Shown here one piece after another: positions 1 to 64,000 of a stretch of DNA of 64,000 bases. The translations under genes and the position numbers were made by a program. This DNA comes from Rhodobacter sp. (GTDB lineage Bacteria; Pseudomonadota; Alphaproteobacteria; Rhodobacterales; Rhodobacteraceae). The stretch is from contig JAIXRW010000054.1 in assembly GCA_027484985.1 (NCBI GenBank), positions 1-64,000 on the forward strand, written 5' to 3'. A model generated the notes under the pieces. The model saw only the letters and a program-made list of their open reading frames with translations. It was not told the DNA's origin and made no database searches. Within the stretch, counting starts at the first letter, position 1; each line of letters opens with the position of its first letter.

Positions 1-249
1 AACCTGATCGTGCAGGCCTCGCGCCTGCAAGACGGCTCGCGCCGCATGGTCAGCATCACCGAAATCACCGGCATGGAGGGCGAGGTCATCTCGATGCAGG
101 AAATCTTCCGCTTCGAACGGCTTGGCGTCGATCCCAACGGCAAGATCATCGGCCGCTTCAACGCCACCGGCGTCCGTTCGCATTACTCTGACCGCTTCCG
201 CCAATGGGGCTATGACCTGCCCGCCTCGATCTACGAACCCATCCTGTGA
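1..249 (+). CDS. cpaF: CpaF/TadA secretion ATPase, C-terminal fragment
   Basis: Only the last 82 codons are in the window; the gene enters from the left edge in frame 1 and stops at TGA 247-249. The visible segment holds the conserved tail of Tad-type secretion ATPases, with ITEITGMEGEVISMQEIF followed by GVRSHYSDRF near the C-terminus. The Walker motifs lie outside the window. By family, CpaF is the cytoplasmic hexameric ATPase that powers Tad pilus assembly and works on the TadB/TadC inner-membrane platform. Both platform genes follow immediately with no gap, which fixes the assignment. The family call is secure; nothing can be said about the missing N-terminus. Confidence 0.93.
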   Translation, partial: NLIVQASRLQDGSRRMVSITEITGMEGEVISMQEIFRFERLGVDPNGKIIGRFNATGVRSHYSDRFRQWGYDLPASIYEPIL

Positions 250-254
250 GTGCC

Positions 255-1223
255 ATGGAAATCAGCGCCGCCCCGATCATCTATATCCTGATCTTTGTCG
301 CCGTGGTGGTCCTTGTCGAAGGGCTCTATCTCACGGTGTTCGGCAAATCGATCAGCCTGAACAACCGCGTCAGCCGCCGGCTGGCGCTTCTGGAAAAGAA
401 CCAAAGCCGCGAACTCGTGCTCGAACAACTCCGCAAGGAGATGACCCAGCACATGAACGCCCGCGGCATCCCGCTTTACCAGATGCTCGCCTCAAAGGCG
501 CAAAAGGCCAACATCGCCTTCTCGCCGCGCCAGATCATCGGCATCATGGGCCTTGTGTCGGTCTTTGCCTTTGTCGGCCTGACCTTCGGCACCGCCGCCC
601 CCTTCAGCGTCCGCATCGTCGCGGCCGTGGCGATCGGGGTGGGCGGCGTCTATTTCTGGATCAACCGCAAGGCGAAAAAGCGCATGGCGCTGCTGGAAGA
701 ACAGCTTCCCGATGCCGTCGAACTCATGGTGCGGTCGCTGCGCGTGGGGCATCCCTTCTCGTCGGCCATCGGCATCGTGGCCAAGGAAGTCTCCGATCCG
801 CTCGGTTCCGAATTCGGCCTGATCGCAGACGAAGCCGCCTATGGCCGCGACGTGGCCGAAAGCCTGCGCGCCTTTGCCCGCCGCATGGGCAACCAGGATT
901 TGCACTTCCTTGCGGTCGCCGTGTCGATCCAGCAGCAATCGGGCGGCAATCTGGCCGAAATCCTCGACGGTCTGGCCAAGGTGATCCGCTCGCGCTTCAA
1001 ACTGTTCCGCCGTGTCCACGCCATCACGGCCGAGGCCAAGTTTTCCGGCATGTTCCTTTCGGCCTTCCCGCTTCTGGTGCTGGCCATCATCCAGATCTGG
1101 AAACCCGACTTCTACGACAATGTGAAAGACACCGAATACTACGTGCCGGCGGCCCTGTTCGTGGGCGTCTTTCTTGGCGTGAACGTGCTGTTCATGCGGA
1201 TGATGGTCAATATCAAGGTATAG
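255..1223 (+). CDS. tadB: TadB, Tad pilus platform protein
   Basis: A 322-residue type II secretion F-domain protein of the inner membrane. It has an N-terminal membrane segment (about residues 6-25), a pair in the middle (about 95-140), the F-domain with LPDAVELMVRSLRVGHPF (about 153-170), and two C-terminal membrane spans. By family, TadB pairs with TadC as the platform on which CpaF drives pilin extrusion. It starts 5 bases after the cpaF stop. An in-frame GTG at 246, overlapping the cpaF stop as GTGA, is an equally possible start and adds three residues. Neither start has a strong ribosome binding site, consistent with translational coupling in one operon with its neighbours. Confidence 0.93.
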   Translation: MEISAAPIIYILIFVAVVVLVEGLYLTVFGKSISLNNRVSRRLALLEKNQSRELVLEQLRKEMTQHMNARGIPLYQMLASKAQKANIAFSPRQIIGIMGLVSVFAFVGLTFGTAAPFSVRIVAAVAIGVGGVYFWINRKAKKRMALLEEQLPDAVELMVRSLRVGHPFSSAIGIVAKEVSDPLGSEFGLIADEAAYGRDVAESLRAFARRMGNQDLHFLAVAVSIQQQSGGNLAEILDGLAKVIRSRFKLFRRVHAITAEAKFSGMFLSAFPLLVLAIIQIWKPDFYDNVKDTEYYVPAALFVGVFLGVNVLFMRMMVNIKV

Positions 1224-1233
1224 GTCTGCGCCA

Positions 1234-2214
1234 ATGTCCCTTTTCTCCGGTCTTTCCGACAGCCTGACCGCCAGCTTCGGCCCGATGGGCCCGCTTCTGG
1301 CCCTGGGCGGCATGGGCCTGCTTCTGGTCATGGGCACCCTGCCCTTCCTGATCCGCAAGGAAGCCGACCCCTTCAACAAGCTCAAACCCGCCAAGCCTGC
1401 GGCCAACCCCCGCGCGGCCAAACCCGATGCCGCCACCCTGCGGCGCGGCGGCAATATCAACGCCGACAAGCTGGAACGCTTCGCCCATTTCCTTGAACCG
1501 CAGGACCAGCAGCAGATGTCGGCCGCGCGGCTCAAGATGATGCGCGCGGGCTACCGCTCCAAGAACGCCGTGCGCGTCTTTCACGCATGGCAATTCGTCC
1601 TTGGCATCGGCGCGCTGCTTCTGGGCTGCCTTTACACCATCGCCCTGAACCAGATCGCGCCCGTCGATCTCAAGACCATGGTGCTCTGGACGATCATCCC
1701 CGCCGCCGCAGGTTATTACCTGCCCGCCTACTGGATCGTCCGCCGCATCCAGTCGCGCCAAAAGGAAATCATCGAAGGCTTCCCCGACGCGCTCGACATG
1801 ATGCTTGTCTGCGTCGAGGCGGGCCAGTCGCTCGACCAATCCATCAGCCGCGTCGCCAAGGAACTGGGCAGCGCCTACCCCGCCTTGGCCGAAGAGTTTG
1901 AAATCGTGGCGCAGGAAACCCGCGCCGGCAAGGAACGGGTGGTGGTGCTGCGCGACATGTCCGAACGCATCGGCTTGATCGACATCACCTCCTTTGCCAC
2001 CACGATGATCCAGTCAGCCACCTTCGGCACCTCGATCTCGGATGCGCTGCGCGTCTATTCTGCCGAAATGCGCGATAAACGCGTGATGCGTGCGGAAGAA
2101 AAGGCAAACACCTTGCCCACGAAACTGACGCTGGGCACAATGATGTTCACGGTGCCGCCGCTGCTGGTCATCCTGATCGGTCCGTCGCTTTACGGCATCT
2201 CGCATTCGTTCTGA
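1234..2214 (+). CDS. tadC: TadC, Tad pilus platform protein
   Basis: A 326-residue second type II secretion F-domain protein, partner of TadB in the inner-membrane platform. It has an N-terminal membrane segment (about 15-38), a central pair (about 117-165) and a C-terminal one (about 300-320). The F-domain carries FPDALDMMLVCVEAGQSL (about 180-197), the TadC counterpart of the TadB motif. It begins 10 bases after tadB and belongs to the same transcription unit. The order cpaF-tadB-tadC is diagnostic of a Tad locus. Confidence 0.93.
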   Translation: MSLFSGLSDSLTASFGPMGPLLALGGMGLLLVMGTLPFLIRKEADPFNKLKPAKPAANPRAAKPDAATLRRGGNINADKLERFAHFLEPQDQQQMSAARLKMMRAGYRSKNAVRVFHAWQFVLGIGALLLGCLYTIALNQIAPVDLKTMVLWTIIPAAAGYYLPAYWIVRRIQSRQKEIIEGFPDALDMMLVCVEAGQSLDQSISRVAKELGSAYPALAEEFEIVAQETRAGKERVVVLRDMSERIGLIDITSFATTMIQSATFGTSISDALRVYSAEMRDKRVMRAEEKANTLPTKLTLGTMMFTVPPLLVILIGPSLYGISHSF

Positions 2215-2218
2215 AGGT

Positions 2219-2848
2219 GTGCTCGCGGTGCCTCCTGCCCATGCCGGCCCTTGGCCGACAGTCGTTCTGGCCCTTCTGCTCGCCGCCTGTTCCGCAGGCG
2301 GCGATGCCGCATCGCAGGCGCAGTCCCTGCTCTCGCGCGGCAACGGCCTTGCCAGCGATACCGGCGCCACCGGCTTTGCCCCCGGCATCGACACCCGCCA
2401 GCAGGGCGCCGATGGCCTGACCGTCGGGCACCGGCTCATGGCCTCGGGCGAATACGAACTGGCCTTGCGCGCCTATTACCGCGCCGCCGCCGCACGCGGC
2501 ATGACGGTCGATATCCTGTCCGCCCTCGGCTCGGCCAACCTCAGGCTCGGGCGTCTGGGTCAGGCCGAACAGCTGTTGCGCCGCGCGGTGGCCGAAGACC
2601 CCGCCTTTGTGCCGGCCCTCAACAATCTGGGCGTCGTGCTGATGGAAAAGCGCCAACCCGGCGAGGCGCGGGTGGTCTTTCAACAGGCTTTCGCGCTCGA
2701 CAGTGGCGATTCCGACGCCATCCGCGAAAATCTGCGTCTGGCTATCGCGCAAAGCGAATCCTCGGTCTATGATCCTAACAAAGAAAAGCCCGCCTATTCC
2801 CTCGTGCGGCGCGGTGAAGGCGAATATGTCCTTCTGTCGCAGCTCTAG
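2219..2848 (+). CDS. TPR lipoprotein of the Tad locus (TadD-like)
   Basis: A 209-residue predicted lipoprotein. A short N-terminus leads into LALLLAAC, a lipobox with the acylated cysteine at residue 24, then a low-complexity Ala/Ser/Gly linker. From about residue 70 to 170 there are tetratricopeptide-like helices, including LGSANLRLGRLGQAEQLLRR and NNLGVVLMEKRQPGEAR. TadD proteins are TPR lipoproteins needed for secretin assembly in Tad systems, and its place right after tadC fits. The start used is GTG 2219, four bases after the tadC stop; GTG 2228 would still keep the lipobox. Two TPR lipoproteins sit side by side here, so which one is the functional TadD cannot be said. Confidence 0.82.
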   Translation: MLAVPPAHAGPWPTVVLALLLAACSAGGDAASQAQSLLSRGNGLASDTGATGFAPGIDTRQQGADGLTVGHRLMASGEYELALRAYYRAAAARGMTVDILSALGSANLRLGRLGQAEQLLRRAVAEDPAFVPALNNLGVVLMEKRQPGEARVVFQQAFALDSGDSDAIRENLRLAIAQSESSVYDPNKEKPAYSLVRRGEGEYVLLSQL

Positions 2849-2893
2849 GGCCGGAACGGGATACGAGCAGTAAAGAGTAAAGGGACGCCCGCG

Positions 2894-3742
2894 ATGCGCC
2901 GCCACCCGGTGTTGATGGTTCTGTGCCTGTCCGGCACGCTTGGTCTGGCCGCCTGCCAGCCCTCGGCAGATACCGCCTCGAAAAAGGCGCTGGCCAGCAT
3001 TGATGAAGTCGATCAGGCCAATATCGACCAGATCATGCTCACCATGGCCGACCCCGAAGAAGCCGTGGCTTATTTCACCAAGGCCGTCGCCTCAAAACCC
3101 GATGATCCCGCGCTCAAACGCGCCCTTGCCAAATCGCTCATCCGCGCCGGCAAACCGGACGAGGCCGCAACCCTCCTCGCTGCCCTCACCGCCACCCCCG
3201 CCGCCACTGCCGAAGACCGCGTCACCCTTGCCGATGCCCTGATCCGCAACAATGACTGGACCGGCGCCAAGGCCCAGCTCGACGCCATCCCCCCGACCTA
3301 CGAAACCTATGATCGCTACCGGCTCGAGGCGATGGTGGCCGACAGCCGCAAAGACTGGAAAAAGGCCGACAGCTTTTACGAAATCGCCAGCGGCATGACC
3401 ACCAAACCCGCAGGCGTGCTGAACAACTGGGGCTTCTCCAAACTCGCCCGCAAGGATTACGCCGGCGCCGAACGCCTGTTCATCGAGGCGCTGACCTTCG
3501 ACAGCAGCCTGTTCACCGCCAAGAACAACCTTGTCCTCGCCCGCGGGGCGCAGCGCAAATACGACCTGCCCGTCATCGCCATGTCCCAGACCGAACGGTC
3601 AGAACTTCTCTACACCCTCGCGCTCACCGCGATCAAACAGGGCGATGTCACCGTGGGCAAGGGCCTGTTGCAAGATGCCATCGACACCAATCCGCAGTAT
3701 TTCGAGGCCGCCGAACGCAGCCTTCAGGCGCTGGGGGGCTGA
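2894..3742 (+). CDS. second TPR lipoprotein of the Tad locus (TadD-like)
   Basis: A 282-residue lipoprotein with a clean signal peptide ending in LGLAAC (cysteine 21). Repeated helix pairs follow, for example AVASKPDDPALKRALAKSLI and FSKLARKDYAGAERLFIEAL, typical of TPR proteins. It probably acts at the periplasmic face of the outer membrane in pilus or secretin assembly, like the gene before it. It starts at ATG 2894 after a purine-rich stretch (GTAAAGGGACG). The 45-base gap upstream shows no hairpin, so it is likely co-transcribed. The two TPR genes share little sequence, so this looks like an old duplication or independent recruitment. Confidence 0.82.
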   Translation: MRRHPVLMVLCLSGTLGLAACQPSADTASKKALASIDEVDQANIDQIMLTMADPEEAVAYFTKAVASKPDDPALKRALAKSLIRAGKPDEAATLLAALTATPAATAEDRVTLADALIRNNDWTGAKAQLDAIPPTYETYDRYRLEAMVADSRKDWKKADSFYEIASGMTTKPAGVLNNWGFSKLARKDYAGAERLFIEALTFDSSLFTAKNNLVLARGAQRKYDLPVIAMSQTERSELLYTLALTAIKQGDVTVGKGLLQDAIDTNPQYFEAAERSLQALGG

Positions 3743-3747
3743 CCGCG

Positions 3748-4254
3748 ATGGCAATGACCAGCCTTCCCCCGTTCTGGACCGCGATCTGGTTCCTTTTGCC
3801 CGTGCTGCCCGTCTGCCTCTGGGTCGCATGGTCCGACCTCAAATTCATGAAAATCCCCAACAAGGCCGTGCTCACCCTTGCCGCCATCTATCTTCTGACC
3901 GGCCCCATCGCCCTGCCGCTCGATCTCTATCTCTGGGGCTGGGCGCTCGGGGCGGGGGTGCTGGTGGTGGGCTTTGTCGTCTCGTCGCTCAACCTTGTGG
4001 GCGCGGGCGACAGCAAATTCGCCGCCGCCATGGCCCCCTTCTTCGCGGGCGGCGATGCGCGGGTGGTCCTTGGCCTTTTCGCAGGCTGCCTTCTGGCCGC
4101 CTTTGCCACCCACCGCCTGTTCCGCGCCATCCCCGCCTTCCGCAGCGCCACCGCCACATGGGAAAGCTGGACCAACAAGGATTTCCCCATGGGCCTCGCG
4201 CTCACCGGAACGCTGGCCTTTTATTTTTTTATCGCTCTCCTTTTCTCTGCCTGA
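3748..4254 (+). CDS. cpaA: prepilin peptidase (CpaA/TadV type)
   Basis: A 168-residue integral membrane aspartyl protease of the short TadV/CpaA class, without the N-terminal methylase domain of long PilD enzymes. Both catalytic motifs are visible: WSDLKFMKIPN (first Asp at about residue 31) and GAGDSKF (the GxGD motif at about residues 87-90). Around them are five to six hydrophobic spans. By family it cleaves the leader of Flp-type prepilins. No flp pilin gene lies in the window, so it presumably sits upstream with the secretin genes. It begins five bases after the second TPR gene. Confidence 0.9.
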   Translation: MAMTSLPPFWTAIWFLLPVLPVCLWVAWSDLKFMKIPNKAVLTLAAIYLLTGPIALPLDLYLWGWALGAGVLVVGFVVSSLNLVGAGDSKFAAAMAPFFAGGDARVVLGLFAGCLLAAFATHRLFRAIPAFRSATATWESWTNKDFPMGLALTGTLAFYFFIALLFSA

Positions 4255-4312
4255 ATTTTTACACGATCCGGTTGTAGGGCTGATCCCCGCATCGCCCCAA
4301 CCGGACAAAGCC

Positions 4313-5668
4313 ATGAACGCCCAGACCCAGCCGCTCGCCGCCGAATCCGCCGAAACCGCCGCCCCGGCCCCGGCCATCCAGCCGCCGCAAATGCCCCGCA
4401 GTCTGGCCGAAACCGGCCTCAGCCCCGTCATGCTGCGCGACATCCTGCTCAAGACCATGTTCCGCACCAATGCCGAACAGATCTCGGTCCTTGCCCGCAT
4501 CTGCTGCCTGCCCGTCACGCTGGTGCAGGAACTGGTCGATGCCGCCCGCACCAACCGCCTGATCGAGGCGACCGGCACCCTGCATGCCACTTCGGGCGGC
4601 GAAATGGGCTACCAGCTCACCGATGCGGGCAAATCCCGCGCCCTCGATGCGCTTTCGCAATCGGAATATTACGGCGCGGTTCCTGTCCCGCTCGCGCTCT
4701 ATCGCGAACAGGTCCGCCGCCAGTCGATCCGCAACATCTCGCTCGGCCGCGCCGATCTGCAACGCGCCATGGGCCATCTCGTGCTGCCCTCGGGCCTGAT
4801 CGACAATCTGGGCCCCGCCATCAGCTCGGGCCGCTCGATCCTGATGTATGGCCCCCCCGGCAACGGCAAATCCTCGATCTCGAACGGCATCCGCGATGCG
4901 ATCGGCGACCGCATCTATGTGCCCCGCGCCATCGAATATGCGGGGCAGGTGATCACCGTCTATGACCCGATCATCCACACCGCCGCCCGCGACGGCACCG
5001 AAGACTCCGCCCCCGCCCTGCGCCGCAACGCCAACCGCTTCGATCCCCGCTATGTGCTGTGCGACCGCCCCACCGTCGTGACGGGGGGCGAACTGACACT
5101 CGACATGCTCGACCTCAAGTTCAACGCCGTCGCCCGCACCTATACCGCGCCACTGCAACTCAAGGCCTCGGGCGGCATCTTCATCGTTGACGATCTCGGC
5201 CGTCAGGCCGATCCGCCGCAAAAGCTGGTCAACCGCTGGATCGTCCCGCTCGAGGAAAGCCGCGACATCCTCGCGCTGCAATCGGGCGAGAAATTCACCG
5301 TCCCCTTCGACACGCTGGTGATCTTCTCGACGAACTTCCACCCCAACGAAATCTTCGACGGCGCGGCCCTGCGGCGCATCTTCTTCAAGATCAAGATCGA
5401 CGGCCCCGATCAGGAAAACTTCCTGAAAATCTTCGCCCTCGTCGCCCGCAAGAAAAAGATTCCGCTGGATGAAGCCGCCCTCGTCCACCTCTTGCGGGTG
5501 AAATATCCCACCATCGACAACCGCTATGCCAACTACCAGCCCACCTATCTGATCGACCAGATGATCTCGATCTGCGATTTCGAAGGCATCCCCTACCAGA
5601 TGACCCCCGCCCTGATCGACCGCGCCTGGGACAACATGTTCGTCCGCGACGAGGTGATCGCCAAATAG
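4313..5668 (+). CDS. AAA+ ATPase at the end of the Tad locus
   Basis: A 451-residue cytoplasmic ATPase. After an Ala/Pro-rich N-terminus of about 30 residues comes a probable winged-helix-like region (about 35-120) ending in LTDAGKSRALDAL. The AAA+ core then has Walker A GPPGNGKSS (about 180-188), Walker B GGIFIVDDLG (about 287-296), a sensor-1-like VIFSTNFHP and an arginine-bearing ALRRIFFKI. Homologues of this kind often travel at the end of alphaproteobacterial tad loci, but their role in pilus biogenesis is not established as far as I know. The start ATG 4313 lies 58 bases after cpaA and is preceded by GGACAAAGCC. It may be in the same operon or have its own promoter. Confidence 0.78.
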   Translation: MNAQTQPLAAESAETAAPAPAIQPPQMPRSLAETGLSPVMLRDILLKTMFRTNAEQISVLARICCLPVTLVQELVDAARTNRLIEATGTLHATSGGEMGYQLTDAGKSRALDALSQSEYYGAVPVPLALYREQVRRQSIRNISLGRADLQRAMGHLVLPSGLIDNLGPAISSGRSILMYGPPGNGKSSISNGIRDAIGDRIYVPRAIEYAGQVITVYDPIIHTAARDGTEDSAPALRRNANRFDPRYVLCDRPTVVTGGELTLDMLDLKFNAVARTYTAPLQLKASGGIFIVDDLGRQADPPQKLVNRWIVPLEESRDILALQSGEKFTVPFDTLVIFSTNFHPNEIFDGAALRRIFFKIKIDGPDQENFLKIFALVARKKKIPLDEAALVHLLRVKYPTIDNRYANYQPTYLIDQMISICDFEGIPYQMTPALIDRAWDNMFVRDEVIAK

Positions 5669-5740
5669 CCCGCCCCCGGTCTGCCCGCAAAACATCCCGC
5701 CCTGCGCCACGGGGCGGCTTTGGGCCAACCGTCGCAAGAC

Positions 5741-5860
5741 GAGTATTTGGGCAAGGGTGAAACAGCCCGCTTTCCTCTTCACCTTTGCGCCAAATACTCC
5801 GGGGGAATCGGCCGCAAGGCCGATGGGGGCTGGCCCCCCGCGCCCCCTGTGGCAGGGCGC
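5741..5860. repeat. mosaic intergenic repeat, copy 1 (two inverted arms)
   Basis: This fills the gap between the converging Tad ATPase and the cyclo-ligase gene. The left arm GAGTATTTGGGCAAGGGTGA (5741-5760) is answered by an inverted arm TCACCTTTGCGCCAAATACT (about 5779-5798), so the transcript can fold into a long hairpin from either strand. A GC-rich tail (to about 5860) with GGGGGCTGGCCCCC follows. The same core recurs at ten other places. The position suits a bidirectional terminator. Confidence 0.75.
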
Positions 5861-5884
5861 GATTTTTCGGAGAAAAATCTTGGC

Positions 5885-6433
5885 TCAGAACAGGCGCAGG
5901 CCCTGCTCGGTCACGATGGCATCCAGCTTCTGGTCATAGGCGTCGATCGGCACCTCGGCCACTTCCTGCGCGGCAAAGGCAAAACCCACCGCCAGGGTCG
6001 GCCGTCTGGCCCGCAGCATCGCCAGCGTGCGGTCATAAAACCCCCCGCCATAGCCCAAGCGGTAGCCGCGCGCATCGAACCCCACCAAGGGCACGATCAC
6101 GACCTCGGGCTCGACCCACGCGCCCTCGGCCGGAATCATCGCGCGGAAGGCGCCTTCCACCAGCGCGCAACCGGGCGACCATTCGCGAAACCGCAAGGGC
6201 TGGCCCGCCGCCTCGATCACCGGCACACCCACGGCACCCTGATGCGCCGCCATTGCGGCCATCGGGTCGGCTTCGGTCCGCATCGCCATATATCCCGCCA
6301 GCGCCCTGCCCCGACGGGGCGCCAGAAAATCGGCCAGAATCTCGGCCGCCTGCCCCTGCCCCTTGGCAAAGGCCACCGCCCGCGCCGCGAAACAGGCCTT
6401 GCGCGCCTCGGCCTTGCGCGTCTCCACGCTCAT
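5885..6433 (-). CDS. 5-formyltetrahydrofolate cyclo-ligase
   Basis: A 182-residue cytosolic enzyme (also called methenyltetrahydrofolate synthetase) that converts 5-formyl-THF to 5,10-methenyl-THF with ATP. The signature LGYGGGFYDR is at residues 126-135 and the C-terminal PIDAYDQKLDAIVTEQGL matches the family end. Its length is normal. The start ATG (complement of 6431-6433) overlaps the stop of mgtE by four bases (ATGA), so the two are translationally coupled. In many proteobacteria this gene follows 6S RNA; here it follows mgtE directly and there is no room for 6S RNA between them. Confidence 0.93.
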   Translation of the reverse strand: MSVETRKAEARKACFAARAVAFAKGQGQAAEILADFLAPRRGRALAGYMAMRTEADPMAAMAAHQGAVGVPVIEAAGQPLRFREWSPGCALVEGAFRAMIPAEGAWVEPEVVIVPLVGFDARGYRLGYGGGFYDRTLAMLRARRPTLAVGFAFAAQEVAEVPIDAYDQKLDAIVTEQGLRLF

Positions 6434-7800
6434 AACAGCACCACCGTCGCCAGCCCCAGAAAGGCCAGATACCCCATCACATCGGTCAGGGTCGTCACAA
6501 AGGTGCCCGATGCCAGCGCCGGATCAAGCCCGAACCGTTCCAGCGTCAGCGGCACCATCACCCCGCCAAAGGCCGCCACGATCTGGTTGGTGATCATCGC
6601 CAGCGCCAGCACCAGCCCCATCCACGGATCGCCCAGCACCAGCGTGCCCACCACCCCCAGAATCAGCGCCAGCGCCATCCCGTTGATCGCCCCCGCCGCC
6701 AGTTCGCGCAACACCACCCGCTTGGCATTGCTGCTGGTCAGGTCGCGCGTCGCCAGCGCCCGCACCGCCACCGCCAGCGATTGCGTCCCCGCAATCCCGC
6801 CCGTCGAGGCGACGATGGGCATCACCGCCGCCAGCGCCACCAAGGCCGCAATCGTCGCCTCGAAGCGCGAGATGACAAAGGCCGAGATCGACGCCGTGAA
6901 CAGGTTCACCACCAGCCAGGGCAGGCGCTGCCGCACCGTCTCGATCGGCCCGTCAAGCACGCTCGCCTCGTCGCCCACACCGGCCAGCCGCAGCATCTCC
7001 TCCTCGTGCTGCTCGTCCAGCACGTTCATCGCGTCATCGATGGTGATCACCCCGACCAGCCGGTCATTGGCATCGACCACGGGGCAGGAAATCAGGTGAT
7101 ACTGGTTGAAGATATAGGCAATCTCCGATTCTTCCTCGGTCGCCTGTACGGTGCGGAAACTGTCCTCGACGATATCCTTCAGCCGCACCTCGCGCCGCGA
7201 CGACAAGACCCGCCCCAGCGTCACATAGCCCAGCGGCTTCATACGCGGATCGACAAGGATGACATGATAGAACTGGTCGGGCAGATGGTCTGACCCGCGC
7301 AGATGGTCGATGGCATCGCCCACCGTCCAGTGTTCGGGCGCCACCACCACCTCGCGCTGCATCAGGCGTCCGGCCGACCCTTCGGGAAAGCTCATCGCCT
7401 GTTCGACGGCGACGCGGTCCACCAGTTCCAGCGCATCGAGGATCTTGCCCTGCGCGGGGGCCTCCAGATCCTCAAGAATGTCCACCACGTCATCGGTGTC
7501 CAACTCGCGCACCGCTTCGGCCACCACTTCGGGCGGCAGGCTGTCGATCACCTCCTCGCGGATCGACTCGTCCAGTTCCGACAGCACGTCGCCGTCGATC
7601 TCGCCCGACCACAGCGCCAAAAGCTCGCGCCGCTCGGACGCGCTGACCTGTTCCAGCAAGTCCGCGATATCGGCCGCATGCAGCGGTTCCAGCAGGCGGC
7701 TGATCTCGCCGCGATCCGCACGCTCGACCGCGGCGCGGATCGCCTCGATCCGGGCTTCGTCCAGTTCGACCTCTTCGACGCTCGAATCAAGTTCCGCCAT
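6430..7800 (-). CDS. mgtE: magnesium transporter MgtE
   Basis: A 456-residue MgtE-family Mg2+ channel. An acidic N-terminal helical domain (about 20-130, LLEPLHAADIADLLEQV) precedes two CBS domains (about 140-260, with CPVVDANDRLVGVITIDD). The membrane domain (about 290-456) has about five spans and includes ASTGGIAGTQSLAV, the conserved pore-lining region. By family, the cytoplasmic domains bind Mg2+ and close the pore when magnesium is plentiful. It overlaps the cyclo-ligase gene by 4 bp. The 163-base gap to the divergent guanine deaminase should hold both promoters; I saw no Mg2+ riboswitch there. Confidence 0.93.
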   Translation of the reverse strand: MAELDSSVEEVELDEARIEAIRAAVERADRGEISRLLEPLHAADIADLLEQVSASERRELLALWSGEIDGDVLSELDESIREEVIDSLPPEVVAEAVRELDTDDVVDILEDLEAPAQGKILDALELVDRVAVEQAMSFPEGSAGRLMQREVVVAPEHWTVGDAIDHLRGSDHLPDQFYHVILVDPRMKPLGYVTLGRVLSSRREVRLKDIVEDSFRTVQATEEESEIAYIFNQYHLISCPVVDANDRLVGVITIDDAMNVLDEQHEEEMLRLAGVGDEASVLDGPIETVRQRLPWLVVNLFTASISAFVISRFEATIAALVALAAVMPIVASTGGIAGTQSLAVAVRALATRDLTSSNAKRVVLRELAAGAINGMALALILGVVGTLVLGDPWMGLVLALAMITNQIVAAFGGVMVPLTLERFGLDPALASGTFVTTLTDVMGYLAFLGLATVVLL

Positions 7801-7963
7801 GTTCCCGCCCAGCCCGTTTGTGCGATTACCCCCCTCGTGGCGAAAGCTGTTTCAGCCGAACCGCGACCGGTGGGAATTTACCCATGCGCCAAATGCGCCT
7901 AGCTTGGCAAGCGGGGCCTGACAGGGTTTTGACAAAGCCCCGTGAAGAAAGGGAATAACCGCC

Positions 7964-9244
7964 ATGGCCGATCTGCTTTTGGGACAGGTTCTGCGCTTTG
8001 CCGCCGATCCGTTCACGCATGGCGAAGCCGCAGCAATGATCGACACGCAGGGCGCCGTTCTGGTGAAAGACGGGCGCATCGCGGCCACGGGCCCCGCCAC
8101 GGCCCTGTTGCGCGACCACCCGCAGGCCCGCGTGCATGATTACGGCCAATCGCTGATCACCGCCGGCTTCATCGATGCCCATGTCCATTACCCCCAGACC
8201 GCCATCATCGCCTCATGGGGCAAGCGGCTGATCGACTGGCTCAACAGCTATACCTTCCCCGAGGAAATGCGCTTTGCCGATGCGGGTTACGCCGCCGCCG
8301 TGGCCGACCGCTACCTCGATCTGGTCACCGCCCATGGCACCACCACCGTCTGCACCTATGCCACCATCCATCCCGAAAGCGTGGATGCCATCTTTTCCGC
8401 CGCGCGAGTTCGCGGCATGCGGCTTTACGCGGGCAAGACCTGCATGGACCGCAACGCGCCCGAAGGGCTGCGCGACACCGCGCAATCGGCCTATGACGAT
8501 TCGAAACGCCTTTTGCAGAAATGGCACGGGGTTGACCGGCTGGGTTACGTCATCACCCCCCGCTTCTCGCCCACCTCGACCCCCGAACAGCTTGCCGCCC
8601 TTGGCGCGCTGTGGGCCGAATATCCCGACTGCCTGATGCAGACCCACCTTTCGGAACAGGTGGACGAAATCGCATGGGTGCGCGACCTGTTCCCCCAGTC
8701 GCGCGACTATCTCGACACCTACGAAGCCCAGGGCCTGCTGCGCGAAGGCGCGGTCTATGGCCATGCCATCCACCTGACCGACCGCGAAAGGGCCCGTCTG
8801 GCCGAGGCGGGGGCATCGCTTGTCCATTGTCCGACCTCGAACACCTTCATCGGGTCAGGCCTGTTCGACATGGGCCTTGCCCGGACGATGCGCGTGGGGC
8901 TGGCTACCGACACGGGCGGGGGATCAAGCTTTTCGATGCTCCGCACCATGGCCGCCGCCTATGAAATCGCCCAGCTGCGCGGCCAGGCACTGCACCCCGC
9001 ACAACTGATCTGGCTTGCCACCGTCGGCAGCGCCCGCGCCCTGCACGCCGACTCCCGCATCGGCAACATCGCGCCGGGGCTCGAGGCCGACCTGACCATC
9101 CTGAACCTCGCCTCGACCCCCGCGATCGAACAGGCCACACGGCGGGCCGAAACCATCTGGCAGCACCTGTTCCCGACCATCATGATGGGCGACGACCGCG
9201 CCATCCGCGCCGTCTGGATGGGTGGCAAACCGCAGCAACGGTGA
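7964..9244 (+). CDS. guaD: guanine deaminase
   Basis: A 426-residue metal-dependent amidohydrolase that deaminates guanine to xanthine in purine salvage or catabolism. Metal and catalytic motifs are all present: FIDAHVHYPQ (HVH at 73-75), QTHLSEQVDE, GHAIHLTDRE, HCPTSNTFIGSG and GLATDTGGGSS with the final metal-binding Asp. Length and motif order match GuaD rather than other amidohydrolases. The start ATG 7964 has GAAAGGGAATAACC upstream. An 8-oxoguanine deaminase lies 0.5 kb away on the other strand, giving a small purine-salvage neighbourhood. Confidence 0.92.
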   Translation: MADLLLGQVLRFAADPFTHGEAAAMIDTQGAVLVKDGRIAATGPATALLRDHPQARVHDYGQSLITAGFIDAHVHYPQTAIIASWGKRLIDWLNSYTFPEEMRFADAGYAAAVADRYLDLVTAHGTTTVCTYATIHPESVDAIFSAARVRGMRLYAGKTCMDRNAPEGLRDTAQSAYDDSKRLLQKWHGVDRLGYVITPRFSPTSTPEQLAALGALWAEYPDCLMQTHLSEQVDEIAWVRDLFPQSRDYLDTYEAQGLLREGAVYGHAIHLTDRERARLAEAGASLVHCPTSNTFIGSGLFDMGLARTMRVGLATDTGGGSSFSMLRTMAAAYEIAQLRGQALHPAQLIWLATVGSARALHADSRIGNIAPGLEADLTILNLASTPAIEQATRRAETIWQHLFPTIMMGDDRAIRAVWMGGKPQQR

Positions 9245-9309
9245 TCCCATTGCGCCGCGTGCCGCGGCATTCCCATGCCCTTGCCCCCCCAATGGGGTGG
9301 CAAGGCTGA

Positions 9310-9380
9310 GGGGGCGTTCCGCCCCCAGCGGCCCGCGCAAGGGCGCGTGCCTCCCCCCTGAGGATATTTGGACGAGTATG
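9310..9380. repeat. mosaic intergenic repeat, copy 2
   Basis: This lies between the converging guaD and rraB. A GC hairpin GGGGGC-GTTCC-GCCCCC (9310-9326) is followed by the core CCCCTGAGGATATTTGGACG (about 9355-9374). It is the 'GAGGATATTT' flavour of the family, with a single core and no inverted partner. The position suggests a shared terminator. Confidence 0.65.
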
Positions 9381-9388
9381 AAAGCCGC

Positions 9389-9706
9389 TTAGTCCGCCAG
9401 ATCCCAGCCATCGGGATAAAAGTCGTACCGCAGCGCGATTTCCGTCGAAAGCCGCTCTTTTTCCCAGATCGCCTCGGGCGTGACGGGAATGGGCCCGATG
9501 CTTGCAACCAGCGAAATGCCGTCCTCTTCGCGCGCGGTCTTGAACCCCTTGGCTTTCAGTTCCTTTTCCAGTCCGGCCCAGTTGGCATCGGTTTCTTCCA
9601 GAAAGAAGACATATTCGACCACAGCCGTTGCGGGCAGGTTCTTCACCCCCTTGAAACTGGCAAAGGTCTCGCGCCGCTGCGCTTCGTAATTGTGCTGTAT
9701 CGCCAT
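9389..9706 (-). CDS. rraB: RraB-family ribonuclease E regulator
   Basis: A 105-residue acidic cytosolic protein of the 'regulator of ribonuclease activity B' family. Characteristic stretches are VEYVFFLEETDANWAGLEKE in the first half and LRYDFYPDGWDLAD at the end. In E. coli RraB binds RNase E and lowers its activity; whether alphaproteobacterial members do the same is not established. It starts at ATG (complement of 9704-9706). The 8-oxoguanine deaminase gene upstream stops only three bases before it, so the two are probably co-transcribed. Confidence 0.8.
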   Translation of the reverse strand: MAIQHNYEAQRRETFASFKGVKNLPATAVVEYVFFLEETDANWAGLEKELKAKGFKTAREEDGISLVASIGPIPVTPEAIWEKERLSTEIALRYDFYPDGWDLAD

Positions 9707-9709
9707 GAT

Positions 9710-11047
9710 TTATCCCATCAGCCTTGCGGCGAGCCTGTTCTGCGTCTCGACGATACGGCGCAGATCGACCGTCGCCATCATGCCCCCGCTTACCACGCGG
9801 CGCCCTTCGACGAACAGGTCGCGCACCCGCATCGGCCCGCAAAACACCAGCGCGGCCACCGGGTCCCACGATCCGGCCGCCTCGACGCCCGATATGTCCC
9901 AGATGGCGATATCGGCCCGCTTGCCCGCTTCCAGCGATCCGCAATCATGCCGCCCCAGCACCCGCGCCCCGCCAAGGGTGGCAATCTCCAGCGCCTCGCG
10001 CGCGCCCATCGCATCGGCCCCCAGCGCCACGCGCTGGAGCAGCATGGTCTGCCGCGCCTCGGCCATCAGGTTGCCCGCATCATTGCTGGCCGACCCGTCC
10101 ACGCCCAGCCCCACCTTCACCCCCGCATCCCGCATCGCCCGCACCGGCGCGATGCCAGACCCCAGACGGCAATTGCTGCACGGGCAATGCGCCACCCCCG
10201 TGCCCGTGCGCGCAAACAGCGAAATCTCGCCCGCATCCAGCTTGACGCAATGGGCATGCCAGACGTCATCACCCGTCCAGCCCAGATCTTCGGCATATTG
10301 CCCCGGACGGCAGCCGAACTTGGACAGGGAATAGGCGATATCCTCGTCATTCTCGGCCAGATGGGTGTGCAGCATCACGCCCTTGTCGCGGGCCAGCACC
10401 GCCGCTTCGCGCATCAGGTCACGGCTGACCGAAAACGGCGAACAGGGCGCCAGCCCCACCCGCACCATCGCCCCTTCGGCGGGGTCGTGAAAGGCATCCA
10501 CCACCCGCTCCATATCGCGCAAGATATCCGCCTCGCGCTCGACAAGGGCATCGGGCGGCAAACCGCCATCCGACTCGCCAATGCTCATCGCGCCCCGCGT
10601 GGGGTGAAAGCGCAAGCCCACCTCGGCGGCCGCATGGATCGTATCCTCCAGCCGCGCCCCGTTGGGGTAGAGGTACAGATGGTCCGATGTCAGCGAACAG
10701 CCCGAAAGCGCCAGTTCCGCCAAGCCGACCTGCGCCGATGTGAACATCTCGTCGGGCCCGAAGCGCGACCAGATCGGGTAAAGCGTCTTGAGCCAGCCGA
10801 ACAGCAGCGCATCCTGCCCCCCCGGCACCGCCCGCGTCAGCGTCTGGTACAGGTGATGGTGCGTGTTCACCAATCCCGGCGTCACCACGCAGCCCCGCGC
10901 CTCGACCACCTCGCCAGTGGTCGCCAGCCCTGCGCCCACCGCCGCGATCACCCCGCCGCGCAGCAGCACATCGCCCCCCGCAATCTCGCGCCGCGCGCCA
11001 TCCATGGTGACAACCGCAGCCGCGCCGCGGATCAGAACCTCGCCCAT
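9710..11047 (-). CDS. 8-oxoguanine deaminase (amidohydrolase)
   Basis: A 445-residue metal-dependent hydrolase. The motifs are GLVNTHHHLYQTLTRA near residue 60, HTHLAENDEDIAYS, WHAHCVKLDAGE, HCPCSNCRLGSG and GLGVDGSASND. The long HLYQTLTRAVP segment and NCRLGSG are typical of the 8-oxoguanine/isoguanine deaminase branch, which clears oxidised guanine to urate. Substrate choice within this branch (8-oxoguanine, isoguanine or another purine) cannot be settled by reading. The start used is the ATG at complement 11045-11047, which has a good GGGAGAACGGC ribosome site. The open frame extends 33 bases further upstream without one. Confidence 0.82.
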   Translation of the reverse strand: MGEVLIRGAAAVVTMDGARREIAGGDVLLRGGVIAAVGAGLATTGEVVEARGCVVTPGLVNTHHHLYQTLTRAVPGGQDALLFGWLKTLYPIWSRFGPDEMFTSAQVGLAELALSGCSLTSDHLYLYPNGARLEDTIHAAAEVGLRFHPTRGAMSIGESDGGLPPDALVEREADILRDMERVVDAFHDPAEGAMVRVGLAPCSPFSVSRDLMREAAVLARDKGVMLHTHLAENDEDIAYSLSKFGCRPGQYAEDLGWTGDDVWHAHCVKLDAGEISLFARTGTGVAHCPCSNCRLGSGIAPVRAMRDAGVKVGLGVDGSASNDAGNLMAEARQTMLLQRVALGADAMGAREALEIATLGGARVLGRHDCGSLEAGKRADIAIWDISGVEAAGSWDPVAALVFCGPMRVRDLFVEGRRVVSGGMMATVDLRRIVETQNRLAARLMG

Positions 11048-11185
11048 GCCGTTCTCCCTGCCCTTCGGTGAACGCCACACCGGCCAGCCCGCGACGACAG
11101 AAGGGGAAAGGACTCGCCACGGTTCACCCTTCCCTAACGCAAGCCCGCGAAACGCTCAACGCCTGCGCGTGCCCGCGCCCGCGCA

Positions 11186-11335
11186 GGGGGGCTGTCTGCC
11201 CCCCACGGGTCGCGGTTCCCGCGCCCCTCCCCCCGAGGATATTTGACGGCAGAAAATGGAACGGCGCCCTGCATTTTCTGCCTTCAAATATCCTCAGGGG
11301 GTGAGGCCGCAAGGCCGAGGGGGCAGAATGCCCCC
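11186..11335. repeat. mosaic intergenic repeat, copy 3 (inverted pair plus hairpins)
   Basis: This occupies most of the 357-base gap between two minus-strand genes, where no gene is visible. A hairpin GGGGGGCTGTCTGCCCCCC (11186-11204) is copied exactly at 34636-34654. Next come inverted arms of the GAGGATATTT...GCAGAAAATG type (11231-11258 and 11271-11300), then a tail GTGAGGCCGCAAGGCCGAGG with GGGGGCAGAATGCCCCC. The inverted arms and tail are nearly identical to the copy at 21334-21436. Confidence 0.8.
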
Positions 11336-11404
11336 TGCTGCGCGCCTGCAAGGCGCTCGTGACGAGCGGGCGGAGCGTGCGGGCGGAACGCCCGCCCCGT
11401 CCGG

Positions 11405-12205
11405 TCAGCCGTTCAGCAGGGCCAGCGCCTCGGCATGGATCGCCGCATTTGCCGCCGCGATCACGCGGCCCCCGTCAAGGCAGGGCCGCCCCTGCCAGTC
11501 GGTCATGATACCGCCCGCCGCCTCGATCACGGCGATGGGGGCCTGCACGTCATAGGCCTGCAAGCCTGCCTCGATCACCAGATCGACCATCCCCGCCGCG
11601 ACCAGCGCATAGCCGTAACAATCCGTGCCATAGCGCACCAGTTTCGCCTTGCCCGCCACCCGCCGGAAGGCGGCACCCTCCTCATCCGTGCCCACCTCGG
11701 GAAAGGTGGAGAACAGGATCGCTTCCGACAAAGGCCGCGCCCCGCGGCAGCGCAGGCCCGCCACCCCCGACGGCCCCGTCACCAGCGCCCGGCCCAAGCC
11801 ACCCTCAAACCGCTCGCGGATATAGGGCTGGTCGATCAGCCCATAAACCACCCCCGCCGCATCCCGGACCGAGATCAGCACCCCCCAGGTCGGCGTGCCC
11901 GAAAGGTACCCCCGCGTGCCGTCAATCGGATCGAGCACCCAGGTCAGCCCGCTTGTCCCCTGAAGCGACCCGAATTCCTCGCCCAATATCCCGTCCTGCG
12001 GCCGCCGCCGCGCAAGGATCGCGCGCATCCGCTCTTCCGACAGCCGGTCCGCCACCGTGACAGGGTCGAACCGCGCGCTCTCCTTGGTTTCCGCCGTCAG
12101 GTCGGCGCGGCGGAAATGCGCCAGCGTCGCCTCGCGCGCGGCCTCCGCCAGTTCGGCGGCGGTTGCGATGATATCTTCCGCCTCGCTTGCCGAAATCCGT
12201 TCCAT
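11405..12205 (-). CDS. hisN: histidinol-phosphatase / inositol-monophosphatase family
   Basis: A 266-residue Mg2+-dependent phosphatase of the IMPase superfamily. Metal and catalytic motifs are ILGEEFGS, WVLDPIDGTRGYLSG (about residues 85-99) and YDVQAPIAVIEAAGG near the C-terminus. The GTRGYLSG ending of motif 2 favours the HisN-type histidinol-phosphate phosphatases used for histidine synthesis in many alphaproteobacteria, over true inositol phosphatases. The ATG at complement 12203-12205 is chosen because GGGGGTGC precedes it and homologues begin with the SEAEDII helix. It stands alone rather than with other his genes. Confidence 0.78.
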   Translation of the reverse strand: MERISASEAEDIIATAAELAEAAREATLAHFRRADLTAETKESARFDPVTVADRLSEERMRAILARRRPQDGILGEEFGSLQGTSGLTWVLDPIDGTRGYLSGTPTWGVLISVRDAAGVVYGLIDQPYIRERFEGGLGRALVTGPSGVAGLRCRGARPLSEAILFSTFPEVGTDEEGAAFRRVAGKAKLVRYGTDCYGYALVAAGMVDLVIEAGLQAYDVQAPIAVIEAAGGIMTDWQGRPCLDGGRVIAAANAAIHAEALALLNG

Positions 12206-12315
12206 GCAGCACCCCCAGCCTTTTCCTTGGCCTAAGCGGGCCGGGCGCAAGGGTCAAGCGCCACCGCGCCGCCCTGCCGCGCACAGCGAAAAGGCGCAGC
12301 CTAAGCCGCGCCCTG

Positions 12316-12365
12316 CTTCACCTTTGCCCAAATACTCCGGGGGGTGCGGGGGGCTGGCCCCCCGC
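12316..12365. repeat. mosaic intergenic repeat, copy 4
   Basis: The core CACCTTTGCCCAAATACTCC (about 12319-12338) runs into a GC hairpin, GGGGGGCTGGCCCCCC, that ends six bases before the stop of the regulator gene. It is the CACCTTTGCCC/AAATACTCCGG flavour. For the minus-strand regulator transcript it would form the first structure after the stop codon. Confidence 0.65.
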
Positions 12366-12370
12366 CTCTG

Positions 12371-12733
12371 TCAGGCCGCGTCGCTCAGCACGCGGGCCAG
12401 ATCGAACAGGCGGCGGCGCTGCGCCTCGGGGATCGCGTAATAGGACCGCACCAGTTCCAGCGCCTCCTTGTCGGCCATGAAATCGCCCTCGCTCGCGCGG
12501 GCCGCCTCGCGGGCGTCATCCAGCCCTTCGAAGAAGAAGCCGATCGTCACACCCAGCGCATCCGCCACATCCCACAGGCGCGATGCCGAGACGCGGTTCA
12601 TGCCGGTCTCGTATTTCTGGATTTGCTGGAACTTGATCCCGACCTTGTCGGCCAGTTGCTGTTGCGTCATCCCCACCATCCAGCGACGATGGCGGATGCG
12701 CTTGCCGACATGTGCGTCAACCGGGTGTTTCAT
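12371..12733 (-). CDS. XRE-type helix-turn-helix regulator
   Basis: A 120-residue cytosolic DNA-binding protein. The XRE/Cro helix-turn-helix spans about residues 10-65, with MTQQQLADKVGIKFQQIQKY as the core. An acidic linker follows and then a C-terminal helix, QRRRLFDLARVL. Regulators with this 'QQQLADKVGIKFQQIQKYE' helix are common single-copy genes in Rhodobacteraceae and rhizobia; the Sinorhizobium relatives I know of act in cell-cycle and stress regulation. Target genes are not identifiable here. Its upstream side opens onto the most AT-rich non-coding stretch of the window. Confidence 0.85.
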   Translation of the reverse strand: MKHPVDAHVGKRIRHRRWMVGMTQQQLADKVGIKFQQIQKYETGMNRVSASRLWDVADALGVTIGFFFEGLDDAREAARASEGDFMADKEALELVRSYYAIPEAQRRRLFDLARVLSDAA

Positions 12734-13248
12734 GGTTCAAGCTCCTGCATACCAGTCCTTGCAATCCTATAAGCATATTCCATGCCAAACCAGCCGAAGC
12801 GGGGCGCAACCAGAAATAAATCGACCAAGCCCGCCAAACCTGTCTTTTTGGACATGTGCAATTATACAGGTGATGAAGAAACCCTATCCTAAAGAACGAC
12901 AACATCCTGTGCGGTTTCGAAACATCTAAAGCACATCCTAAAGATGTTTTTCAAAATGCGGTGCAAAATGCGATTATCACAGTGAAATCTTTGCAAAAAG
13001 CAAAGAAAATGCGGTATTTTTCAGCCAAGACCTGCGATCCCGCCCCTCGGGACACGCGCCAAGGGTAGTGTTCCGCGTCAGGTTGCAGGCCGTTTCCAGC
13101 CCCGCCCCGCGCCCCCGTGCCGCCTTTGCCAACACGTATCGCAACCTGCCGGTCAGGTTCTTGAAATGTGATCCCGCGATACCGATATTCCCGCCATGGG
13201 GACTGCGGGGACATAATCCGCAGCCCGGGGTCAATATCGGAGGCTGAG
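12734..13248. other. gene-free AT-rich divergent region
   Basis: This is 515 bases between the divergent regulator and BI-1 genes. The part from 12770 to 13020 is far richer in A+T than the rest of the window and carries three copies of AAAATGCG(G/A) at 12953, 12965 and 13007, plus AAAGCAAAGAAAATG. The right part is GC-rich and has an 8-bp inverted pair CAGGTTGC (13079) / GCAACCTG (13141). No RNA gene or open frame is recognisable. Confidence 0.55.
13161..13189 (+). promoter_or_regulatory. candidate sigma-70 promoter of the BI-1 gene
   Basis: TTGAAA (13161-13166) and GATATT (13184-13189) are separated by 17 bases, 60 bases upstream of the BI-1 start codon. This fits the alphaproteobacterial housekeeping consensus, judged by eye only. 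Confidence 0.4.
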
Positions 13249-13992
13249 ATGGTTGAATATCAAACGATCCGCGCGGGCGTGGCCGGAACCCGCTCGGCTG
13301 CGATCGACGAAGGGCTTCGCGCCCATATGAACAAGGTGTACGGCCTGATGTCGGTGGGCATGGCCCTGACGGGTGGCGTGGCATGGGCCGTGGGCACCTC
13401 GGATGCGCTGCTGGGCATCTTCCGCGATCCGATGACGCTGCAACCCAATATCCTTGGCTGGGCCGTGATGTTCGCGCCGCTGCTGATGGTCTTTGCCTTC
13501 GGGGCCGCGATCTCGCGCCTGTCCTATTCGGCGGCGCAGCTGTTTTTCTACGCCTTCGCGGCGGTGATGGGCCTGTCGCTGGCCTGGATCTTCAAGGCCT
13601 TTACCGGCGTGTCGATCGCGCAGACCTTCCTTGTCACCTCGATCGCCTTCGCGTCGCTGTCGCTTTACGGCTACACCACCAAGCGTGATCTGTCGGGCTT
13701 CGGCACCTTCCTGATCATGGGTCTGGTCGGCCTGATCGTCGCGTCGATCATCAATATCTTCGTGGCGTCCTCGGCGCTGGCCTTCGCCATCTCGGTGATC
13801 GGCTTGCTGATCTTTGCGGGCCTGACCGCCTATGACACCCAGCGCATCAAGACCGACTATATCGCACATGCCGAAATGGGCGATGCCGAATGGCTGGGCA
13901 AATCGGCCGTGATGGGCGCACTGAACCTGTACATGAACTTTATCAACATTTTCATGTTCCTGCTTCAGTTCCTTGGCCAGAACCGCGACTGA
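13249..13992 (+). CDS. Bax inhibitor-1 / YccA family membrane protein
   Basis: A 247-residue protein with seven hydrophobic spans from about residue 30 to the end, in the BI-1 (TMBIM) fold. The N-terminal soluble part ends in LRAHMNKVYGLM, and the late LTAYDTQRIK contains the conserved aspartate used for pH-dependent gating in structural homologues. The family comprises Ca2+ leak channels in eukaryotes and FtsH-linked YccA-type proteins in bacteria; the function here is unknown. ATG 13249 is selected because CGGAGGCTGAG gives a strong ribosome site. An upstream in-frame ATG at 13168 has none. Confidence 0.9.
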   Translation: MVEYQTIRAGVAGTRSAAIDEGLRAHMNKVYGLMSVGMALTGGVAWAVGTSDALLGIFRDPMTLQPNILGWAVMFAPLLMVFAFGAAISRLSYSAAQLFFYAFAAVMGLSLAWIFKAFTGVSIAQTFLVTSIAFASLSLYGYTTKRDLSGFGTFLIMGLVGLIVASIINIFVASSALAFAISVIGLLIFAGLTAYDTQRIKTDYIAHAEMGDAEWLGKSAVMGALNLYMNFINIFMFLLQFLGQNRD

Positions 13993-14014
13993 ACGCATCG
14001 CATGACGGGGCACG

Positions 14015-14035
14015 GGGCCGGCATCACGCCGGCCC
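14015..14035 (+). terminator. hairpin terminator after the BI-1 gene
   Basis: GGGCCGGC-ATCAC-GCCGGCCC is a perfect 8-bp stem with a 5-base loop, 22 bases after the BI-1 stop and followed by only TT. It is an intrinsic-type terminator with a weak U tract. Confidence 0.6.
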
Positions 14036-14185
14036 TTCGCATTTGCAGCATCTGCGACTAAATGTCTGATTAAAAACCAAAATCTGTCCCGCTTTTTTCC
14101 GTCCTGCCCTAAACCTTCCACCCTTTCATCCGTCATTGCGGTCAGGCTCTTCGGCCTGCTCAGCAATTTCCTGAAAGGTGCGACG

Positions 14186-15007
14186 TTGACAAATTTTTCC
14201 CCCGAGCGGAAACCCGCGAACGAAACTGCCCGCCTGCGCTCGGTCCATCGCAGCGGGTTGATGGACAGCGAACATTCTGACCGCTTCGATCTCTACACCG
14301 ATCTCATGCGCCGCATCTCGGGCTTTCCGGTTGCCTATTGCGGCCTGATCGACGAAGCGCGCCAGTATTTCCTGTCCCACAACTTCCCCGAATGTCTGCA
14401 AGTGCCCGAAGTGCCGCGCAGCCAGACCCTGTGCCAGTTCGCCATGCTGTCGCCGCAGCCCTATATCGTGGCCGACATGCGCGTGCATCCAAAGCTCAAG
14501 GTGCATCCCCTTGTGGTGGGCGAACCGCATTTCGTCGCATGGGCGGCCTTTCCGCTGACCACTGTCGAGGGGCATATCCTCGGCACGCTTTGCGCCGCCG
14601 CCTATGATCCGCGCGAACTGTCGGAAGCCCAGATCGACCTGATGCGCCGCGTGGCCGCCGAACTGACCCTTGCCATCGAAACGCAGGTGGAACTGCGCGA
14701 AGCCGCCGCCCGCCGCTGCGCCCGCGTGCTGGGCCAGCTATCCGCCCAGCCGGGGCTGGAAACCACCGATGCCGCCACCCGCTTCCTGCGCCTGTGCGAA
14801 GGCATCCCCGGTGGTGCCGATGACCTGCGCCACCTCGCCGCCTCGGGCCTTGTCGAATCCGGCCCCACGGGCGAGGCGCTGCTGACCGCGCTCGGGCGCA
14901 ACCTGCAATCGCGCCTCGGCCTTGCGCCCGCGGGCTTTGCCGCCAAACGCACCGTGCTTGATTCCGATGCCCTGATGTCCGACCTTCTCAACCTCGTCGG
15001 TGCCTGA
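14186..15007 (+). CDS. GAF-domain protein
   Basis: A 273-residue cytosolic protein. The first two-thirds (about residues 15-170) is a GAF-like sensor domain, with VAYCGLIDEARQYFLSH, SQTLCQFAMLSPQPYIVADM and HILGTLCAAAYDPREL. The C-terminal third is helical with no recognisable output domain. By family, GAF domains bind small ligands such as cyclic nucleotides or tetrapyrroles; the ligand is unknown. TTG 14186 with GAAAGGTG upstream is used as start because the GAF fold needs that length; ATG 14261 would cut into it. The next gene starts one base after the stop. Confidence 0.72.
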   Translation: MTNFSPERKPANETARLRSVHRSGLMDSEHSDRFDLYTDLMRRISGFPVAYCGLIDEARQYFLSHNFPECLQVPEVPRSQTLCQFAMLSPQPYIVADMRVHPKLKVHPLVVGEPHFVAWAAFPLTTVEGHILGTLCAAAYDPRELSEAQIDLMRRVAAELTLAIETQVELREAAARRCARVLGQLSAQPGLETTDAATRFLRLCEGIPGGADDLRHLAASGLVESGPTGEALLTALGRNLQSRLGLAPAGFAAKRTVLDSDALMSDLLNLVGA

Positions 15008-15008
15008 C

Positions 15009-15317
15009 ATGCTTGCCAAGATCTACAATCTGCGCTTCCAAAGCCTGAACGACGCGCGCCACGCCGCCAGCTACATCTCTGACGGCATGGGCGGTCTGGT
15101 GGGCGAGCTGAATATCTCTGGCCTCACCGTCCTGTTGCGCAAGGAGGGTGTCGTGCAGGCCATCGCCCGCTTCGACAGCCAGGATGATTTCATCCGCATC
15201 CAGTCGCGGCGTCCCGACATCATCACCACCCTGCAAAAGCAGTTCCCCTGCATGATCGAGGATATCGCCGCCGTCACCGTCTATAACTACGAACGCGAGG
15301 CAACGGCGACGGTCTGA
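15009..15317 (+). CDS. conserved hypothetical protein, 102 aa
   Basis: A small soluble protein, one base downstream of the GAF gene and so probably its partner in one operon. It alternates strands and helices (FQSLNDARHAASYISD, ISGLTVLLRKEGVVQAIARF) and has no membrane segment or metal motif. I do not recognise the family. Tight coupling to a GAF sensor suggests a shared signalling or regulatory role, which is inference from position alone. ATG 15009 is preferred to the overlapping GTG 15000. Confidence 0.65.
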   Translation: MLAKIYNLRFQSLNDARHAASYISDGMGGLVGELNISGLTVLLRKEGVVQAIARFDSQDDFIRIQSRRPDIITTLQKQFPCMIEDIAAVTVYNYEREATATV

Positions 15318-15355
15318 CCGTCGCCCCCCGCCCCCGCCCCGATCCGGCAAAGCAA

Positions 15356-15381
15356 AAAGGCCGCCCCTCGGGGCGGCCTTT
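15356..15381. terminator. strong bidirectional terminator between GAF operon and rpmG
   Basis: AAAGGCCGCCCC-TC-GGGGCGGCCTTT is a perfect 12-bp stem with a two-base centre. It has A-rich sequence on the left and T-rich on the right, so it works on both strands. It sits midway between the converging 102-aa gene and rpmG. Confidence 0.88.
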
Positions 15382-15406
15382 CGCTTTCTGGCAGGTCGGG
15401 CAGATC

Positions 15407-15574
15407 TTACTTGATCTTGCCTTCCTTGTATTCGACATGCTCGCGCTTGACGGGGTCGTATTTCCGCACCGTCATCTTTTCGGTCATGGTCCGGGCATTC
15501 TTCTTGGTCACATAGAAGTGCCCGGTCCCCGCCGTCGAGTTCAGACGGATCTTGATCGTCGCCGGTTTCGCCAT
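15407..15574 (-). CDS. rpmG: 50S ribosomal protein L33
   Basis: A 55-residue basic ribosomal protein that begins [18 protein letters not shown] and ends [10 protein letters not shown], the normal size and pattern of L33. It has no CxxC zinc pairs, so it is the zinc-independent form. It lies near the tRNA E-site on the large subunit. The start is ATG at complement 15572-15574, with GCAGGAGAGACGACC as a strong ribosome site. It is monocistronic: its own promoter lies upstream and the perfect hairpin downstream. Confidence 0.95.
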
Positions 15575-15633
15575 GGTCGTCTCTCCTGCATCGGGGAAAC
15601 GCTAGGGCCCCCGCGAAATCTCTTGAAGCCCGC

Positions 15634-15661
15634 CTTTTACGTCAGACGTGGCCAGAGTCAA
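15634..15661 (-). promoter_or_regulatory. candidate rpmG promoter
   Basis: On the minus strand TTGACT (complement of 15656-15661) and TAAAAG (complement of 15634-15639) are 16 bases apart, about 60 bases before the rpmG start. It is a good housekeeping-type match for a ribosomal protein gene. Confidence 0.5.
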
Positions 15662-15711
15662 CAGCCTTTGGCGGGATTTGGCGCCTTATTTGCCCCCCGC
15701 CCGCAGGCCCG

Positions 15712-16629
15712 CTAATCGTGAAAGCTCGTTGCCACGAAAGCCGCCGTAATCGCCTCGACCAGCGCGCGCCGCACATGGCGCCCATCCTCTTCCCACGCCT
15801 CGGCGCCCTCGGCCATCACCGCCTCGTAGGACGGGAAATAGACCACATTCGCCCGCGTCGCCGCCAATTCGCCCAGCGCCGCCCGCAGCGTGCTTTTCGA
15901 CAGCATGTTGGCGGCAAAAATGTCCTCGCCCGAAAAGGTGCGCTTCAGCGGCACGGGCGATACGGTCACGAAAATCTTCGCCGCCGGTTTTGCCGCCCCG
16001 ATCAGATCGACCAGCCGCTGCATCACCGCCAGGTTCTCGGCAAAGCCCGCGCGGTGATAGGTCGTCTCGTCCACTCCGCCGCCCGCGCCATAGCCGGGCT
16101 TCTGGTTGGCCACCTTGCCCGAGGCGCGGTTGATGAACACCTCGGTCATCCCGAAGGTGAACACGAAATGGTCCGCCTGCGCAAAGCCGTCGCGCAGCAC
16201 CGCATCCAGCCCCGCCGTCACTTGGGCAAACACCTCGGGCGACCGCGCAAAGACCAGCCGCCGGTAGGGGCATTGCAACCGCCCCTCGACCTGCCACCAG
16301 TCATCGGGCGCGGGCGTCCACAGGCCAAGGATGCGCTCGACCTCCTGCAAGACGGAAAAGGCGTTATAGGTGTTCAGATGGTTGCGCTCGGGCAGTTCGT
16401 CCACCTGCGCCACCGCCTTGTCAAAGACAAGGCCGCGGTAATCGGGCACCACATGGCCCGGCCCCAGTTCCCGCTCCAGCGCAAGGCGGATCTCCTCGGC
16501 AAAGCAGCTTCCCATCAGGAAGAACCGGTCCAGCCGCCCCACCACCGGCGCAGGCGCCACCGTCACCATGCGATCCGCCATGAACCGCCGCCATGCAGGG
16601 TTCAGCTTCCGCGCCACCTTTACCGACAT
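15712..16629 (-). CDS. GSCFA-family protein (SGNH-hydrolase-like)
   Basis: A 305-residue protein named for its motif. FLMGSCFAEEIRLALERELG lies near residue 40, where the GSCFA serine corresponds to the SGNH nucleophile. Later stretches FTFGMTEVFIN and IFVTVSPVPLKRTF align with the following blocks of SGNH/GDSL hydrolases. Members occur near polysaccharide genes and are thought to be esterases acting on carbohydrate substrates; no substrate is known. The start ATG is at complement 16627-16629; a GTG two codons upstream is possible. The next feature upstream is the RNase P RNA on the same strand. Confidence 0.82.
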   Translation of the reverse strand: MSVKVARKLNPAWRRFMADRMVTVAPAPVVGRLDRFFLMGSCFAEEIRLALERELGPGHVVPDYRGLVFDKAVAQVDELPERNHLNTYNAFSVLQEVERILGLWTPAPDDWWQVEGRLQCPYRRLVFARSPEVFAQVTAGLDAVLRDGFAQADHFVFTFGMTEVFINRASGKVANQKPGYGAGGGVDETTYHRAGFAENLAVMQRLVDLIGAAKPAAKIFVTVSPVPLKRTFSGEDIFAANMLSKSTLRAALGELAATRANVVYFPSYEAVMAEGAEAWEEDGRHVRRALVEAITAAFVATSFHD

Positions 16630-16706
16630 GCACACACCCGTCCGTCACCGATACCAAAGCCTAACCACAGGCCCCACCGCCCGCAACACATGGCGGCAGA
16701 TCGGTT

Positions 16707-17109
16707 GCGCGGATGGCCTATAAGCCGGATTCTGTCCCAAGGCCCGATCTTGCGATCGCGCCCCTTGGATGACCATTCCTCTGCCGCACGTGTCACCACG
16801 GCGGTCAAGCTGCCAACCCGGGCCTCTGGGCTGAAGCGTCCCTGCGGAGGTCTCTGCCACCGGCAGACCTTTCCGCACGAGGCCCCTATTCGGCATTGCT
16901 CCGGGTGGGGCTTGCCTTGCCGTCCTTGTTGCCAAGTCCGCGGTGGGCTCTTACCCCACCGTTTCACCTTTTCCCCGCATGCGGGGTAGTCTCTTCTCTG
17001 TGGCGCTTTCCCTGGGGTTGCCCCCGCCGGGCGTTACCCGGCACCCTTGCTTCATGGAGTCCGGACTTTCCTCGAAGCTTGCGCCCCGCGGTCATCCAGC
17101 CATCCGCGC
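16707..17109 (-). ncRNA. rnpB: RNase P RNA (class A)
   Basis: This is the catalytic RNA of RNase P, about 403 nt, on the minus strand. Termini are set by the perfect 11-bp P1 helix: GCCATCCGCGC at 17099-17109 and GCGCGGATGGC at 16707-16717. Hallmarks on the minus strand are GAGGAAAGTCCGGACTCC near the 5' end (CR-I), the central AGAGGGGC-like region read as GAATAGGGGCC, and GACAGAATCCGGCTTATAGG at the 3' end (CR-V). It matures tRNA 5' ends together with the RnpA protein. It lies between a GSCFA gene and an amidase gene with almost no spare sequence, so its promoter must lie in or near the amidase 3' end. Confidence 0.96.
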
Positions 17110-17119
17110 GAGGCAGGGC

Positions 17120-17815
17120 TTACGCCCCCGCCCTGCCTGCGTCAACGCCAAAGCGCCGCGCCAGATCAACCGCCATGCCCGCATCCCTCGGGTCCAGTGG
17201 CCCCGTGGCCCAGGGCCGGAACCGCAGCCGGAAGGCCCGCAGCAACAGGCCCTCATCCGCCACGGCGTAGCCAAAGGCCCGCGCGGCAGGGGCAAATTCC
17301 GCCACATCCGCCACACCCGCCGCAGGCCAGACCGACAGCCCCCCCAGCGCCAGCCGCCGCCAGTCGAACCGCGGCCCCGGGTCGGCCTTGCGGTCAGGCG
17401 CCATGTCCGAATGGCCGATCACCCGCTCGGGCGCGATGCCCCAGCGCGCCATGATGCCCGCCAGCACCCGCTCCAGCGCGGCCATCTGCGCCTCGGCAAA
17501 GGGCATGCGCCCGTCATTGGCCAGTTCGATCCCGATGGACCGCGAATTGACGTCCGCCACAGCGCCCCAGCGCCCTGCCCCCGCATGCCATGCCCGCCGC
17601 TGCTCGGGCACCAGCGCCTCGACCTCGCCCGTCTCGGAAATCAGCCAATGCGCCGAAACTTCGGCCACGGGGTCGCACAGCCGCGCCCGCGCCTCGGCGC
17701 AACTGGCCATCGCGGTGTAATGCAGCACCACCATATCCGGCAGCGCGCCCCCGCGCCGCTCGGAATGGTTGGGCGACGGAAACCCGCTCACTGCCGGAAG
17801 GGGCGCGGATCCCAT
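17120..17815 (-). CDS. N-acetylmuramoyl-L-alanine amidase (Amidase_2)
   Basis: A 231-residue zinc amidase of the AmpD/AmiD type, which cuts the lactyl-amide bond between muramic acid and the stem peptide. The zinc and catalytic set is visible: VVLHYTAM (first His), WHAGAG, SIGIELAN (catalytic Glu) and IGHSDMAPDRKADPG. The C-terminus (about 175-231) is a peptidoglycan-binding-like helical tail. There is no clear signal peptide, which favours a cytoplasmic AmpD-like recycling role. Its start overlaps the lipoprotein gene upstream by 28 bases, so the pair is probably translationally coupled. Confidence 0.87.
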   Translation of the reverse strand: MGSAPLPAVSGFPSPNHSERRGGALPDMVVLHYTAMASCAEARARLCDPVAEVSAHWLISETGEVEALVPEQRRAWHAGAGRWGAVADVNSRSIGIELANDGRMPFAEAQMAALERVLAGIMARWGIAPERVIGHSDMAPDRKADPGPRFDWRRLALGGLSVWPAAGVADVAEFAPAARAFGYAVADEGLLLRAFRLRFRPWATGPLDPRDAGMAVDLARRFGVDAGRAGA

Positions 17816-18609
17816 GAACAGGCAAAACCGTCCCCGTCAGGGTCCAGCCCCTTGCGGTCCCGCTTCGGACCGCCCGCCTCAAGGAACGCCTGCTGCGCCA
17901 GATCGGGCGAGGCAAAGCGCGCACAGGCCACCATCGGGTCGGTCAGCCGCAGGGCCGAACGGCTATACATCTGCGTGCCGGGGGCATGGGTGGTCGCCAG
18001 CGCGAATTCCACGATATTCGGCCCCGTCTCGGTGCGCTGCGGCACGGCGGTCGGTTGCACGACCTGATACTGCGCGCGGTTCCGCGCCAGCCGCTCCTTG
18101 TCGCTTTCAATCGTCTCGCGGCTGGAAACCGCGCTGAAATCCTGCTCGTCCGAGATGCCGGTATTGTTATGCACCATCTCGCCCGATTCGACCTTGATGT
18201 TGCTCGGCGCATCCCCGCGCGGGCGGTTCGGGTCAAGCGTGGCAGGGTCAAGCGTGGCAGGGTCAAGCGTCTGGCCCGCCCCCGCCTGCGGATAGGTCGC
18301 AAGCGGCGTTGTCGTCAGCGGCGTGTTCACCGGCTCGAACCCCGCCGCGCCATTGCCGAAAACCGGCTGGTTCGGATCGGGCAGCCCCGTGGCGCGGTCA
18401 ATCGCCGCCGCCGCCGCCTCGGGCGAAAATCCGGCCGGCGCCTGTGCCACCGGCGCCACCGGCTGGCGGGCGCCTGATGCCGCCTGCTCGCGCAGATAGC
18501 TGTTGTAATCGCTGAACCCCACGCCCTGCGCCGAATCCGGCACCGGCGGGCTGCATGCCGCCAAGGACAGGGCCGCGACAGTCAGGCTCAGGAAAACTTG
18601 GGTCCGCAT
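17788..18609 (-). CDS. lipoprotein with Excalibur-like C-terminus
   Basis: A 273-residue envelope lipoprotein. The signal peptide ends in LSLAAC (cysteine 19). Then comes a long Ala/Pro/Thr-rich linker with an in-frame 15-base tandem repeat encoding TLDPATLDPATLDP. The last residues read DPDGDGFACSWDPRPFR, matching the Excalibur motif DxDxDGxxC, a predicted Ca2+ site seen in secreted wall-associated proteins. The start at complement 18609 is chosen because it gives an intact signal peptide after GGGGCGGAACC. The open frame continues 48 bases upstream into the gatA end. Coupling to an amidase suggests a cell-wall task. Confidence 0.72.
   Translation of the reverse strand: MRTQVFLSLTVAALSLAACSPPVPDSAQGVGFSDYNSYLREQAASGARQPVAPVAQAPAGFSPEAAAAAIDRATGLPDPNQPVFGNGAAGFEPVNTPLTTTPLATYPQAGAGQTLDPATLDPATLDPNRPRGDAPSNIKVESGEMVHNNTGISDEQDFSAVSSRETIESDKERLARNRAQYQVVQPTAVPQRTETGPNIVEFALATTHAPGTQMYSRSALRLTDPMVACARFASPDLAQQAFLEAGGPKRDRKGLDPDGDGFACSWDPRPFRQ
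18231..18270. repeat. 15-base in-frame tandem repeat
   Basis: GGTCAAGCGTGGCAG occurs twice, followed by a 10-base partial copy. On the coding strand it adds five-residue TLDPA units to the lipoprotein linker. This is a likely site of length variation by slippage without loss of frame. Confidence 0.7.
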
Positions 18610-18647
18610 GGTTCCGCCCCGCTGCGTTTCGTATTCGGCTTGCGCCC

Positions 18648-20126
18648 TTACCACCATTTACCCGGCTTCGCTACAAAACCGGCCGCCCGCTCCAGCACAT
18701 AGGCGTGATTAAGCAGGTCGCCCTCTTCCCACGGCCGCCCGATCAGCTGCAACCCCAAGGGCAGGCCCTTGGCATCCAGGCCCACCGGAACCGAAACCCC
18801 CGGCAGCCCCGCAAGGTTCACCGTCACGGTAAACACATCGTTCAGATACATCTCGACCGGATCGGCACTCGCCATCTCGCCAAGGCCAAAGGCGCTGCTG
18901 GGCGTGGCAGGCGTCAAAATCGCATCGACACCGGCCGCAAAGGCCAGATCGAAATCGCGCTTGATCAGCGCCCGCACCTTGCGCGCACGGTTGTAATAGG
19001 CGTCATAGAACCCCGCCGACAGCACATAGGTGCCCACCATGATCCGGCGCTGCACCTCGGGGCCAAAACCTTCGGCGCGGGTCTTTTCATACATCTCGGT
19101 GATGCCATCACCCGCCTGCAACTCAGCGCGGTGCCCATAGCGCACGCCGTCATAACGGGCGAGGTTGGACGAGGCTTCCGCAGGCGCGATGACATAATAG
19201 GCAGGCAGCGCATATTTCGTATGCGGCAGCGAAATATCGACAATCTCGGCCCCCGCATCGCGCAGCATGTCGGCACCCTTGGCCCACAGCGCCTCGATCT
19301 CGGCAGGCATCCCGTCCATGCGGTATTCCTTGGGAATACCGATCTTCTTGCCACGGATGTCACCGGTCAGCGCCGCCTCGAAATCCGGCACGGGCAGGTC
19401 GGCGCTGGTGCTGTCCTTGGCATCATGCCCCGACATGGCCGACAGGAAGATCGCCGCATCGCGCACGCTTTTGGTCATCGGCCCCGCCTGATCGAGTGAC
19501 GAGGCAAAGGCCACCACCCCCCAGCGCGACACGCGGCCGTAAGTCGGCTTGATCCCCACGATGCCGGTGAACGCCGCTGGCTGGCGGATCGACCCGCCCG
19601 TATCGGTTCCCGTGGCCCCAAGGCACAGATCCGCCGCCACCGCCGCCGCCGACCCGCCGCTTGACCCGCCCGGCGTCAGCTTGCGGTCGTCGATCTTCCA
19701 CGGGTTGACCGCATTGCCATAGCAGGACGTCTCGTTGCTGGACCCCATGGCAAACTCGTCCATGTTCAGCTTGCCCAGCATCACCGCGCCCGCATCGAAC
19801 AGCTTGCTGGTGACGGTCGATTCATATTCGGGGCGGAACCCGCGCAAAATGTTCGACGCGGCCTGTGACGGCACGCCCTTGGTGCAGAAGAGGTCCTTGA
19901 TGCCAAGCGGAATCCCGCACAGATCGGGCGCATCCCCCGCCTTCAGCCGCGCATCGGCGGCGCGCGCCTGATCCAGCGCGATATCCGGCGTCTTGTGGAC
20001 AAAAGCGCCAAGATCATCCGCCGCATCTATCGCGGTCAGACAGGACATGGTCAGATCGACCGCCGAAATCTCGCCCTTGCGCAGCGCATCCCGCGCGGCG
20101 GCGATGGTCCATGTATTCGCGCTCAT
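18648..20126 (-). CDS. gatA: Asp-tRNA(Asn)/Glu-tRNA(Gln) amidotransferase subunit A
   Basis: A 492-residue amidase-signature enzyme. It releases ammonia from glutamine so that the GatCAB complex can convert Glu-tRNA(Gln) to Gln-tRNA(Gln). The catalytic Lys lies in IPLGIKDLF (about residue 77), and the Ser-cisSer pair in [16 protein letters not shown] (about 152-167), followed by [12 protein letters not shown]. Its length is standard. It overlaps gatC by 4 bp (ATGA), so it is coupled. gatB is not in the window, as is common in this family where gatB stands elsewhere. Confidence 0.96.
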
Positions 20127-20410
20127 TCCACCACCTTCGGCACCGCAAAGAACCCCTCGCGCGCATCGGGCGCGTTCTTCAGGATCTGGCCCTGGATATT
20201 GCCATCCGTCACCACATCGGCGCGGCGCTTCAGCCGCATCGGCGTGACCGATGTCATCGGCTCGATGCCGGTCACATCCACCTCGTTCAACTGCTCCATG
20301 AAGCTTACGATGTCATTGAGCTGCCCTGCCAGTTTGGGCAGGTCAGGCGCCTCGACGCGGATACGGGCCAGTTTGGCCACCCGCCGTGCAGTCTCGATGT
20401 CGATCGACAT
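20123..20410 (-). CDS. gatC: Asp/Glu-tRNA amidotransferase subunit C
   Basis: A 95-residue subunit that wraps around GatA and stabilises the GatCAB complex. It starts [17 protein letters not shown], contains [20 protein letters not shown], and ends with the [19 protein letters not shown] motif typical of GatC. It is first in the gatC-gatA operon and overlaps gatA by four bases. The 141-base divergent gap to the metallo-hydrolase gene holds the promoter. Confidence 0.95.
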
Positions 20411-20551
20411 GGGGCAATGCTCCCTGATTTTGCTTCCGCCCGTTTAGCCCCCGCCCCGCCACCCCGCAAGCCCCGCGCCCGTGGCAGGGGGGGCATTTTC
20501 TTTGCGCCGCGCCACGCTAGCTGAGGTGCGACAGAAATCGGAGACTTCCCC

Positions 20552-21232
20552 ATGCAGATCATCTGGCTCGGCCATTCCGCCTTCCGCATCGAAATCGAAG
20601 GGGCGACCCTGCTCGTCGATCCGTGGCTGACGGGCAACCCCATGTTCCCCGCCGACCGCCGGGCCGAGGCGATTGCGGGCGCGACCCACCTGCTGCTCAC
20701 CCATGCCCATTCCGACCATTCCGGCGATGCCGCCGCCATTGCCAAAGAGCTCGATATCCCGCTGGTCGCCATCTACGACCTTGCCGGCCATTTCCAGAAA
20801 ACCGACGGCGTCAAGATCATCGGCTTCAACAAGGGCGGCACGGTCGACCTGAACGGGGCCAAGGTCACGCTGGTCAATGCCTGCCATTCCTCGACCCTTG
20901 GCGATGTGCCGGTGGGCAGCGAATGCGGCTTCATGATCGCGGGCGAGGGGCACACGATCTATGTCTCGGGCGATACCGACATCATGGCCGATATGGAATG
21001 GATGGGCGACTATCACAAACCCGATATCGGCATCCTGTCGGCAGGTGGCCATTACACGATGGACATGGCCCGCGCCACCTATGCCGCCAAACGCTATTTC
21101 AACTTCAAGACCGTGATCCCCTGCCACTACCGCACCTTTGGCGCCTTGGCGCAAAACGCCGACATCATGCGCGATGGCCTGCCCGGCGTGCAGGTGACCG
21201 AACCCGAAGTGCTGGTCCCCCTGACCTACTGA
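20552..21232 (+). CDS. UPF0173-type metallo-beta-lactamase-fold hydrolase
   Basis: A 226-residue cytosolic protein of the metallo-beta-lactamase superfamily. The metal-binding HxHxDH motif reads THAHSDHSGD (about residues 50-59). Further ligands are in NACHSS, the aspartate of VSGDTDIMADM, and the histidine of VIPCHYRTFG. The WLGHSAFRIE beginning identifies the UPF0173/YtkL branch. These are predicted metal-dependent hydrolases of unknown natural substrate. It starts at ATG 20552 after AATCGGAGACTTCCCC, a usable ribosome site, and appears monocistronic. Confidence 0.88.
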   Translation: MQIIWLGHSAFRIEIEGATLLVDPWLTGNPMFPADRRAEAIAGATHLLLTHAHSDHSGDAAAIAKELDIPLVAIYDLAGHFQKTDGVKIIGFNKGGTVDLNGAKVTLVNACHSSTLGDVPVGSECGFMIAGEGHTIYVSGDTDIMADMEWMGDYHKPDIGILSAGGHYTMDMARATYAAKRYFNFKTVIPCHYRTFGALAQNADIMRDGLPGVQVTEPEVLVPLTY

Positions 21233-21333
21233 CCAAGCGGAGCGGGCGTTCCGCCCGCACGCCGGAAGCCCGCGCAAAGCGCGGGCGCGTCAGGGGCGCT
21301 CGCGCCCCTCTTGGCGCGTGCCGCGCCAATTCA

Positions 21334-21436
21334 CCCCTGAGGATATTTCAGGGCAGAAAATGAAGGCGGCGCGCATTTTCTGCCTCCAAATATCCTCAGG
21401 GGGTGAGGCCGCAGGCCGAGGGGGCAGAATGCCCCC
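21334..21436. repeat. mosaic intergenic repeat, copy 5 (inverted pair)
   Basis: This is the best-preserved copy. The left arm (21334-21362) begins CCCCTGAGGATATTT and ends GCAGAAAATG. The right arm (21374-21403) is its inverse and ends CAAATATCCTCAGGGG. A tail GTGAGGCCGCAGGCCGAGG with GGGGGCAGAATGCCCCC follows. It separates the converging hydrolase and xylulokinase genes and ends 11 bases before the xylulokinase stop. It is nearly identical to copy 3. Confidence 0.82.
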
Positions 21437-21446
21437 TTTCCCGGCG

Positions 21447-22895
21447 TCAGATGCGTGCCATGGCGGCATCAAAGCGCCGGCGCCGCGTGGCCAGCGCCTC
21501 GGCCAGATATGGATCGGGGGGGATCTCGTGTTCCCGCGCGGGGCGTTCGGTCAGCACCGACATTCCGGCCCCGGCCGCGACCGCGGCCAGCCGGGCCGCG
21601 CCCATCGGCCCTGCCAGATCGGACCGTGCCGGCACCGAGACGGGCTTGCCCAGCGCCGAGGCGATTAGGTGCAGCCACAGCCTGCTGCGCGTGCCGCCGC
21701 CCACCACGGTGAAGCGGTCCGCCATCACCCCCACCGCGCCCTGTGCCGCCACGCAATCGGCCATCTGCAAGGCCACCCCTTCCAGCGTCGCATAGCCCAG
21801 CATGGCCGGTGTCACGCCCGGATGCAGCCCCTCGATCCGGCCCAGCGCATCGGGGCGGTTGAGCGGCGTGCGCACCCCCGTCAGGCAGGGCAGAAAGACC
21901 GGCGCATCGGCCAGGCTGCCGCCCGCCGCAAAGCCTTCGGCCAGTGCCGCCAGTTCCGCCGCCCCCCGCCCCGTCACCGACCCCATCCAGTCGAGCGAGG
22001 CTGTCGCGCTCATCACCACGCCCATCGACAGGAAGGTGTCGGGCACCACATGGGCCGAGGTCAGGATCGCCTGTTCCGGCCCCGGATGGAAACCCGCATC
22101 CACGATGCAGGCCACGCCCGAGGTGCCCACCGTCAGCACCGCATCCCCCGGCCTTGCGCCCCCCGCGCCAAGGGTCGAGCCCATATTGTCGCCCGCCCCC
22201 GCCGCGACCGAGACGCGCCCCATGCCCCAGCGCGCCGCCAGATCGCGCCGCAGCACCCCCGCTTCGGCCCAGCTGTCCAGCACGGGCGGCAGATGGGCCA
22301 TGTCCCATCCCACCGCCGCGCAAAGCGCGCCATCCCATCGCCCCGTCGCGCAATCCATCAGTTGCGTGCCGCCCGCATCGGACGGTTCGGTCGCCACCTC
22401 GCCGGTCAGGGCAAGGCGCACATAATCCTTGGTCAGCAGCAGCATCCGCGCGCGGTCCAGCACGGCGGGTTCGTGTTTGCGCAGCCACAGGATCTTGGGC
22501 GCGGTGATGCCGGGGTCGGGCGTGCCGTTGGTGCGCCGTCCGATATCGGGCATGCGGGCCAAAAGTTCGGCACATTCCGCAAGCGACCGCTGGTCGTTCC
22601 ACAGGATCGCGGGCCGGACGGGGCGCAGGTCGGCATCAAGGAATAGCCCCGCCAGCATCTGCCCCGACAGGCCGATGCCGCGCACCGCCGCCATCTCGCG
22701 CGGGGCTTCGGCCGCCAGACGGTCAAGGCAGGCCAGCACCGCCGCCACCCACAGATCGGGGTCCTGTTCGCTATGCCCCACCGCCGGGCGCGACACGGGC
22801 ACCGTCTCGGACGCGGTTGCCACGACGCGGCGCATCTCCTCGATCAGCACCGCCTTGATGCCCGACGTGCCCAGATCCACCCCGATCAGCATCAT
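21447..22895 (-). CDS. xylB: xylulokinase-type FGGY kinase
   Basis: A 482-residue ATP-dependent sugar kinase (E. coli XylB is 484). N-terminal ATP/sugar motifs are GVDLGTSGIKAVL and GHSEQDPDLW. The catalytic aspartate region reads AGAGDNMGSTLGAG, and the second phosphate loop is FTVVGGGTRSRLWLHL. Predicted reaction: D-xylulose to xylulose 5-phosphate, though FGGY substrate choice is hard to read from sequence. The start MMLIGVD at complement 22895 follows CAGAGGGCGCG. It is divergent from the glycerol-1-phosphate dehydrogenase homologue; no xylose isomerase or transporter is nearby. Confidence 0.8.
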   Translation of the reverse strand: MMLIGVDLGTSGIKAVLIEEMRRVVATASETVPVSRPAVGHSEQDPDLWVAAVLACLDRLAAEAPREMAAVRGIGLSGQMLAGLFLDADLRPVRPAILWNDQRSLAECAELLARMPDIGRRTNGTPDPGITAPKILWLRKHEPAVLDRARMLLLTKDYVRLALTGEVATEPSDAGGTQLMDCATGRWDGALCAAVGWDMAHLPPVLDSWAEAGVLRRDLAARWGMGRVSVAAGAGDNMGSTLGAGGARPGDAVLTVGTSGVACIVDAGFHPGPEQAILTSAHVVPDTFLSMGVVMSATASLDWMGSVTGRGAAELAALAEGFAAGGSLADAPVFLPCLTGVRTPLNRPDALGRIEGLHPGVTPAMLGYATLEGVALQMADCVAAQGAVGVMADRFTVVGGGTRSRLWLHLIASALGKPVSVPARSDLAGPMGAARLAAVAAGAGMSVLTERPAREHEIPPDPYLAEALATRRRRFDAAMARI

Positions 22896-23225
22896 CGCGC
22901 CCTCTGGCAGGTGCAGCGCCGCGGATGGCGGCGCGTCCGCATGTCGGGGCGGGTCGGGACGGGCGGGCGTGGCATCATCATCCGTCACCTCTGGCGCGTT
23001 GCGGCGGGTCGCGTGCAGGATGCTTTGCCGCTGGCCACGCAAAGATCAAGCCCGTAAGCCGCCTTGCCCCGCCGCCCCCTGCCCATCCCTGCCCATCCCT
23101 GCCTGCAAAAGCGACCAAAGCCCTGCCCACCGGACACCGCCCCCGTCGTCGGCCTTGCACTTGCCGCCCGCAGGGGGCACCACTTCTGCCCGTATGGCCG
23201 CATGCCGCAGTCAGGGGAACGCCCG
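22896..23225. other. 330-base divergent region between xylB and the G1PDH-like gene
   Basis: There is no gene. It must contain promoters for both flanking genes. A 10-base tandem repeat, TGCCCATCCC (about 23088-23107), is the only internal structure I see. I found no convincing operator palindrome. Confidence 0.5.
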
Positions 23226-24554
23226 ATGCCGACCGATTCCGCCGCAGACCCCCTTGCCCGCGCCGTGGCGCAATCGGCCTCGGTGGCCGAGGTGCTGATC
23301 GCCCCGGGGGCCATCGCGCAGGCGGGCGCGCTATACCGCCGCCATTTCACCGGTCCCGCCTGCCTGATCGCCGACGATGCCTCATGGGCCGCCGCCGGTC
23401 CGCAGGCCGAGGCGGCGCTGAACGCCGCGGGCATCGCCACCCGCCGCCACATCCTTGCCATCCCGCCCCGCCCCAAACCCACCGTCGAACTGGCCGACAG
23501 CCTGCGCCACATGCTGGCGCCGGGCGAGACGCCGGTTTCCATCGGCTCGGGCGTGCTGAACGATGTGACCAAGCACGCGGCCTTCCGCCTCGACCGGCCC
23601 TATCTGTGCATCGGCACCGCCGCCTCGATGGATGGCTATACCTCGGCCGGTGCGCCGCTGTCGGAAAAGGGGTTCAAGAAAACCATCCCCTGCCGCCCTG
23701 CCCGCGCCGTGCTGGGCGATCTCGACATCATCGCCCGCGCACCCCGCGCCATGACCGGCTGGGGTTACGGCGACCTTGCCGGAAAGGTGCCCGCGGGCGC
23801 CGACTGGATCATCGCCGATGCGCTCGGGCTCGAAGCGATCGACACCGTCGCGTGGCCGCTTGTGCAGGGCGGATTGCGCGGCTGGCTTGCCAACCCCGCC
23901 GCCATCGCGGCGGGCGATCCCGCCGCCATCAGCGGGCTGTTTCGGGGTCTTACCCTTGTCGGCCTCGCGATGGAGCTGCACGGCTCGTCCCGCCCCGCCT
24001 CGGGTGCCGACCACCAGATCGCCCATCTGTGGGAAATGGAGGATCTTTCGCAAGGGGGCGCGCGTGTCAGCCACGGCGCCTGCGTGGCGGTGGGCTGTTC
24101 GATGACGCTGCGGCTTTATGACTGGCTTCTGGCGCAGGATCTGACGCGGCTTGACCCGTCCCATGCCGACCGTGCACCCGACCTTGACGCCAAGTTCGCC
24201 GCCATCACCGCCGCCTTCGGCCCCGGCGAAATCGCCGCCCGCGCGGCCGAGGAAACCCGCGCCAAGCATATCGACCGTGCGGCCCATCGTGACCGGATCG
24301 AAACCCTGCGCCGCATCTGGCCCGACCTTGCCGCCCGCCTGCGCGCCCAGCTCATGCCCGCCGCCGAAATGCGCGCCGCCCTCCATGCGGCAGGTGCCCC
24401 GTCGGACGCCGCCGAAATCGGCGTGGACCGCGCCGCCCTGGAACGCACCACGCGCAATGCCCGCTTCCTGCGCAGCCGCTATACCGTGCTCGACCTGCTC
24501 GACGAAACCGGCCTTCTGGAACAGGCCATCGCGGCAGCCCTTCCCCCGTCCTGA
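23226..24554 (+). CDS. sn-glycerol-1-phosphate dehydrogenase homologue (AraM/EgsA-like)
   Basis: A 442-residue member of the iron-containing alcohol dehydrogenase superfamily, G1PDH branch. Diagnostic motifs are IGSGVLNDVTKHAAF (nucleotide site), GTAASMDGYTSAGAPL (metal-binding Asp), GADHQIAHLWEME and VSHGACVAVG (the two metal-binding His). B. subtilis AraM makes glycerol 1-phosphate from dihydroxyacetone phosphate; here the substrate may differ. ATG 23226 with GGGGAACG upstream is chosen because the earlier part of the open frame is low-complexity Pro/Arg. A neighbouring SIS isomerase, HAD phosphatase and sugar kinase suggest a sugar- or polyol-phosphate pathway. Confidence 0.78.
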   Translation: MPTDSAADPLARAVAQSASVAEVLIAPGAIAQAGALYRRHFTGPACLIADDASWAAAGPQAEAALNAAGIATRRHILAIPPRPKPTVELADSLRHMLAPGETPVSIGSGVLNDVTKHAAFRLDRPYLCIGTAASMDGYTSAGAPLSEKGFKKTIPCRPARAVLGDLDIIARAPRAMTGWGYGDLAGKVPAGADWIIADALGLEAIDTVAWPLVQGGLRGWLANPAAIAAGDPAAISGLFRGLTLVGLAMELHGSSRPASGADHQIAHLWEMEDLSQGGARVSHGACVAVGCSMTLRLYDWLLAQDLTRLDPSHADRAPDLDAKFAAITAAFGPGEIAARAAEETRAKHIDRAAHRDRIETLRRIWPDLAARLRAQLMPAAEMRAALHAAGAPSDAAEIGVDRAALERTTRNARFLRSRYTVLDLLDETGLLEQAIAAALPPS

Positions 24555-25153
24555 CCAACCGGCCCCCGCCGCTGCAAACCCGACCGGCGGGCTATTCTTC
24601 GGCCCCCGCATCCGGTCGCGCAGCGGGGCGAAGCCCTGCCAAAAACATCCTTCCCTGCCGCAAATCGGGCACTGATGGAAAAAGCCCGCCGGTCCGCGCC
24701 GTGCCGCACCGCCATCCGCGCCCTGACAGACAACCGCGGGCAGCCCCCCTTGCCCCGCGCATCATGCCGACATCGCAAAGACAATACCCCACCGCCCATG
24801 CCCCAGCGGGTTTCGCACCGCCAAACGCCATGCCGCAAAACCCTGCGCGCCCGCCGTCCAAACCCAAAACGCGCCCCCTCACCAGACCGCCCCCCAATCC
24901 GCCCAAGCCAACAGCGCGCCCCAGCAAGCGCACCTTCCGCCGCCAGACGACAGGCAGGCGCATCGCAACACACCGCGCCAATCCACCACCAGCGCCGCCC
25001 CGGCCGCCATCCCCTGACACACCGGATGCACCCGAACCCTGACCTCCCACGGCAACAGGCCGAAAGAACGGCGCGCGCAGATCGCCCCCCCTTTCCAACC
25101 GCCCCGCCACAGTCCAAGCTGCCCCCGAACCTGCTCCACGCCGGACCCCAGCC
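24555..25153 (+). other. 600-base C-rich, G-poor stretch with no credible gene
   Basis: It lies between two co-directional genes. The plus strand from about 24760 to 25130 is dominated by C and A with few G. Both strands have open frames, but they translate to Pro/Arg- or Gly/Arg-rich low-complexity sequence without a domain, so I do not call a gene. C-over-G single-strand bias of this kind is what Rho loading sites look like. It could also be decayed coding sequence. Confidence 0.5.
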
Positions 25154-25717
25154 ATGCCAGACCTCACCGCCCTCGCCACCCGCGCCGCCGCCGAAATCCG
25201 CGATGCCACGGCAGCGGTCGATCCGGCCGAACTGGCCGCGCTCGTCACCGAACTGGCCAGCGCCAAACGCATCGTCGCCCATGGCCTCGGGCGCGAAGGG
25301 CTGATGATGCGCGCACTGGTCATGCGGCTCTACCATCTCGGGCTCGACGCCCATGTCTGGGGCGACATGTCCACCCCGCCGGTGGGCAGGGGCGACCTGC
25401 TCCTCGTCTCGGCCGGACCGGGCGGCTTTGCCACCATCGACAGCCTGCTTGGCATCGCGCAGGGCGCAGGGGCGCGGGTCGCGTGCATCACCGCCCGGCC
25501 CACGGGCAGCACGGCCTCTGCCGCAGACCTTGTGCTGACCATCCCCGCCCAGACCATGGCCTCCGATCAGGGCGCCATGGCCACCTCGGTCCTGCCCATG
25601 GGGTCGCTGTTCGAAGGCGCGCAATATCTGACCTTCGAACTCCTCGTCCTTGCCCTGCGCGACCACCTCGGCGCCGATTCCGCCGCCATGCGCGCCCGCC
25701 ACACCAATCTCGAATGA
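25154..25717 (+). CDS. SIS-domain sugar-phosphate isomerase (HxlB-like)
   Basis: A 187-residue single SIS-domain protein. AKRIVAHGLGREGLMMRALV (about 36-55) forms the first phosphosugar-binding loop, LLLVSAGPGGFATIDSLLGI the serine-containing loop, and PTGSTASAADLVLTIP the third. Its size and architecture match 6-phospho-3-hexuloisomerase (HxlB) rather than longer GlmS or KpsF proteins. No hexulose-phosphate synthase partner is visible, so a formaldehyde-fixing role is unsupported. It overlaps the HAD gene downstream by four bases (ATGA). A long C-rich gap separates it from the dehydrogenase upstream. Confidence 0.75.
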   Translation: MPDLTALATRAAAEIRDATAAVDPAELAALVTELASAKRIVAHGLGREGLMMRALVMRLYHLGLDAHVWGDMSTPPVGRGDLLLVSAGPGGFATIDSLLGIAQGAGARVACITARPTGSTASAADLVLTIPAQTMASDQGAMATSVLPMGSLFEGAQYLTFELLVLALRDHLGADSAAMRARHTNLE

Positions 25718-26664
25718 CCCGACCGCCCCCGCCCCCGTCCCCCGACCGGACCCGCCCCATGTCCCCCGCCCCGCAAGATGCCGAAACCGCCTTCCGCCGC
25801 TACGAAGCCATCCGCCCCCGCCTGCCCGCCGCCCGCTTTCCCGCCCGCGCGCGGCACTGCGACACGCTCTCGCAGGCGGCCGATCTCTATGACGGTTTCC
25901 TGCTCGATGCCTTCGGCGTGCTGAATGTGGGCGAAACCGCCATCCCCGGCGCGGTGGCCCGCATGGCCGAACTGCGCGCGCGCGGCAAAAGCCTGACGGT
26001 CCTCACCAATGCGGCCAGCTACACCAAGGCGCAGCTCTTGGCGAAATACCACCGCCTCGGCTTTGACTTCACCGAACCCGAGGTGGTCTCCTCGCGCGAT
26101 ATCGCCGCCGCCCGCCTGAACGCCATCGCCCCCCGCGCCCGCTGGGCCGCGATCAGCCAAAGCGGCGACAGTTTTGCCGACCTTCCCGCCACCATGCTCG
26201 ACGCCGTTGAAGATCCCGCCACCTTCGACACCGCCGATGCGATCCTGTTCCTCTCCTCGGCCCGCTGGACGCCCGCGCTCCAGACCCGCCTCGCCGCCGC
26301 GCTGGCCCGCAATCCGCGCCCCGTGGTCATCGCCAATCCCGACCTCGTCGCCCCGCGCGAGGCTGACCTTTCCGCCGAACCGGGCCTGTTCGCCCATGCC
26401 CTGACCGATGCGCTGGGCCTTGACTGCCACTATTTCGGCAAACCCTTTCCCGATGCCTTTGCCGATGCCATCGCCCGCGCGGGCCACGCCCCCCACCGGC
26501 TCGCCATGGTGGGCGATACGCTGCACACCGACATTCTGGGCGGTGCCGCGGCAGGCTGCGGCACGGTCCTCGTCACCCGCCACGGCCTGTTCCGCGGCCT
26601 CCCCGTAGCCCCCTTCATCACCCGCTCGGGCATCGTGCCCGATGTGATCGTCGAAACCACCTGA
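25714..26664 (+). CDS. NagD-type HAD phosphatase
   Basis: A 316-residue HAD hydrolase of the NagD/IIA class. Motif I is LLDAFGVLNVG (nucleophile and acid Asp), motif II LTNAASYT, and motif III-IV KPFPDAFADAI with VGDTLHTDILGGAAAG. A cap domain lies between. The family dephosphorylates small phosphosugars, glycerol phosphate or nucleotides. ATG 25714 overlaps the isomerase stop (coupling), but ATG 25759 is equally plausible because the first 15 residues are Pro-rich. Pairing with a glycerol-1-phosphate dehydrogenase homologue makes a polyol-phosphate substrate attractive. Confidence 0.8.
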   Translation: MTRPPPPPSPDRTRPMSPAPQDAETAFRRYEAIRPRLPAARFPARARHCDTLSQAADLYDGFLLDAFGVLNVGETAIPGAVARMAELRARGKSLTVLTNAASYTKAQLLAKYHRLGFDFTEPEVVSSRDIAAARLNAIAPRARWAAISQSGDSFADLPATMLDAVEDPATFDTADAILFLSSARWTPALQTRLAAALARNPRPVVIANPDLVAPREADLSAEPGLFAHALTDALGLDCHYFGKPFPDAFADAIARAGHAPHRLAMVGDTLHTDILGGAAAGCGTVLVTRHGLFRGLPVAPFITRSGIVPDVIVETT

Positions 26665-26828
26665 CCGCCCCCGAACCGCCCCAGAACCGCCCCAGAACCA
26701 CCCACGCCGCGCCCGCCCCCCAACGCCCCGCCCGAACACCCCACAACCGCCCCCCCCCCGACCCGAGGGCCCGCTCCACCCCACCACAAAGCGAACACCC
26801 ACCGCCCGCACCTTCCCTGCCCCACCCC
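26665..26828 (+). promoter_or_regulatory. C-rich, G-poor tract after the HAD gene (candidate Rho site)
   Basis: The 164 bases after the HAD stop are mostly C, with CCGCCCCAGAAC repeats and few G. There is no hairpin until the repeats that follow. This resembles a rut region for Rho-dependent termination. Confidence 0.4.
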
Positions 26829-27058
26829 TTCATCTTTGCAAAAATACTCCGGGGTCCGGGGCAGCGCCCCGGTCCTGCCCCATGCCCCCCCCGCTCCCCA
26901 AAGGCCAAGCCCCACGCACAGCCCCCCTCACCCTTGCCCGAAATACTCCGGGGTCCGGGGCAGCGCCCCGGTCCTGCCCCATGCCCCCCCGCTCCCCAAA
27001 GGCCAAGTCCCATACACAGCCCCCCTCACCCTTGCCCGAAATACTCCGGGGTCCGGGG
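26829..27058. repeat. mosaic repeat, copy 6: three tandem 98-99 base units
   Basis: The core AAATACTCCGGGGTCCGGGG begins at 26842, 26941 and 27039, giving periods of 99 and 98 bases. Each unit continues with CAGCGCCCCGGTCCTGCCC, and the two complete units then run through GCTCCCCAAAGGCCAAG to the next core. The units differ at only a few bases, so the amplification is recent. It lies between converging genes. Confidence 0.88.
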
Positions 27059-27155
27059 CAGCGCCCCGGTCCTGCCCGTGTGGCAGCGCCCCGGTCCTGC
27101 CCGTGTGGCAGCGCCCCGGTCCTGCCTGTATCGCAGCGCCCCGGTCCTGCCCGCC
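27059..27155. repeat. 25-base tandem repeat abutting tadA
   Basis: CAGCGCCCCGGTCCTGCC starts at 27059, 27084, 27109 and 27134, exactly 25 bases apart. The last partial unit runs into the tadA stop codon. It is nested in the end of the 98-base array. It has no unique spacers, so it is not CRISPR; slippage could easily change the copy number. Confidence 0.88.
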
Positions 27156-27601
27156 TAACGGCGCCCCGCGAAAAAGCCCTTCAACAGCGCCTCGGCCTCG
27201 GTCGCGCCGATACCGTCGTAAATCTCGGGCACATGGTGGCACTGGGCGTGCGAAAACACCCGTGCCCCCACGCTCACCCCGCCCGATTTCGGGTCTGCCG
27301 CCGCGTAATACAGCCGCCCGATCCGCGCGGCGGCAATCGCGCCCGCGCACATCGCACAGGGTTCCAGCGTGACATAAAGATCATGCCCGCCCAGCCGCTC
27401 GGTCCCTGCCGCAGCGCAGGCGGCGCGGATCGCCAGCATCTCGGCATGGGCGGTCGGATCGGCCAGCTCGCGCGTGCGGTTGCCCGCGCGCGCCACCACC
27501 ACGCCCGCCTGCACGACCACGGCCCCCACGGGAACCTCGCCCCGCGCGGCCGCCGCCCGCGCCTCGTCCAGCGCGATCTGCATGAAAGACCGGAACTCCA
27601 T
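27155..27601 (-). CDS. tadA: tRNA-specific adenosine deaminase
   Basis: A 148-residue zinc deaminase that converts adenosine 34 of tRNA-Arg(ACG) to inosine, an essential wobble modification. The zinc and catalytic motifs are PTAHAEMLAI (HAE) and LEPCAMCAGAI (PCxxC). The C-terminal VFSHAQCHHVPEIYDGI segment is typical of TadA. The start ATG (complement 27599-27601) is divergent from rluB with a 127-base gap. Its 3' end is flanked directly by the 25-base tandem array. Confidence 0.94.
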   Translation of the reverse strand: MEFRSFMQIALDEARAAAARGEVPVGAVVVQAGVVVARAGNRTRELADPTAHAEMLAIRAACAAAGTERLGGHDLYVTLEPCAMCAGAIAAARIGRLYYAAADPKSGGVSVGARVFSHAQCHHVPEIYDGIGATEAEALLKGFFAGRR

Positions 27602-27728
27602 GCCCCTTCCTGCCCCAGCCCCGCGCATCTGGCAACACGCCTTCCCGCCGCATCGCGGGCGCGCGGGGGGCGGGGGTGGAAAACCCCCGCCCTTTCCGCT
27701 ATCACCACCCCTTGCCCACGAGGACACC

Positions 27729-28946
27729 ATGACCAAAGCCCCCACCGCCAAGCCTGCCCCCGCCACGCCCCCCGCAGGCGCCCCGACCGGTGACCGCATC
27801 GCCAAGGTGCTGTCCCGCGCCGGCATCGCCTCGCGGCGCGAGGCCGAGCGCCTGATCGCGGCGGGCGAGGTCGCGGTGAACGGCAAGGTGATCGACAGCC
27901 CCGCGCTGAATGTCGGCCCCGCCGACCGCATCACGGTTTCTGGCCAGCCCGTGGGCCAGCCCGAACCCGCCCGCCTCTGGCTCTATTACAAACCCGAAGG
28001 CCTCGTGACCTCGGCCTCCGATGAAAAGGGCCGCGACACGGTGTTCCAGCACCTGCCCGAAGACATGCCCCGCGTCATGTCGATCGGGCGGCTCGACCTC
28101 AATTCCGAAGGGCTGCTGCTGCTCACCAATGACGGCGAACTCAAGCGGCGGCTCGAACTCCCCTCGACCGGCTGGCTGCGGAAATACCGTGTGCGCGTCA
28201 AGGGCAACCCCACCGATCCCGACCTCGAACCCCTGCGCAAGGGGATCGTCGTCGATGGCGAGAAATTCCAGCCGATGACCGTGGTGCTTGACCGCCATCA
28301 GGGCGCCAATGCCTGGCTCACCATCGGCCTGCGCGAAGGCAAGAACCGCGAAATCCGCCGCGCCATCAACGCGCTCGGCATGATCGTGAACCGCCTGATC
28401 CGCATCAGCTATGGCCCCTTCCGCCTGAACGAATTGCAACCCGGCGCGGTGGAAGAGGTCCGCCCCCGCATCCTGCGCGACCAGCTTGGCCTGACGGGCG
28501 AGGCGTCGGATGATTTCGCCCCCGCCGCGCCGAAACCGGCCGTCAAGACCGTCTCGCGCGGTGCGGCGCGCAAACCCTCGGGCCCCCGCCCGCGCGACCT
28601 TGACGCCTCCGATCCCGCCAAGCGCGCCCCCGCCGCGCCCAAATCCAGACCGCCCCGCCCCGAAGGCGGCGCAGCCCGCCGCGGCCCCGCAGGCGCCCCC
28701 GCCCCCGCAGGCGACGCGCCCCGCCGCTTCGGCACCGCTGCCACCAAACCGGGCGCAGCCAAACCGGGCGCCGCCAAAGCAGGCCCCGCCGCCGGCAAAG
28801 CCACCGCCAAACCCGCGCCCCGGGCCAAACCACAACCCGCGGGCGATTCGCCCGCAGGCCGCAGCGGCACGGGTGCTGCGGCGCGGCCCCCGTCCAAACC
28901 GCGCCCCGCACCGACCGGCGGGCCCCGCAAACCCCGCCAGCCTTAG
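27729..28946 (+). CDS. rluB: 23S rRNA pseudouridine synthase RluB-like, with long tail
   Basis: A 405-residue protein. An S4 RNA-binding domain (about 21-80, AKVLSRAGIASRREAERLI) is followed by the RsuA/RluB/E/F-type catalytic domain (about 80-255). The catalytic Asp lies in MSIGRLDLNSEGLLLLTNDG, and GKNREIRRAINALG is close behind. RluB modifies U2605 of 23S rRNA. Residues about 265-405 form an Ala/Pro/Lys/Arg-rich disordered tail with KPGAAK-like repeats, probably an RNA-contacting extension. ATG 27729 follows GAGGACACC. Confidence 0.87.
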   Translation: MTKAPTAKPAPATPPAGAPTGDRIAKVLSRAGIASRREAERLIAAGEVAVNGKVIDSPALNVGPADRITVSGQPVGQPEPARLWLYYKPEGLVTSASDEKGRDTVFQHLPEDMPRVMSIGRLDLNSEGLLLLTNDGELKRRLELPSTGWLRKYRVRVKGNPTDPDLEPLRKGIVVDGEKFQPMTVVLDRHQGANAWLTIGLREGKNREIRRAINALGMIVNRLIRISYGPFRLNELQPGAVEEVRPRILRDQLGLTGEASDDFAPAAPKPAVKTVSRGAARKPSGPRPRDLDASDPAKRAPAAPKSRPPRPEGGAARRGPAGAPAPAGDAPRRFGTAATKPGAAKPGAAKAGPAAGKATAKPAPRAKPQPAGDSPAGRSGTGAAARPPSKPRPAPTGGPRKPRQP

Positions 28947-29058
28947 GGATTTGCCGCCACCACCTTTCGCAGCCGATCCCGCCCGCAGGACTGGCATGGA
29001 CCCGACCCTTCGCCTATAGTCCACCCCGACCAAGGCCAGACGGGGAACGGGCGCAAGC

Positions 29059-29142
29059 ATGACAGGCGATACCTTTCGCAGCCTCTCCTACTTCCTGCTT
29101 CTGGCCCTCATCCTCTATGTCGGCGCGTCCGGGGGGCAATGA
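29059..29142 (+). CDS. 27-residue membrane peptide upstream of xpaC
   Basis: A very short open frame, ATG 29059 to TGA 29142, encoding one hydrophobic helix (LSYFLLLALILYVG) between a polar N-terminus MTGDTFRS and a Gly-rich end. The stop is one base before the xpaC start codon, the spacing expected for translational coupling, and CGGGGAACGG lies upstream. The hydrophobic run and spacing favour a real small membrane protein, but I cannot show conservation by reading. If real, it is the first gene of the TelA cluster. Confidence 0.5.
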   Translation: MTGDTFRSLSYFLLLALILYVGASGGQ

Positions 29143-29143
29143 C

Positions 29144-30040
29144 ATGGCACAGCGTTTCGGCGGCAAATACAGCCCCACCCCTGCCCCCACCCCCGATGCG
29201 GCAGGCACCCCGCCAGATACCCCGCCCGTCGCAAACCGCTTCGACGGCAAGCGCCCGCTGCCCGCACGGGGCCGGACCAACCTGTTCTTCGTGGCCTCCT
29301 TCGCCCTGCTGGTCCCCGCCGTCCTGCATGGCGGCCCCGATGTCCTGTTGCGCTCGGTCGGGGCCACCGCGCTCTGCCTCGCCGCCGTCTGGCTCACGCG
29401 TGAGGGGCTGGTGGCCGAAGACGCCTTCAACGCCCGCACCATCGCCCGCCGCCCGGCCATCCCGCGCAAGATATTTGCCGCCGTGCTGACCGGCGCCGCC
29501 CTCGGCCTTGGCGCGACCATCACCCAGCCCGGCCTTTACCCGCTTGCCTTCGCGCTGGCCGGTGCCGCCGCCCATCTGGCCGCCTTTGGCCTCGATCCCC
29601 TGCGATCCAAGGGCGCAACCGGCCTTGACGAATTCCAGACCGACCGCGTCGCCCGCGCCGTGGACGAAGGCGAACGCTTCCTGTCAGACATGCGCGATGC
29701 CATCCGCCGCGCCGGCGACCGCGCGCTCGAAGCGCGGGTTGATGCCTTCACCACCACCGCCCGCACACTTTTTCGCACGGTCGAGGGCGATCCCGGCGAT
29801 CTGACCGCCGCGCGCAAATTCCTCTCGGTCTATCTTTCCGGCGCCCGCGACGCGACGGTCAAGTTTGCCGATTTTTACGCCACCTCGCGCGATGCCACCG
29901 CGCGGGCCGATTATCTTGGCCTGCTCGACGATCTGGAAACCAATTTCGCCAGCCGGACCAAGGCCCTTCTGTCCAACAACCGCAGCGATCTCGATGTCGA
30001 AATCGGCGTCCTGCGCGAAAGACTGCAACGCGAGGGCTAG
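29144..30040 (+). CDS. XpaC-family protein
   Basis: A 298-residue protein of the '5-bromo-4-chloroindolyl phosphate hydrolysis' (XpaC) family. A Pro-rich cytosolic N-terminus (1-45) is followed by four hydrophobic spans (about 48-145). The helical C-terminal domain (about 160-298) includes DEGERFLSDMRDAIRRAGD and DYLGLLDDLETNFASRTKAL. XpaC proteins are almost always encoded beside TelA and are thought to act with it at the membrane. Despite the name there is no evidence of phosphatase activity in the sequence. It lies one base after the small peptide and 59 bases before telA. Confidence 0.85.
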   Translation: MAQRFGGKYSPTPAPTPDAAGTPPDTPPVANRFDGKRPLPARGRTNLFFVASFALLVPAVLHGGPDVLLRSVGATALCLAAVWLTREGLVAEDAFNARTIARRPAIPRKIFAAVLTGAALGLGATITQPGLYPLAFALAGAAAHLAAFGLDPLRSKGATGLDEFQTDRVARAVDEGERFLSDMRDAIRRAGDRALEARVDAFTTTARTLFRTVEGDPGDLTAARKFLSVYLSGARDATVKFADFYATSRDATARADYLGLLDDLETNFASRTKALLSNNRSDLDVEIGVLRERLQREG

Positions 30041-30099
30041 GCCCCGCATCCCGCCCCACCCCTCCGCGCCCGTTCTTCGCATCTGTAAAGGTTCCCGCC

Positions 30100-31296
30100 A
30101 TGCCCGAAACCATCCGCGACGCCGCCGCCACCGCCCTGACCGAAGTGGAAGCCGTGACCAAGGCCCTGCTGCCCGAACCCGTGGCCGAAGTGGTGCCCCT
30201 GTCCGCCGCCCCCGCCCCGCAGGCCGAAGAAATCCGCAAACGCATGGCCGAGGTTGACCTGTCCGATGCCCAGTCGATCTTGTCCTTCGGCTCGTCTGCA
30301 CAGGCCGAATTGCAGGTGATCAGCCAGGAAATGCTGTCGGGCGTCCGCAACAAGGATGTCGGCCCCGCAGGCGACAGCCTGCGCGAGATTGTCACCACCA
30401 TCCGCGGCTTTTCCGCCAGCGAACTCGACCTGGGCCGCGATCAAAGCTGGTGGGAAAAACTGGTGGGCCGCGCCAAGCCGGTGGCGAAATTCGTCGCGCA
30501 ATACGAACAGGTGCAGGGCCAGATCGACCGCATCACCGAAAACCTGCTGATGCACGAACATACCCTGCTCAAGGACATCAAGGCGCTTGATATCCTTTAT
30601 GCCAAGACGCTCGCCTTCTATGACGAACTGGCGCTCTACATCGCCGCAGGCCAAGCCAAGATAGCCGAGGCCGACCAGACCGCCATCCCCGCCAAAGAGG
30701 CCGCAGTGGCCGCCGCCCCCGAAGCCGATCAGGTGAAACTGGCACAGGAACTGCGCGACCTGCGCGCCGCCCGCGACGATCTCGACCGCCGCGTGCATGA
30801 CCTGCGCCTGACCCGTCAGGTGACGATGCAATCGCTGCCCTCGATCCGCCTCGTGCAGGAAAACGACAAAAGCCTTGTGGCCAAGATCAACTCGACACTG
30901 GTCAACACCGTGCCGCTGTGGGAAACCCAGCTCGCGCAGGCCGTCACCATCCAGCGCAGCAAGGATGCCGCCGAAGCGGTGCGCGATGCCAATGATCTGA
31001 CGAATGAATTGCTCAAGGCCAATGCCGAAAACCTGCAACAGGCCAACCGCGTCGTGCGCGAGGAAATGGAACGCGGCGTTTTCGATATCGAGGCCGTCAA
31101 GGCCGCCAACGCCACCCTCATCGCCACCATCGAGGACAGCCTTCGCATCGCCGACGAAGGCAAGACCCGCCGCGCCGCCGCCGAGACCGACTTGCAAAAG
31201 CTTGAAACAGACCTGCGCGACACGCTGGCATCCGCCCGCGCCAAACCTGTCGGCCCCGCCCCCGATCCTGCCGCGCCCAACCCCGCAGCCCCCTGA
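30100..31296 (+). CDS. telA: TelA/KlaA-family protein
   Basis: A 398-residue soluble, highly helical protein of the TelA ('toxic anion resistance') family. Features are LGRDQSWWEKLVGRAKPVAKFV (given here in part: WWEKLVGRAKPVAKFV), a long coiled-coil centre, LRLTRQVTMQSLPSIRLVQE (about 234-253) and NTVPLWETQLAQAV. The last 20 residues are a Pro/Ala tail. Plasmid KlaA contributes to tellurite resistance, but chromosomal homologues are better viewed as envelope-stress proteins. Neighbouring SPFH and zinc-ribbon genes support a membrane-associated complex. Confidence 0.88.
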   Translation: MPETIRDAAATALTEVEAVTKALLPEPVAEVVPLSAAPAPQAEEIRKRMAEVDLSDAQSILSFGSSAQAELQVISQEMLSGVRNKDVGPAGDSLREIVTTIRGFSASELDLGRDQSWWEKLVGRAKPVAKFVAQYEQVQGQIDRITENLLMHEHTLLKDIKALDILYAKTLAFYDELALYIAAGQAKIAEADQTAIPAKEAAVAAAPEADQVKLAQELRDLRAARDDLDRRVHDLRLTRQVTMQSLPSIRLVQENDKSLVAKINSTLVNTVPLWETQLAQAVTIQRSKDAAEAVRDANDLTNELLKANAENLQQANRVVREEMERGVFDIEAVKAANATLIATIEDSLRIADEGKTRRAAAETDLQKLETDLRDTLASARAKPVGPAPDPAAPNPAAP

Positions 31297-31299
31297 CGC

Positions 31300-32280
31300 T
31301 TGCCAAGGAAAACCGTCCTGCACACGCTTTCGCCCCGCTTCCGCTCTGTCCTGACGGGCCTGTGCCTGTCGGCGCTCGCCGCCTGTGGCCCCATGCCACC
31401 GGCCCCGCCACAGGCGGGCAGCGCCGTGCCGGACCAAAGCCCCGCCACCGCCCCCGCCGTAGCGCCGACGGAAACCGAAGCCAGCCTTGCCGCGCGCCAG
31501 CATTACGCCCGCGTGCAGACGATGCTGCTGGCGCAGGGGCTGCTCCGCACCGATGGCGGCGGCCCCGACACCCCCTTTACCGACCGGATGCTGGCCGAAA
31601 ACTTCATCCGCGTGGCGCTTTACGACGAATACACCCGCACCTCGGGCGGCCCCGTCCAGCGCACCACCGCCAGCCGCATCCGCAAATGGGATGTGCCCGT
31701 CCGCCTCGGGCTGCGCTTCGGCGTCTCGGTCCCGCCCGACCGCCGCGCCGCCGATACCGCGCGCATCGCCTCGTTCCTTGCGCGGCTCTCGCGGCTGACC
31801 GGCCATGCCATCGGCCTGTCCGACACCAATCCCAACTTCCTTGTCTATATCGTGTCCGAAGACGAACGTCAGGCGCTCGGCCCGCAGATCCGCGCCAGCC
31901 TGCCCGGTCTTTCGCCGTCCGAAGTGGGCGCGATCACCCAGATGGACCGCTCCACCTATTGCCTTGTCTATGCCATGTCCGATGGCGCCAGCTCCAGCTA
32001 TACCCGCGCCTTCGCCGTGATCCGCGCCGAACATCCCGATCTTCTGCGCCTGTCCTGCATGCATGAAGAAATCGCCCAGGGTCTTGGCCTTGCCAATGAC
32101 AGCCCCTCGGCCCGCCCCTCGATCTTCAACGATGACGAGGAATTTGCCCTGCTCACCCGGCAGGACGAACTGATGCTGAAAATCCTTTACAACCCCGCCC
32201 TCACCCCCGGCATGACCGAAGATCAGGCCCGCCCCATCATCGCCACCCTCGCCGCGCGCCTGATCGGCGGCGAAAGCTGA
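31300..32280 (+). CDS. DUF2927 lipoprotein
   Basis: A 326-residue predicted lipoprotein. The N-terminal signal ends in LSALAAC, then a Pro/Ala linker leads to a DUF2927 domain (about 80-310). This domain includes NFIRVALYDEYTRTSGGPVQ, RKWDVPVRLGLRFGV and SCMHEEIAQGLGLANDSP; the HEE-x-QGLGL stretch resembles a metallopeptidase-like helix with HExxQ. DUF2927 has no established function. TTG 31300, three bases after the telA stop, is the best start because it precedes a full signal peptide. It is part of the TelA cluster by spacing. Confidence 0.76.
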   Translation: MPRKTVLHTLSPRFRSVLTGLCLSALAACGPMPPAPPQAGSAVPDQSPATAPAVAPTETEASLAARQHYARVQTMLLAQGLLRTDGGGPDTPFTDRMLAENFIRVALYDEYTRTSGGPVQRTTASRIRKWDVPVRLGLRFGVSVPPDRRAADTARIASFLARLSRLTGHAIGLSDTNPNFLVYIVSEDERQALGPQIRASLPGLSPSEVGAITQMDRSTYCLVYAMSDGASSSYTRAFAVIRAEHPDLLRLSCMHEEIAQGLGLANDSPSARPSIFNDDEEFALLTRQDELMLKILYNPALTPGMTEDQARPIIATLAARLIGGES

Positions 32281-32312
32281 CCCCTCGGCAACGGCCCCGC
32301 ATTGGCTCCGCA

Positions 32313-32340
32313 GGGGCCTGCAAGAATTTTCGCAGGCCCC
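32313..32340 (+). terminator. hairpin between the DUF2927 and SPFH genes
   Basis: GGGGCCTGC-AAGAATTTTC-GCAGGCCCC is a 9-bp perfect stem with a 10-base AT-rich loop, 33 bases after the DUF2927 stop. It lacks a U tract. It may be a terminator splitting the cluster into two units, or an RNA-processing signal. Confidence 0.5.
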
Positions 32341-32419
32341 CCGCTGCGATATGGTGTTTTGCGGCCATCCTCCTGTATGCTTCCGGCCGGGCGAACACTC
32401 GAAAGAACGGGGCGGTTAT

Positions 32420-33541
32420 ATGGTTTTCGGCTTCCTGCGCGGCGAATTCATCGATGTCATCGACTGGACCGATGACACCCGCGACACCATGGTCTGGCGC
32501 TTCGAACGTCAGGGCAACGCAATCAAATACGGCGCCAAGCTGACCGTCCGCGAAGGCCAAGCCGCCGTTTTCATCCACGAAGGCCAGCTTGCCGATACTT
32601 TCGGCCCCGGCCTCTACCAGCTTGAAACCAACAACCTGCCGATCCTGACCACGCTGCAACACTGGGATCACGGCTTCAGCTCGCCCTTCAAATCCGAGAT
32701 TTACTTCATCTCGACCACCCGCTTCAACGACCAGAAATGGGGCACCAAGAACCCCATCATGTGCCGCGACCCCGAATTTGGCCCCGTGCGCCTGCGCGCC
32801 TTCGGCACCTATTCGATGCGCGTTTCCGATCCGGCGCTGTTCCTCAAGGAAATCGTCGGCACCGATGGCGAATTCACCGCCGATGAGGTGTCGGACCAGA
32901 TCCGCAACGTCATCGCCCAGCAGTTCAGCCAGATCATCGCCAAGGCGGGCATCCCCGTGCTCGATATGGCGGGCAATACCGGCGACCTTGGCAAGCTGGT
33001 CGCCACCGCGATCAACCCCACCATCGCGGGCTATGGCCTGACCCTGCCCGAATTCTACATCGAGAACATCTCGCTTCCCGAAGAGGTGGAAAAGGCGCTC
33101 GACAAACGCACCTCGGTCGGCATCGCAGGCGACTTGAACAAATACATGCAATTCTCGGCGGCCGAGGCGATGGGCAAGGGCGGTTCGGGCGGCGATGCGA
33201 TGACCGCAGGCATCGGGGCTGCCATGGGCATGCAGATGGCCCAGAACATGGCCCAAAGCATGAACCCGAATACCGGCCCCTGGGGGGCTGCCCCGCAATC
33301 GGCGGGCGCACCGCCCCCGCCCCCCCCGCCCCCCGCCGCCCGCGCATGGCATATCGCCGCCAACGGCGCCACCACCGGCCCCTTTGCCGAAGCCGACCTT
33401 GCCGCCATGGTGACGGCAGGCACCCTGACACGCGCCAGCACCGTCTGGTCCGAGGGGATGGAGGGCTGGAAACCCGCCGCCGAAACCGACCTCGCGCGTC
33501 TGTTCCGCACCACCCCGCCCCCGCCCCCGCCCGGAGCGTAA
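32420..33541 (+). CDS. SPFH-domain protein with C-terminal GYF domain (YdjI-like)
   Basis: A 373-residue protein. An SPFH/virion-core-like region (about 20-255) has REGQAAVFIHEGQLADTFG, FGTYSMRVSDPALFLKEIVG and ISLPEEVEKALDKRTSVGI. A Met/Gly/Pro-rich hinge with a Pro8 run follows. A GYF_2-type domain (about 308-360, AWHIAANGATTGPFAEADLA) ends in a Pro tail. It matches Bacillus YdjI, a soluble SPFH protein recruited to membranes during stress. The next gene starts three bases later and is the zinc-ribbon partner. ATG 32420 is used because homologues begin at FLRGEFIDVIDW. Confidence 0.83.
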   Translation: MVFGFLRGEFIDVIDWTDDTRDTMVWRFERQGNAIKYGAKLTVREGQAAVFIHEGQLADTFGPGLYQLETNNLPILTTLQHWDHGFSSPFKSEIYFISTTRFNDQKWGTKNPIMCRDPEFGPVRLRAFGTYSMRVSDPALFLKEIVGTDGEFTADEVSDQIRNVIAQQFSQIIAKAGIPVLDMAGNTGDLGKLVATAINPTIAGYGLTLPEFYIENISLPEEVEKALDKRTSVGIAGDLNKYMQFSAAEAMGKGGSGGDAMTAGIGAAMGMQMAQNMAQSMNPNTGPWGAAPQSAGAPPPPPPPPAARAWHIAANGATTGPFAEADLAAMVTAGTLTRASTVWSEGMEGWKPAAETDLARLFRTTPPPPPPGA

Positions 33542-33544
33542 ACC

Positions 33545-34627
33545 ATGGCCCGTCAGACCTGGCCCTGCGCCGAATGCGGGGCCGACCTGCGTTTCGTGCC
33601 GGGTGCGACCGAACTGAAATGCGCCCATTGCGGCCATGTCCAGCCCATCCCCGACCAGCCCGCCCGCCGCAGCCGCGCCTTGGGCGAAATCGATCTGGCC
33701 CGTGGCCTTGCCGATGACCTGACGCCTGCGCAAACCGTCACGGTGCAATCGACCGCCTGCCCGAATTGCGGCGCGCTGGTCGAATTCAAGGGTGCCGAAC
33801 ACGCCACCGAATGCCCCTTCTGCGCCACGCCGGTCGTCACCGAAACCGACGAGACGCGCAAGATCAAGCCGCAGGCCGTGCTGCCCTTCGTCCTGTCCGA
33901 AGGTCAGGCGCGGCAGGCGATGACCGACTGGCTGGGCCGCCTGTGGTTCGCCCCGAACGGGTTGCAGGAATATGCCCGCAAGGGCCGCGCGCTGGCGGGT
34001 CTTTACGTGCCCTACTGGACCTTCGACGCCGCCACCCGCTCGCGCTATAGCGGGGCGCGGGGCGATTACTACTACACCACCGAAACCTATACCGAAAACG
34101 GCCAGACCCGCACCCGTCAGGTGCGCCACACCCGCTGGCGCGCCGCCTCGGGCCGCGTGGCCCGCGATTTCGACGATGTGCTGGTGCTGGCCAGCCAATC
34201 CCTGCCGCGCAGCTATACCGACGCCCTCGCCCCGTGGGACCTGTCGGCGCTGCAACCCTATACGCCCGATTACCTCGCCGGTTTCACCGCCGAAGGCTAT
34301 ACCGTCCCCCTCGCCGATGGCCACGCCATCGGACGCGAGGTGATGGAAGGCGTGATCCGTCAGGATGTCCGCGTCGATATCGGCGGCGACGAACAGCGCA
34401 TCGACGATGTCGATACCGACTGGTCGGACGAAACCTTCAAACACATCCTGCTGCCCGTCTGGATGGCCGCCTACAAATACGGCGGCAAAAGTTACCGCTT
34501 CGTGGTGAACGGCCAGACCGGCAAGGTGCAGGGCGAACGCCCCTACAGCAAGTGGAAGATCTTCTTCGCCGTGCTGCTGGCACTGGCCATCGCAGGCGCG
34601 GCCTTCGCCGTGCTGCAAAACCGCTGA
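33545..34627 (+). CDS. double zinc-ribbon membrane protein (YdjG-like)
   Basis: A 360-residue protein. Two zinc ribbons open it: CAECG/CAHCG (about residues 7-27) and CPNCG/CPFC (about 75-98). A long soluble domain (about 105-330) follows, with YVPYWTFDAATRSRYSGARG and LLPVWMAAYKYGGKSYRFVV. One C-terminal membrane span (IFFAVLLALAIAGAAFAVL, about 338-356) anchors it. Databases often call this type 'primosomal protein N-prime', which the sequence does not support. The pairing with an SPFH protein recalls Bacillus YdjG-YdjI, where the zinc-ribbon protein is the membrane anchor. Confidence 0.82.
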   Translation: MARQTWPCAECGADLRFVPGATELKCAHCGHVQPIPDQPARRSRALGEIDLARGLADDLTPAQTVTVQSTACPNCGALVEFKGAEHATECPFCATPVVTETDETRKIKPQAVLPFVLSEGQARQAMTDWLGRLWFAPNGLQEYARKGRALAGLYVPYWTFDAATRSRYSGARGDYYYTTETYTENGQTRTRQVRHTRWRAASGRVARDFDDVLVLASQSLPRSYTDALAPWDLSALQPYTPDYLAGFTAEGYTVPLADGHAIGREVMEGVIRQDVRVDIGGDEQRIDDVDTDWSDETFKHILLPVWMAAYKYGGKSYRFVVNGQTGKVQGERPYSKWKIFFAVLLALAIAGAAFAVLQNR

Positions 34628-34635
34628 CCGCGCAA

Positions 34636-34705
34636 GGGGGGCTGTCTGCCCCCCTCGCCGCCTGACGGCGGCTCACCCCCCGAGAGTATTTGGGCAAAGG
34701 TGAAG
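34636..34705. repeat. mosaic intergenic repeat, copy 7
   Basis: A hairpin GGGGGGCTGTCTGCCCCCC (34636-34654, identical to 11186-11204) is followed by the core CCCCGAGAGTATTTGGGCAA and AGGTGAAG. It begins nine bases after the zinc-ribbon gene and would cap the transcript of the TelA cluster. Confidence 0.75.
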
Positions 34706-34762
34706 GGGTAAGACAGCATGGCCGCCCCCTCGGCAATGGCTGCCATGCCCCCGCCCCTGTTC

Positions 34763-34782
34763 ATCCCCGCGCAAGCGGGGAT
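34763..34782. repeat. REP-like palindrome with GCAA loop
   Basis: ATCCCCGC-GCAA-GCGGGGAT is a perfect 8-bp stem closed by a GCAA tetraloop, in the 347-base gap before purC. Its form is that of REP elements common in proteobacteria. The rest of the gap, beyond copy 7 of the mosaic repeat, shows nothing recognisable except the presumed purC promoter. Confidence 0.6.
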
Positions 34783-34974
34783 CTCTGCCCGCTTTCCGCG
34801 CCGCCGCGACGATCAGAAAACGGGCGACCGGAGCAGGCGGCAACGATGAAGAAAGCGTAAAGCCAGCGTTTCGCGCGTCTGCATTGCCTGTGCATTCCCG
34901 TTTCATCCCTGTCACGCTTGACACGGCCCCCCCGCCGCCGCATCAGGCAGGCAATGTGACAGCAGGGCATCCCC

Positions 34975-35934
34975 ATGATCGACCTTTCCCGCGTCTTGAC
35001 CCAAGCCCGCATCCCCGAACTGCCGAACCCCTATTTCGGCAAGGTGCGCGACTGTTACGATCTGCCCGACAACACCCGCATCCTTATCTCGTCCGACCGT
35101 ATCTCGGCCTTCGACCGCATCCTTGCCGCCATTCCGTTCAAGGGCCAAGTCCTTACGCAAACAGCGAAATTCTGGTTCGAGGCGACCGCCGACATCTGCG
35201 CCAACCATGTGCTTTCCTACCCCGATGCCAATGTGGTCATCGGCAAGCGGCTGACGATCCTGCCGGTCGAGATCGTGGTGCGCGGCTATCTGGCGGGCAC
35301 GACGGGAACCTCGGTGCTGACGCTGTACAAACAGGGCCAGCGGGCGATGTATGGCCACATCCTGCCCGACGGCATGCGCGACAACCAGCCCCTGCCCGCC
35401 CCGATCATCACCCCCACATCCAAGGCCTTCGACGGCGGCCATGACGAACCGCTGACAGCCCAAGACATTGTTTCGCAAGGGCTTTTGACCCAGGCGCAAT
35501 GGGCCGAGGTATCCTCGAAAGCCCTTGCCCTGTTCGCCCGCGGCCAGAAAATGGCCGCCGAACGCGGCCTGATCCTTGTCGATACCAAATATGAATTCGG
35601 CACGGATGAGGCGGGCAATATCCTGATCGCCGACGAAATCCACACCCCCGATTCCAGCCGCTACTGGCTGGCCGATGGCTATGAGGCGGCCTTTGCCGCC
35701 GGCACCCGCCCGCCAAGCTTTGACAAGGACGTGATCCGCGCCTGGGTCGCCGCCCGCTGCGACCCCTATGTCGATGAAATTCCTGTCATTCCCGCCGAGA
35801 TGATCGCCAAGACCGCACAAGTCTATATCGACGCATATCAGGCGATCACCGGCCAACCCTTCGTCCCCGATACCACGGGCGCGACCCCGCTCGACCGCGT
35901 GCGCGCCAATCTGGCGCCCTATTTCAGCCGCTGA
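34975..35934 (+). CDS. purC: SAICAR synthase (long form)
   Basis: A 319-residue purine synthesis enzyme that joins CAIR and aspartate with ATP. Motifs are [10 protein letters not shown] (ATP loop), [20 protein letters not shown] (the SDR.SAFD block), [22 protein letters not shown] and [13 protein letters not shown]. It is the roughly 300-residue class resembling fungal ADE1, longer than E. coli PurC (237). Rhodobacteraceae often carry a short PurC in the main pur cluster, so this may be a paralogue. The ATG 34975 start follows ACAGCAGGGCATCCCC. Confidence 0.9.
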
Positions 35935-35993
35935 CTGTTTGCGCTAACACCGCCCGATCCGTTAAGGTCGCCGCAATCCAAGGAGTGTTAGAG

Positions 35994-36917
35994 ATGATTC
36001 TCAGCTGTGGCGAAGCCCTGATCGACATGTTGCCCCGCACCACCACACTGGGCGAACCCGCATTTTCGCCTTATGCGGGCGGCGCGGTGTTCAACACCGC
36101 CATCGCATTGGGCCGCCTTGGCGCGCCATCGGCGTTTTTTTCCGGCATTTCCAATGACATGCTGGGCCAGATCCTGACCGAAACGCTTGAGGCGTCAAAG
36201 GTTGACACTTCGTTAACGGCCCGGTCCGACCGGCCCACCACCGTGGCCTTCGTCAAGCTGGTCGATGGGCAGGCCACCTATGCCTTTTACGATGAAAACA
36301 CCGCCGGTCGCCTTTTGGCGGAAAGCGAGCTTCCCGCCCTTCCCGCCAGCCTGGGCACCCTGTTTTTCGGCGGCATCAGCCTTGTGAACGACCCCGCCGC
36401 CAGCACCTATGAGGCGCTTCAGGCCCGCGAATCCGCCACCCGCGTCACCATGATAGACCCCAACATCCGCCCCGGTTTCATCGCAGGTAAAGAGGCGCAA
36501 TACCGCGCCCGCATCGAACGCATGATCGCCCGCGCCGATATCGTGAAACTGTCGGACGAAGACCTGCACTGGCTGATGGGAACAGGCGACGTGTCGTCCC
36601 TCGCCCGCCAAATCCTTGAAAAGGGGCCAAAAATCGTTTTCATCACCGAAGGCGCCGCAGGAGCCCGCGCCATTACCGCCACGCAAAACCGCTTCGTCGC
36701 GGCCACCCGCGTGACCGTGGCCGATACGGTCGGCGCGGGCGACACGTTCAACGCGGGCGCCCTTTGCGCCCTGCACGAGGCGGGGGCACTGACCAAATCC
36801 GCGCTTGTTACGCTGTCCGACGACACGCTGGATGCCGCCCTGACCCTTGGCACCCGCGCCGCCGCCATTACCGTTTCCCGCGCTGGCGCCAACCCGCCTT
36901 GGCGCCACGAATTGTGA
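35994..36917 (+). CDS. PfkB-family sugar kinase (fructokinase-like)
   Basis: A 307-residue ribokinase-fold kinase. The N-terminal [10 protein letters not shown] and [15 protein letters not shown] bind sugar; the C-terminal [13 protein letters not shown] carries the catalytic Asp and anion hole. The pattern is closest to fructokinase or 2-keto-3-deoxygluconate-type kinases; the substrate is uncertain. ATG 35994 is chosen with AAGGAG eight bases upstream. Its stop overlaps the GTG start of dtd (GTGA), so the two are coupled although functionally unrelated. Confidence 0.82.
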
Positions 36918-37348
36918 GGGCAGTCCTTCAACGCGTCAGCCACGCTTCGGTCACGGTCGATGGCGCCGTGACCGGCGAGATCGGCCATGGCCTGCTCATT
37001 CTGATCTGCGCCATGCAGGGCGATACCGACGCGCAGGCCCGCCAGATGGCCGCGAAAATCGCCAAGATGCGCATCTTCAAGGATGACGCGGGCAAGATGA
37101 ACCTCTCGCTCCGCGATGTGCAGGGCTCTGCGCTGATCGTCTCGCAATTCACCCTCGCCGCCGACCTGCGCGGCAACCGCCCCGGCTTTTCCACCGCCGC
37201 CCCGCCCGACGAAGGCCGCAGGCTTTACGAGTTCTTCACGCGCGCGATGCAGGATGAGGGCATCCCCACCGCCAACGGCATCTTCGGGGCAGATATGGCC
37301 GTCGCCCTTGTAAACGACGGCCCCGTCACAATCTGGGTCGAGCTTTAG
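36914..37348 (+). CDS. dtd: D-aminoacyl-tRNA deacylase
   Basis: A 144-residue proofreading enzyme that hydrolyses D-amino acids from tRNA. The family motifs are [17 protein letters not shown] (SQFTL) and [11 protein letters not shown] at the end, with the near-invariant [14 protein letters not shown] at the start. It uses GTG 36914, overlapping the kinase stop by four bases. At the other end its stop TAG overlaps the TAA of the converging acyl-CoA synthetase (shared TTAG, 37345-37348). Confidence 0.93.
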
Positions 37349-39231
37349 GCCTTCTCCCAAGCCGTTGTAAAACCGCCCAGAATCGTGGCCAGCTTCGCCT
37401 CGTCACCCTTCGGCACACCCGCCACACGCGCCACCAGCCCGCGTTTCTTGTCCTCGATCACCTCGGCCACGTGGCCCGAAATCCCCGCCTCGGCCAGCGC
37501 CGCATCATAGACGCGCTTCACCGCCAGCCGCCGCAGGTCGGGCTTGAACACCTTGCCCACCGCCGTTTTCGGCAATTCGGGCAGCAGTTCGATATGCTTG
37601 GGCACCGCCGCCCGTTCGGGAATATGGGCTGCGGCAAAGTCCATCAATTCGGCCACGGCCACCTCGCGCCCCTTGACCAGTTCGACATAGGCGCAGGGCA
37701 GCTCGCCCGAATGGGCATCGGGCTGGCCGATGGCGCCGACCACCGCCACAGCCTCGTGCTTCATCAGGGCTTCCTCGATCGTCGCGGGGTCGATGTTATG
37801 CCCGCCGCGGATGATGAGGTCTTTCGCCCGTCCGGTGATGAACAGATACCCCTCCGCATCGACCCGGCCCAGATCGCCCGTCCGCAAAAACCGCCCTTCG
37901 GCGAAGAGATCGCGGTTCTTGTCCACTTCCGTGTAGGTCGAACCCTCGAACACGCCGGGGTTGGCCACGCAGATCTCGCCCACCTCGTCCACGCCACATT
38001 CGCGGAAGGCATCCCCCTGTTTTTGCAGGATTCTCAGATGGGTATAGGGGAAGGGCAGGCCCACCGACCCGATCTTCTTCGTTCCCCCCGGCGGGTTCAC
38101 GGCGACCAGACAGGTGCATTCCGTAAGCCCATAGCCTTCCACGATCTCGATCCCCGTCGCCTTTTTGAAGCGGGCATAAAGCTCGACCGGCAGCGCGGCA
38201 GACCCCGAAAAAGCGTTCTTCAGGCTGGAAATATCGGCATCGATGGGCCGCTGCATCAGCGCGGCCAGCGCGGTGGGAACCGTGATCAGATAGGTGCAGC
38301 GCCAGCGTTCGACCAGCTTCCACAGATTGTCCATCACCCCCGGCCCGCGATAGCCCGCAGGCGTCGGAAACACCACATGCGCGCCCGATGCGATCATCGA
38401 CATCAGGATCGGATAGGCCGCAAACACATGGAACAGCGGCAGGGGGCACATCACCACATCTTCTGGGCGGAACAGCAGCCGCGCCCCAAGCCAGCCGTTA
38501 TAGACCATGCCCGAAACCTTGTGCTGGGCCACCTTGGGCATCCCCGTGGTGCCGCCGGTATGGAAATAGGCGGCCACGCGGTCATCCTGCCGGTCTTCGA
38601 AATCAAGCGCATCCGACCGGTGCCGCGCCAGTTCATGCGCGAAATCCTTGACCACGGCGGTATGGGCCACGGGGTTTTTCGGCCGCACCAAGGGCACGAT
38701 CCAGCTTTTCGGCGGCGTCAGATAGCGCAGCAGGTCCACTTCCAGCACAGTGGTCACGCCGGGGGCATGGCGCACGGCCTCGGCCACCTTTTGCGCCACG
38801 TCGGTCTTGGGAAAGGCCTTCAGCGTGACAACGACCTTGGCCCCCGTCTCGCGCAGAATGGCGCTGATCTGGGCCGGTTCCAGCAAGGGGTTGATCGGGT
38901 TCACGATCCCCGCCACCGCCCCGCCCAGCAGCACGACCGCCGTTTCAAGGCAATTGGGCAGCACATAGGCCACCACATCGCGTTCCCCAACCCCAAGGCT
39001 GCGGAACAAATTGGCCGCCGCCCGCGTTTGGGCCAGTAACTCGCTCCATGTCAGCGTGGCCGATTTGTCTTTCGGTCCAGCAAATATCTGGAAACTCACC
39101 GCCGGACGCGCCCCGTGGGCCGCCGCCGCGCGGGACAGAAAGCCATGCATGGTCCGCGACATGTCGCGGTCCTCCCACGGCATCTCGGACTCGATGGCCT
39201 TCAGGTCCGCCAGATTGGCGAATGTCGTCAT
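37345..39231 (-). CDS. acyl-CoA synthetase (AMP-forming)
   Basis: A 628-residue ANL-superfamily ligase that activates a carboxylic acid to its acyl-CoA via an acyl-AMP. The P-loop is [17 protein letters not shown] (about 214-230), A5 is [11 protein letters not shown]7 is [17 protein letters not shown]8 is [18 protein letters not shown], and the catalytic Lys is in [15 protein letters not shown]. Substrate length cannot be read; fatty, aryl or medium-chain acids are all possible. There is no signal peptide. It converges on dtd with overlapping stop codons. Confidence 0.87.
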
Positions 39232-39336
39232 GTTCCCCTCCCGCGCTGTGGCCCTTCATGTTCCCGAAGGTGCCGCGACAAGGAACATGGGTGCAAACAC
39301 CGCATCCCGCAAGGCTGCGCCGTCACAGACGCCGCG

Positions 39337-41115
39337 TCACGCCTGCCCGTCGGTGAACTGCAACCGCGCCAGACGGGCGTAAAGCCCGCCTTCGGCCACC
39401 AGCGCCTCATGCGTGCCGGTGGCAACGATCTTGCCGTGATCGAATACCACGATCCGGTCGGCCCGCTTGACCGTGGCCAGACGGTGCGCCACGACCAGCG
39501 TGGTTCGCCCTTCCGACAGGCTTTCCACCGCCGCCTGCACCGCCCGCTCGCTTTCGGCATCCAGCGCGCTGGTCGCTTCGTCCAGCAACAGCACCTTGGC
39601 ATCGCGCAGGATCGCCCGCGCAATGGCAATGCGCTGCTTTTGCCCGCCCGAAAGCATGACACCCCGTTCGCCCAGCCAGCTGTCATAGCCCTGCGGCAAT
39701 TCGGTCAAAAAGCCATGCGCCGCCGCCGCACGCGCCGCGGCCTCGACCTCGGCATCGGTCGCTTCGGGGCGGCCAAAGCGGATGTTGTCGCGCGCGGATG
39801 CGGCAAAGATGACGGGGTCTTGCGGCACCAGCGCCACGGCGCGGCGGAAATCGGCACGCTCCATCTCGCGCAGGTCAATCCCGTCAAAGCGGATCGCGCC
39901 CGATTGCGGATCGTAGAACCGCATCAGCAATTGCAGGATCGTGGTCTTGCCCGCCCCCGACGGGCCGACCAGCGCCACGGTTTCGCCCGGCCGTACCGTC
40001 AGGCTAACGCCGTCCAGCGCCGAAACCTCGGGCCGCGCGGGGTAGCGGAAGGTCACGGCGTCAAACACGATCTCGCCCCGCACGGGGCGGGGCAGGGCCT
40101 TGGGCGCGGCGGGATCGTTCACCGAATCCTCGGCTGCCAGCATCTCGACCAGCCGCTCGGTCGCGCCTGCGGCCCGCTGCACCTCGCCCCAAATCTCGGA
40201 AAGCGCCCCCACAGCACCCGCCACCAGAACCGCATAGATCACGAATTGCACCAATTCGCCCGGTGTCATCCCGCCCGCCCGCACATCGCGCGCGCCGATC
40301 CACAGCACCCCCACGATGCCCGTAAAGGTCAGGAAGATCACGATCACCGTCATCAGCGACCGCACCTTCACCCGCGTCTGCGCCGAACGGTAAGCCTTTT
40401 CCGTAACCTCGGCAAAAGCCGCCCGCGTCTGCCCCTCATGGGTAAAGGCCTGCACCGTCTGCACCGCCGACAGCGCCTCGGATGCCGATCCGCTGGATGC
40501 CGCGATCCAGTCCTGGTTCTCGCGGCTCAGCGCCCGCAGGCGGCGGCCCAAGATCACGATGGGCACCACGATGGCCGGCACGATCAGCAGCACCAGCCCC
40601 GTCAGCTTGGCCGAGGTCAGCATCAGCAGCACCAGCCCCCCCGCCAGCATCAGCAGGTTACGCAGCGCAACCGAAACCGAAGACCCGATCAAGGACAGGA
40701 TCAAGGTGGTGTCGGTGGTGATCCGGCTCAGCACCTCGCCGGTCAGCAGGCGTTCGTAAAAGGCGGGGCTCATGCCCATCACCCGGTCAAACAGGGCACG
40801 GCGGATATCGGCCACCACCCGTTCGCCCAGCTTGGTGACGAAATAGTATCGCACCCCCGTGCCCAGCGCGAGCAAGGCCGCGATCACCAGCGCCGCACCG
40901 AAATACTGGTCCAGCAACCCCACATCCTTGTTGAACCCGTCCACCACCCGCCGCACCGCGATGGGCAGCACAAGGCTCATCCCGGCCGTCACGACCAGCG
41001 CCAGCAGGGCCAGCACGGTCATCCCCCGATAGGGCCGCATGAACGGCGCCAGCCCGCGCAGGGCCCCCACCCGTTTTGATGCGGGGCGGTCGATGATCTT
41101 GTCGTCGCGGGCCAT
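39337..41115 (-). CDS. ABC exporter, fused permease-ATPase (MsbA-like)
   Basis: A 592-residue half-transporter that should work as a homodimer. The six-helix membrane domain (about 30-325) contains YFVTKLGERVVADIRRALFD and YERLLTGEVLSRITTDT. The ATPase domain (about 355-590) has Walker A GPSGAGKTT, signature LSGGQKQRIAIARAIL, Walker B VLLLDEATSALD and the H-loop VVAHRLAT. It belongs to the MsbA/LmrA-type exporters; the cargo (lipid or drug) is unknown. ATG at complement 41113-41115 is selected because homologues begin near MARDDK. A 24-base palindrome lies 13 bases upstream of the start. Confidence 0.87.
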   Translation of the reverse strand: MARDDKIIDRPASKRVGALRGLAPFMRPYRGMTVLALLALVVTAGMSLVLPIAVRRVVDGFNKDVGLLDQYFGAALVIAALLALGTGVRYYFVTKLGERVVADIRRALFDRVMGMSPAFYERLLTGEVLSRITTDTTLILSLIGSSVSVALRNLLMLAGGLVLLMLTSAKLTGLVLLIVPAIVVPIVILGRRLRALSRENQDWIAASSGSASEALSAVQTVQAFTHEGQTRAAFAEVTEKAYRSAQTRVKVRSLMTVIVIFLTFTGIVGVLWIGARDVRAGGMTPGELVQFVIYAVLVAGAVGALSEIWGEVQRAAGATERLVEMLAAEDSVNDPAAPKALPRPVRGEIVFDAVTFRYPARPEVSALDGVSLTVRPGETVALVGPSGAGKTTILQLLMRFYDPQSGAIRFDGIDLREMERADFRRAVALVPQDPVIFAASARDNIRFGRPEATDAEVEAAARAAAAHGFLTELPQGYDSWLGERGVMLSGGQKQRIAIARAILRDAKVLLLDEATSALDAESERAVQAAVESLSEGRTTLVVAHRLATVKRADRIVVFDHGKIVATGTHEALVAEGGLYARLARLQFTDGQA

Positions 41116-41127
41116 ATCGTTTCCTGT

Positions 41128-41151
41128 GCTAAACGCTGCGCAGGGTTTAGC
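41128..41151. promoter_or_regulatory. 24-base imperfect palindrome (candidate operator)
   Basis: GCTAAACGCTGC/GCAGGGTTTAGC is symmetric except for one base pair. It lies in the 123-base divergent gap between the ABC exporter (minus) and the HAD dehalogenase operon (plus), close to the exporter start. Its size and symmetry fit a TetR- or GntR-like dimer site; no such regulator gene is adjacent. Confidence 0.5.
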
Positions 41152-41238
41152 ATCCCCGCCGTTGGGGACAAGCACCGCCGATGTCGCGCCCTCTATCGCC
41201 TGCCGTCCCGCCATGCCACCATGGCAGGCGGAGGCCCC

Positions 41239-41916
41239 ATGATCACCACCCTTGTCTTCGATGCCTACGGCACCCTGTTCGATGTCACCTCGCCCGCCCG
41301 CCGTTCGGCGGAAAGCGGTGACTTTCCGGCGCTTTCGACCAAGTGGCACAGCTTCGCGGGCGATTGGCGGCGCAAGCAGCTTGAATACACATGGCTTCGC
41401 ACCATGGTCGGGGAATATGCCCCCTTCGACACCGTCACGGCCGATGCACTTGACTGGGCGCTTGACCGGCATGACCTGACCGACCCCGCCCTGCGGGCGC
41501 GCCTGTTGTCTCATTACGAAGAATTGACCGCCTTTCCCGAAGCAGACGCCGTTCTCGGCAATCTTGCGGCTTCGGGTTACCGGCTGGTGATCCTGTCCAA
41601 CGGTAACCCCGCATGGCTTAGGGCGATGATCGGGGCCGCAGGCCTGCGCGACCGGTTCGAAGCGGTCCTGTCCGTCGATCCCGTCCGCCTCTACAAACCC
41701 GCCCATCAGGTCTATGCGCGGGTCGAGGCGGCGACTGGCGCGCGCCCGCAGAACTGCCTTTTCGTGTCATCCAACGGGTGGGATATCGCGGGGGCCGCGC
41801 ATTTCGGATTCGTGACCGCATGGGTAAACCGCGCGGGCGATCCGGTGGACCGCCTTCCCCAAGCCCCCGCCCATATCATCCCCGACCTCACCCATCTGGC
41901 CCGCCTGCTGCAATGA
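41239..41916 (+). CDS. haloacid dehalogenase type II
   Basis: A 225-residue HAD hydrolase with the L-2-haloacid dehalogenase pattern. The nucleophile motif is VFDAYGTLFDV (Asp at about residue 8), followed by LSNGNPAWL, KPAHQVYARV (Lys) and FVSSNGWDIAGA (the SSNxWD motif specific to type II). By family it converts (S)-2-haloalkanoates to (R)-2-hydroxyacids. ATG 41239 with GCGGAGGCCCC is clearly the start. It is the first gene of a chain in which the next two starts overlap the preceding stops. Confidence 0.87.
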   Translation: MITTLVFDAYGTLFDVTSPARRSAESGDFPALSTKWHSFAGDWRRKQLEYTWLRTMVGEYAPFDTVTADALDWALDRHDLTDPALRARLLSHYEELTAFPEADAVLGNLAASGYRLVILSNGNPAWLRAMIGAAGLRDRFEAVLSVDPVRLYKPAHQVYARVEAATGARPQNCLFVSSNGWDIAGAAHFGFVTAWVNRAGDPVDRLPQAPAHIIPDLTHLARLLQ

Positions 41917-42740
41917 CGCGCTTCTTCCACGCCCCCGATGGCGCCCGCATTGCCTATTCCGACAAAGGGACCGGCCTGCCCCTGCTGTGCCTCGCTGGCC
42001 TGACGCGCACGATGGCCGATTTCGACTATCTCGCCCCGCATCTGCCCCCCCTGCGTCTGATCCGCATGGATTATCGCGGCCGCGGGGCCAGCGACTGGAC
42101 GGGGGGCGCCACCTATACCATCCCGCAAGAGGCGGCCGATGCCTTGGCCCTGCTCGACCATCTGGGGCTGGAACGCACCGCGATCCTTGGCACCTCGCGC
42201 GGGGGGCTGATCGGTATGTTCCTTGCCGTCACGGCGAAACAGCGCCTGATCGGGCTGTGCCTGAACGATATCGGCCCCGTGATCGAACGCGACGGGCTGG
42301 TCCGCATCGGCGATTACCTTGGACGCAACCCCGCGCCCAAAACCCTTGCCGCCTTGGCCGAAGCCTATCCCCGTTCGATGCCGGGCTTTGCCAATGTCCC
42401 CCTGTCTCGCTGGCGGCAAGAGGCCGAAAAGCACTATACCGAAACGCCGGACGGCCTGCGCATCACTTACGATCCCGCCCTGCGCGATGGTTTCGTGGCC
42501 AGCCTTTCAGGCCCCGCCGCCGATGCCTGGCCCCTGTTCGATGCCTGCGTGGGCCTGCCGCTCGCGCTGATCCGTGGCGCGAATTCCGACCTGCTTTCCC
42601 CCGAAACCACCGCCGCGATGCAGCGCCGCCGCCCCGACCTTATCGTCGCGAACGTCCCCGACCGCGCCCATATCCCTTTCCTCGATGAACCCGAGGCGCT
42701 TGCCGCCATCGGCGCCTTCCTGAAAGCCTGCGCCGCATGA
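41913..42740 (+). CDS. alpha/beta-fold hydrolase
   Basis: A 275-residue serine hydrolase. The nucleophile elbow is GTSRGGLIG (about residues 92-100), the oxyanion strand ends LAGLTR, and the catalytic His is in VPDRAHIPFLDEP. MDYRGRGASDW is the usual family motif. The substrate is unknown; lactonase or esterase activity is likely. Its ATG overlaps the dehalogenase stop (ATGA) and its own stop overlaps the dehydratase start, so three consecutive genes are coupled. Confidence 0.85.
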   Translation: MTRFFHAPDGARIAYSDKGTGLPLLCLAGLTRTMADFDYLAPHLPPLRLIRMDYRGRGASDWTGGATYTIPQEAADALALLDHLGLERTAILGTSRGGLIGMFLAVTAKQRLIGLCLNDIGPVIERDGLVRIGDYLGRNPAPKTLAALAEAYPRSMPGFANVPLSRWRQEAEKHYTETPDGLRITYDPALRDGFVASLSGPAADAWPLFDACVGLPLALIRGANSDLLSPETTAAMQRRRPDLIVANVPDRAHIPFLDEPEALAAIGAFLKACAA

Positions 42741-43702
42741 CCTCGCTTGCGCTGATCACGGCCGCCGCCGACCGCCTGTCGGGCCATGCCCGCGTAACGC
42801 CGCTGCTGAACGCGCCCCTGCTCGACGCCGCCTTTGGCCGCCGCATCTTGGTCAAAGCGGAAAACCTGCAACTGACCGGATCGTTCAAGTTCCGTGGCGC
42901 GTGGTCGGCCATATCGGCCCTGCCGCCCGAAACCCGCGCCAAGGGCGTGCTGGCTTTTTCGTCAGGCAACCATGCCCAAGGCGTGGCCCTTGCCGCACGC
43001 ATGCACGGCATCGCGGCGGTGGTCGTCATGCCCGCCGATGCGCCCACCGTAAAGATCGCCAATACCCGCGCCTACGGGGCCGAGGTGGTGCTGTATGACC
43101 GCAGCACCCAAGACCGCGACGCTATCGGCGAACGGCTGACCGCCCAACGCAACCTTACCCTGATCCGCCCCTATGACGATGCACAGGTCATCGCGGGCCA
43201 AGGCACCATAGGTCTGGAAATCGCCGCCCAAGCCGCAGCCCTTGGCATCCATGACGCCGCCGTCATCGCCTGCTGTGGCGGGGGCGGGCTGTCGGCGGGC
43301 ATTGCGCTCGCCCTCGAACCCCATATCGGCTTCCGCCTTCATACCGCTGAACCGGCGGGCTTTGACGATATGGCGCGATCGCTGGCCACAGGCACCCCGC
43401 AGACGAACCCGCAACCCACCGGCTCAATCTGCGACGCAATCCTGACGCCCGCCCCCGGCAAACTGACCTTCCCCATCCTGCACCATCTTGCCAAAGGCGG
43501 GCTTGTCGTGACCGACGATCAGGCCCTGCACGCCATGGCGCTGGCCTTCACCCATCTGCGGATCGTGCTGGAACCGGGGGGCGCGGTTGCCCTTGCCGCC
43601 GCGCTGTTCTCGCCAGACCTACCCGACACGGTGATCGTCACCGCCTCGGGCGGGAATGTGGACCCTGCCACCCACCGCCTTGCCCTTGACCGCTTCGCCT
43701 GA
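42737..43702 (+). CDS. threonine/serine dehydratase (PLP)
   Basis: A 321-residue fold-type II pyridoxal-phosphate enzyme. The PLP lysine is in LTGSFKFRGAW (about residue 53), SSGNHAQGVALAA is the substrate loop, and CCGGGGLSAG is the phosphate-binding glycine loop. By family it deaminates threonine or serine to the 2-keto acid, or acts as a serine racemase or hydroxyaspartate dehydratase. It has no C-terminal ACT domain, so it is a catabolic rather than isoleucine-regulated form. It overlaps the hydrolase upstream by 4 bp. Confidence 0.87.
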   Translation: MTSLALITAAADRLSGHARVTPLLNAPLLDAAFGRRILVKAENLQLTGSFKFRGAWSAISALPPETRAKGVLAFSSGNHAQGVALAARMHGIAAVVVMPADAPTVKIANTRAYGAEVVLYDRSTQDRDAIGERLTAQRNLTLIRPYDDAQVIAGQGTIGLEIAAQAAALGIHDAAVIACCGGGGLSAGIALALEPHIGFRLHTAEPAGFDDMARSLATGTPQTNPQPTGSICDAILTPAPGKLTFPILHHLAKGGLVVTDDQALHAMALAFTHLRIVLEPGGAVALAAALFSPDLPDTVIVTASGGNVDPATHRLALDRFA

Positions 43703-43747
43703 CCAATTCGAACTTTCACTCCGCCAATAGCGCCCGAAACCCTGCCG

Positions 43748-44536
43748 ATGCCCCATATCTTCCTGCCCGACCTGCGCCTGAATGCCGAACTGACCGGCCC
43801 CGCCCATGGCGCGCCGCTGGTCCTTTTCCACGCGCTCGGCACCGACATTTCGATCTGGGATGACCTGCTTCCCCTCTTGCCCGACACGCTGCGCATCCTG
43901 CGCCTCGACCTGCGCGGCCATGGCGCATCCGACACCCCGCCCCCGCCCTATGCCATGGGCGCGCTGGTGCGCGATGTGGAACGCGCGATGGACCATTTCG
44001 GTCTGAAGGATGCCGTGGTGCTGGGCCTGTCCATCGGCGGGCTGATCGCGCAGGGTCTTGCGGTCAAGCGGCTCGATCTGGTCCGCGCGCTGATCCTGTC
44101 GAACACGGCGGCCAAGATCGGCCGCCCCGAACACTGGGCCGACCGCATCGCCACCGTTACGGCGGGCGGCATGGCGGGGGTCACGGACAGCACGCTGGAA
44201 CGCTGGCTGGGCCGCAACTGGCGCAGCCACAGCGCCGAACCGCGCCTGCGCGCCCTGCTTGCCAAAGCCCGCCCGCAGGGGTGGTGCGGTTGCGCCGCCG
44301 CCATTTCGGGCACCGATTTCTACCAGACCACCGCCACCCTGCGCCTGCCCACCCTTGCCATCGCCGGGGCCAATGACGGATCGACCCCGCCCGACCTTGT
44401 GCGCGAAACGGCTGATCTGATCCCCGGCCACCGCTTTGCCCTGATGCGCGGCACGGGCCATATGCCCCCGGTCGAGAAACCCGCCGAATACGCCGCCCTG
44501 ATCGGGCAATTCCTGTCCGATATCGGCCATGGCTGA
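43748..44536 (+). CDS. pcaD: 3-oxoadipate enol-lactonase-like hydrolase
   Basis: A 262-residue alpha/beta hydrolase with the PcaD pattern. LFHALGTDISIWDDLLPLLP is the oxyanion region, DLRGHGASD follows, the nucleophile is in GLSIGGLIAQGLA (about residue 96), and the late Asp/His are in AIAGANDGSTPPD and RGTGHMPPVEKP. PcaD hydrolyses 3-oxoadipate enol-lactone in the protocatechuate branch. No other pca gene is in the window, so a different lactone or ester is possible. It overlaps the next hydrolase by 8 bp. Confidence 0.75.
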   Translation: MPHIFLPDLRLNAELTGPAHGAPLVLFHALGTDISIWDDLLPLLPDTLRILRLDLRGHGASDTPPPPYAMGALVRDVERAMDHFGLKDAVVLGLSIGGLIAQGLAVKRLDLVRALILSNTAAKIGRPEHWADRIATVTAGGMAGVTDSTLERWLGRNWRSHSAEPRLRALLAKARPQGWCGCAAAISGTDFYQTTATLRLPTLAIAGANDGSTPPDLVRETADLIPGHRFALMRGTGHMPPVEKPAEYAALIGQFLSDIGHG

Positions 44537-45257
44537 GTTTTTGCTGATCCACGGCGCCGCCCATGGGGCCTGGGCGTGGGACCATGTGATCCCTGCGCTC
44601 GCCAGCCTTGGCCACCATGCCCGCGCCATCGACCTGCCGGGCTGCGGGGCCGATGCCACGCCCGCCGCGCAGGCCACGCTAACTGCCTGCGCCCGCGCCA
44701 TCACCGCCGCACTCGACCGCCCCACCCTGCTTGTCGGCCATTCGGCAGGCGGCTACGCGATCACCGCCGCCGCCGAACATGACCCGCAGAACATCGCCGC
44801 CCTGATCTACCTTTGCGCCTATGTCCCCCGCGCCGGATGCACCCTTGCCGACATGCGCCGCGCAGGCCCCGCCCAACCGCTTGCGGGCAGCTTCCGGCTG
44901 ACAGCCGACCGCAGCGCCTTTGCCTTCGATCCCGCCATCGCCGCCGACCGCTTTTTCCACGACTGCCCGCCCGACCGCACCGCCAAAGCCCTTGCCCGCC
45001 TGACCCCGCAGCCGCTGGCCCCGCAAGAAGCCGCGCTACCTTCAGTAGCGCGCGCCATGGCGCTGCCCCGCCATTACATCCGCTGCACCGCCGACCGCAC
45101 CATCCCGCCCGACTATCAGACCACCATGGCACAAGGCCTGCCCCTGACCGACCTGCCCACGGGCCATTCGCCCTTTCTCTCCGCGCCCGAAGCGCTTGCG
45201 CAACGGCTGCACGAAATCGCCACGCGCACCCTGTCGCCCGGCCGCCAGAAGGGCTAG
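44529..45257 (+). CDS. alpha/beta hydrolase (salicylate-esterase-like)
   Basis: A 242-residue serine hydrolase: FLLIHGAAHGAWAWDHVIPA (oxyanion HGAAHGAW), nucleophile VGHSAGGYAITAAAE (about residue 70), and late His in LPTGHSPFLSAPEAL. This HGAxHGAW/GHSxGG pattern is shared with plant methylesterase and hydroxynitrile-lyase-type enzymes and EstC-like bacterial esterases. The substrate is unknown. It overlaps pcaD by eight bases and is followed after 10 bases by a drug-type exporter, which may reflect processing and export of one compound. Confidence 0.82.
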   Translation: MAEFLLIHGAAHGAWAWDHVIPALASLGHHARAIDLPGCGADATPAAQATLTACARAITAALDRPTLLVGHSAGGYAITAAAEHDPQNIAALIYLCAYVPRAGCTLADMRRAGPAQPLAGSFRLTADRSAFAFDPAIAADRFFHDCPPDRTAKALARLTPQPLAPQEAALPSVARAMALPRHYIRCTADRTIPPDYQTTMAQGLPLTDLPTGHSPFLSAPEALAQRLHEIATRTLSPGRQKG

Positions 45258-45267
45258 CGTCCCGCCC

Positions 45268-46482
45268 ATGCAAAACCGCCTCGCCCTGACCTTCATCCTG
45301 ATCACCGTCACCCTCGATGCCATCGGAATCGGCCTGATCTTTCCCGTCATGCCCGACCTGATCCGCAGCGTCACCCATGGCGACCTGTCACAGGCCGCGA
45401 TCTGGGGCGGCATCCTTTCGACCTCGTTCGCGGTGATGCAATTCCTGTTCGGCCCCGTGATCGGCTCATTGTCCGACCGCTTTGGCCGCCGTCCCGTGCT
45501 GCTGGTCTCGCTTCTGGTGATGGGGCTTGATTACATCGTGCTTGCCATGGCCCCCACGATCTGGCTGCTGCTGCTCGGCCGCATCGTTGCGGGCATCGCG
45601 GCGGCGACCTATGCCACCGCCACCGCCTATATCGCCGACATCACCCCGCCCGAAGAACGCGGCCGCCGCTTCGGCCTGATCGGGGCCTGTTTCGGCGTGG
45701 GCTTCGTGCTGGGCCCGCTGTTGGGTGGCCTGCTGTCAACCCTGCATCTGCACGCCCCCTTCTACGCCGCCGCCGCACTGGCCTTTGCCAATCTCGCGCT
45801 CGGGTTCTTCGTCCTTCCCGAAACCGTAACCGATGCCACGCGCCGCCCGTTTTCACTGGCCCGCGCCAACCCGCTTGGCGCGTTGCGGGCCGTGTCGCGC
45901 CTGCCGGGGGTGCGCCGCGTGCTGGCGACCTTCCTGATCCTTGGCATCGCGATGAACGTCTATCCCGCGATCTGGGCCTATTTCGGCCAGGCCCGCTTCG
46001 GCTGGGACAGCCGCATGGTCGGCCTGTCGCTGGCGCTTTACGGCGTGTCCTTCGCGGTCGGCCAAGCCCTGCTTGTCGGCCCGATGATCCGCCGCTTCGG
46101 CGAACACCGCGCCGCGCAATATGGCATGTGGGTCGATATCACCACGCTCGCGGCCCTCGGCCTTGTCACCTCGGGCACCGCCGCGCTGGTCATCACCCCC
46201 ATCACCGCGCTTGGCGGTGCCGTCACCCCTGCGCTTCAGGCGCTGGCCAGCCGCAGCGCCCCCGCCGATGCGCAGGGCGAATTGCAGGGCGTGCTTTCCT
46301 CGCTCAACGCCATCGCCATGATCACCGCGCCGCTTGTGATGACATCGGTCTTTTCCGCCTTCACCCATCCCGGCGCGCCGGTCTTTGCCCCCGGTGCGCC
46401 CTTCCTGCTGGCCTCGGCCCTGATGGTGCTGGCCTACCTTCTGCACACGGCAAAGCCCAAAACCGTCACGACGGCGTCGTAA
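45268..46482 (+). CDS. MFS transporter, Tet/TCR subfamily
   Basis: A 404-residue 12-span major facilitator. Motif A is GSLSDRFGRRPVLL after span 2, motif C-like GACFGVGFVLGPLLGG is in span 5, and the first span carries TLDAIGIGLIFPVMPDL, typical of TetA-type proton antiporters. Similarity to TetA does not prove tetracycline export; chromosomal members often export other small molecules. It starts at ATG 45268, 10 bases after the esterase, and is probably the last gene of the 41.2-46.5 kb operon. Confidence 0.85.
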   Translation: MQNRLALTFILITVTLDAIGIGLIFPVMPDLIRSVTHGDLSQAAIWGGILSTSFAVMQFLFGPVIGSLSDRFGRRPVLLVSLLVMGLDYIVLAMAPTIWLLLLGRIVAGIAAATYATATAYIADITPPEERGRRFGLIGACFGVGFVLGPLLGGLLSTLHLHAPFYAAAALAFANLALGFFVLPETVTDATRRPFSLARANPLGALRAVSRLPGVRRVLATFLILGIAMNVYPAIWAYFGQARFGWDSRMVGLSLALYGVSFAVGQALLVGPMIRRFGEHRAAQYGMWVDITTLAALGLVTSGTAALVITPITALGGAVTPALQALASRSAPADAQGELQGVLSSLNAIAMITAPLVMTSVFSAFTHPGAPVFAPGAPFLLASALMVLAYLLHTAKPKTVTTAS

Positions 46483-46508
46483 ACCGCAACGCCTCGTGCC
46501 TTTTGCCC

Positions 46509-46560
46509 CTTCACCTTGGCAGAAATACTCTGCGGGGGTGCGGGGGTGCAAAACCCCCGC
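46509..46560. repeat. mosaic intergenic repeat, copy 8
   Basis: The core CTTCACCTTGGCAGAAATAC (46509-46528) and TCTGCGGGGGTGCGGGGG run into a hairpin, GCGGGGGTGCAAAACCCCCGC. It lies between the MFS gene and the enolase-superfamily gene and could terminate the upstream operon. Confidence 0.65.
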
Positions 46561-46591
46561 TCCTGCGGCAAAAGCCAGCGGGAGGGCGACC

Positions 46592-47830
46592 ATGAAACTC
46601 AAGGACCTCGAAATCTTCACCGTCGCACCGCCCTATCCGGGCTGGGGCGGGCGCTACTGGATCTTCACCAAGCTCACCACCGACAACGGCATCACGGGTT
46701 ACGGCGAATGCTACGCCTCGACCGTGGGGCCAAAGGCGATGCGCGCGGTGATCGAGGATGTCTTTGAACGCCACATGCAGGGCCAGTCGCCTGAAAACAT
46801 CGAATGGATGTTCCGCCGCGCCTATTCCTCGGGCTTCACGCAGCGGCCGGACCCCACGGTGATGGGCGCCTTCTCGGGCCTCGAAATCGCCTGCTGGGAT
46901 ATCTTGGGCAAGGCCCGCAACCGCCCTGTCTGGGCGCTCTTGGGCGGCAAGATCAATGACCGTATCCGCAGCTATACCTACCTTTACCCCGAACCCGGCA
47001 AGGAATCGGCCGAATTCTGGGTTGACCCCGACGCCGCCGCCGCCGCCGCCCTGCGCTTTGCCGACCTAGGCTTCACGGCGGTCAAGTTCGACCCGGCAGG
47101 CCCCTACACCATCCGTGGCGGCCATGAACCCGCCATGTCCGACATCACCCGCTCGGTCGCCTTCTGCAAGGCGATCCGCGACGCGGTGGGCGACCGTGTC
47201 GATCTTCTCTTCGGCACCCATGGTCAGTTCACCACCCCCGGCGCCATCCGCATGGGCATGGCGCTCGAACCCTATAATCCGCTCTGGTATGAAGAGCCGA
47301 TCCCGCCCGACAACCTGCTGGAATTTGCCGAAGTGGCGAAATCCGTACGCGTCCCCCTCGCTACCGGCGAAAGGCTGACCACCAAATACGAATTCGGCGC
47401 GCTTCTGCGCCATGGCGGGGTCAAGATCCTGCAACCCGCCCTTGGCCGCGTGGGCGGCATATGGGAGGCGAAAAAGATCGCCGCCATGGCCGAAATCTTC
47501 AACGCCGAAATGGCCCCGCACCTTTACGCGGGCCCCGTGGAATGGGCAGCCAACGTTCATCTTGCGGCCTCGATCCCCAACCTCTTGATCGCGGAGACCA
47601 TCGAAACCGGCGGTGCCTTCCACCTCAAGCTGATCAAGAACACGATCAAATGGGAAGGCGGCTATATCATCCCGCCCGAAGCACCCGGTCTTGGCATCGA
47701 GTTCGACGAAGATGTCGCCCGCGCCCATCCCTATACCGGCAACCTTCTGCACTTGCAGATGCAAGAAGCCCCCTGCGACTATTCCAACGGCAACCGCTTC
47801 GAAGGCGGGGCGCCATCCACCAAGGACTAA
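46592..47830 (+). CDS. mandelate racemase/muconate lactonizing family enzyme with altered metal site
   Basis: A 412-residue enolase-superfamily protein, closest by spacing to galactonate-dehydratase-type acid sugar dehydratases. E234 (WYEEP) and E260 (ATGER) sit where the second and third Mg2+ ligands belong. H210 and H310 (MAPH) match the catalytic histidines. The first ligand, expected 26 residues before E234, is G208 (GTHG) instead of Asp. K165 (VKFD) is present. Activity may therefore depend on another ligand, or the protein may have lost the usual chemistry. ATG 46592 follows GGGAGGGCGACC. Confidence 0.8.
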   Translation: MKLKDLEIFTVAPPYPGWGGRYWIFTKLTTDNGITGYGECYASTVGPKAMRAVIEDVFERHMQGQSPENIEWMFRRAYSSGFTQRPDPTVMGAFSGLEIACWDILGKARNRPVWALLGGKINDRIRSYTYLYPEPGKESAEFWVDPDAAAAAALRFADLGFTAVKFDPAGPYTIRGGHEPAMSDITRSVAFCKAIRDAVGDRVDLLFGTHGQFTTPGAIRMGMALEPYNPLWYEEPIPPDNLLEFAEVAKSVRVPLATGERLTTKYEFGALLRHGGVKILQPALGRVGGIWEAKKIAAMAEIFNAEMAPHLYAGPVEWAANVHLAASIPNLLIAETIETGGAFHLKLIKNTIKWEGGYIIPPEAPGLGIEFDEDVARAHPYTGNLLHLQMQEAPCDYSNGNRFEGGAPSTKD

Positions 47831-47954
47831 CGGACAAGGACTGACGGGCAAGCACTGGTTGGAAAAGACGGGGCGCAAGGGCAGGAACATCCGCGCCCCG
47901 TCAGGGTTGGCAGGCGCAAGGCCCCGAACGGGCCAATGCTTTAGGAAGCCCGAC

Positions 47955-49031
47955 ATGCCCTATGTGCCCGTATCGTTGCCCGTCATCCACCCGCCGCAGC
48001 CCGCTTCCCCCTGCCTGACCGATCCCCTCGCCCCCATCGCCGCCCCAATCGCCGCTTTGGCATCCGATCCGCTTGCGCCCACGATCTTTCACGAAACATG
48101 GTGGCTCGATGCCGCAGCCCCCGGCGGCTGGGGTGAAACCACCGTCCGCGCCGGGGGAAAGGTGGTGGGCCGTCTGCCCTATCTGCTGCGCCCCGCCCGA
48201 CTTGGCGGCGATGCCTGCCTGATGCCCGACTTCTGCCATTTCCTTGGCCCCGCCGTCGATGCGGGCACAGGGGCGCCCGCCAACCGCGCCCTGCGCCGCG
48301 ACCAGATCATCCGCGACCTGATCACCGCACTGCCACCGCACGGCCTGTTCCACCAGCGCATGCACCGCGACACGCCCGATGTCATGATCTTTGCCGAAGA
48401 GGGCTTTCACACCCTTGCCCAGTTCACCTTTGAAATCAGCCCCGCCCCGCCAGACAGGCTGTGGGCCGCCATGCGCGACAAGACCCGCAACATCGTCCGC
48501 CGCGCCGAAGACCGCTACCGCGTGACCGACTGCCTGACCGCTGCCGCCTTTGCTGCCTTTTATGCCGAAAACGCCGCCGCAACGGGCACGGCCTGCTATT
48601 ACCACCCTGACGCAATCACCCGCATCACCGATGCCGCCCTTGCCCGCGACCGGGGCCGCCTTCTTGCCGCCCTTACCCCCGAAGGCATGATCAGCGCGGC
48701 CATCTTCTGCGTCTGGGATGCCAAGGTCTGCTATTACCTTTTGTCGATGCGCGACCGCGGGGCCGAAAATGGCGCGACCAGCCTTCTGCTTTGGGATGCC
48801 ATCCGCCACGCCGCCGCACAGGGCTTGGTCTTCGATTTCGACGGATTGCTGACACGCGGCAACCGCGTGTTCTACACCGGCTTCGGCGGCACCGTCCGAC
48901 CCCGGTTCGTGGTCAGGCGCCAAAGCCTTCGACACCGCCTTGTGCTGCGCGCGGGGCTATGGGCCACCGGCTTCGGCACCCCGCAAAAATGGCGATTCCG
49001 GAAGGACTCGAACCCTCGACCCGCCGCTTAG
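47955..49031 (+). CDS. GNAT-fold acyltransferase (FemAB/BioF2-like)
   Basis: A 358-residue protein with a double-GNAT layout: PTIFHETWWLDAAAP near the start, a central helix MRDKTRNIVRRAEDRY, and a second half with FYAENAAATGTACYY and FDFDGLLTRGNRVFYTGFGG. This is the pattern of BioF2-like/FemAB acyltransferases, which attach acyl or amino-acyl groups to cell-surface or small-molecule acceptors; the substrate is unknown. The last 14 codons are antisense to tRNA-Arg, and the stop TAG overlaps its anticodon. No earlier stop exists, so the C-terminus must read into the tRNA gene. Confidence 0.75.
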   Translation: MPYVPVSLPVIHPPQPASPCLTDPLAPIAAPIAALASDPLAPTIFHETWWLDAAAPGGWGETTVRAGGKVVGRLPYLLRPARLGGDACLMPDFCHFLGPAVDAGTGAPANRALRRDQIIRDLITALPPHGLFHQRMHRDTPDVMIFAEEGFHTLAQFTFEISPAPPDRLWAAMRDKTRNIVRRAEDRYRVTDCLTAAAFAAFYAENAAATGTACYYHPDAITRITDAALARDRGRLLAALTPEGMISAAIFCVWDAKVCYYLLSMRDRGAENGATSLLLWDAIRHAAAQGLVFDFDGLLTRGNRVFYTGFGGTVRPRFVVRRQSLRHRLVLRAGLWATGFGTPQKWRFRKDSNPRPAA

Positions 49032-49066
49032 AAGGCGGCTGCTCTATCCAGCTGAGCTACGGAACC
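48990..49066 (-). tRNA. tRNA-Arg (TCT)
   Basis: A 77-nt gene with encoded CCA. Acceptor strands GGTTCCG and CGGAATC pair with one G-T. The D arm is GCTCAGCTGGATAGAGC, the anticodon loop CTTCTAA (TCT, complement of 49030-49032), and the T arm GTCGAGGGTTCGAGTCC. It reads AGA codons, which are rare in this GC-rich genome. It is transcribed opposite to the acyltransferase gene, whose 3' end lies on top of it. Confidence 0.96.
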
Positions 49067-49107
49067 GTGCTGTTCTTTTGGGCCAAGCGCCGTGGCCGCG
49101 CAAGCGG

Positions 49108-49578
49108 TCAGGTAAAGGCCAGCGTCATGAAAACGCTGTTGGGGTCGGGTCTATAGCCCTCGAAGGGCGGACATTCCACAAAACCCGCCTTGGCATAAAG
49201 CGCCCGCGCCGCGATGAAGGTGGGCTGCACGCCGGTTTCCAGGCTCAGCCGCCGCAAGCCCTGCGCCCGCGCCTCGGCAACCAGATGGTCCAGCATCCGC
49301 TTCGACAGCCCGCGCCCCCGATTCTCGGCCAGCACATGCATCGACTTGATCTCGCCATGGTTGGCGTCGATCCGCTTGATCGCCCCCATCCCCACCGGCA
49401 CCCCGCCATCGCGCAGCACGAAGAACCGGATATGCGGCACGGCCAATTGTCCGCGGTCCATCATGTGGATGCTTTCGGGCGGCGTATCGGCATGCATGTC
49501 GGCCGTGTGGCGCTGGAACAACAACCCCAGATCGGCCCCCAGCGGGCTTTCCTCGGTGATCGTGATCAATGCGTCCAC
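49108..49578 (-). CDS. GNAT-family N-acetyltransferase
   Basis: A 156-residue acetyltransferase. The acetyl-CoA motif A is [20 protein letters not shown] (about 91-110; RGRGLS is the pyrophosphate loop), and the C-terminal [20 protein letters not shown] is typical motif B. Relatives include PanZ/ElaA-like and small-molecule acetyltransferases; the substrate is not deducible. It overlaps the complex I accessory gene upstream by 13 bases, which implies one transcript. Confidence 0.85.
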
Positions 49579-49877
49579 GCGCCTTTGCGATCCGTCGCGA
49601 AATTCTCGCCATAGCCGCGCGGGCGGATCACCGGCTTGCGCGATTTCGGTTCGACAATCTCATAGGCGATGCCCTTGGCGGCGGCATAAGCCTCGGCCGC
49701 CTCGCGTGTGTCAAAGCGCAGCCGCACCTGCGCCTGAGTGTCATCGCTCGACGTCCACCCCATCAGGGGGTCAACCCCGCGTTCCGTCGCCGGCGCGAAT
49801 TCCAGCACCCAGCCCTTGGCCTTGGCCGTGCCCGATTGCATGGCGGTCTTGGCGGGTTGGAAAATCCGTGCGGGCAT
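49566..49877 (-). CDS. NDUFS4-like complex I accessory subunit
   Basis: A 103-residue 'ETC complex I subunit conserved region' protein, the bacterial counterpart of mitochondrial NDUFS4 (18 kDa). Landmarks are [20 protein letters not shown] at the start, [18 protein letters not shown] in the middle, and [21 protein letters not shown] at the end. It binds the peripheral arm of NADH:quinone oxidoreductase. Alphaproteobacteria closest to mitochondria keep this supernumerary subunit away from the nuo operon, as here. Confidence 0.9.
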
Positions 49878-50200
49878 GGGCGTTCTCCTGAAATCTCGGT
49901 GCCGTTATGGCCGAAACCGGGGGAAAAGTGCAAGCGGCAGGTTCATCCCGCAAAGGGACTGCCGGCTGGCCACGGGGAGTGTGGGTGGGGTGTGTGGTGC
50001 GACCAACCGGCAGCTTGCTGCTTGCCAGTGCACCATGCCGCCAAGCGGGGCGAAGCACAACTCAAAGATGCAGAAATTCGCAGAAAAATATCCTAAAATT
50101 GTAAATACGCGCCCGCATACCGCCCGACCCGCGCAAAAGACGGCACGGTTCAGCCTTGCGGGGGGCGGCGAACGGCCCAAATTAGGGGCCGGAGGGAATC
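49878..50200. other. 323-base divergent region upstream of uvrB
   Basis: There is no gene. The segment 50040-50110 is AT-rich (AAAAATATCCTAAAATTG) and probably holds the uvrB promoter. I searched for the alphaproteobacterial SOS box GTTC-N7-GTTC on both strands and found none. Confidence 0.5.
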
Positions 50201-52381
50201 ATGCCCCACAACAACAGCAATGCCGTCACCGAACGCCCCGACGTCCTGACCCGCCCCAAACTGGAAGGCGGCAAGCGATTCGTTCTGGCGTCGCAATTCC
50301 AGCCTGCGGGCGACCAGCCCACCGCAATAGCCGAGCTTTCGGCAGGTGTTCTGGCGGGCGAACGCGATCAGGTTCTCTTGGGCGCCACTGGCACCGGCAA
50401 GACCTTTACCATGGCCAAGATCATCGAGGAAACCCAGCGCCCCGCGATCATTCTTGCGCCGAACAAGACCCTTGCCGCCCAGCTATACGGCGAATTCAAG
50501 GGCTTCTTCCCCGACAATGCGGTGGAATACTTCGTTTCCTACTACGACTACTACCAGCCCGAGGCCTATGTGCCGCGGTCGGACACCTACATCGAAAAAG
50601 AAAGCCAGATCAACGAACAGATCGACCGGATGCGCCACTCGGCCACCCGCGCGCTGCTGGAACGTGACGATGTGATCATCGTGGCGTCCGTCAGTTGCAT
50701 CTACGGCATCGGGTCAGTCGAAACCTATTCGGCCATGACACAGGATTTGATCGTCGGGCAGATGTATGACCAGCGCCAGATGATGGCCGAACTTGTCGCC
50801 CAGCAATACCGCCGCAACGATCAGGCCTTTGCCCGTGGCAGCTTCCGCGTGCGCGGCGACAGCCTCGAGGTCTGGCCTGCCCACCTTGAAGACCGCGCAT
50901 GGCGTTTTTCCTTCTTTGGCGAAGAGCTTGAATCCATCGTCGAATTCGATCCGCTGACAGGCGCGAAATCCGACAGCTTCAAACAGATCCGCATCTACGC
51001 CAACAGCCACTACGTGACCCCGCGCCCCACGATGGCGCAGGCGATCAAGGGCATCAAGGACGAGCTTTTCCACCGCCTGAAGCAACTCACCGGCGAAGGC
51101 AAACTGCTGGAAGCGCAACGGCTGGAACAGCGCACCCAGTTCGATCTTGAAATGCTGGAAGCCACCGGCGTCTGCAACGGCATCGAAAACTACTCGCGCT
51201 ACCTGACCGGCCGCGCCCCGGGCGAGCCGCCGCCCACCCTGTTCGAATTCATCCCCGACAATGCCATCGTCTTTGCCGACGAATCCCACGTGTCGGTCCC
51301 CCAGATCGGCGGCATGTACAAGGGCGACTTCCGGCGCAAATTCACGTTGGCCGAACACGGCTTCCGCCTGCCCTCCTGCATGGACAACCGCCCCCTCAAG
51401 TTTGAGGAATGGGATGCCATGCGCCCGCAATCGGTTTTCGTGTCCGCCACCCCCGCCGCGTGGGAACTGGAACAGACTGGCGGCGTCTTTACCGAACAGG
51501 TGATCCGCCCCACCGGCCTGATCGACCCGCAGGTCGAAATCCGCCCCGTCGATATGCAGGTCGATGACCTGCTGGAGGAAATCCGCCGCGTCGCCGCCCG
51601 TGGCTTGCGCGTCCTTGTCACCACCCTGACCAAGCGCATGGCCGAAGACCTGACCGAATACTTCCACGAACAGGGCATCCGCATCCGCTATATGCACTCC
51701 GACATCGACACCATCGAACGGATCGAGATCCTGCGCGACCTGCGCCTTGGCGCGTTCGACGTTCTGGTCGGCATCAACCTGCTGCGCGAAGGGCTCGACA
51801 TTCCCGAATGTGGCCTTGTCGCCATTCTGGACGCGGATAAAGAGGGCTTCCTGCGCTCGGAAACCTCGCTCATCCAGACGATCGGGCGCGCGGCGCGCAA
51901 TTCCGAAGGCCGCGTCATCATGTATGCCGACCGCATCACCGGCAGCATGGAACGCGCCATGGCCGAAACCAACCGCCGCCGCGAAAAACAGATCGCCTAC
52001 AACACCAAACACGGCATCACGCCGCAAACCATCCGCAAGAATGTGGACGATGTGCTGCAAGGCCTGTGGCAGGGCGATACCGATATGGCCCGCGTCACCG
52101 CCAAGGTGGACAAACCCATGGTCGGGTCGAACCTTGCCGCCCATCTTGACGCGCTGCGCCTGCAAATGCGCAAGGCCGCCGAAAACCTCGAATTCGAAGA
52201 AGCCGCCCGCCTGCGGGATGAGGTGAAGCGTCTGGAAGCCGTCGAACTGGCCATTGCCGACGATCCGCTCGCGCGGCAATCGGTGATCGAGGAAGCGGCG
52301 GAAACGGCCGTCAAATCATCAGGCCGGTCCACGGCCGGGCGGGCTGGACAACGCGGCGGCACCAAACGGCGCGGCCGCTGA
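50201..52381 (+). CDS. uvrB: excinuclease ABC subunit B
   Basis: A 726-residue nucleotide excision repair helicase-like protein that verifies damage with UvrA and recruits UvrC. Walker A is [10 protein letters not shown], the beta-hairpin is [12 protein letters not shown], and DESHV is the Walker B/DEAD-like box. Helicase motif VI reads [15 protein letters not shown], and the C-terminal UvrC-binding helix pair is [18 protein letters not shown] basic Gly/Arg tail ends it, slightly longer than in E. coli (673). ATG 50201 follows GGAGGGAATC. Confidence 0.97.
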
Positions 52382-52392
52382 ACAGGAAGATC

Positions 52393-52584
52393 ATGGCAAG
52401 CAGAAAATTCCTCGACCCCGACCACCCGATGTTCCGCCACGCTTGGGTGCGCTGGCTGACCACGCTTTTGCCACTGGGCTGGGGCGGGGTCGAGTTTTAC
52501 TTGGGTAATCCGGGCTGGGCCACACTGTTCGGCGCGGCGGGTGCCTATGCAGGCTGGGTGCTGATTCTGAAAAAACCGGGCTAA
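52393..52584 (+). CDS. small membrane protein, 63 aa
   Basis: It encodes two short hydrophobic segments (LTTLLPLGWGGVEFYLG and ATLFGAAGAYAGWVLIL) after a basic N-terminus, probably an inner-membrane hairpin. I do not recognise a named family, but small proteins with this WLTTLLP...AYAGW pattern are common in the family. It starts 11 bases after uvrB with AGGAAGATC upstream, so it is likely co-transcribed with it. Confidence 0.7.
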   Translation: MASRKFLDPDHPMFRHAWVRWLTTLLPLGWGGVEFYLGNPGWATLFGAAGAYAGWVLILKKPG

Positions 52585-52588
52585 GCCC

Positions 52589-52605
52589 GCGCCTTTTTCA
52601 GGCGC
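52589..52605 (+). terminator. short hairpin after the 63-aa gene
   Basis: GCGCCT-TTTTC-AGGCGC is a 6-bp stem with a T-rich loop, just after the stop. It is a weak terminator candidate. Confidence 0.4.
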
Positions 52606-52670
52606 TATTCAAACGCACAGGTCCGTGGGCTGCCCCCCGGACCCGTGCAAGACCAACCTCGGGTCAGCCC

Positions 52671-52961
52671 TCAGCCGTTCTCGGCCTTATCGAGCACATC
52701 CATCAGCGTCGCATCGGGGGTTTCGGCACACATGCCCACGGCCGCATCGATATTTGCCTGCAACCGCGCCTCATCATAGCCGCTGTCCTGCGCAGCGCCG
52801 CCCATATAGCCGTCAATCCAGAACAGCATCTTGGCCAGCGCGTCACTCGGCATCTGGGCCACATCGGTGCAGGTTACCGTGGCGATATCCAGCGTCTGCG
52901 CCTGCGACGCGCCCCCAAAAGTCATCGCTGCCAAAGCCGCGATCAGAACCGTCTTGCCCAT
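52671..52961 (-). CDS. HdeA-family periplasmic protein
   Basis: A 96-residue secreted protein: signal peptide ending GGASQA (cut at about residue 21), then a small helical domain with two cysteines (VTCTDVAQM and VGMCAETPD) positioned for one disulfide. It contains MLFWIDGYMGGAAQD, the family's FWxxGY-like core. HdeA/HdeB are acid-activated periplasmic chaperones in enterobacteria; alphaproteobacterial relatives are uncharacterised. It is divergent from the entericidin gene across a 147-base gap. Confidence 0.75.
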   Translation of the reverse strand: MGKTVLIAALAAMTFGGASQAQTLDIATVTCTDVAQMPSDALAKMLFWIDGYMGGAAQDSGYDEARLQANIDAAVGMCAETPDATLMDVLDKAENG

Positions 52962-53108
52962 TACATACTCCCGTTCACAAGGGCTTCAGTGTCCGGAAAG
53001 CTAGCAGACCGCCGCGCCCCGTCCACCGGTTTTTGCGCGACTTACGCCAAGGAACCACCCCAACCCGCCCCGCGTTGCCCCGCCGCAACCAACAGCCAGA
53101 GAGCCCCG

Positions 53109-53243
53109 ATGAAAACCCTGATCCTGATCGCCACCCTGATGACCCTGACCGCCTGCGAAACCATGCAGGGCCTCGGGCGGGATGTGGAAAACACCGGAGA
53201 GACGTTGCAGCAGGAAAGTGTCGAGGCCCAACAGAACCCGTAA
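53109..53243 (+). CDS. entericidin A/B family lipoprotein
   Basis: A 44-residue lipopeptide precursor. The signal MKTLILIATLMTLTAC leads to an acylated cysteine at 16, then ETMQGLGRDVENTGETLQQE, the characteristic GxGxDxxxxG entericidin pattern, and a short acidic tail. In E. coli the EcnA/EcnB pair is a stress-linked antidote/toxin; single copies in alphaproteobacteria are of unknown role. A strong hairpin follows, so it is its own unit. Confidence 0.85.
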   Translation: MKTLILIATLMTLTACETMQGLGRDVENTGETLQQESVEAQQNP

Positions 53244-53250
53244 GGGCCAA

Positions 53251-53272
53251 GGTGCGCGTTTAGGCGCGCACC
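53251..53272 (+). terminator. hairpin after the entericidin gene
   Basis: GGTGCGCG-TTTAGG-CGCGCACC is an 8-bp perfect stem beginning seven bases after the stop codon. It has no U tract but is well placed. Confidence 0.6.
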
Positions 53273-53375
53273 ACTTCCAGTTAACTGCCTTGCCTGAGGG
53301 GCGCGCGGGGCACTTGCCACAACACCACGAATGGGCAAGCATAACAGCCGAAGGTTGTTTCACGAGTGTCCCACC

Positions 53376-53627
53376 ATGACCCCAAGTTCGGCCACCGAAC
53401 CCGATTCAGTCGAAATCGCGCGCCTAACGGTTGTCCATAACGAAAAGTGCAAGGCGGCCGCCGCTTTCCTCTACAATCTCTCCGCAGCAACTGTCATCAC
53501 TGGGGTCATTACGAATATAATCCAACAAAAACCGGTGCTCGACCCCATCCTGTTCTTGCTGACAGCGACGTTCGCCACCATCTTCTTCATGGTGGGAAGC
53601 AATAGCCTCAACCAGATGAAGGGCTAA
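53376..53627 (+). CDS. hypothetical membrane protein in a low-GC pocket
   Basis: An 83-residue protein with a Thr/Ser-rich start (MTPSSATEPDSVEIARL), then two membrane spans (AFLYNLSAATVITGVITNII and PILFLLTATFATIFFMVGS). I know of no family. Codon use is looser than in neighbours, with AT-ending codons (AATATAATCC), which suggests transfer. Start uncertain: ATG 53331 would add 15 residues and neither has a clear ribosome site. Followed after four bases by another orphan. Confidence 0.55.
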   Translation: MTPSSATEPDSVEIARLTVVHNEKCKAAAAFLYNLSAATVITGVITNIIQQKPVLDPILFLLTATFATIFFMVGSNSLNQMKG

Positions 53628-53631
53628 GGTT

Positions 53632-53907
53632 ATGAGTTACGTATCAATCATTGCCTTTGGCCTTCTCGGCCTCTGCCTCGCGGTAGCGAGCCAGATCAAC
53701 CTCGTCCGCAGCCGCCGCAAGATCGAAATGGCGCAACGACACGCGCAAGACCATATCGCTTCGGCAAAGGTCGCGGATGGCGACGTTCGATCGGGCGGCA
53801 TGAAGTCCTTGGCCGCATCCGTACTTTCTCAGCAATACAAAGCCCGTCAAACTCGCGCTCATAACCTCGGCGGGAAGCGGGCGGTAAAACACGTCAAGGC
53901 CAAGTAA
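53632..53907 (+). CDS. hypothetical protein, partner of the previous gene
   Basis: A 91-residue protein with one N-terminal membrane span (VSIIAFGLLGLCLAVASQI) and a basic soluble tail (RSRRKIEMAQRHAQD...KRAVKHVKAK). Its ATG follows CTAAGG five bases after the preceding stop, so the two orphans form a pair. No recognisable domain. The mixed codon use matches its partner, and its stop lies inside the palindrome shared with lepA. Confidence 0.6.
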   Translation: MSYVSIIAFGLLGLCLAVASQINLVRSRRKIEMAQRHAQDHIASAKVADGDVRSGGMKSLAASVLSQQYKARQTRAHNLGGKRAVKHVKAK

Positions 53908-53925
53908 ACCCGACTTCGGGTTTAC
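53904..53925. terminator. bidirectional hairpin holding two stop codons
   Basis: GTAAACCC-GACTTC-GGGTTTAC is a perfect 8-bp stem. Its left arm contains the TAA of the orphan gene (53905-53907) and its right arm the TAA of lepA (complement 53922-53924). A compact shared terminator for converging genes. Confidence 0.75.
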
Positions 53926-55721
53926 GTATCCATCTTCAAAGCCGAGATGAACGCCTCCTGCGGGATCTCCACCTTCCCGAACTGGCGCATCTTCTTCTTG
54001 CCGGCCTTCTGCTTGTCCAAGAGCTTGCGCTTGCGCGTCGCGTCGCCGCCATAGCACTTGGCGGTCACGTCCTTGCGCATGGCGCTCAGGGTTTCGCGGG
54101 CGATAACGCGGCTGCCGATGGCGGCCTGGATCGGGATCTTGAACATGTGGCGGGGGATCAGCTCTTTCAGCTTTTCCACCATGGCCCGCCCCCGCGCCTC
54201 GGCGCGGTCGCGGTGGACCATCATCGACAGCGCGTCCACCGGTTCCTCGTTCACAAGGATCGACATCTTGACCAGAAAATCCTCGCGGTATTCGCTGATC
54301 TGGTAGTCGAAACTGGCATAGCCCTTGGTCACCGATTTCAGGCGGTCGTAAAAGTCGAACACCACCTCGGCCAGCGGCAGGTCATAGACCACCATGGCGC
54401 GGTTGCCGGCATAGCTCAGGTCAAGCTGGATGCCGCGGCGGTCCTGGCACAGTTTCAGGATATCGCCCAGATAGTCGTCGGGCACCATGATCGTGGCCTT
54501 GATGCGCGGCTCTTCGATATGGTCGATATAGGTCAGGTCGGGCATGTCGGCGGGGTTGTGCAGATCGCGCACCTCGCCATCCTTCATATGCAGCTTGAAC
54601 ACCACGCTCGGCGCGGTGGTGATCAGGTCAAGGTCATATTCCCGCTCCAGCCGGTCGCGGATGACTTCAAGGTGCAGAAGCCCGAGGAAACCGCAGCGGA
54701 AGCCGAAACCCAGCGCGGCGCTGGTTTCCATTTCCGAACTGAAGGATGCATCGTTCAGCGACAGCTTTTCGATCGCGTCGCGCAGCGCCTCGAAATCATT
54801 GGCATCCACCGGGAACAGGCCGCAGAACACCACGGGCTGCGCGGGTTTGAACCCCGGAAGCGGCGCATCGCAGCCGCGCTTTTCATGGGTGATCGTGTCG
54901 CCCACCCGTGTATCGCGCACCTGCTTGATCGAGGCGGTGAAAATGCCGATCTCGCCCGGCCCGAGTTCGGCGATATCCACCATCTGCGGCTTCAGCACGG
55001 CCAGCTTGTCGATGCCGTAAACCGCATTGGTCTGCATCATCCGCACGCGGTCGCCCTTTTTGACCACGCCGTCCATCACGCGGATCATCACGACCACGCC
55101 CAAATAGGCATCATACCAGCTATCGACCAGCATCGCCTTGAGCGGCGCGTCGCGGTCGCCCTTGGGCGCGGGCAGGCGCGTCACGATGGCTTCCAGCACT
55201 TCGGGAATGCCAAGGCCCGATTTCGCGGAAATGGCAATGGCGTCGGAGGCATCCAGCCCGATCACATCCTCGATGTTCTGCTTCACCCGCTCGGGTTCGG
55301 CGGCGGGCAGGTCGATCTTGTTCAGCACGGGCACGATCTCGTGCCCCGCATCCAGCGCCTGATAGACGTTGGCCAGCGTCTGCGCCTCGACCCCTTGGCT
55401 TGCGTCTACCACCAGAAGCGAGCCTTCGACGGCGCGCATCGACCGGCTCACCTCATAGGCAAAGTCCACATGGCCGGGGGTGTCGATCAGGTTCAGGATA
55501 TAGGTCTTGCCATCCTTGGCCGGATATTCGATCCGCACGGTGTTGGCCTTGATCGTGATCCCGCGTTCCCGCTCGATATCCATGCTATCCAGCATCTGGG
55601 CCTTCATGTCCCGTGCGGCCACGGTCCCCGTCATCTGGATCAGACGGTCGGCAAGGGTGGATTTCCCGTGGTCGATATGGGCCACGATCGAGAAATTGCG
55701 GATGAGATCAAGCTGGGTCAT
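53922..55721 (-). CDS. lepA: elongation factor 4 (LepA)
   Basis: A 599-residue translational GTPase that back-translocates stalled ribosomes. G1 is [15 protein letters not shown]2 [14 protein letters not shown]3 DTPGHVDF, G4 NKIDLPAA and G5 SAKSGLG. The LepA-specific C-terminal domain ends [20 protein letters not shown] then [11 protein letters not shown]. Full length and near-invariant. Its stop sits in the hairpin shared with the orphan pair. Confidence 0.97.
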
Positions 55722-55750
55722 GGCGCGCCATATAACGTGTCGCGCCTTGG

Positions 55751-56380
55751 CTAGCTAGGGGTCTTTGAGGGCAACCGATAGCGCGTCCGGACAAGTTCAA
55801 GAAGGTCGATCGCGGCCGCCACCCCCTGCGAACTGTTCTGCCGCACCATCACCAAACAAATCTGGCGGACCAGCTTTGGCGCGACCTCGGAATCGTAATC
55901 CACCATCATCGACAGAAAGTGCCGGAAGGCGGCAAGGATGGCCGAATAGGAACAGCGCAGAACGGATTTGCCCTTGGGCAGCAAGGGCAGGCAGGTATCG
56001 CTCGCATCGATGAAAAGGCCCTTCCGCGCAAGAAACGCGTCCAACGCCACGGCGCGCCAATATGCAGCAAGGTAATCATGCGCCAAGGCCAGCGGTCTGC
56101 TGTCAAATTGCCCGATGGCCTGAAGGCTGTCCGCGATGGGGTCATCCATGCGGTCAAGAAGCCGCGCCGCCTGCAGGTAGCGCCGGCCCGCCGCCCCCGC
56201 CCAGAAGGGGATCGTGTCACCACGGGCGGCCAGCATGATGTCGTGCACATCGTGGCGCCGGTCATCCGCGAAATTCGGCTTGCTCTTGGGCCGATAGGCC
56301 ATGTTCGCGGCAAAAATCTCGGCCATCCACGGCGGGCGATCCACCCTTTTCATTCCGGCATCCTCGGTAAACTCGTACAT
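55751..56380 (-). CDS. conserved hypothetical protein, 209 aa
   Basis: A soluble, mostly helical protein with no membrane segment, metal motif or recognisable domain. Notable stretches are [34 protein letters not shown] and [20 protein letters not shown]. The start at complement 56380 is chosen because GAGAGGAGAACAGTGC is a strong ribosome site; the frame is open 63 bases further. It ends 29 bases before the lepA start on the same strand, so it may be co-transcribed with lepA. Confidence 0.6.
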
Positions 56381-56551
56381 TGCACTGTTCTCCTCTCTTG
56401 AAACGTCACTCCGGCAAGGCCACGGACAGCCGCGCCAAGCCACTCGTCACGAAGCGGCCTTGTCGGATTGCGCATATGTTGTGGGCGGCTCGGCCAAGCC
56501 CACAAAAACCGCGGCGATATGCGCGAAATGTCGCGCAAACGGCGGCAGCAA

Positions 56552-56580
56552 TTGAAAATTCTGCTTCAAATCGGCATAAA
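56552..56580 (+). promoter_or_regulatory. candidate promoter of the 104-aa secreted protein
   Basis: TTGAAA (56552-56557), a 17-base spacer and CATAAA (56575-56580), 57 bases before the start codon at 56638, in a locally AT-rich patch. Judged by eye. Confidence 0.4.
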
Positions 56581-56637
56581 TGCCGCCACAAAAATGACCG
56601 GTCCGGTAGGTCCGCATCGGCAAGAGGCAAAGACAGA

Positions 56638-56952
56638 ATGACCCGTTACACGATTTCCGCGGCCGTGGCCGCACTGGCAATTCCCCTTTTCGCATCGGTG
56701 GCCGCCGCAGGCCCCATCGAACGGGCCTGCCTGTCCTCGGGCCGCGATGCGGCGAACCGCTCGGTCTGTGCCTGTATCCAGCAGGTGGCCGACATGACCC
56801 TGCGCGGATCGGACCAGCGCAAGGCCGCCGTTTTCTTCCGCAACCCCGACAAGGCGCAAGATACGCTAATGTCAAAGCGCAATTCCGACGATGCCTTCTG
56901 GGAACGCTACAAGAACTTCGGCGAAACGGCCGAGGCCTATTGCGCGGGCTGA
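56638..56952 (+). CDS. small secreted protein with paired cysteines
   Basis: A 104-residue exported protein: signal peptide MTRYTISAAVAALAIPLFAS ending near VAAAG, then ERACLSSGRDAANRSVCACI (three cysteines) and a final EAYCAG. Four cysteines suggest two disulfides in the periplasm. It is rich in charged helices (DDAFWERYKNFGETAEAYC). I recognise it as a common Rhodobacteraceae-type orphan but cannot name a function. Confidence 0.7.
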   Translation: MTRYTISAAVAALAIPLFASVAAAGPIERACLSSGRDAANRSVCACIQQVADMTLRGSDQRKAAVFFRNPDKAQDTLMSKRNSDDAFWERYKNFGETAEAYCAG

Positions 56953-56986
56953 TCGGGCAAAGGGGGCGGGTCAGACCCGCCCGCCG

Positions 56987-57520
56987 TCAGTTTGACTCGG
57001 TCGCCGCGCCACCGCTGCCATGCATGGCCCCGTGCATCTTGCCGTGGTCCATGCCTTCCATGCCGTCCATATCCACGCCATCGCCGTGCTTGCTGTCCAC
57101 GACAACATTCACAGTCACCGTCTGGCCATCGGCAAAGTCCAGCACCAGATCGAAATGGTCGCCATCGGCCAGTTTGCGGGTCAGCCCCATCAGCATGACA
57201 TGATCGCCGCCACGGGCGAATTCGTGCATCTCGCCCGAGGCGAGCGGCACCCCGCCCTCGATCTTGCCCATCGTCATCACGCCATCCGCGCCTTCGCTGT
57301 GGGTATGCAACTCGGCCTTATCGGCAAGGTCGGTATGGGCCCCGACCAGCGTGATATCGGCCTCGGTGTTGTTGTGGATCATGAAGAACACCGCGCCCGA
57401 CTGCGCCGAAAGCCGCGCATAGGCATCGTGGACATGAATCGCTTCGGGGTGGTCCTGCGCCATCGCGGAAAAGGGAAGCAGGGCGAAAAGACCTGCGGTA
57501 ACAAAGCTGGGCAAACGCAT
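56987..57520 (-). CDS. PCu(A)C periplasmic copper chaperone with His/Met tail
   Basis: A 177-residue protein with a signal peptide ending FSAMAQ and a PCuAC cupredoxin-like domain. The Cu(I) site pattern H-x10-M-x21-HxM is seen from AELHTHSEGADGVMTM to GGDHVMLMGL. The last 30 residues are an added His/Met/Asp-rich tail (GMEGMDHGKMHGAMHG) that could hold further copper. The family delivers Cu(I) to the CuA site of cytochrome oxidase. A DUF2946 gene lies 40 bases upstream on the same strand. Confidence 0.87.
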   Translation of the reverse strand: MRLPSFVTAGLFALLPFSAMAQDHPEAIHVHDAYARLSAQSGAVFFMIHNNTEADITLVGAHTDLADKAELHTHSEGADGVMTMGKIEGGVPLASGEMHEFARGGDHVMLMGLTRKLADGDHFDLVLDFADGQTVTVNVVVDSKHGDGVDMDGMEGMDHGKMHGAMHGSGGAATESN

Positions 57521-57560
57521 CTTGCGCGCTCCTATATATCATTGGATTAGGGGTGACTGG

Positions 57561-57899
57561 TCAAGCCCCCCGTGGCGGCCCCCGCGCCGCAAATCCGCTG
57601 GCGATGCCACCCACAGGACCAACCGCCAAAGCAGGCCAGACCGTCACAGACCGGGTGACAGGGCGCGTCACGGTCTGCCAGACCGGCAAAGCCGCGCCAC
57701 CGGCCGCAACGCAAAGCGGGCAATGGTGCGGCGCATCCACCTTGCGCCCCGTGGCATCCAGCACGACCGAGGCCATCGCCCCGCCCGAACAGATGACAAG
57801 CTCGCTCGCCCCCGCCATCTGCCCACGCATCACCGCTGCCGTGACCGATGTGGCCGACAGCGCAAACGCAAGGAAAAGACCGCAGATCAGGCGCAACAT
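57561..57899 (-). CDS. DUF2946-family secreted protein
   Basis: A 112-residue exported protein: signal peptide MLRLICGLFLAFALSATSVT, then a HHCPLC motif (about residues 58-63) that looks like a thiol/His metal site, and a hydrophobic C-terminus. Members of this family sit next to copper or cytochrome-oxidase assembly genes; the function is undefined. It is probably co-transcribed with the PCuAC gene 40 bases downstream. Confidence 0.72.
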   Translation of the reverse strand: MLRLICGLFLAFALSATSVTAAVMRGQMAGASELVICSGGAMASVVLDATGRKVDAPHHCPLCVAAGGAALPVWQTVTRPVTRSVTVWPALAVGPVGGIASGFAARGPPRGA

Positions 57900-57975
57900 G
57901 ACAGGTCAGCCCTAGCCAAGATCGCGTGCCGGTGAAAGGGGACAAATCCGCGCGCCCCGGCCCGCACAAGCGAAA

Positions 57976-58003
57976 GCCCCGCCTCGGACTGGCCGGGCGG
58001 GGC
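57976..58003 (-). terminator. rpmB terminator
   Basis: GCCCCGCC...GGCGGGGC is an 8-bp GC stem 23 bases beyond the rpmB stop. On the minus strand it is followed by TTTCGC, giving a short U tract. Confidence 0.7.
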
Positions 58004-58026
58004 ACAACCTGCGAAAGACGCGTTGA

Positions 58027-58314
58027 TCAGGCGGTGGCCTGAACCTTCGCGATTTCTTTCTTGATCGCGAGGGCGCGCGTGGACAGTTCGTCATCCTTGG
58101 CCTTGGCAAGGAAGGCGTCCAGCCCGCCACGGTGGTCAACGGTTCGCAGACCGGCGGCCGAAACGCGCAGCTTGAACGACTGGCCCAGCACGTCCGAGAT
58201 CAGCGTGACATCATTCAGGTTCGGCAAGAAGCGCCGACGCGATTTGTTGTTGGCGTGGCTGACCGTGTTACCGGACATCGGGCCCTTGCCCGTCAGTTCG
58301 CAGACGCGCGACAT
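58027..58314 (-). CDS. rpmB: 50S ribosomal protein L28
   Basis: A 95-residue ribosomal protein. The start [20 protein letters not shown] and the basic [13 protein letters not shown] are diagnostic. It is slightly longer than E. coli L28 (78) because of the C-terminal helix typical of alphaproteobacteria. A single-gene unit with its own terminator; the 290-base upstream gap contains copy 9 of the mosaic repeat at its far end and otherwise nothing recognisable. Confidence 0.96.
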
Positions 58315-58573
58315 GGTCGTGATCCTTCGTGTGTAAACGGGACAAGCCCCCGAGTCTCCCCAAGGCGTCCGAATTCGATTGGGGGCTAGTAAGGCGAAAG
58401 GGAGGGCGCGTCAAGCCGAGCTTGGGGCAGCCAGCCCCCCCAACACCGATTTTTCGCGGCTGACATGGGGGGCAAGGCCGATCTGTCTGAAAAAGATTGC
58501 GCTTCCGCCACAGGCCACGCCTTCCCCCGCCGCCGCAAGGGGGGGCCAGCCCCCCATCGCCTTGCAGGCGATT

Positions 58574-58602
58574 CCCCCCGGGATATTTGGGGGCAGAAAA
58601 TG
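58574..58602. repeat. mosaic intergenic repeat, copy 9
   Basis: CCCCCCGGGATATTTGGGGG followed by CAGAAAATG, the GATATTT/CAGAAAATG flavour with a single arm. It ends two bases before the meaB stop, so it forms the immediate 3' flank of meaB on the minus strand. Confidence 0.65.
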
Positions 58603-58604
58603 CC

Positions 58605-59603
58605 TCAGCCCAAGGTATCCAGCATCCGGGCCGCTGCGACCTCGGGGGTCATCAGTCCCTGCGCCACGGCATCGCCAAAGCGCGCCAGCTGGCCCCGCGC
58701 AGGCTCATGCGCCAGAACCGCCAGCAGCCCCTGCCGCACCTCTTCTTCGAACCAGTGCTGCGCCTGTCCGGCCCGCCGCCCCTGCCAATGTCCGCCCTCG
58801 CGCCGCCATGCGACCAGCGCCTGCATCTTCTCCCACGCGCTGGCCAGCCCGTCACCGGTTTCGGCCGACACGGACATGGCACAGGGATATCCCGCAGGGT
58901 CCTGTGCCCGCCGCCGCAGCAGGCCCAGCGCGCCCGCGTAATCGGCCATGGTCCGCATCGCGGCAGGCTTCAGCGCCCCGTCGGCCTTGTTCACAAGGAT
59001 CAGGTCCGCCATCTCCATGATGCCGCGTTTGACGCCCTGCAACTCGTCGCCACCCGCAGGGGCGAGCAGCAGCACGAAGATATCGCACAGTTCGGACACC
59101 ACAGTTTCCGACTGGCCCACGCCGACCGTCTCGATCAGCACAACATCGAAGCCCGCCGCCTCGCACAGCGCCACCGCCTCGCGCGTGCGCCGCGCCACGC
59201 CGCCCAACTGCGCCTGACTGGGCGAGGGGCGGATAAAGGCCCGCGGCTCGCGGCTTAGCCGTTCCATCCGCGTCTTATCGCCCAAAATAGACCCGCCCGA
59301 CCGTGCCGATGACGGATCGACCGCAAGCACCGCCACGCGCATGCCCTGCGCCACCAGCATCAGCCCGAAGCTTTCGATGAAGGTCGATTTACCCACCCCC
59401 GGCGTGCCGGAAAGCCCGATGCGCAGCGCCTCGCGCCCCGCCGCGGGCTGGCCCGCCGCCTTCAACGCTTCCAGCAGCGCCAGCGCCTCGGTCCGATGAT
59501 CGGCCCGCCCGCTTTCGACCAGCGTGATCCCCCGCGCCAGCGCCCTGCGGTCGCCCGCCGCGATTCCCGCCGCCAGATCGAGGTTCCGCCCTGTTCCGGC
59601 CAT
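58605..59603 (-). CDS. meaB: MeaB-type G-protein chaperone of methylmalonyl-CoA mutase
   Basis: A 332-residue GTPase of the MeaB/ArgK (SIMIBI) class. Walker A is GLSGTPGVGKSTF, followed by AVDPSSARSGGSILGDKTRM (switch region), DVVLIETVGVGQSE (G3-like) and LVNKADG (G4). It protects and reloads B12-dependent methylmalonyl-CoA mutase. The mutase genes are not in the window. ATG at complement 59603 after GGGGAGGGCGC is the likely start; the frame is open a further 42 bases. Confidence 0.9.
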   Translation of the reverse strand: MAGTGRNLDLAAGIAAGDRRALARGITLVESGRADHRTEALALLEALKAAGQPAAGREALRIGLSGTPGVGKSTFIESFGLMLVAQGMRVAVLAVDPSSARSGGSILGDKTRMERLSREPRAFIRPSPSQAQLGGVARRTREAVALCEAAGFDVVLIETVGVGQSETVVSELCDIFVLLLAPAGGDELQGVKRGIMEMADLILVNKADGALKPAAMRTMADYAGALGLLRRRAQDPAGYPCAMSVSAETGDGLASAWEKMQALVAWRREGGHWQGRRAGQAQHWFEEEVRQGLLAVLAHEPARGQLARFGDAVAQGLMTPEVAAARMLDTLG

Positions 59604-59695
59604 GCGCCCTCCCCAGCTCGGGCGCGCCCCTGCGCCCCTTTCCACTTCTTGCCACCCCGAAGCCGCTTATGCCAGACCCCGCGCAGCACCCTGCC

Positions 59696-59750
59696 CTTTC
59701 ACGCTCGCCCAAATATCCTGCAGGGGGAGTCGCGGCCCCGCCGCGACGGG
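59696..59750. repeat. mosaic intergenic repeat, copy 10
   Basis: The core ACGCTCGCCCAAATATCCTG runs into CAGGGGG and a hairpin GTCGCGG-CCCCG-CCGCGAC. Unlike the others it lies between divergent genes (meaB and hrpB), so a terminator role does not explain it. The rest of this 285-base gap is C/G-rich with no gene. Confidence 0.65.
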
Positions 59751-59888
59751 GGCGGCACACCCCCCCCCTCCCCTCGCGCCCCGCGCGAGGGGGCAGGCTT
59801 GCGGCGGCACGCCGCTCCGTTTGGCAACGCATGGCAACGGGCGCAAAGGGCAATTCCCCTGCCCGCCCGTCCCCGCCATAACAGGTCC

Positions 59889-62321
59889 ATGTCCGAATCT
59901 TCCGCACTGCCCATCGACGACGCCCTGCCCGACCTGCGCCGCGCCATCGCGTCACGCGGCATGGCCGTGTTGCAGGCCCCCCCCGGCGCGGGGAAAACCA
60001 CCCGCGTGCCGCTCGACCTGCTGGCCTCGGGCCTCGTCACCGGCCGGATCGTCATGCTCGAACCCCGCCGCCTTGCCGCCCGGGCCGCAGCCGAACGCAT
60101 GGCCGAAACGCTGGGCCAATCCGTGGGCCAGACCGTCGGCTACCGCATCCGGGGCGAGGCAAAGGTGTCCCCGGCCACCCGGATCGAGGTTGTGACCGAA
60201 GGCATCCTGACCCGTATGCTGCAATCCGACCCCGAACTTGCGGGCATCGGTGCCGTGATCTTCGACGAATTCCACGAACGCAGCCTCAACGCCGATCTGG
60301 GCCTTGCCCTTTGCCTCGAGGTGCGCGGGGCCCTGCGCCCCGATCTGATGCTGCTGGTAATGTCGGCCACGCTGGATGCCGCCCCCGTGGCAGCCCTTAT
60401 GGGCGATGCGCCCCTTGTCACCTCGGCCGGCCGCGCCTTTCCGGTCGAAACCCGCTGGCTGCCGCGCCTGCCCGATGCCTCGTTGCGGTTCGAAGCGGCG
60501 GTCGCGAACCTGATCCTTCAGGCGCTTGGCGAAACCGAAGGGGGCGGCGTCCTTGTCTTTCTGCCGGGCGAGGGAGAGATCCGCAGGGTCGAGGCGCAGC
60601 TTGCCCCCCGTCTGCCCGCCAACACCGTCATCCGCCCCCTGTTCGGCGCGATGGATTTCGCAGCCCAGCGCGCCGCGCTTGCCCCCGTTTCGGGGCGCAA
60701 GATCGTGCTTGCTACATCCATTGCCGAAACCTCGCTGACCCTGCCCGATATCCGCGTGGTGGTCGATGGCGGCCGCGCCCGCCGTGCCCGCTTTGATGCA
60801 CCCTCGGGCATGTCGCGCCTTGTCACCGAACGCGTGACGCGGGCCGAGGCCGAACAGCGCCGTGGCCGCGCGGGCCGCGTGGCGACAGGCGTCTGCTACC
60901 GCCTGTGGACGAAGGGCGAGGAAGGCGGCCTTGCCCCCTTCCCCCCTGCCGAGATCGATGCGGCAGACCTCACCCCGCTTGCGCTGGAACTGGCCCTTTG
61001 GGGCAGCAACGACCTGCCCTTCCTGACCCCGCCCCATCCCGGCGTGCTGGCCGAGGCGCGCAGCCTGCTTGCCGACCTTGGCGCGCTCGGTGATTCGGGC
61101 CGCATCACCGCCCATGGCCGCCTGCTCGCCGCCCTGCCGCTGCACCCGCGCCTTGGCCATATGCTGGCTTTGTCCGGCCCCGCCGCCGCCCCGCTGGCCG
61201 CCCTGCTGGCCGAACGTGACCCGCTGCGCGGCGAGCCGCCCGACCTGACCGCGCGGCTGAAAGCCATCGACCGCACGCCGCCCTATGCCCACCGCCCCAC
61301 GATCGACCGCATCCGCGACGAATCGCGCCGGCTAGCGAAACTGGCCCCCGCCACACGCCGCGACCTGTCGCCCGCCCAGATGGCAGCACTGGCCTATCCC
61401 GACCGTATCGGCCTGCGCCGCAAGGGCGATGCCCCGCGCTGGGTGCTGTCGGGCGGCAAGGGGGCAGCGATGGCCGCAGGCCTGCCGCTATCGGGCGCGC
61501 GGCTGATCGTGGCGACCGATCTTGATGGCGACCAGCGCGAGGCGACGATCCGCCAAGCCATCGCCCTGACCGAAGCCGAATTGCGCGCGCTTTATGCCGA
61601 CCGGATCGCATGGCAAAACCTGTGCGAATGGTCCCGCCGCGAAGGCCGCGTGCTGGCCCGAAAACAGGAACGTTTCGGCGCCCTTGTCCTTGCCGACCAG
61701 ACATGGCCCGACGCCCCGCCCGAAGCCCTTGCCCGCGCCGCGCTCGACGGCATCCGCCAGACGGGCTTGCCGTGGTCGGCCCCCGCCACGCGCCTGCGCG
61801 CCCGCATCCGCCTTGCCGCAGGCAGCGGCACAGGCTGGCCAGACCTGTCGGACGAGGCCCTTCTTGCCAGCCTCGAGGACTGGCTGCTTCCGCATCTGAA
61901 ATCCCCCCGCACCGAGGCCGACCTGCGCGCGCTCGACCTGACGGAACCCCTGCGTGGTTTGCTGTCATGGGACCAGACGCAGATCATCGACCGCCTCGCC
62001 CCGGCCCATTTCGAAACCCCGCTCGGCCGCCGCGTGCCCATCGACTATGACGGCGACGCCCCGTCGATCGAGGTTCGCTTGCAGGAACTGTTCGGGTTGA
62101 CCACCCACCCCACCGTGGGCGCGAACCGCCTGCCGCTGCGCATCACCTTGCTGTCGCCCGGCCAGCGCCCCGTTCAGGTGACGATGGACCTGCCCGGCTT
62201 CTGGGCCAAATCCTATGCCGATGTTCGGAAAGACATGCGCGGCCAATATCCCCGCCACCCGTGGCCCGAAGACCCGACCATCGCCGAACCCACCCTGCGG
62301 GCGAAACCGCGCGGAACCTGA
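59889..62321 (+). CDS. hrpB: ATP-dependent RNA helicase HrpB
   Basis: An 810-residue DEAH-box helicase. Motif I is APPGAGKTTRVPL (about residue 31), motif II DEFHERS, motif III MSATLD, motif V ATSIAETSLTLP and motif VI EQRRGRAGRVATG. A ratchet region and the HrpB-specific C-terminal domain (about 680-800, LPLRITLLSPGQRPVQVTMD) follow. Standard length for HrpB. The physiological RNA target is poorly known in any bacterium. ATG 59889 is chosen where homologues begin (LPIDDALPDLRRA). Confidence 0.94.
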   Translation: MSESSALPIDDALPDLRRAIASRGMAVLQAPPGAGKTTRVPLDLLASGLVTGRIVMLEPRRLAARAAAERMAETLGQSVGQTVGYRIRGEAKVSPATRIEVVTEGILTRMLQSDPELAGIGAVIFDEFHERSLNADLGLALCLEVRGALRPDLMLLVMSATLDAAPVAALMGDAPLVTSAGRAFPVETRWLPRLPDASLRFEAAVANLILQALGETEGGGVLVFLPGEGEIRRVEAQLAPRLPANTVIRPLFGAMDFAAQRAALAPVSGRKIVLATSIAETSLTLPDIRVVVDGGRARRARFDAPSGMSRLVTERVTRAEAEQRRGRAGRVATGVCYRLWTKGEEGGLAPFPPAEIDAADLTPLALELALWGSNDLPFLTPPHPGVLAEARSLLADLGALGDSGRITAHGRLLAALPLHPRLGHMLALSGPAAAPLAALLAERDPLRGEPPDLTARLKAIDRTPPYAHRPTIDRIRDESRRLAKLAPATRRDLSPAQMAALAYPDRIGLRRKGDAPRWVLSGGKGAAMAAGLPLSGARLIVATDLDGDQREATIRQAIALTEAELRALYADRIAWQNLCEWSRREGRVLARKQERFGALVLADQTWPDAPPEALARAALDGIRQTGLPWSAPATRLRARIRLAAGSGTGWPDLSDEALLASLEDWLLPHLKSPRTEADLRALDLTEPLRGLLSWDQTQIIDRLAPAHFETPLGRRVPIDYDGDAPSIEVRLQELFGLTTHPTVGANRLPLRITLLSPGQRPVQVTMDLPGFWAKSYADVRKDMRGQYPRHPWPEDPTIAEPTLRAKPRGT

Positions 62322-62362
62322 CACCGGCACGCCCTGCGCCCGCCCCCGGGGCCAGCCCCGGA

Positions 62363-62389
62363 CCCCGGAGTATTTGGGCAAAGGTGAAG
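62363..62389. repeat. mosaic intergenic repeat, copy 11
   Basis: CCCCGGAGTATTTGGGCAAA then GGTGAAG, preceded by a GGGGCCAGCCCC hairpin. It lies 42 bases after hrpB and before the MFS gene on the same strand, in the same orientation as copy 7. Confidence 0.7.
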
Positions 62390-62414
62390 GGCAAGGCAGG
62401 CAGCGCGAAACCGT

Positions 62415-62462
62415 CTGAAACGTTCTGTCATGCGTGCAGGCTTCACTCCGTAAACGTTTCAG
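62415..62462 (+). promoter_or_regulatory. paired AACGTT inverted repeat upstream of the MFS gene
   Basis: CTGAAACGTT (62415-62424) and its perfect inverse AACGTTTCAG (62453-62462) are 28 bases apart. Each contains a small AACGTT palindrome, as in LacI-family operators (TGAAACGTTTCA type). They lie 36-83 bases before the MFS start codon. No LacI gene is in the window. Confidence 0.5.
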
Positions 62463-62497
62463 ATTATGGACAACCCAAGATCGAACGGGGGCAGGCA

Positions 62498-63676
62498 ATG
62501 GACGAAATGACGAAAGCGCGGCGCGGCCGCTGGGCAGTGGCGGCAATGTTCCTTGCCAACGGCTTCACCATGGGGGCATGGGCGCCGCAGATTCCGCTGC
62601 TTTTGCCGCGCCATGACATATCGGAATTCACCCTTGGCCTGTTGATCCTTGTGCTGGGCCTTGGCGCCGTGGTGTCGATGCTGTTTTCGGGCAAGCTGAT
62701 CGCCCGCTACGGCAATCGCCGCGTGCTGCGGGTCTTTGCGCTGTCGATCGTGCCGGTCCTGCCTGCCGTGGTCTTTGCCCCCGATGTGCCGCTGCTGGCG
62801 CTGTTCATGGCCACCCTTGGCGCGCTGATCGGCTGCATGGATGTGGCGATGAATGCCAATGCGGTGGATGTGGAACGCCGTCTTGGCCGCGCGATCATGT
62901 CGTCCTCGCACGGGTTCTGGAGCCTTGGCGGGTTCATCGGCGGGGCGGCGGGCAGCTGGATCATCCAGCATTGGGGCGCCGAGGTGCAGGCGCTCTGGGC
63001 GGCTGCGGTCGCGGCTATCCTGGTGCTGGCTGCCATGCCCTTTCTGATGGGCGAAACCAGCGCAGAAAAGGCCGAAACCGCCGCGCATCCCCGCGCGGGG
63101 CTGTTGCCGCGCGATCCGTCGATCTGGCTTCTTGGCCTGCTGGCGCTGTTTTCCATGGTGCCCGAGGGCGCGGTGCTGGACTGGGCGGCGCTGTATCTTT
63201 CCACCGAACTGGGTGCCGATCTGGCCCGTTCGGGCCTTGCCTTCGCCTTCTTCTCGGGTGCGATGGCGGTGATGCGCTTTGCCGGCGACGGGGTCAGGAA
63301 CCGCTTCGGCGCGGTGCTGACGCTGCGCGCCTCGGGCCTGCTGGCGGCGGCGGGCATGATGGGGGGGGCGCTTGCCCCGAACGATGTGGTGGCCATCGCC
63401 AGCTTTACCCTGTCGGGTCTTGGCGTGGCCAATATGGTGCCGATCCTGTTCTCGGCTGCCGGAAACCACCCCGGCCTGCCCGCAGGGGCGGGTATCGCTG
63501 CCGTGACGATGATGGGTTATTGCGGCATCCTTGTCGCGCCCTCGACCATCGGATTTGTCGCCGAACATGTGGGCTTCCGCTTCACCTATGGCACGCTGTC
63601 GCTGCTTCTTGTCATCGTGGCGCTGTTCGCGACCCGCACCCGCGCAGCCGATGGAACGCGGGCGGTTCCGGCCTAA
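62498..63676 (+). CDS. MFS transporter (YbjJ-like)
   Basis: A 392-residue 12-span major facilitator. The first span MFLANGFTMGAWAPQIPLLL and the SGKLIARYGNRRVLRVF loop (a relaxed motif A) point to the YbjJ/FucP-like branch, not to drug exporters. The substrate is unknown; sugar operators upstream would favour a carbohydrate. ATG 62498 follows CGGGGGCAGGCA; ATG 62507 is a possible alternative. The gene uses GTG and CTG codons more than its neighbours, and its local strand composition is noticeably G-richer. Confidence 0.82.
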   Translation: MDEMTKARRGRWAVAAMFLANGFTMGAWAPQIPLLLPRHDISEFTLGLLILVLGLGAVVSMLFSGKLIARYGNRRVLRVFALSIVPVLPAVVFAPDVPLLALFMATLGALIGCMDVAMNANAVDVERRLGRAIMSSSHGFWSLGGFIGGAAGSWIIQHWGAEVQALWAAAVAAILVLAAMPFLMGETSAEKAETAAHPRAGLLPRDPSIWLLGLLALFSMVPEGAVLDWAALYLSTELGADLARSGLAFAFFSGAMAVMRFAGDGVRNRFGAVLTLRASGLLAAAGMMGGALAPNDVVAIASFTLSGLGVANMVPILFSAAGNHPGLPAGAGIAAVTMMGYCGILVAPSTIGFVAEHVGFRFTYGTLSLLLVIVALFATRTRAADGTRAVPA

Positions 63677-63697
63677 CCCCGTCACCGCCCGACAGCA

Positions 63698-64000
63698 TCA
63701 CGCCCCCATATAGTCGCCCTTGCCAAGCTCGACCCCGTTATGACGCAGGATGTTATAGGCCGTGGTCAGGTGGAAATAGAACTGCGGCAACGAGTAGATG
63801 TTGACGAAATCCTCGCCGGTCATCGTCATGTCGGCGCCGCGGATCTTGATAGTGATCGTCCGTGCCTCGGCGCCCACATAGCGGCTGGTCTCGAACCCGG
63901 CCAGATAGCCACGCGCGGCGGCAATGCGGCCCTGCAATTCGGCAAAGCTCGTCTCGGTATCGGGAAAGCTTTTGGGGTCTTCCCCAGCCAGCCGCGCTGC
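63698..64000 (-). CDS. DUF1993-family protein, C-terminal part
   Basis: The last 100 residues of a gene that continues beyond the right edge. The visible part reads AARLAGEDPKSFPDTETSFA, ELQGRIAAARGYLAGF, then NIYSLPQFYFHLTTAYNILR and HNGVELGKGDYMGA, the standard end of DUF1993 (DinB-like four-helix) proteins. The HLTTAY histidine matches a conserved family position. Function unknown. It converges with the MFS gene across 21 bases. Confidence 0.85.
   Translation of the reverse strand, partial: AARLAGEDPKSFPDTETSFAELQGRIAAARGYLAGFETSRYVGAEARTITIKIRGADMTMTGEDFVNIYSLPQFYFHLTTAYNILRHNGVELGKGDYMGA

Follow-up and report, generated by a model that had tools for sequence, protein, structure and literature searches.

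Positions 29059-34627 of the window, a 64,000-nucleotide stretch at the start of a Rhodobacter sp. contig (JAIXRW010000054.1), carry six plus-strand genes whose cluster is well supported as a unit at the gene level. With about even confidence, we propose that the cluster is an inner-membrane stress operon with a five-gene core, in which an SPFH/zinc-ribbon scaffold would hold XpaC and TelA in the slot of PspA. From the comparisons below, we infer that the products would have a PspA-like role and contact one another physically. Literature searches returned, among the matches listed, no description of an operon joining XpaC-TelA with SPFH-zinc ribbon; the 2012 work of Anantharaman et al. on Ter systems reportedly may discuss parts of it.

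Gene content and proposed transcription unit

An ORF check recovered all six plus-strand ORFs listed by the sequence-only reading, and Pfam recognized the named families. The first ORF (29059..29142) encodes a 27-aa single-span membrane microprotein (MTGDTF...GGQ), and a single base separates its stop codon from the start of XpaC (29144..30040; PF10112, E=9.7e-23), which has hydrophobic spans in its N-terminal half and a conserved C-terminal domain. TelA (30100..31296; PF05816, E=1.8e-103) is predicted to form long helices and lacks a membrane span. The DUF2927 lipoprotein (31300..32280; PF11150, E=1.3e-63), a member of Rhodobacteraceae-type operons, starts at TTG and carries the lipobox LAAC. 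The SPFH protein (32420..33541, with an alternative ATG at 32351) combines a Band_7_1 domain (PF13421, E=1.5e-101) with a GYF_2 domain (PF14237, E=2.2e-16) and ends in a proline-rich tail. The last gene (33545..34627) encodes a double zinc-ribbon protein with an invariant IGGDxQ motif in its middle domain and a single strong C-terminal hydrophobic span at residues 339-357, a predicted tail anchor. All eight of its ribbon cysteines are unchanged across 37 aligned sequences; its Pfam zinc-ribbon matches are all sub-threshold. PADLOC and NCBIfam searches with the locus proteins gave weak matches only, all to the zinc-ribbon protein, and a sequence search of solved structures with TelA and the zinc-ribbon protein likewise gave weak matches only.

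By a loose pattern, PPPxP-type C-terminal tails occur on 56 of 62 TelA-linked and 22 of 23 unlinked SPFH proteins and are thus not specific to TelA linkage. Two GYF patterns applied to SPFH tails disagree (74/86 versus 52/62), and the tails missed by the first look GYF-like by eye. The idea that the GYF domain binds proline-rich TelA tails was dropped because the TelA C-termini listed for loci outside the window are mostly not proline-rich.

The microprotein, which the sequence-only reading had listed in passing, emerged as one of the operon's conserved parts. An ATG-started hydrophobic small ORF adjoins 49 of 77 XpaC genes; the same scan gave 0/91 for TelA, 2/104 for SPFH, and 3/95 for zinc-ribbon genes. 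With a wider scan, a microprotein ORF was present at 100 of 112 loci, and the median dN/dS was 0.19 over 127 pairs. Judged by these sequence measures, the 27-aa peptide is a member of a microprotein family upstream of XpaC that is under purifying selection, which adds a small membrane microprotein to the XpaC-TelA-SPFH operon. Microproteins of this size are often missed by annotation length cut-offs.

A GC-rich 9-bp hairpin (32313..32340, plus strand) lies in the gap between the DUF2927 and SPFH genes and had been suggested to divide the unit in two. Although the hairpin is present, it is probably not functional: the 91-nt stretch around it folds no better than shuffled sequences (z -0.43), and the length of the gap differs between loci. 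A terminator scan of the gap returned only another, 6-bp stem at 32330-32349, and the region contains two terminator-like sites versus 6.7 in shuffles. A count of perfect 9-bp stems (loop length 3-15) gave 25 matches at ~17 places in the window, exceeding ten first-order Markov simulations (range 3-21); such stems are therefore common there. On the terminator scan, shuffles, and stem counts, we rejected the reading of an intrinsic terminator that divides the operon.

Conservation and co-occurrence of the genes

Adjacency of XpaC, TelA, SPFH, and zinc-ribbon genes, examined by a neighborhood test set beforehand, is conserved far beyond close relatives, as the tightly spaced order recurs in other alphaproteobacteria, gammaproteobacteria, and Campylobacterota. 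Among named loci with enough flank, TelA lies upstream of SPFH in 52 of 69 and the zinc ribbon downstream of SPFH in 63 of 72; the median TelA-to-SPFH gap is 3 bp (27 loci without DUF2927). TelA was upstream of SPFH in 0 of 12 loci from Bacteroidota, Planctomycetota, and others. Across 299 genomes of the phylum, 19 contain both TelA and SPFH, 24 TelA alone, and 16 SPFH alone. Outside the family the link is patchy: the genes are non-adjacent in all five of the genomes there that have both, one of which (G371) is fragmented.

We examined 100 genomes of the window's family, Rhodobacteraceae, representing 100 sampled genera. All four core proteins were present in 85, none in nine, and a mixture in six, so that the set is all-or-none in 94 genomes, or 93 if the partial Band_7_1 match in G059, which is over the family cut-off and was scored absent, is counted. 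TelA and SPFH were found together in 88 genomes, TelA alone in one, SPFH alone in none, and neither in 11; TelA and XpaC were found together in 89, neither alone in any, and neither in 11. The XpaC and TelA genes lie on the same strand and within 5 kb (<=5 kb) in 88 of 89 genomes, G023 being the exception. Excluded from the counts were two TelA rows below cut-off (G088, G017); seven partial or weak SPFH rows (a second piece in G028, and G059, G008, G012, G064, G093, and G080); second XpaC copies (G017, G020, G025, G063, G082, G083, and G086) and a sub-threshold one (G090); and zinc-ribbon paralogues at 34-36% identity (G002, G011, G015, and G020) and fragments (G008, G022, G023, and G098). For G083 we used the XpaC copy that adjoins TelA, although the other copy scores slightly higher. 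Distances in the four gene trees correlate at 0.81-0.92 over 51 loci, compared with a permuted maximum of 0.24. Since the genomes are related, shared descent accounts for part of the co-occurrence and of the tree congruence.

An alternative that we consider unlikely is that XpaC-TelA and SPFH-zinc ribbon have two independent functions and share a transcription unit without forming a joint complex. Such independence would fit the SPFH-zinc ribbon pairs that occur without TelA in several phyla, the family genomes in which the halves are unlinked, and three loci (L036, L042, and L043) in which XpaC-TelA surround a vWA/solute-binding protein. We found no SPFH or flotillin among 19 TelA-neighbor proteins scanned (from 13 of the 16 TelA loci lacking this SPFH). 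However, the halves are absent jointly and are retained jointly even when far apart inside contigs (G004, G018, G062, and G083), and their gene trees are congruent. Moreover, in the jumbo phage Phosso, the one inspected of 52 TelA phage records, a YqiJ-like protein, flotillin, XpaC, and TelA lie in a row, placing XpaC-TelA beside a different SPFH subfamily. The Phosso XpaC was identified by Pfam; the window XpaC had no phage match, and the window SPFH protein matched six phage records, Phosso not among them, and 22 plasmid records, including Paracoccus, Vibrio, and Burkholderia. At a further locus (L104), the gene after XpaC-TelA encodes a diverged SPFH-like protein that carries GYF.

The sequence-only reading had also included the DUF2927 lipoprotein in its complex; the distribution of DUF2927 does not support a place for it in the core. 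Among loci with enough flank, DUF2927 is present in 28 of 30 from Rhodobacteraceae, 0 of 15 from gammaproteobacteria, and 0 of 5 from Campylobacterota; because the core operon usually lacks it outside Rhodobacteraceae, the core does not need DUF2927. The sequence-only reading's idea of a single envelope-spanning machine, with the zinc-ribbon protein as its anchor and this lipoprotein as its link to the outer membrane, is correspondingly very improbable. DUF2927 does lie between TelA and SPFH, separated from TelA by 3 bp in the window (also the median of 31 loci), and its lipobox is present. Some other TelA loci carry periplasmic-type parts, namely a solute-binding/vWA protein or solute-binding and OmpA-domain proteins. 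Nevertheless, beyond its absence from every gammaproteobacterial and Campylobacterota locus scored, none of the six proteins resembles a periplasm-crossing link. By hand count, 37 of the best 50 Foldseek matches of the DUF2927 model are metzincin metalloproteases (fragilysin, snapalysin, MMPs), none at E<=0.001. This likeness is weak, and the metzincin zinc motif HExxHxxGxxH/D is missing; HEExxQxxGxxND is conserved instead in 27 aligned sequences.

Proposed function in the inner membrane

The core of the proposed stress operon would consist of the microprotein, XpaC, TelA, the SPFH-GYF protein, and the tail-anchored double zinc ribbon, with DUF2927 inserted in Rhodobacteraceae. Much as YdjG/YdjH do for YdjI in Bacillus subtilis, the zinc-ribbon protein would hold an SPFH oligomer at the inner membrane, on its cytoplasmic side. 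XpaC, perhaps with the microprotein, would anchor the helical TelA in that membrane. TelA would be the effector recruited to the scaffold, taking the slot held by PspA in pspA-ydjGHI, and the output would be membrane stabilization during envelope stress involving antimicrobial peptides, oxyanions, or ion leakage. The DUF2927 lipoprotein may serve as an optional periplasmic sensor.

Consistent with the original description of the cluster as PspA-free, the window's own genome (90.9% complete, 72 contigs) has no PspA (PF04012) match. Twenty-four of the 100 family genomes have a match, 21 of them over the cut-off, and PspA shows no association with the four-gene module across these genomes, which argues against PspA encoded elsewhere as a hidden partner. 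An HMM built from seven family PspA sequences found none in the module loci scanned, although a diverged PspA could escape it. TelA was also considered as a PspA homologue, for which Foldseek gives no support. The TelA model is of moderate confidence (pLDDT 73.8, pTM 0.56); it had no PDB match at E<=0.001, and PspA/ESCRT-III entries were absent from the best 50 of 866 matches. The best bacterial matches among those listed had helical-bundle folds of the kind found in AhlC/ClyA pore formers.

TelA and XpaC are grouped with Ter-type stress genes, a link that the sequence-only reading had carried over to the cluster. TerD (PF02342) is missing from all 100 family genomes, with a control search matching in B. 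subtilis and Deinobacterium; this search gives no support to a Ter link for the cluster, which differs in this respect from the Ter tellurite-resistance system. We regard it as somewhat improbable that the operon confers tellurite or oxyanion resistance, with TelA-XpaC dealing with the oxyanion or the damage it causes and the SPFH/zinc ribbon as an auxiliary membrane part. PF05816 does bear the name Toxic anion resistance protein, and a review counts the Rhodobacter sphaeroides telA gene as a chromosomal element of tellurite resistance (PMC6955997). Yet, in addition to the missing TerD, the presence of the four core proteins in 85% of the sampled genera resembles a core function more than an acquired resistance, and work on Gram-positive bacteria is reported to tie the same families to envelope stress through sigma-W, LiaR, and bacteriocin and nisin tolerance. 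The tellurite and membrane-stress readings could both hold if tellurite damages membranes.

More tentatively than for the operon itself, we envisage XpaC-TelA as a second, PspA-independent client of SPFH scaffolds, in a Psp-parallel membrane-repair machine that would have moved as one operon among Alphaproteobacteria, Gammaproteobacteria, and Campylobacterota, would occur in a jumbo phage with flotillin, and would have undescribed microproteins (~25-35 residues) as an obligate subunit or regulator. The stress-operon reading suggests how the 76 of 100 family members without a PspA match may handle inner-membrane damage. TelA and XpaC recur in several reported antimicrobial-tolerance studies, and the SPFH/zinc-ribbon link offers a location and a testable partner for them.

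Comparison with known systems

The nearest parallel is pspA-ydjGHI of B. subtilis, where an SPFH (band-7) gene likewise adjoins one for a membrane-spanning double zinc-ribbon protein, in a reported envelope-stress setting. In that organism, the membrane location of YdjI is reported to require YdjG/YdjH, and PspA foci to require YdjI (PMC8581546). The match to YdjI/YdjG suggested from the sequence holds for the architecture of the SPFH/zinc-ribbon half, whose zinc-ribbon protein is a candidate YdjG-like protein. The PF13421 model also matches in B. subtilis, presumably in YdjI. The window cluster differs in lacking PspA and, among its six proteins, a YdjH of the TPM type (Pfam lists no TPM domain), and has XpaC-TelA and the microprotein instead. 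A 2024 survey describes the Bacillus band-7 protein as having a C-terminal zinc ribbon, whereas the window SPFH protein has a GYF domain.

The xpaC-yaaN pair of Bacillota resembles the other half of the cluster in both gene names and in order, with PF10112 and PF05816 in the window; in B. subtilis the TelA Pfam model matches and the PF10112 model does not. In Bacillus, xpaC-yaaN and pspA-ydjGHI are described as separate sigma-W operons, core and secondary, respectively (PMC3498285), whereas the window pair is joined to SPFH and zinc-ribbon genes and has a microprotein ahead of it. YqiJ/YuaF-flotillin operons, which are reported to accompany PspA in other bacteria, likewise pair an SPFH scaffold with a membrane partner and, in phage Phosso, adjoin XpaC-TelA, but their SPFH protein is of another subfamily (Flot domain) and their membrane partner is not the same.

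Module genes and their products

The sequence-only reading described six plus-strand genes, and open reading frames were found at each position: a microprotein (29059..29142), XpaC (29144..30040), TelA (30100..31296), a DUF2927 protein (31300..32280), an SPFH protein (32420..33541), and a zinc-ribbon protein (33545..34627). Pfam recognized XpaC, TelA, DUF2927, and the SPFH protein (Band_7_1, PF13421) with its GYF domain. The zinc-ribbon protein contains two four-cysteine zinc ribbons and a single strong hydrophobic span, at its C terminus; all eight cysteines (8/8) and an IGGDxQ motif were invariant across 37 aligned sequences. A hairpin that had been noted at 32313 is present and is not a notable one. 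GC-rich tandem repeats lie upstream of the module at 26842-27168 (a 98-bp unit repeated 2.4 times, then 25/50-bp units).

TelA was predicted to form long helices (127-205, 208-324, and 330-380; pLDDT 73.8, pTM 0.56). Foldseek returned no PDB match to this model at E≤0.001; the 50 matches listed were mostly long helical proteins, the best bacterial ones being AhlC/ClyA-type pore formers, and PspA was not among them. This outcome speaks neither for nor against a PspA-like role. The DUF2927 gene has a TTG start, and its product carries a lipobox. The predicted structure (pLDDT 84.3) showed a weak but repeated likeness to metzincins, with a conserved HEExxQxxGxxND in place of the zinc motif. This motif fits metzincin spacing if the first conserved glutamate (E256) is matched to the first zinc histidine; all three ligands are then changed. 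Possibly, DUF2927 is an inactive or altered protease fold.

Co-occurrence in Rhodobacteraceae, and the microprotein

We searched 100 Rhodobacteraceae genomes, one per genus, for each protein. The family name was deduced from named relatives, as were the names Alphaproteobacteria and Pseudomonadota for the class and phylum searched below. TelA was positive in 89, Band_7_1 in 89 (88 near full length), the zinc-ribbon protein in 88, XpaC in 90 (89 above cut-off), and DUF2927 in 95, most with additional copies. The four core proteins (XpaC, TelA, SPFH, and zinc ribbon) were complete in 85 genomes, absent in nine, and mixed in six, all assemblies in 200-480 contigs; among the nine is G059, whose partial Band_7_1 match above cut-off was scored as absent. 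Presence and absence of TelA and XpaC were concordant in 100/100 genomes. PspA was positive in 24 (21 above cut-off) and showed no association with TelA in the 100 genomes (both, 19; TelA only, 70; PspA only, two; neither, nine). Because the genomes are relatives, nominal Fisher values for co-occurrence are not independent evidence.

The genes were also same-strand neighbors within 5 kb: XpaC and TelA in 88/89 genomes, TelA and SPFH in 81/88, and SPFH and the zinc ribbon in 82/85. The XpaC-TelA and SPFH-zinc ribbon halves are separated within contigs in genomes G004, G018, G062, and G083, with both halves retained and each pair intact; in G064, G082, and G085, the separation may reflect an assembly break. 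Two Salipiger loci carry tandem XpaC copies, the upstream one diverged (L142, 5836-7767; L151, 5871-7780). Between the SPFH and zinc-ribbon genes, some Rhodobacteraceae loci (L124, L131, L140, L144, L155, L160, L166, L169, and L181) encode membrane proteins that are related and have conserved histidines, with two copies in L140. Our impression is that these proteins are b561-like; the two scanned, from L131 and L140, had no Pfam match.

A hydrophobic, ATG-started open reading frame of 20-45 codons adjoins the start of 49 of 77 XpaC genes. The same search was positive at 0/91 TelA, 2/104 SPFH, and 3/95 zinc-ribbon genes, controls that are imperfectly matched since mostly coding sequence lies upstream of them, and at 0/77 antisense stretches. 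A wider scan, with other start codons allowed and the XpaC start estimated, found such a reading frame at 100 of 112 loci (87 distinct), including a few wrong picks (e.g., L003) and some loci that are one genome fetched twice. Pooled pN/pS was 0.32 (156 pairs with at least 60% amino-acid identity), and median dN/dS was 0.19 (127 computable pairs). Some gammaproteobacterial microproteins have a cysteine motif (VSCQ and alike), and several from Campylobacterota have a WYPL motif. The one region inspected with annotation, on a Paracoccus plasmid, lists no such peptide; as the gene that precedes TelA there lacks an XpaC match, this region is uninformative about annotation of the microprotein.

Distribution beyond the family

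Across 210 genomes of the class, TelA was found in 16 and Band_7_1 in nine, all nine with TelA; the genes were adjacent in seven. Across 299 genomes of the phylum, TelA was found in 43, Band_7_1 in 35, and both in 19; in the five shared genomes outside the family, the genes were never adjacent. The joined form is thus sporadic outside the family.

We also scanned named genomes with an SPFH alignment, using the best 80 of at least 586 relatives, a sample that leans to this SPFH type. Loci with at least 2.6 kb upstream were grouped by record title. TelA was upstream of SPFH in 29/30 Rhodobacteraceae and 2/3 other alphaproteobacterial loci. The same held for 13/15 loci from gammaproteobacteria, 5/5 from Campylobacterota, 2/3 from loosely named proteobacteria, and 1/1 from an unnamed bacterium, and for 0/12 from Desulfobacterota, Bacteroidota (with Rubricoccaceae), Planctomycetota, Gemmatimonadota, and Verrucomicrobiota.

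DUF2927 was present in 28/30 Rhodobacteraceae loci and one other alphaproteobacterium, and in none of the 15 gammaproteobacterial or five Campylobacterota loci. Four joined loci belonging to other families in the class also lack it (L031, L032, L033, and L035); in L047, a TelA locus of another family that has no SPFH, a DUF2927 gene lies ~4.4 kb away on the opposite strand. In 27 loci without DUF2927, the median TelA-SPFH gap was 3 bp.

Distances from the four gene trees correlated at 0.81-0.92 (51 loci; permuted maximum, 0.24), which is compatible with joint transfer or shared descent alike. In the TelA tree, with branching read without support values, Campylobacterota branch within gammaproteobacterial sequences, and this nesting suggests that the operon was transferred.

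Several loci differ in other ways. A Bacteroidales genome has a tandem pair of zinc-ribbon genes after SPFH (L177, 11102-13334). At four loci, three named as Desulfobacterota and one from a proteobacterial MAG (L118, L125, L178, and L183), a different zinc-ribbon protein lies downstream of SPFH (PF13453 in L118, the one scanned); thus, SPFH retains a zinc-ribbon partner despite the change of family. Outside the class, a DUF350-type membrane protein lies upstream of SPFH in L094 and L102 (Pfam on L094 only).

Proposed mechanism and relation to known systems

We infer localization from hydrophobic spans, and likewise infer every contact. Most likely, the zinc-ribbon protein would have a tail anchor and cytoplasmic ribbons, and would keep an SPFH oligomer at the inner membrane. 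XpaC, whose spans lie in the N-terminal half, would hold TelA, and TelA and SPFH would meet at the membrane and stabilize it under stress. GYF domains bind proline-rich peptides, and this domain of SPFH, together with its proline-rich end, could clasp adjacent subunits, but the proline-rich tail is equally common in SPFH proteins without TelA. In place of GYF, the SPFH proteins of L095, L096, and L097 appear to end in a short helix-turn-helix-like tail, as annotated in a plasmid homologue, and that of L039 has a SHOCT-like tail.

TelA matches occurred in 52 phage records. The best match, and the single one inspected, was the Sinorhizobium jumbo phage Phosso, where Pfam identified a YqiJ-like protein, flotillin, XpaC, and TelA consecutively (L204, 885-5065); here, XpaC-TelA adjoins a different SPFH subfamily, flotillin. 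No SPFH or flotillin match was found in 19 TelA neighbors from 13 of the 16 TelA loci without this SPFH, which counts against a general TelA-SPFH pairing rule. In other class members, a lipoprotein-like protein lies between XpaC and TelA (L036, 4717-8289; L042, 4335-8370; L043, 5050-8629); it is ~525 aa in L036 and L042 and longer as called in L043, and Pfam, run on L042 only, identified solute-binding and vWA domains. In a phylum member outside the class, TelA adjoins solute-binding and OmpA-domain proteins (L110, 3732-10997).

The proposed link to the Ter system does not extend to membership, as TerD was found in 0/100 family genomes. Reports on Enterococcus, Lactococcus, and Listeria consider homologues of XpaC and TelA in connection with envelope-active antimicrobials (PMC10269926, PMC7864038, PMC12791056). 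As described for B. subtilis, the sigma-W regulon holds xpaC-yaaN (core) and pspA-ydjGHI (secondary) (PMC3498285), YdjI, an SPFH protein, depends on YdjG and YdjH for membrane targeting, and PspA foci need YdjI (PMC8581546). According to a 2024 Psp survey (PMC11237479), the neighbors of PspA include band-7/flotillin proteins, YqiJ/YuaF, and, from the ydj operon, ZnR/TPM proteins. In our module, XpaC-TelA occupies the position that PspA would hold in Psp; PspA and, within the operon, YdjH are both missing, which excludes the module from Psp/Ydj. We conclude that this is a genuine conserved module that unites two known stress families, plus a microprotein, and that may function as the SPFH arm of Psp does.
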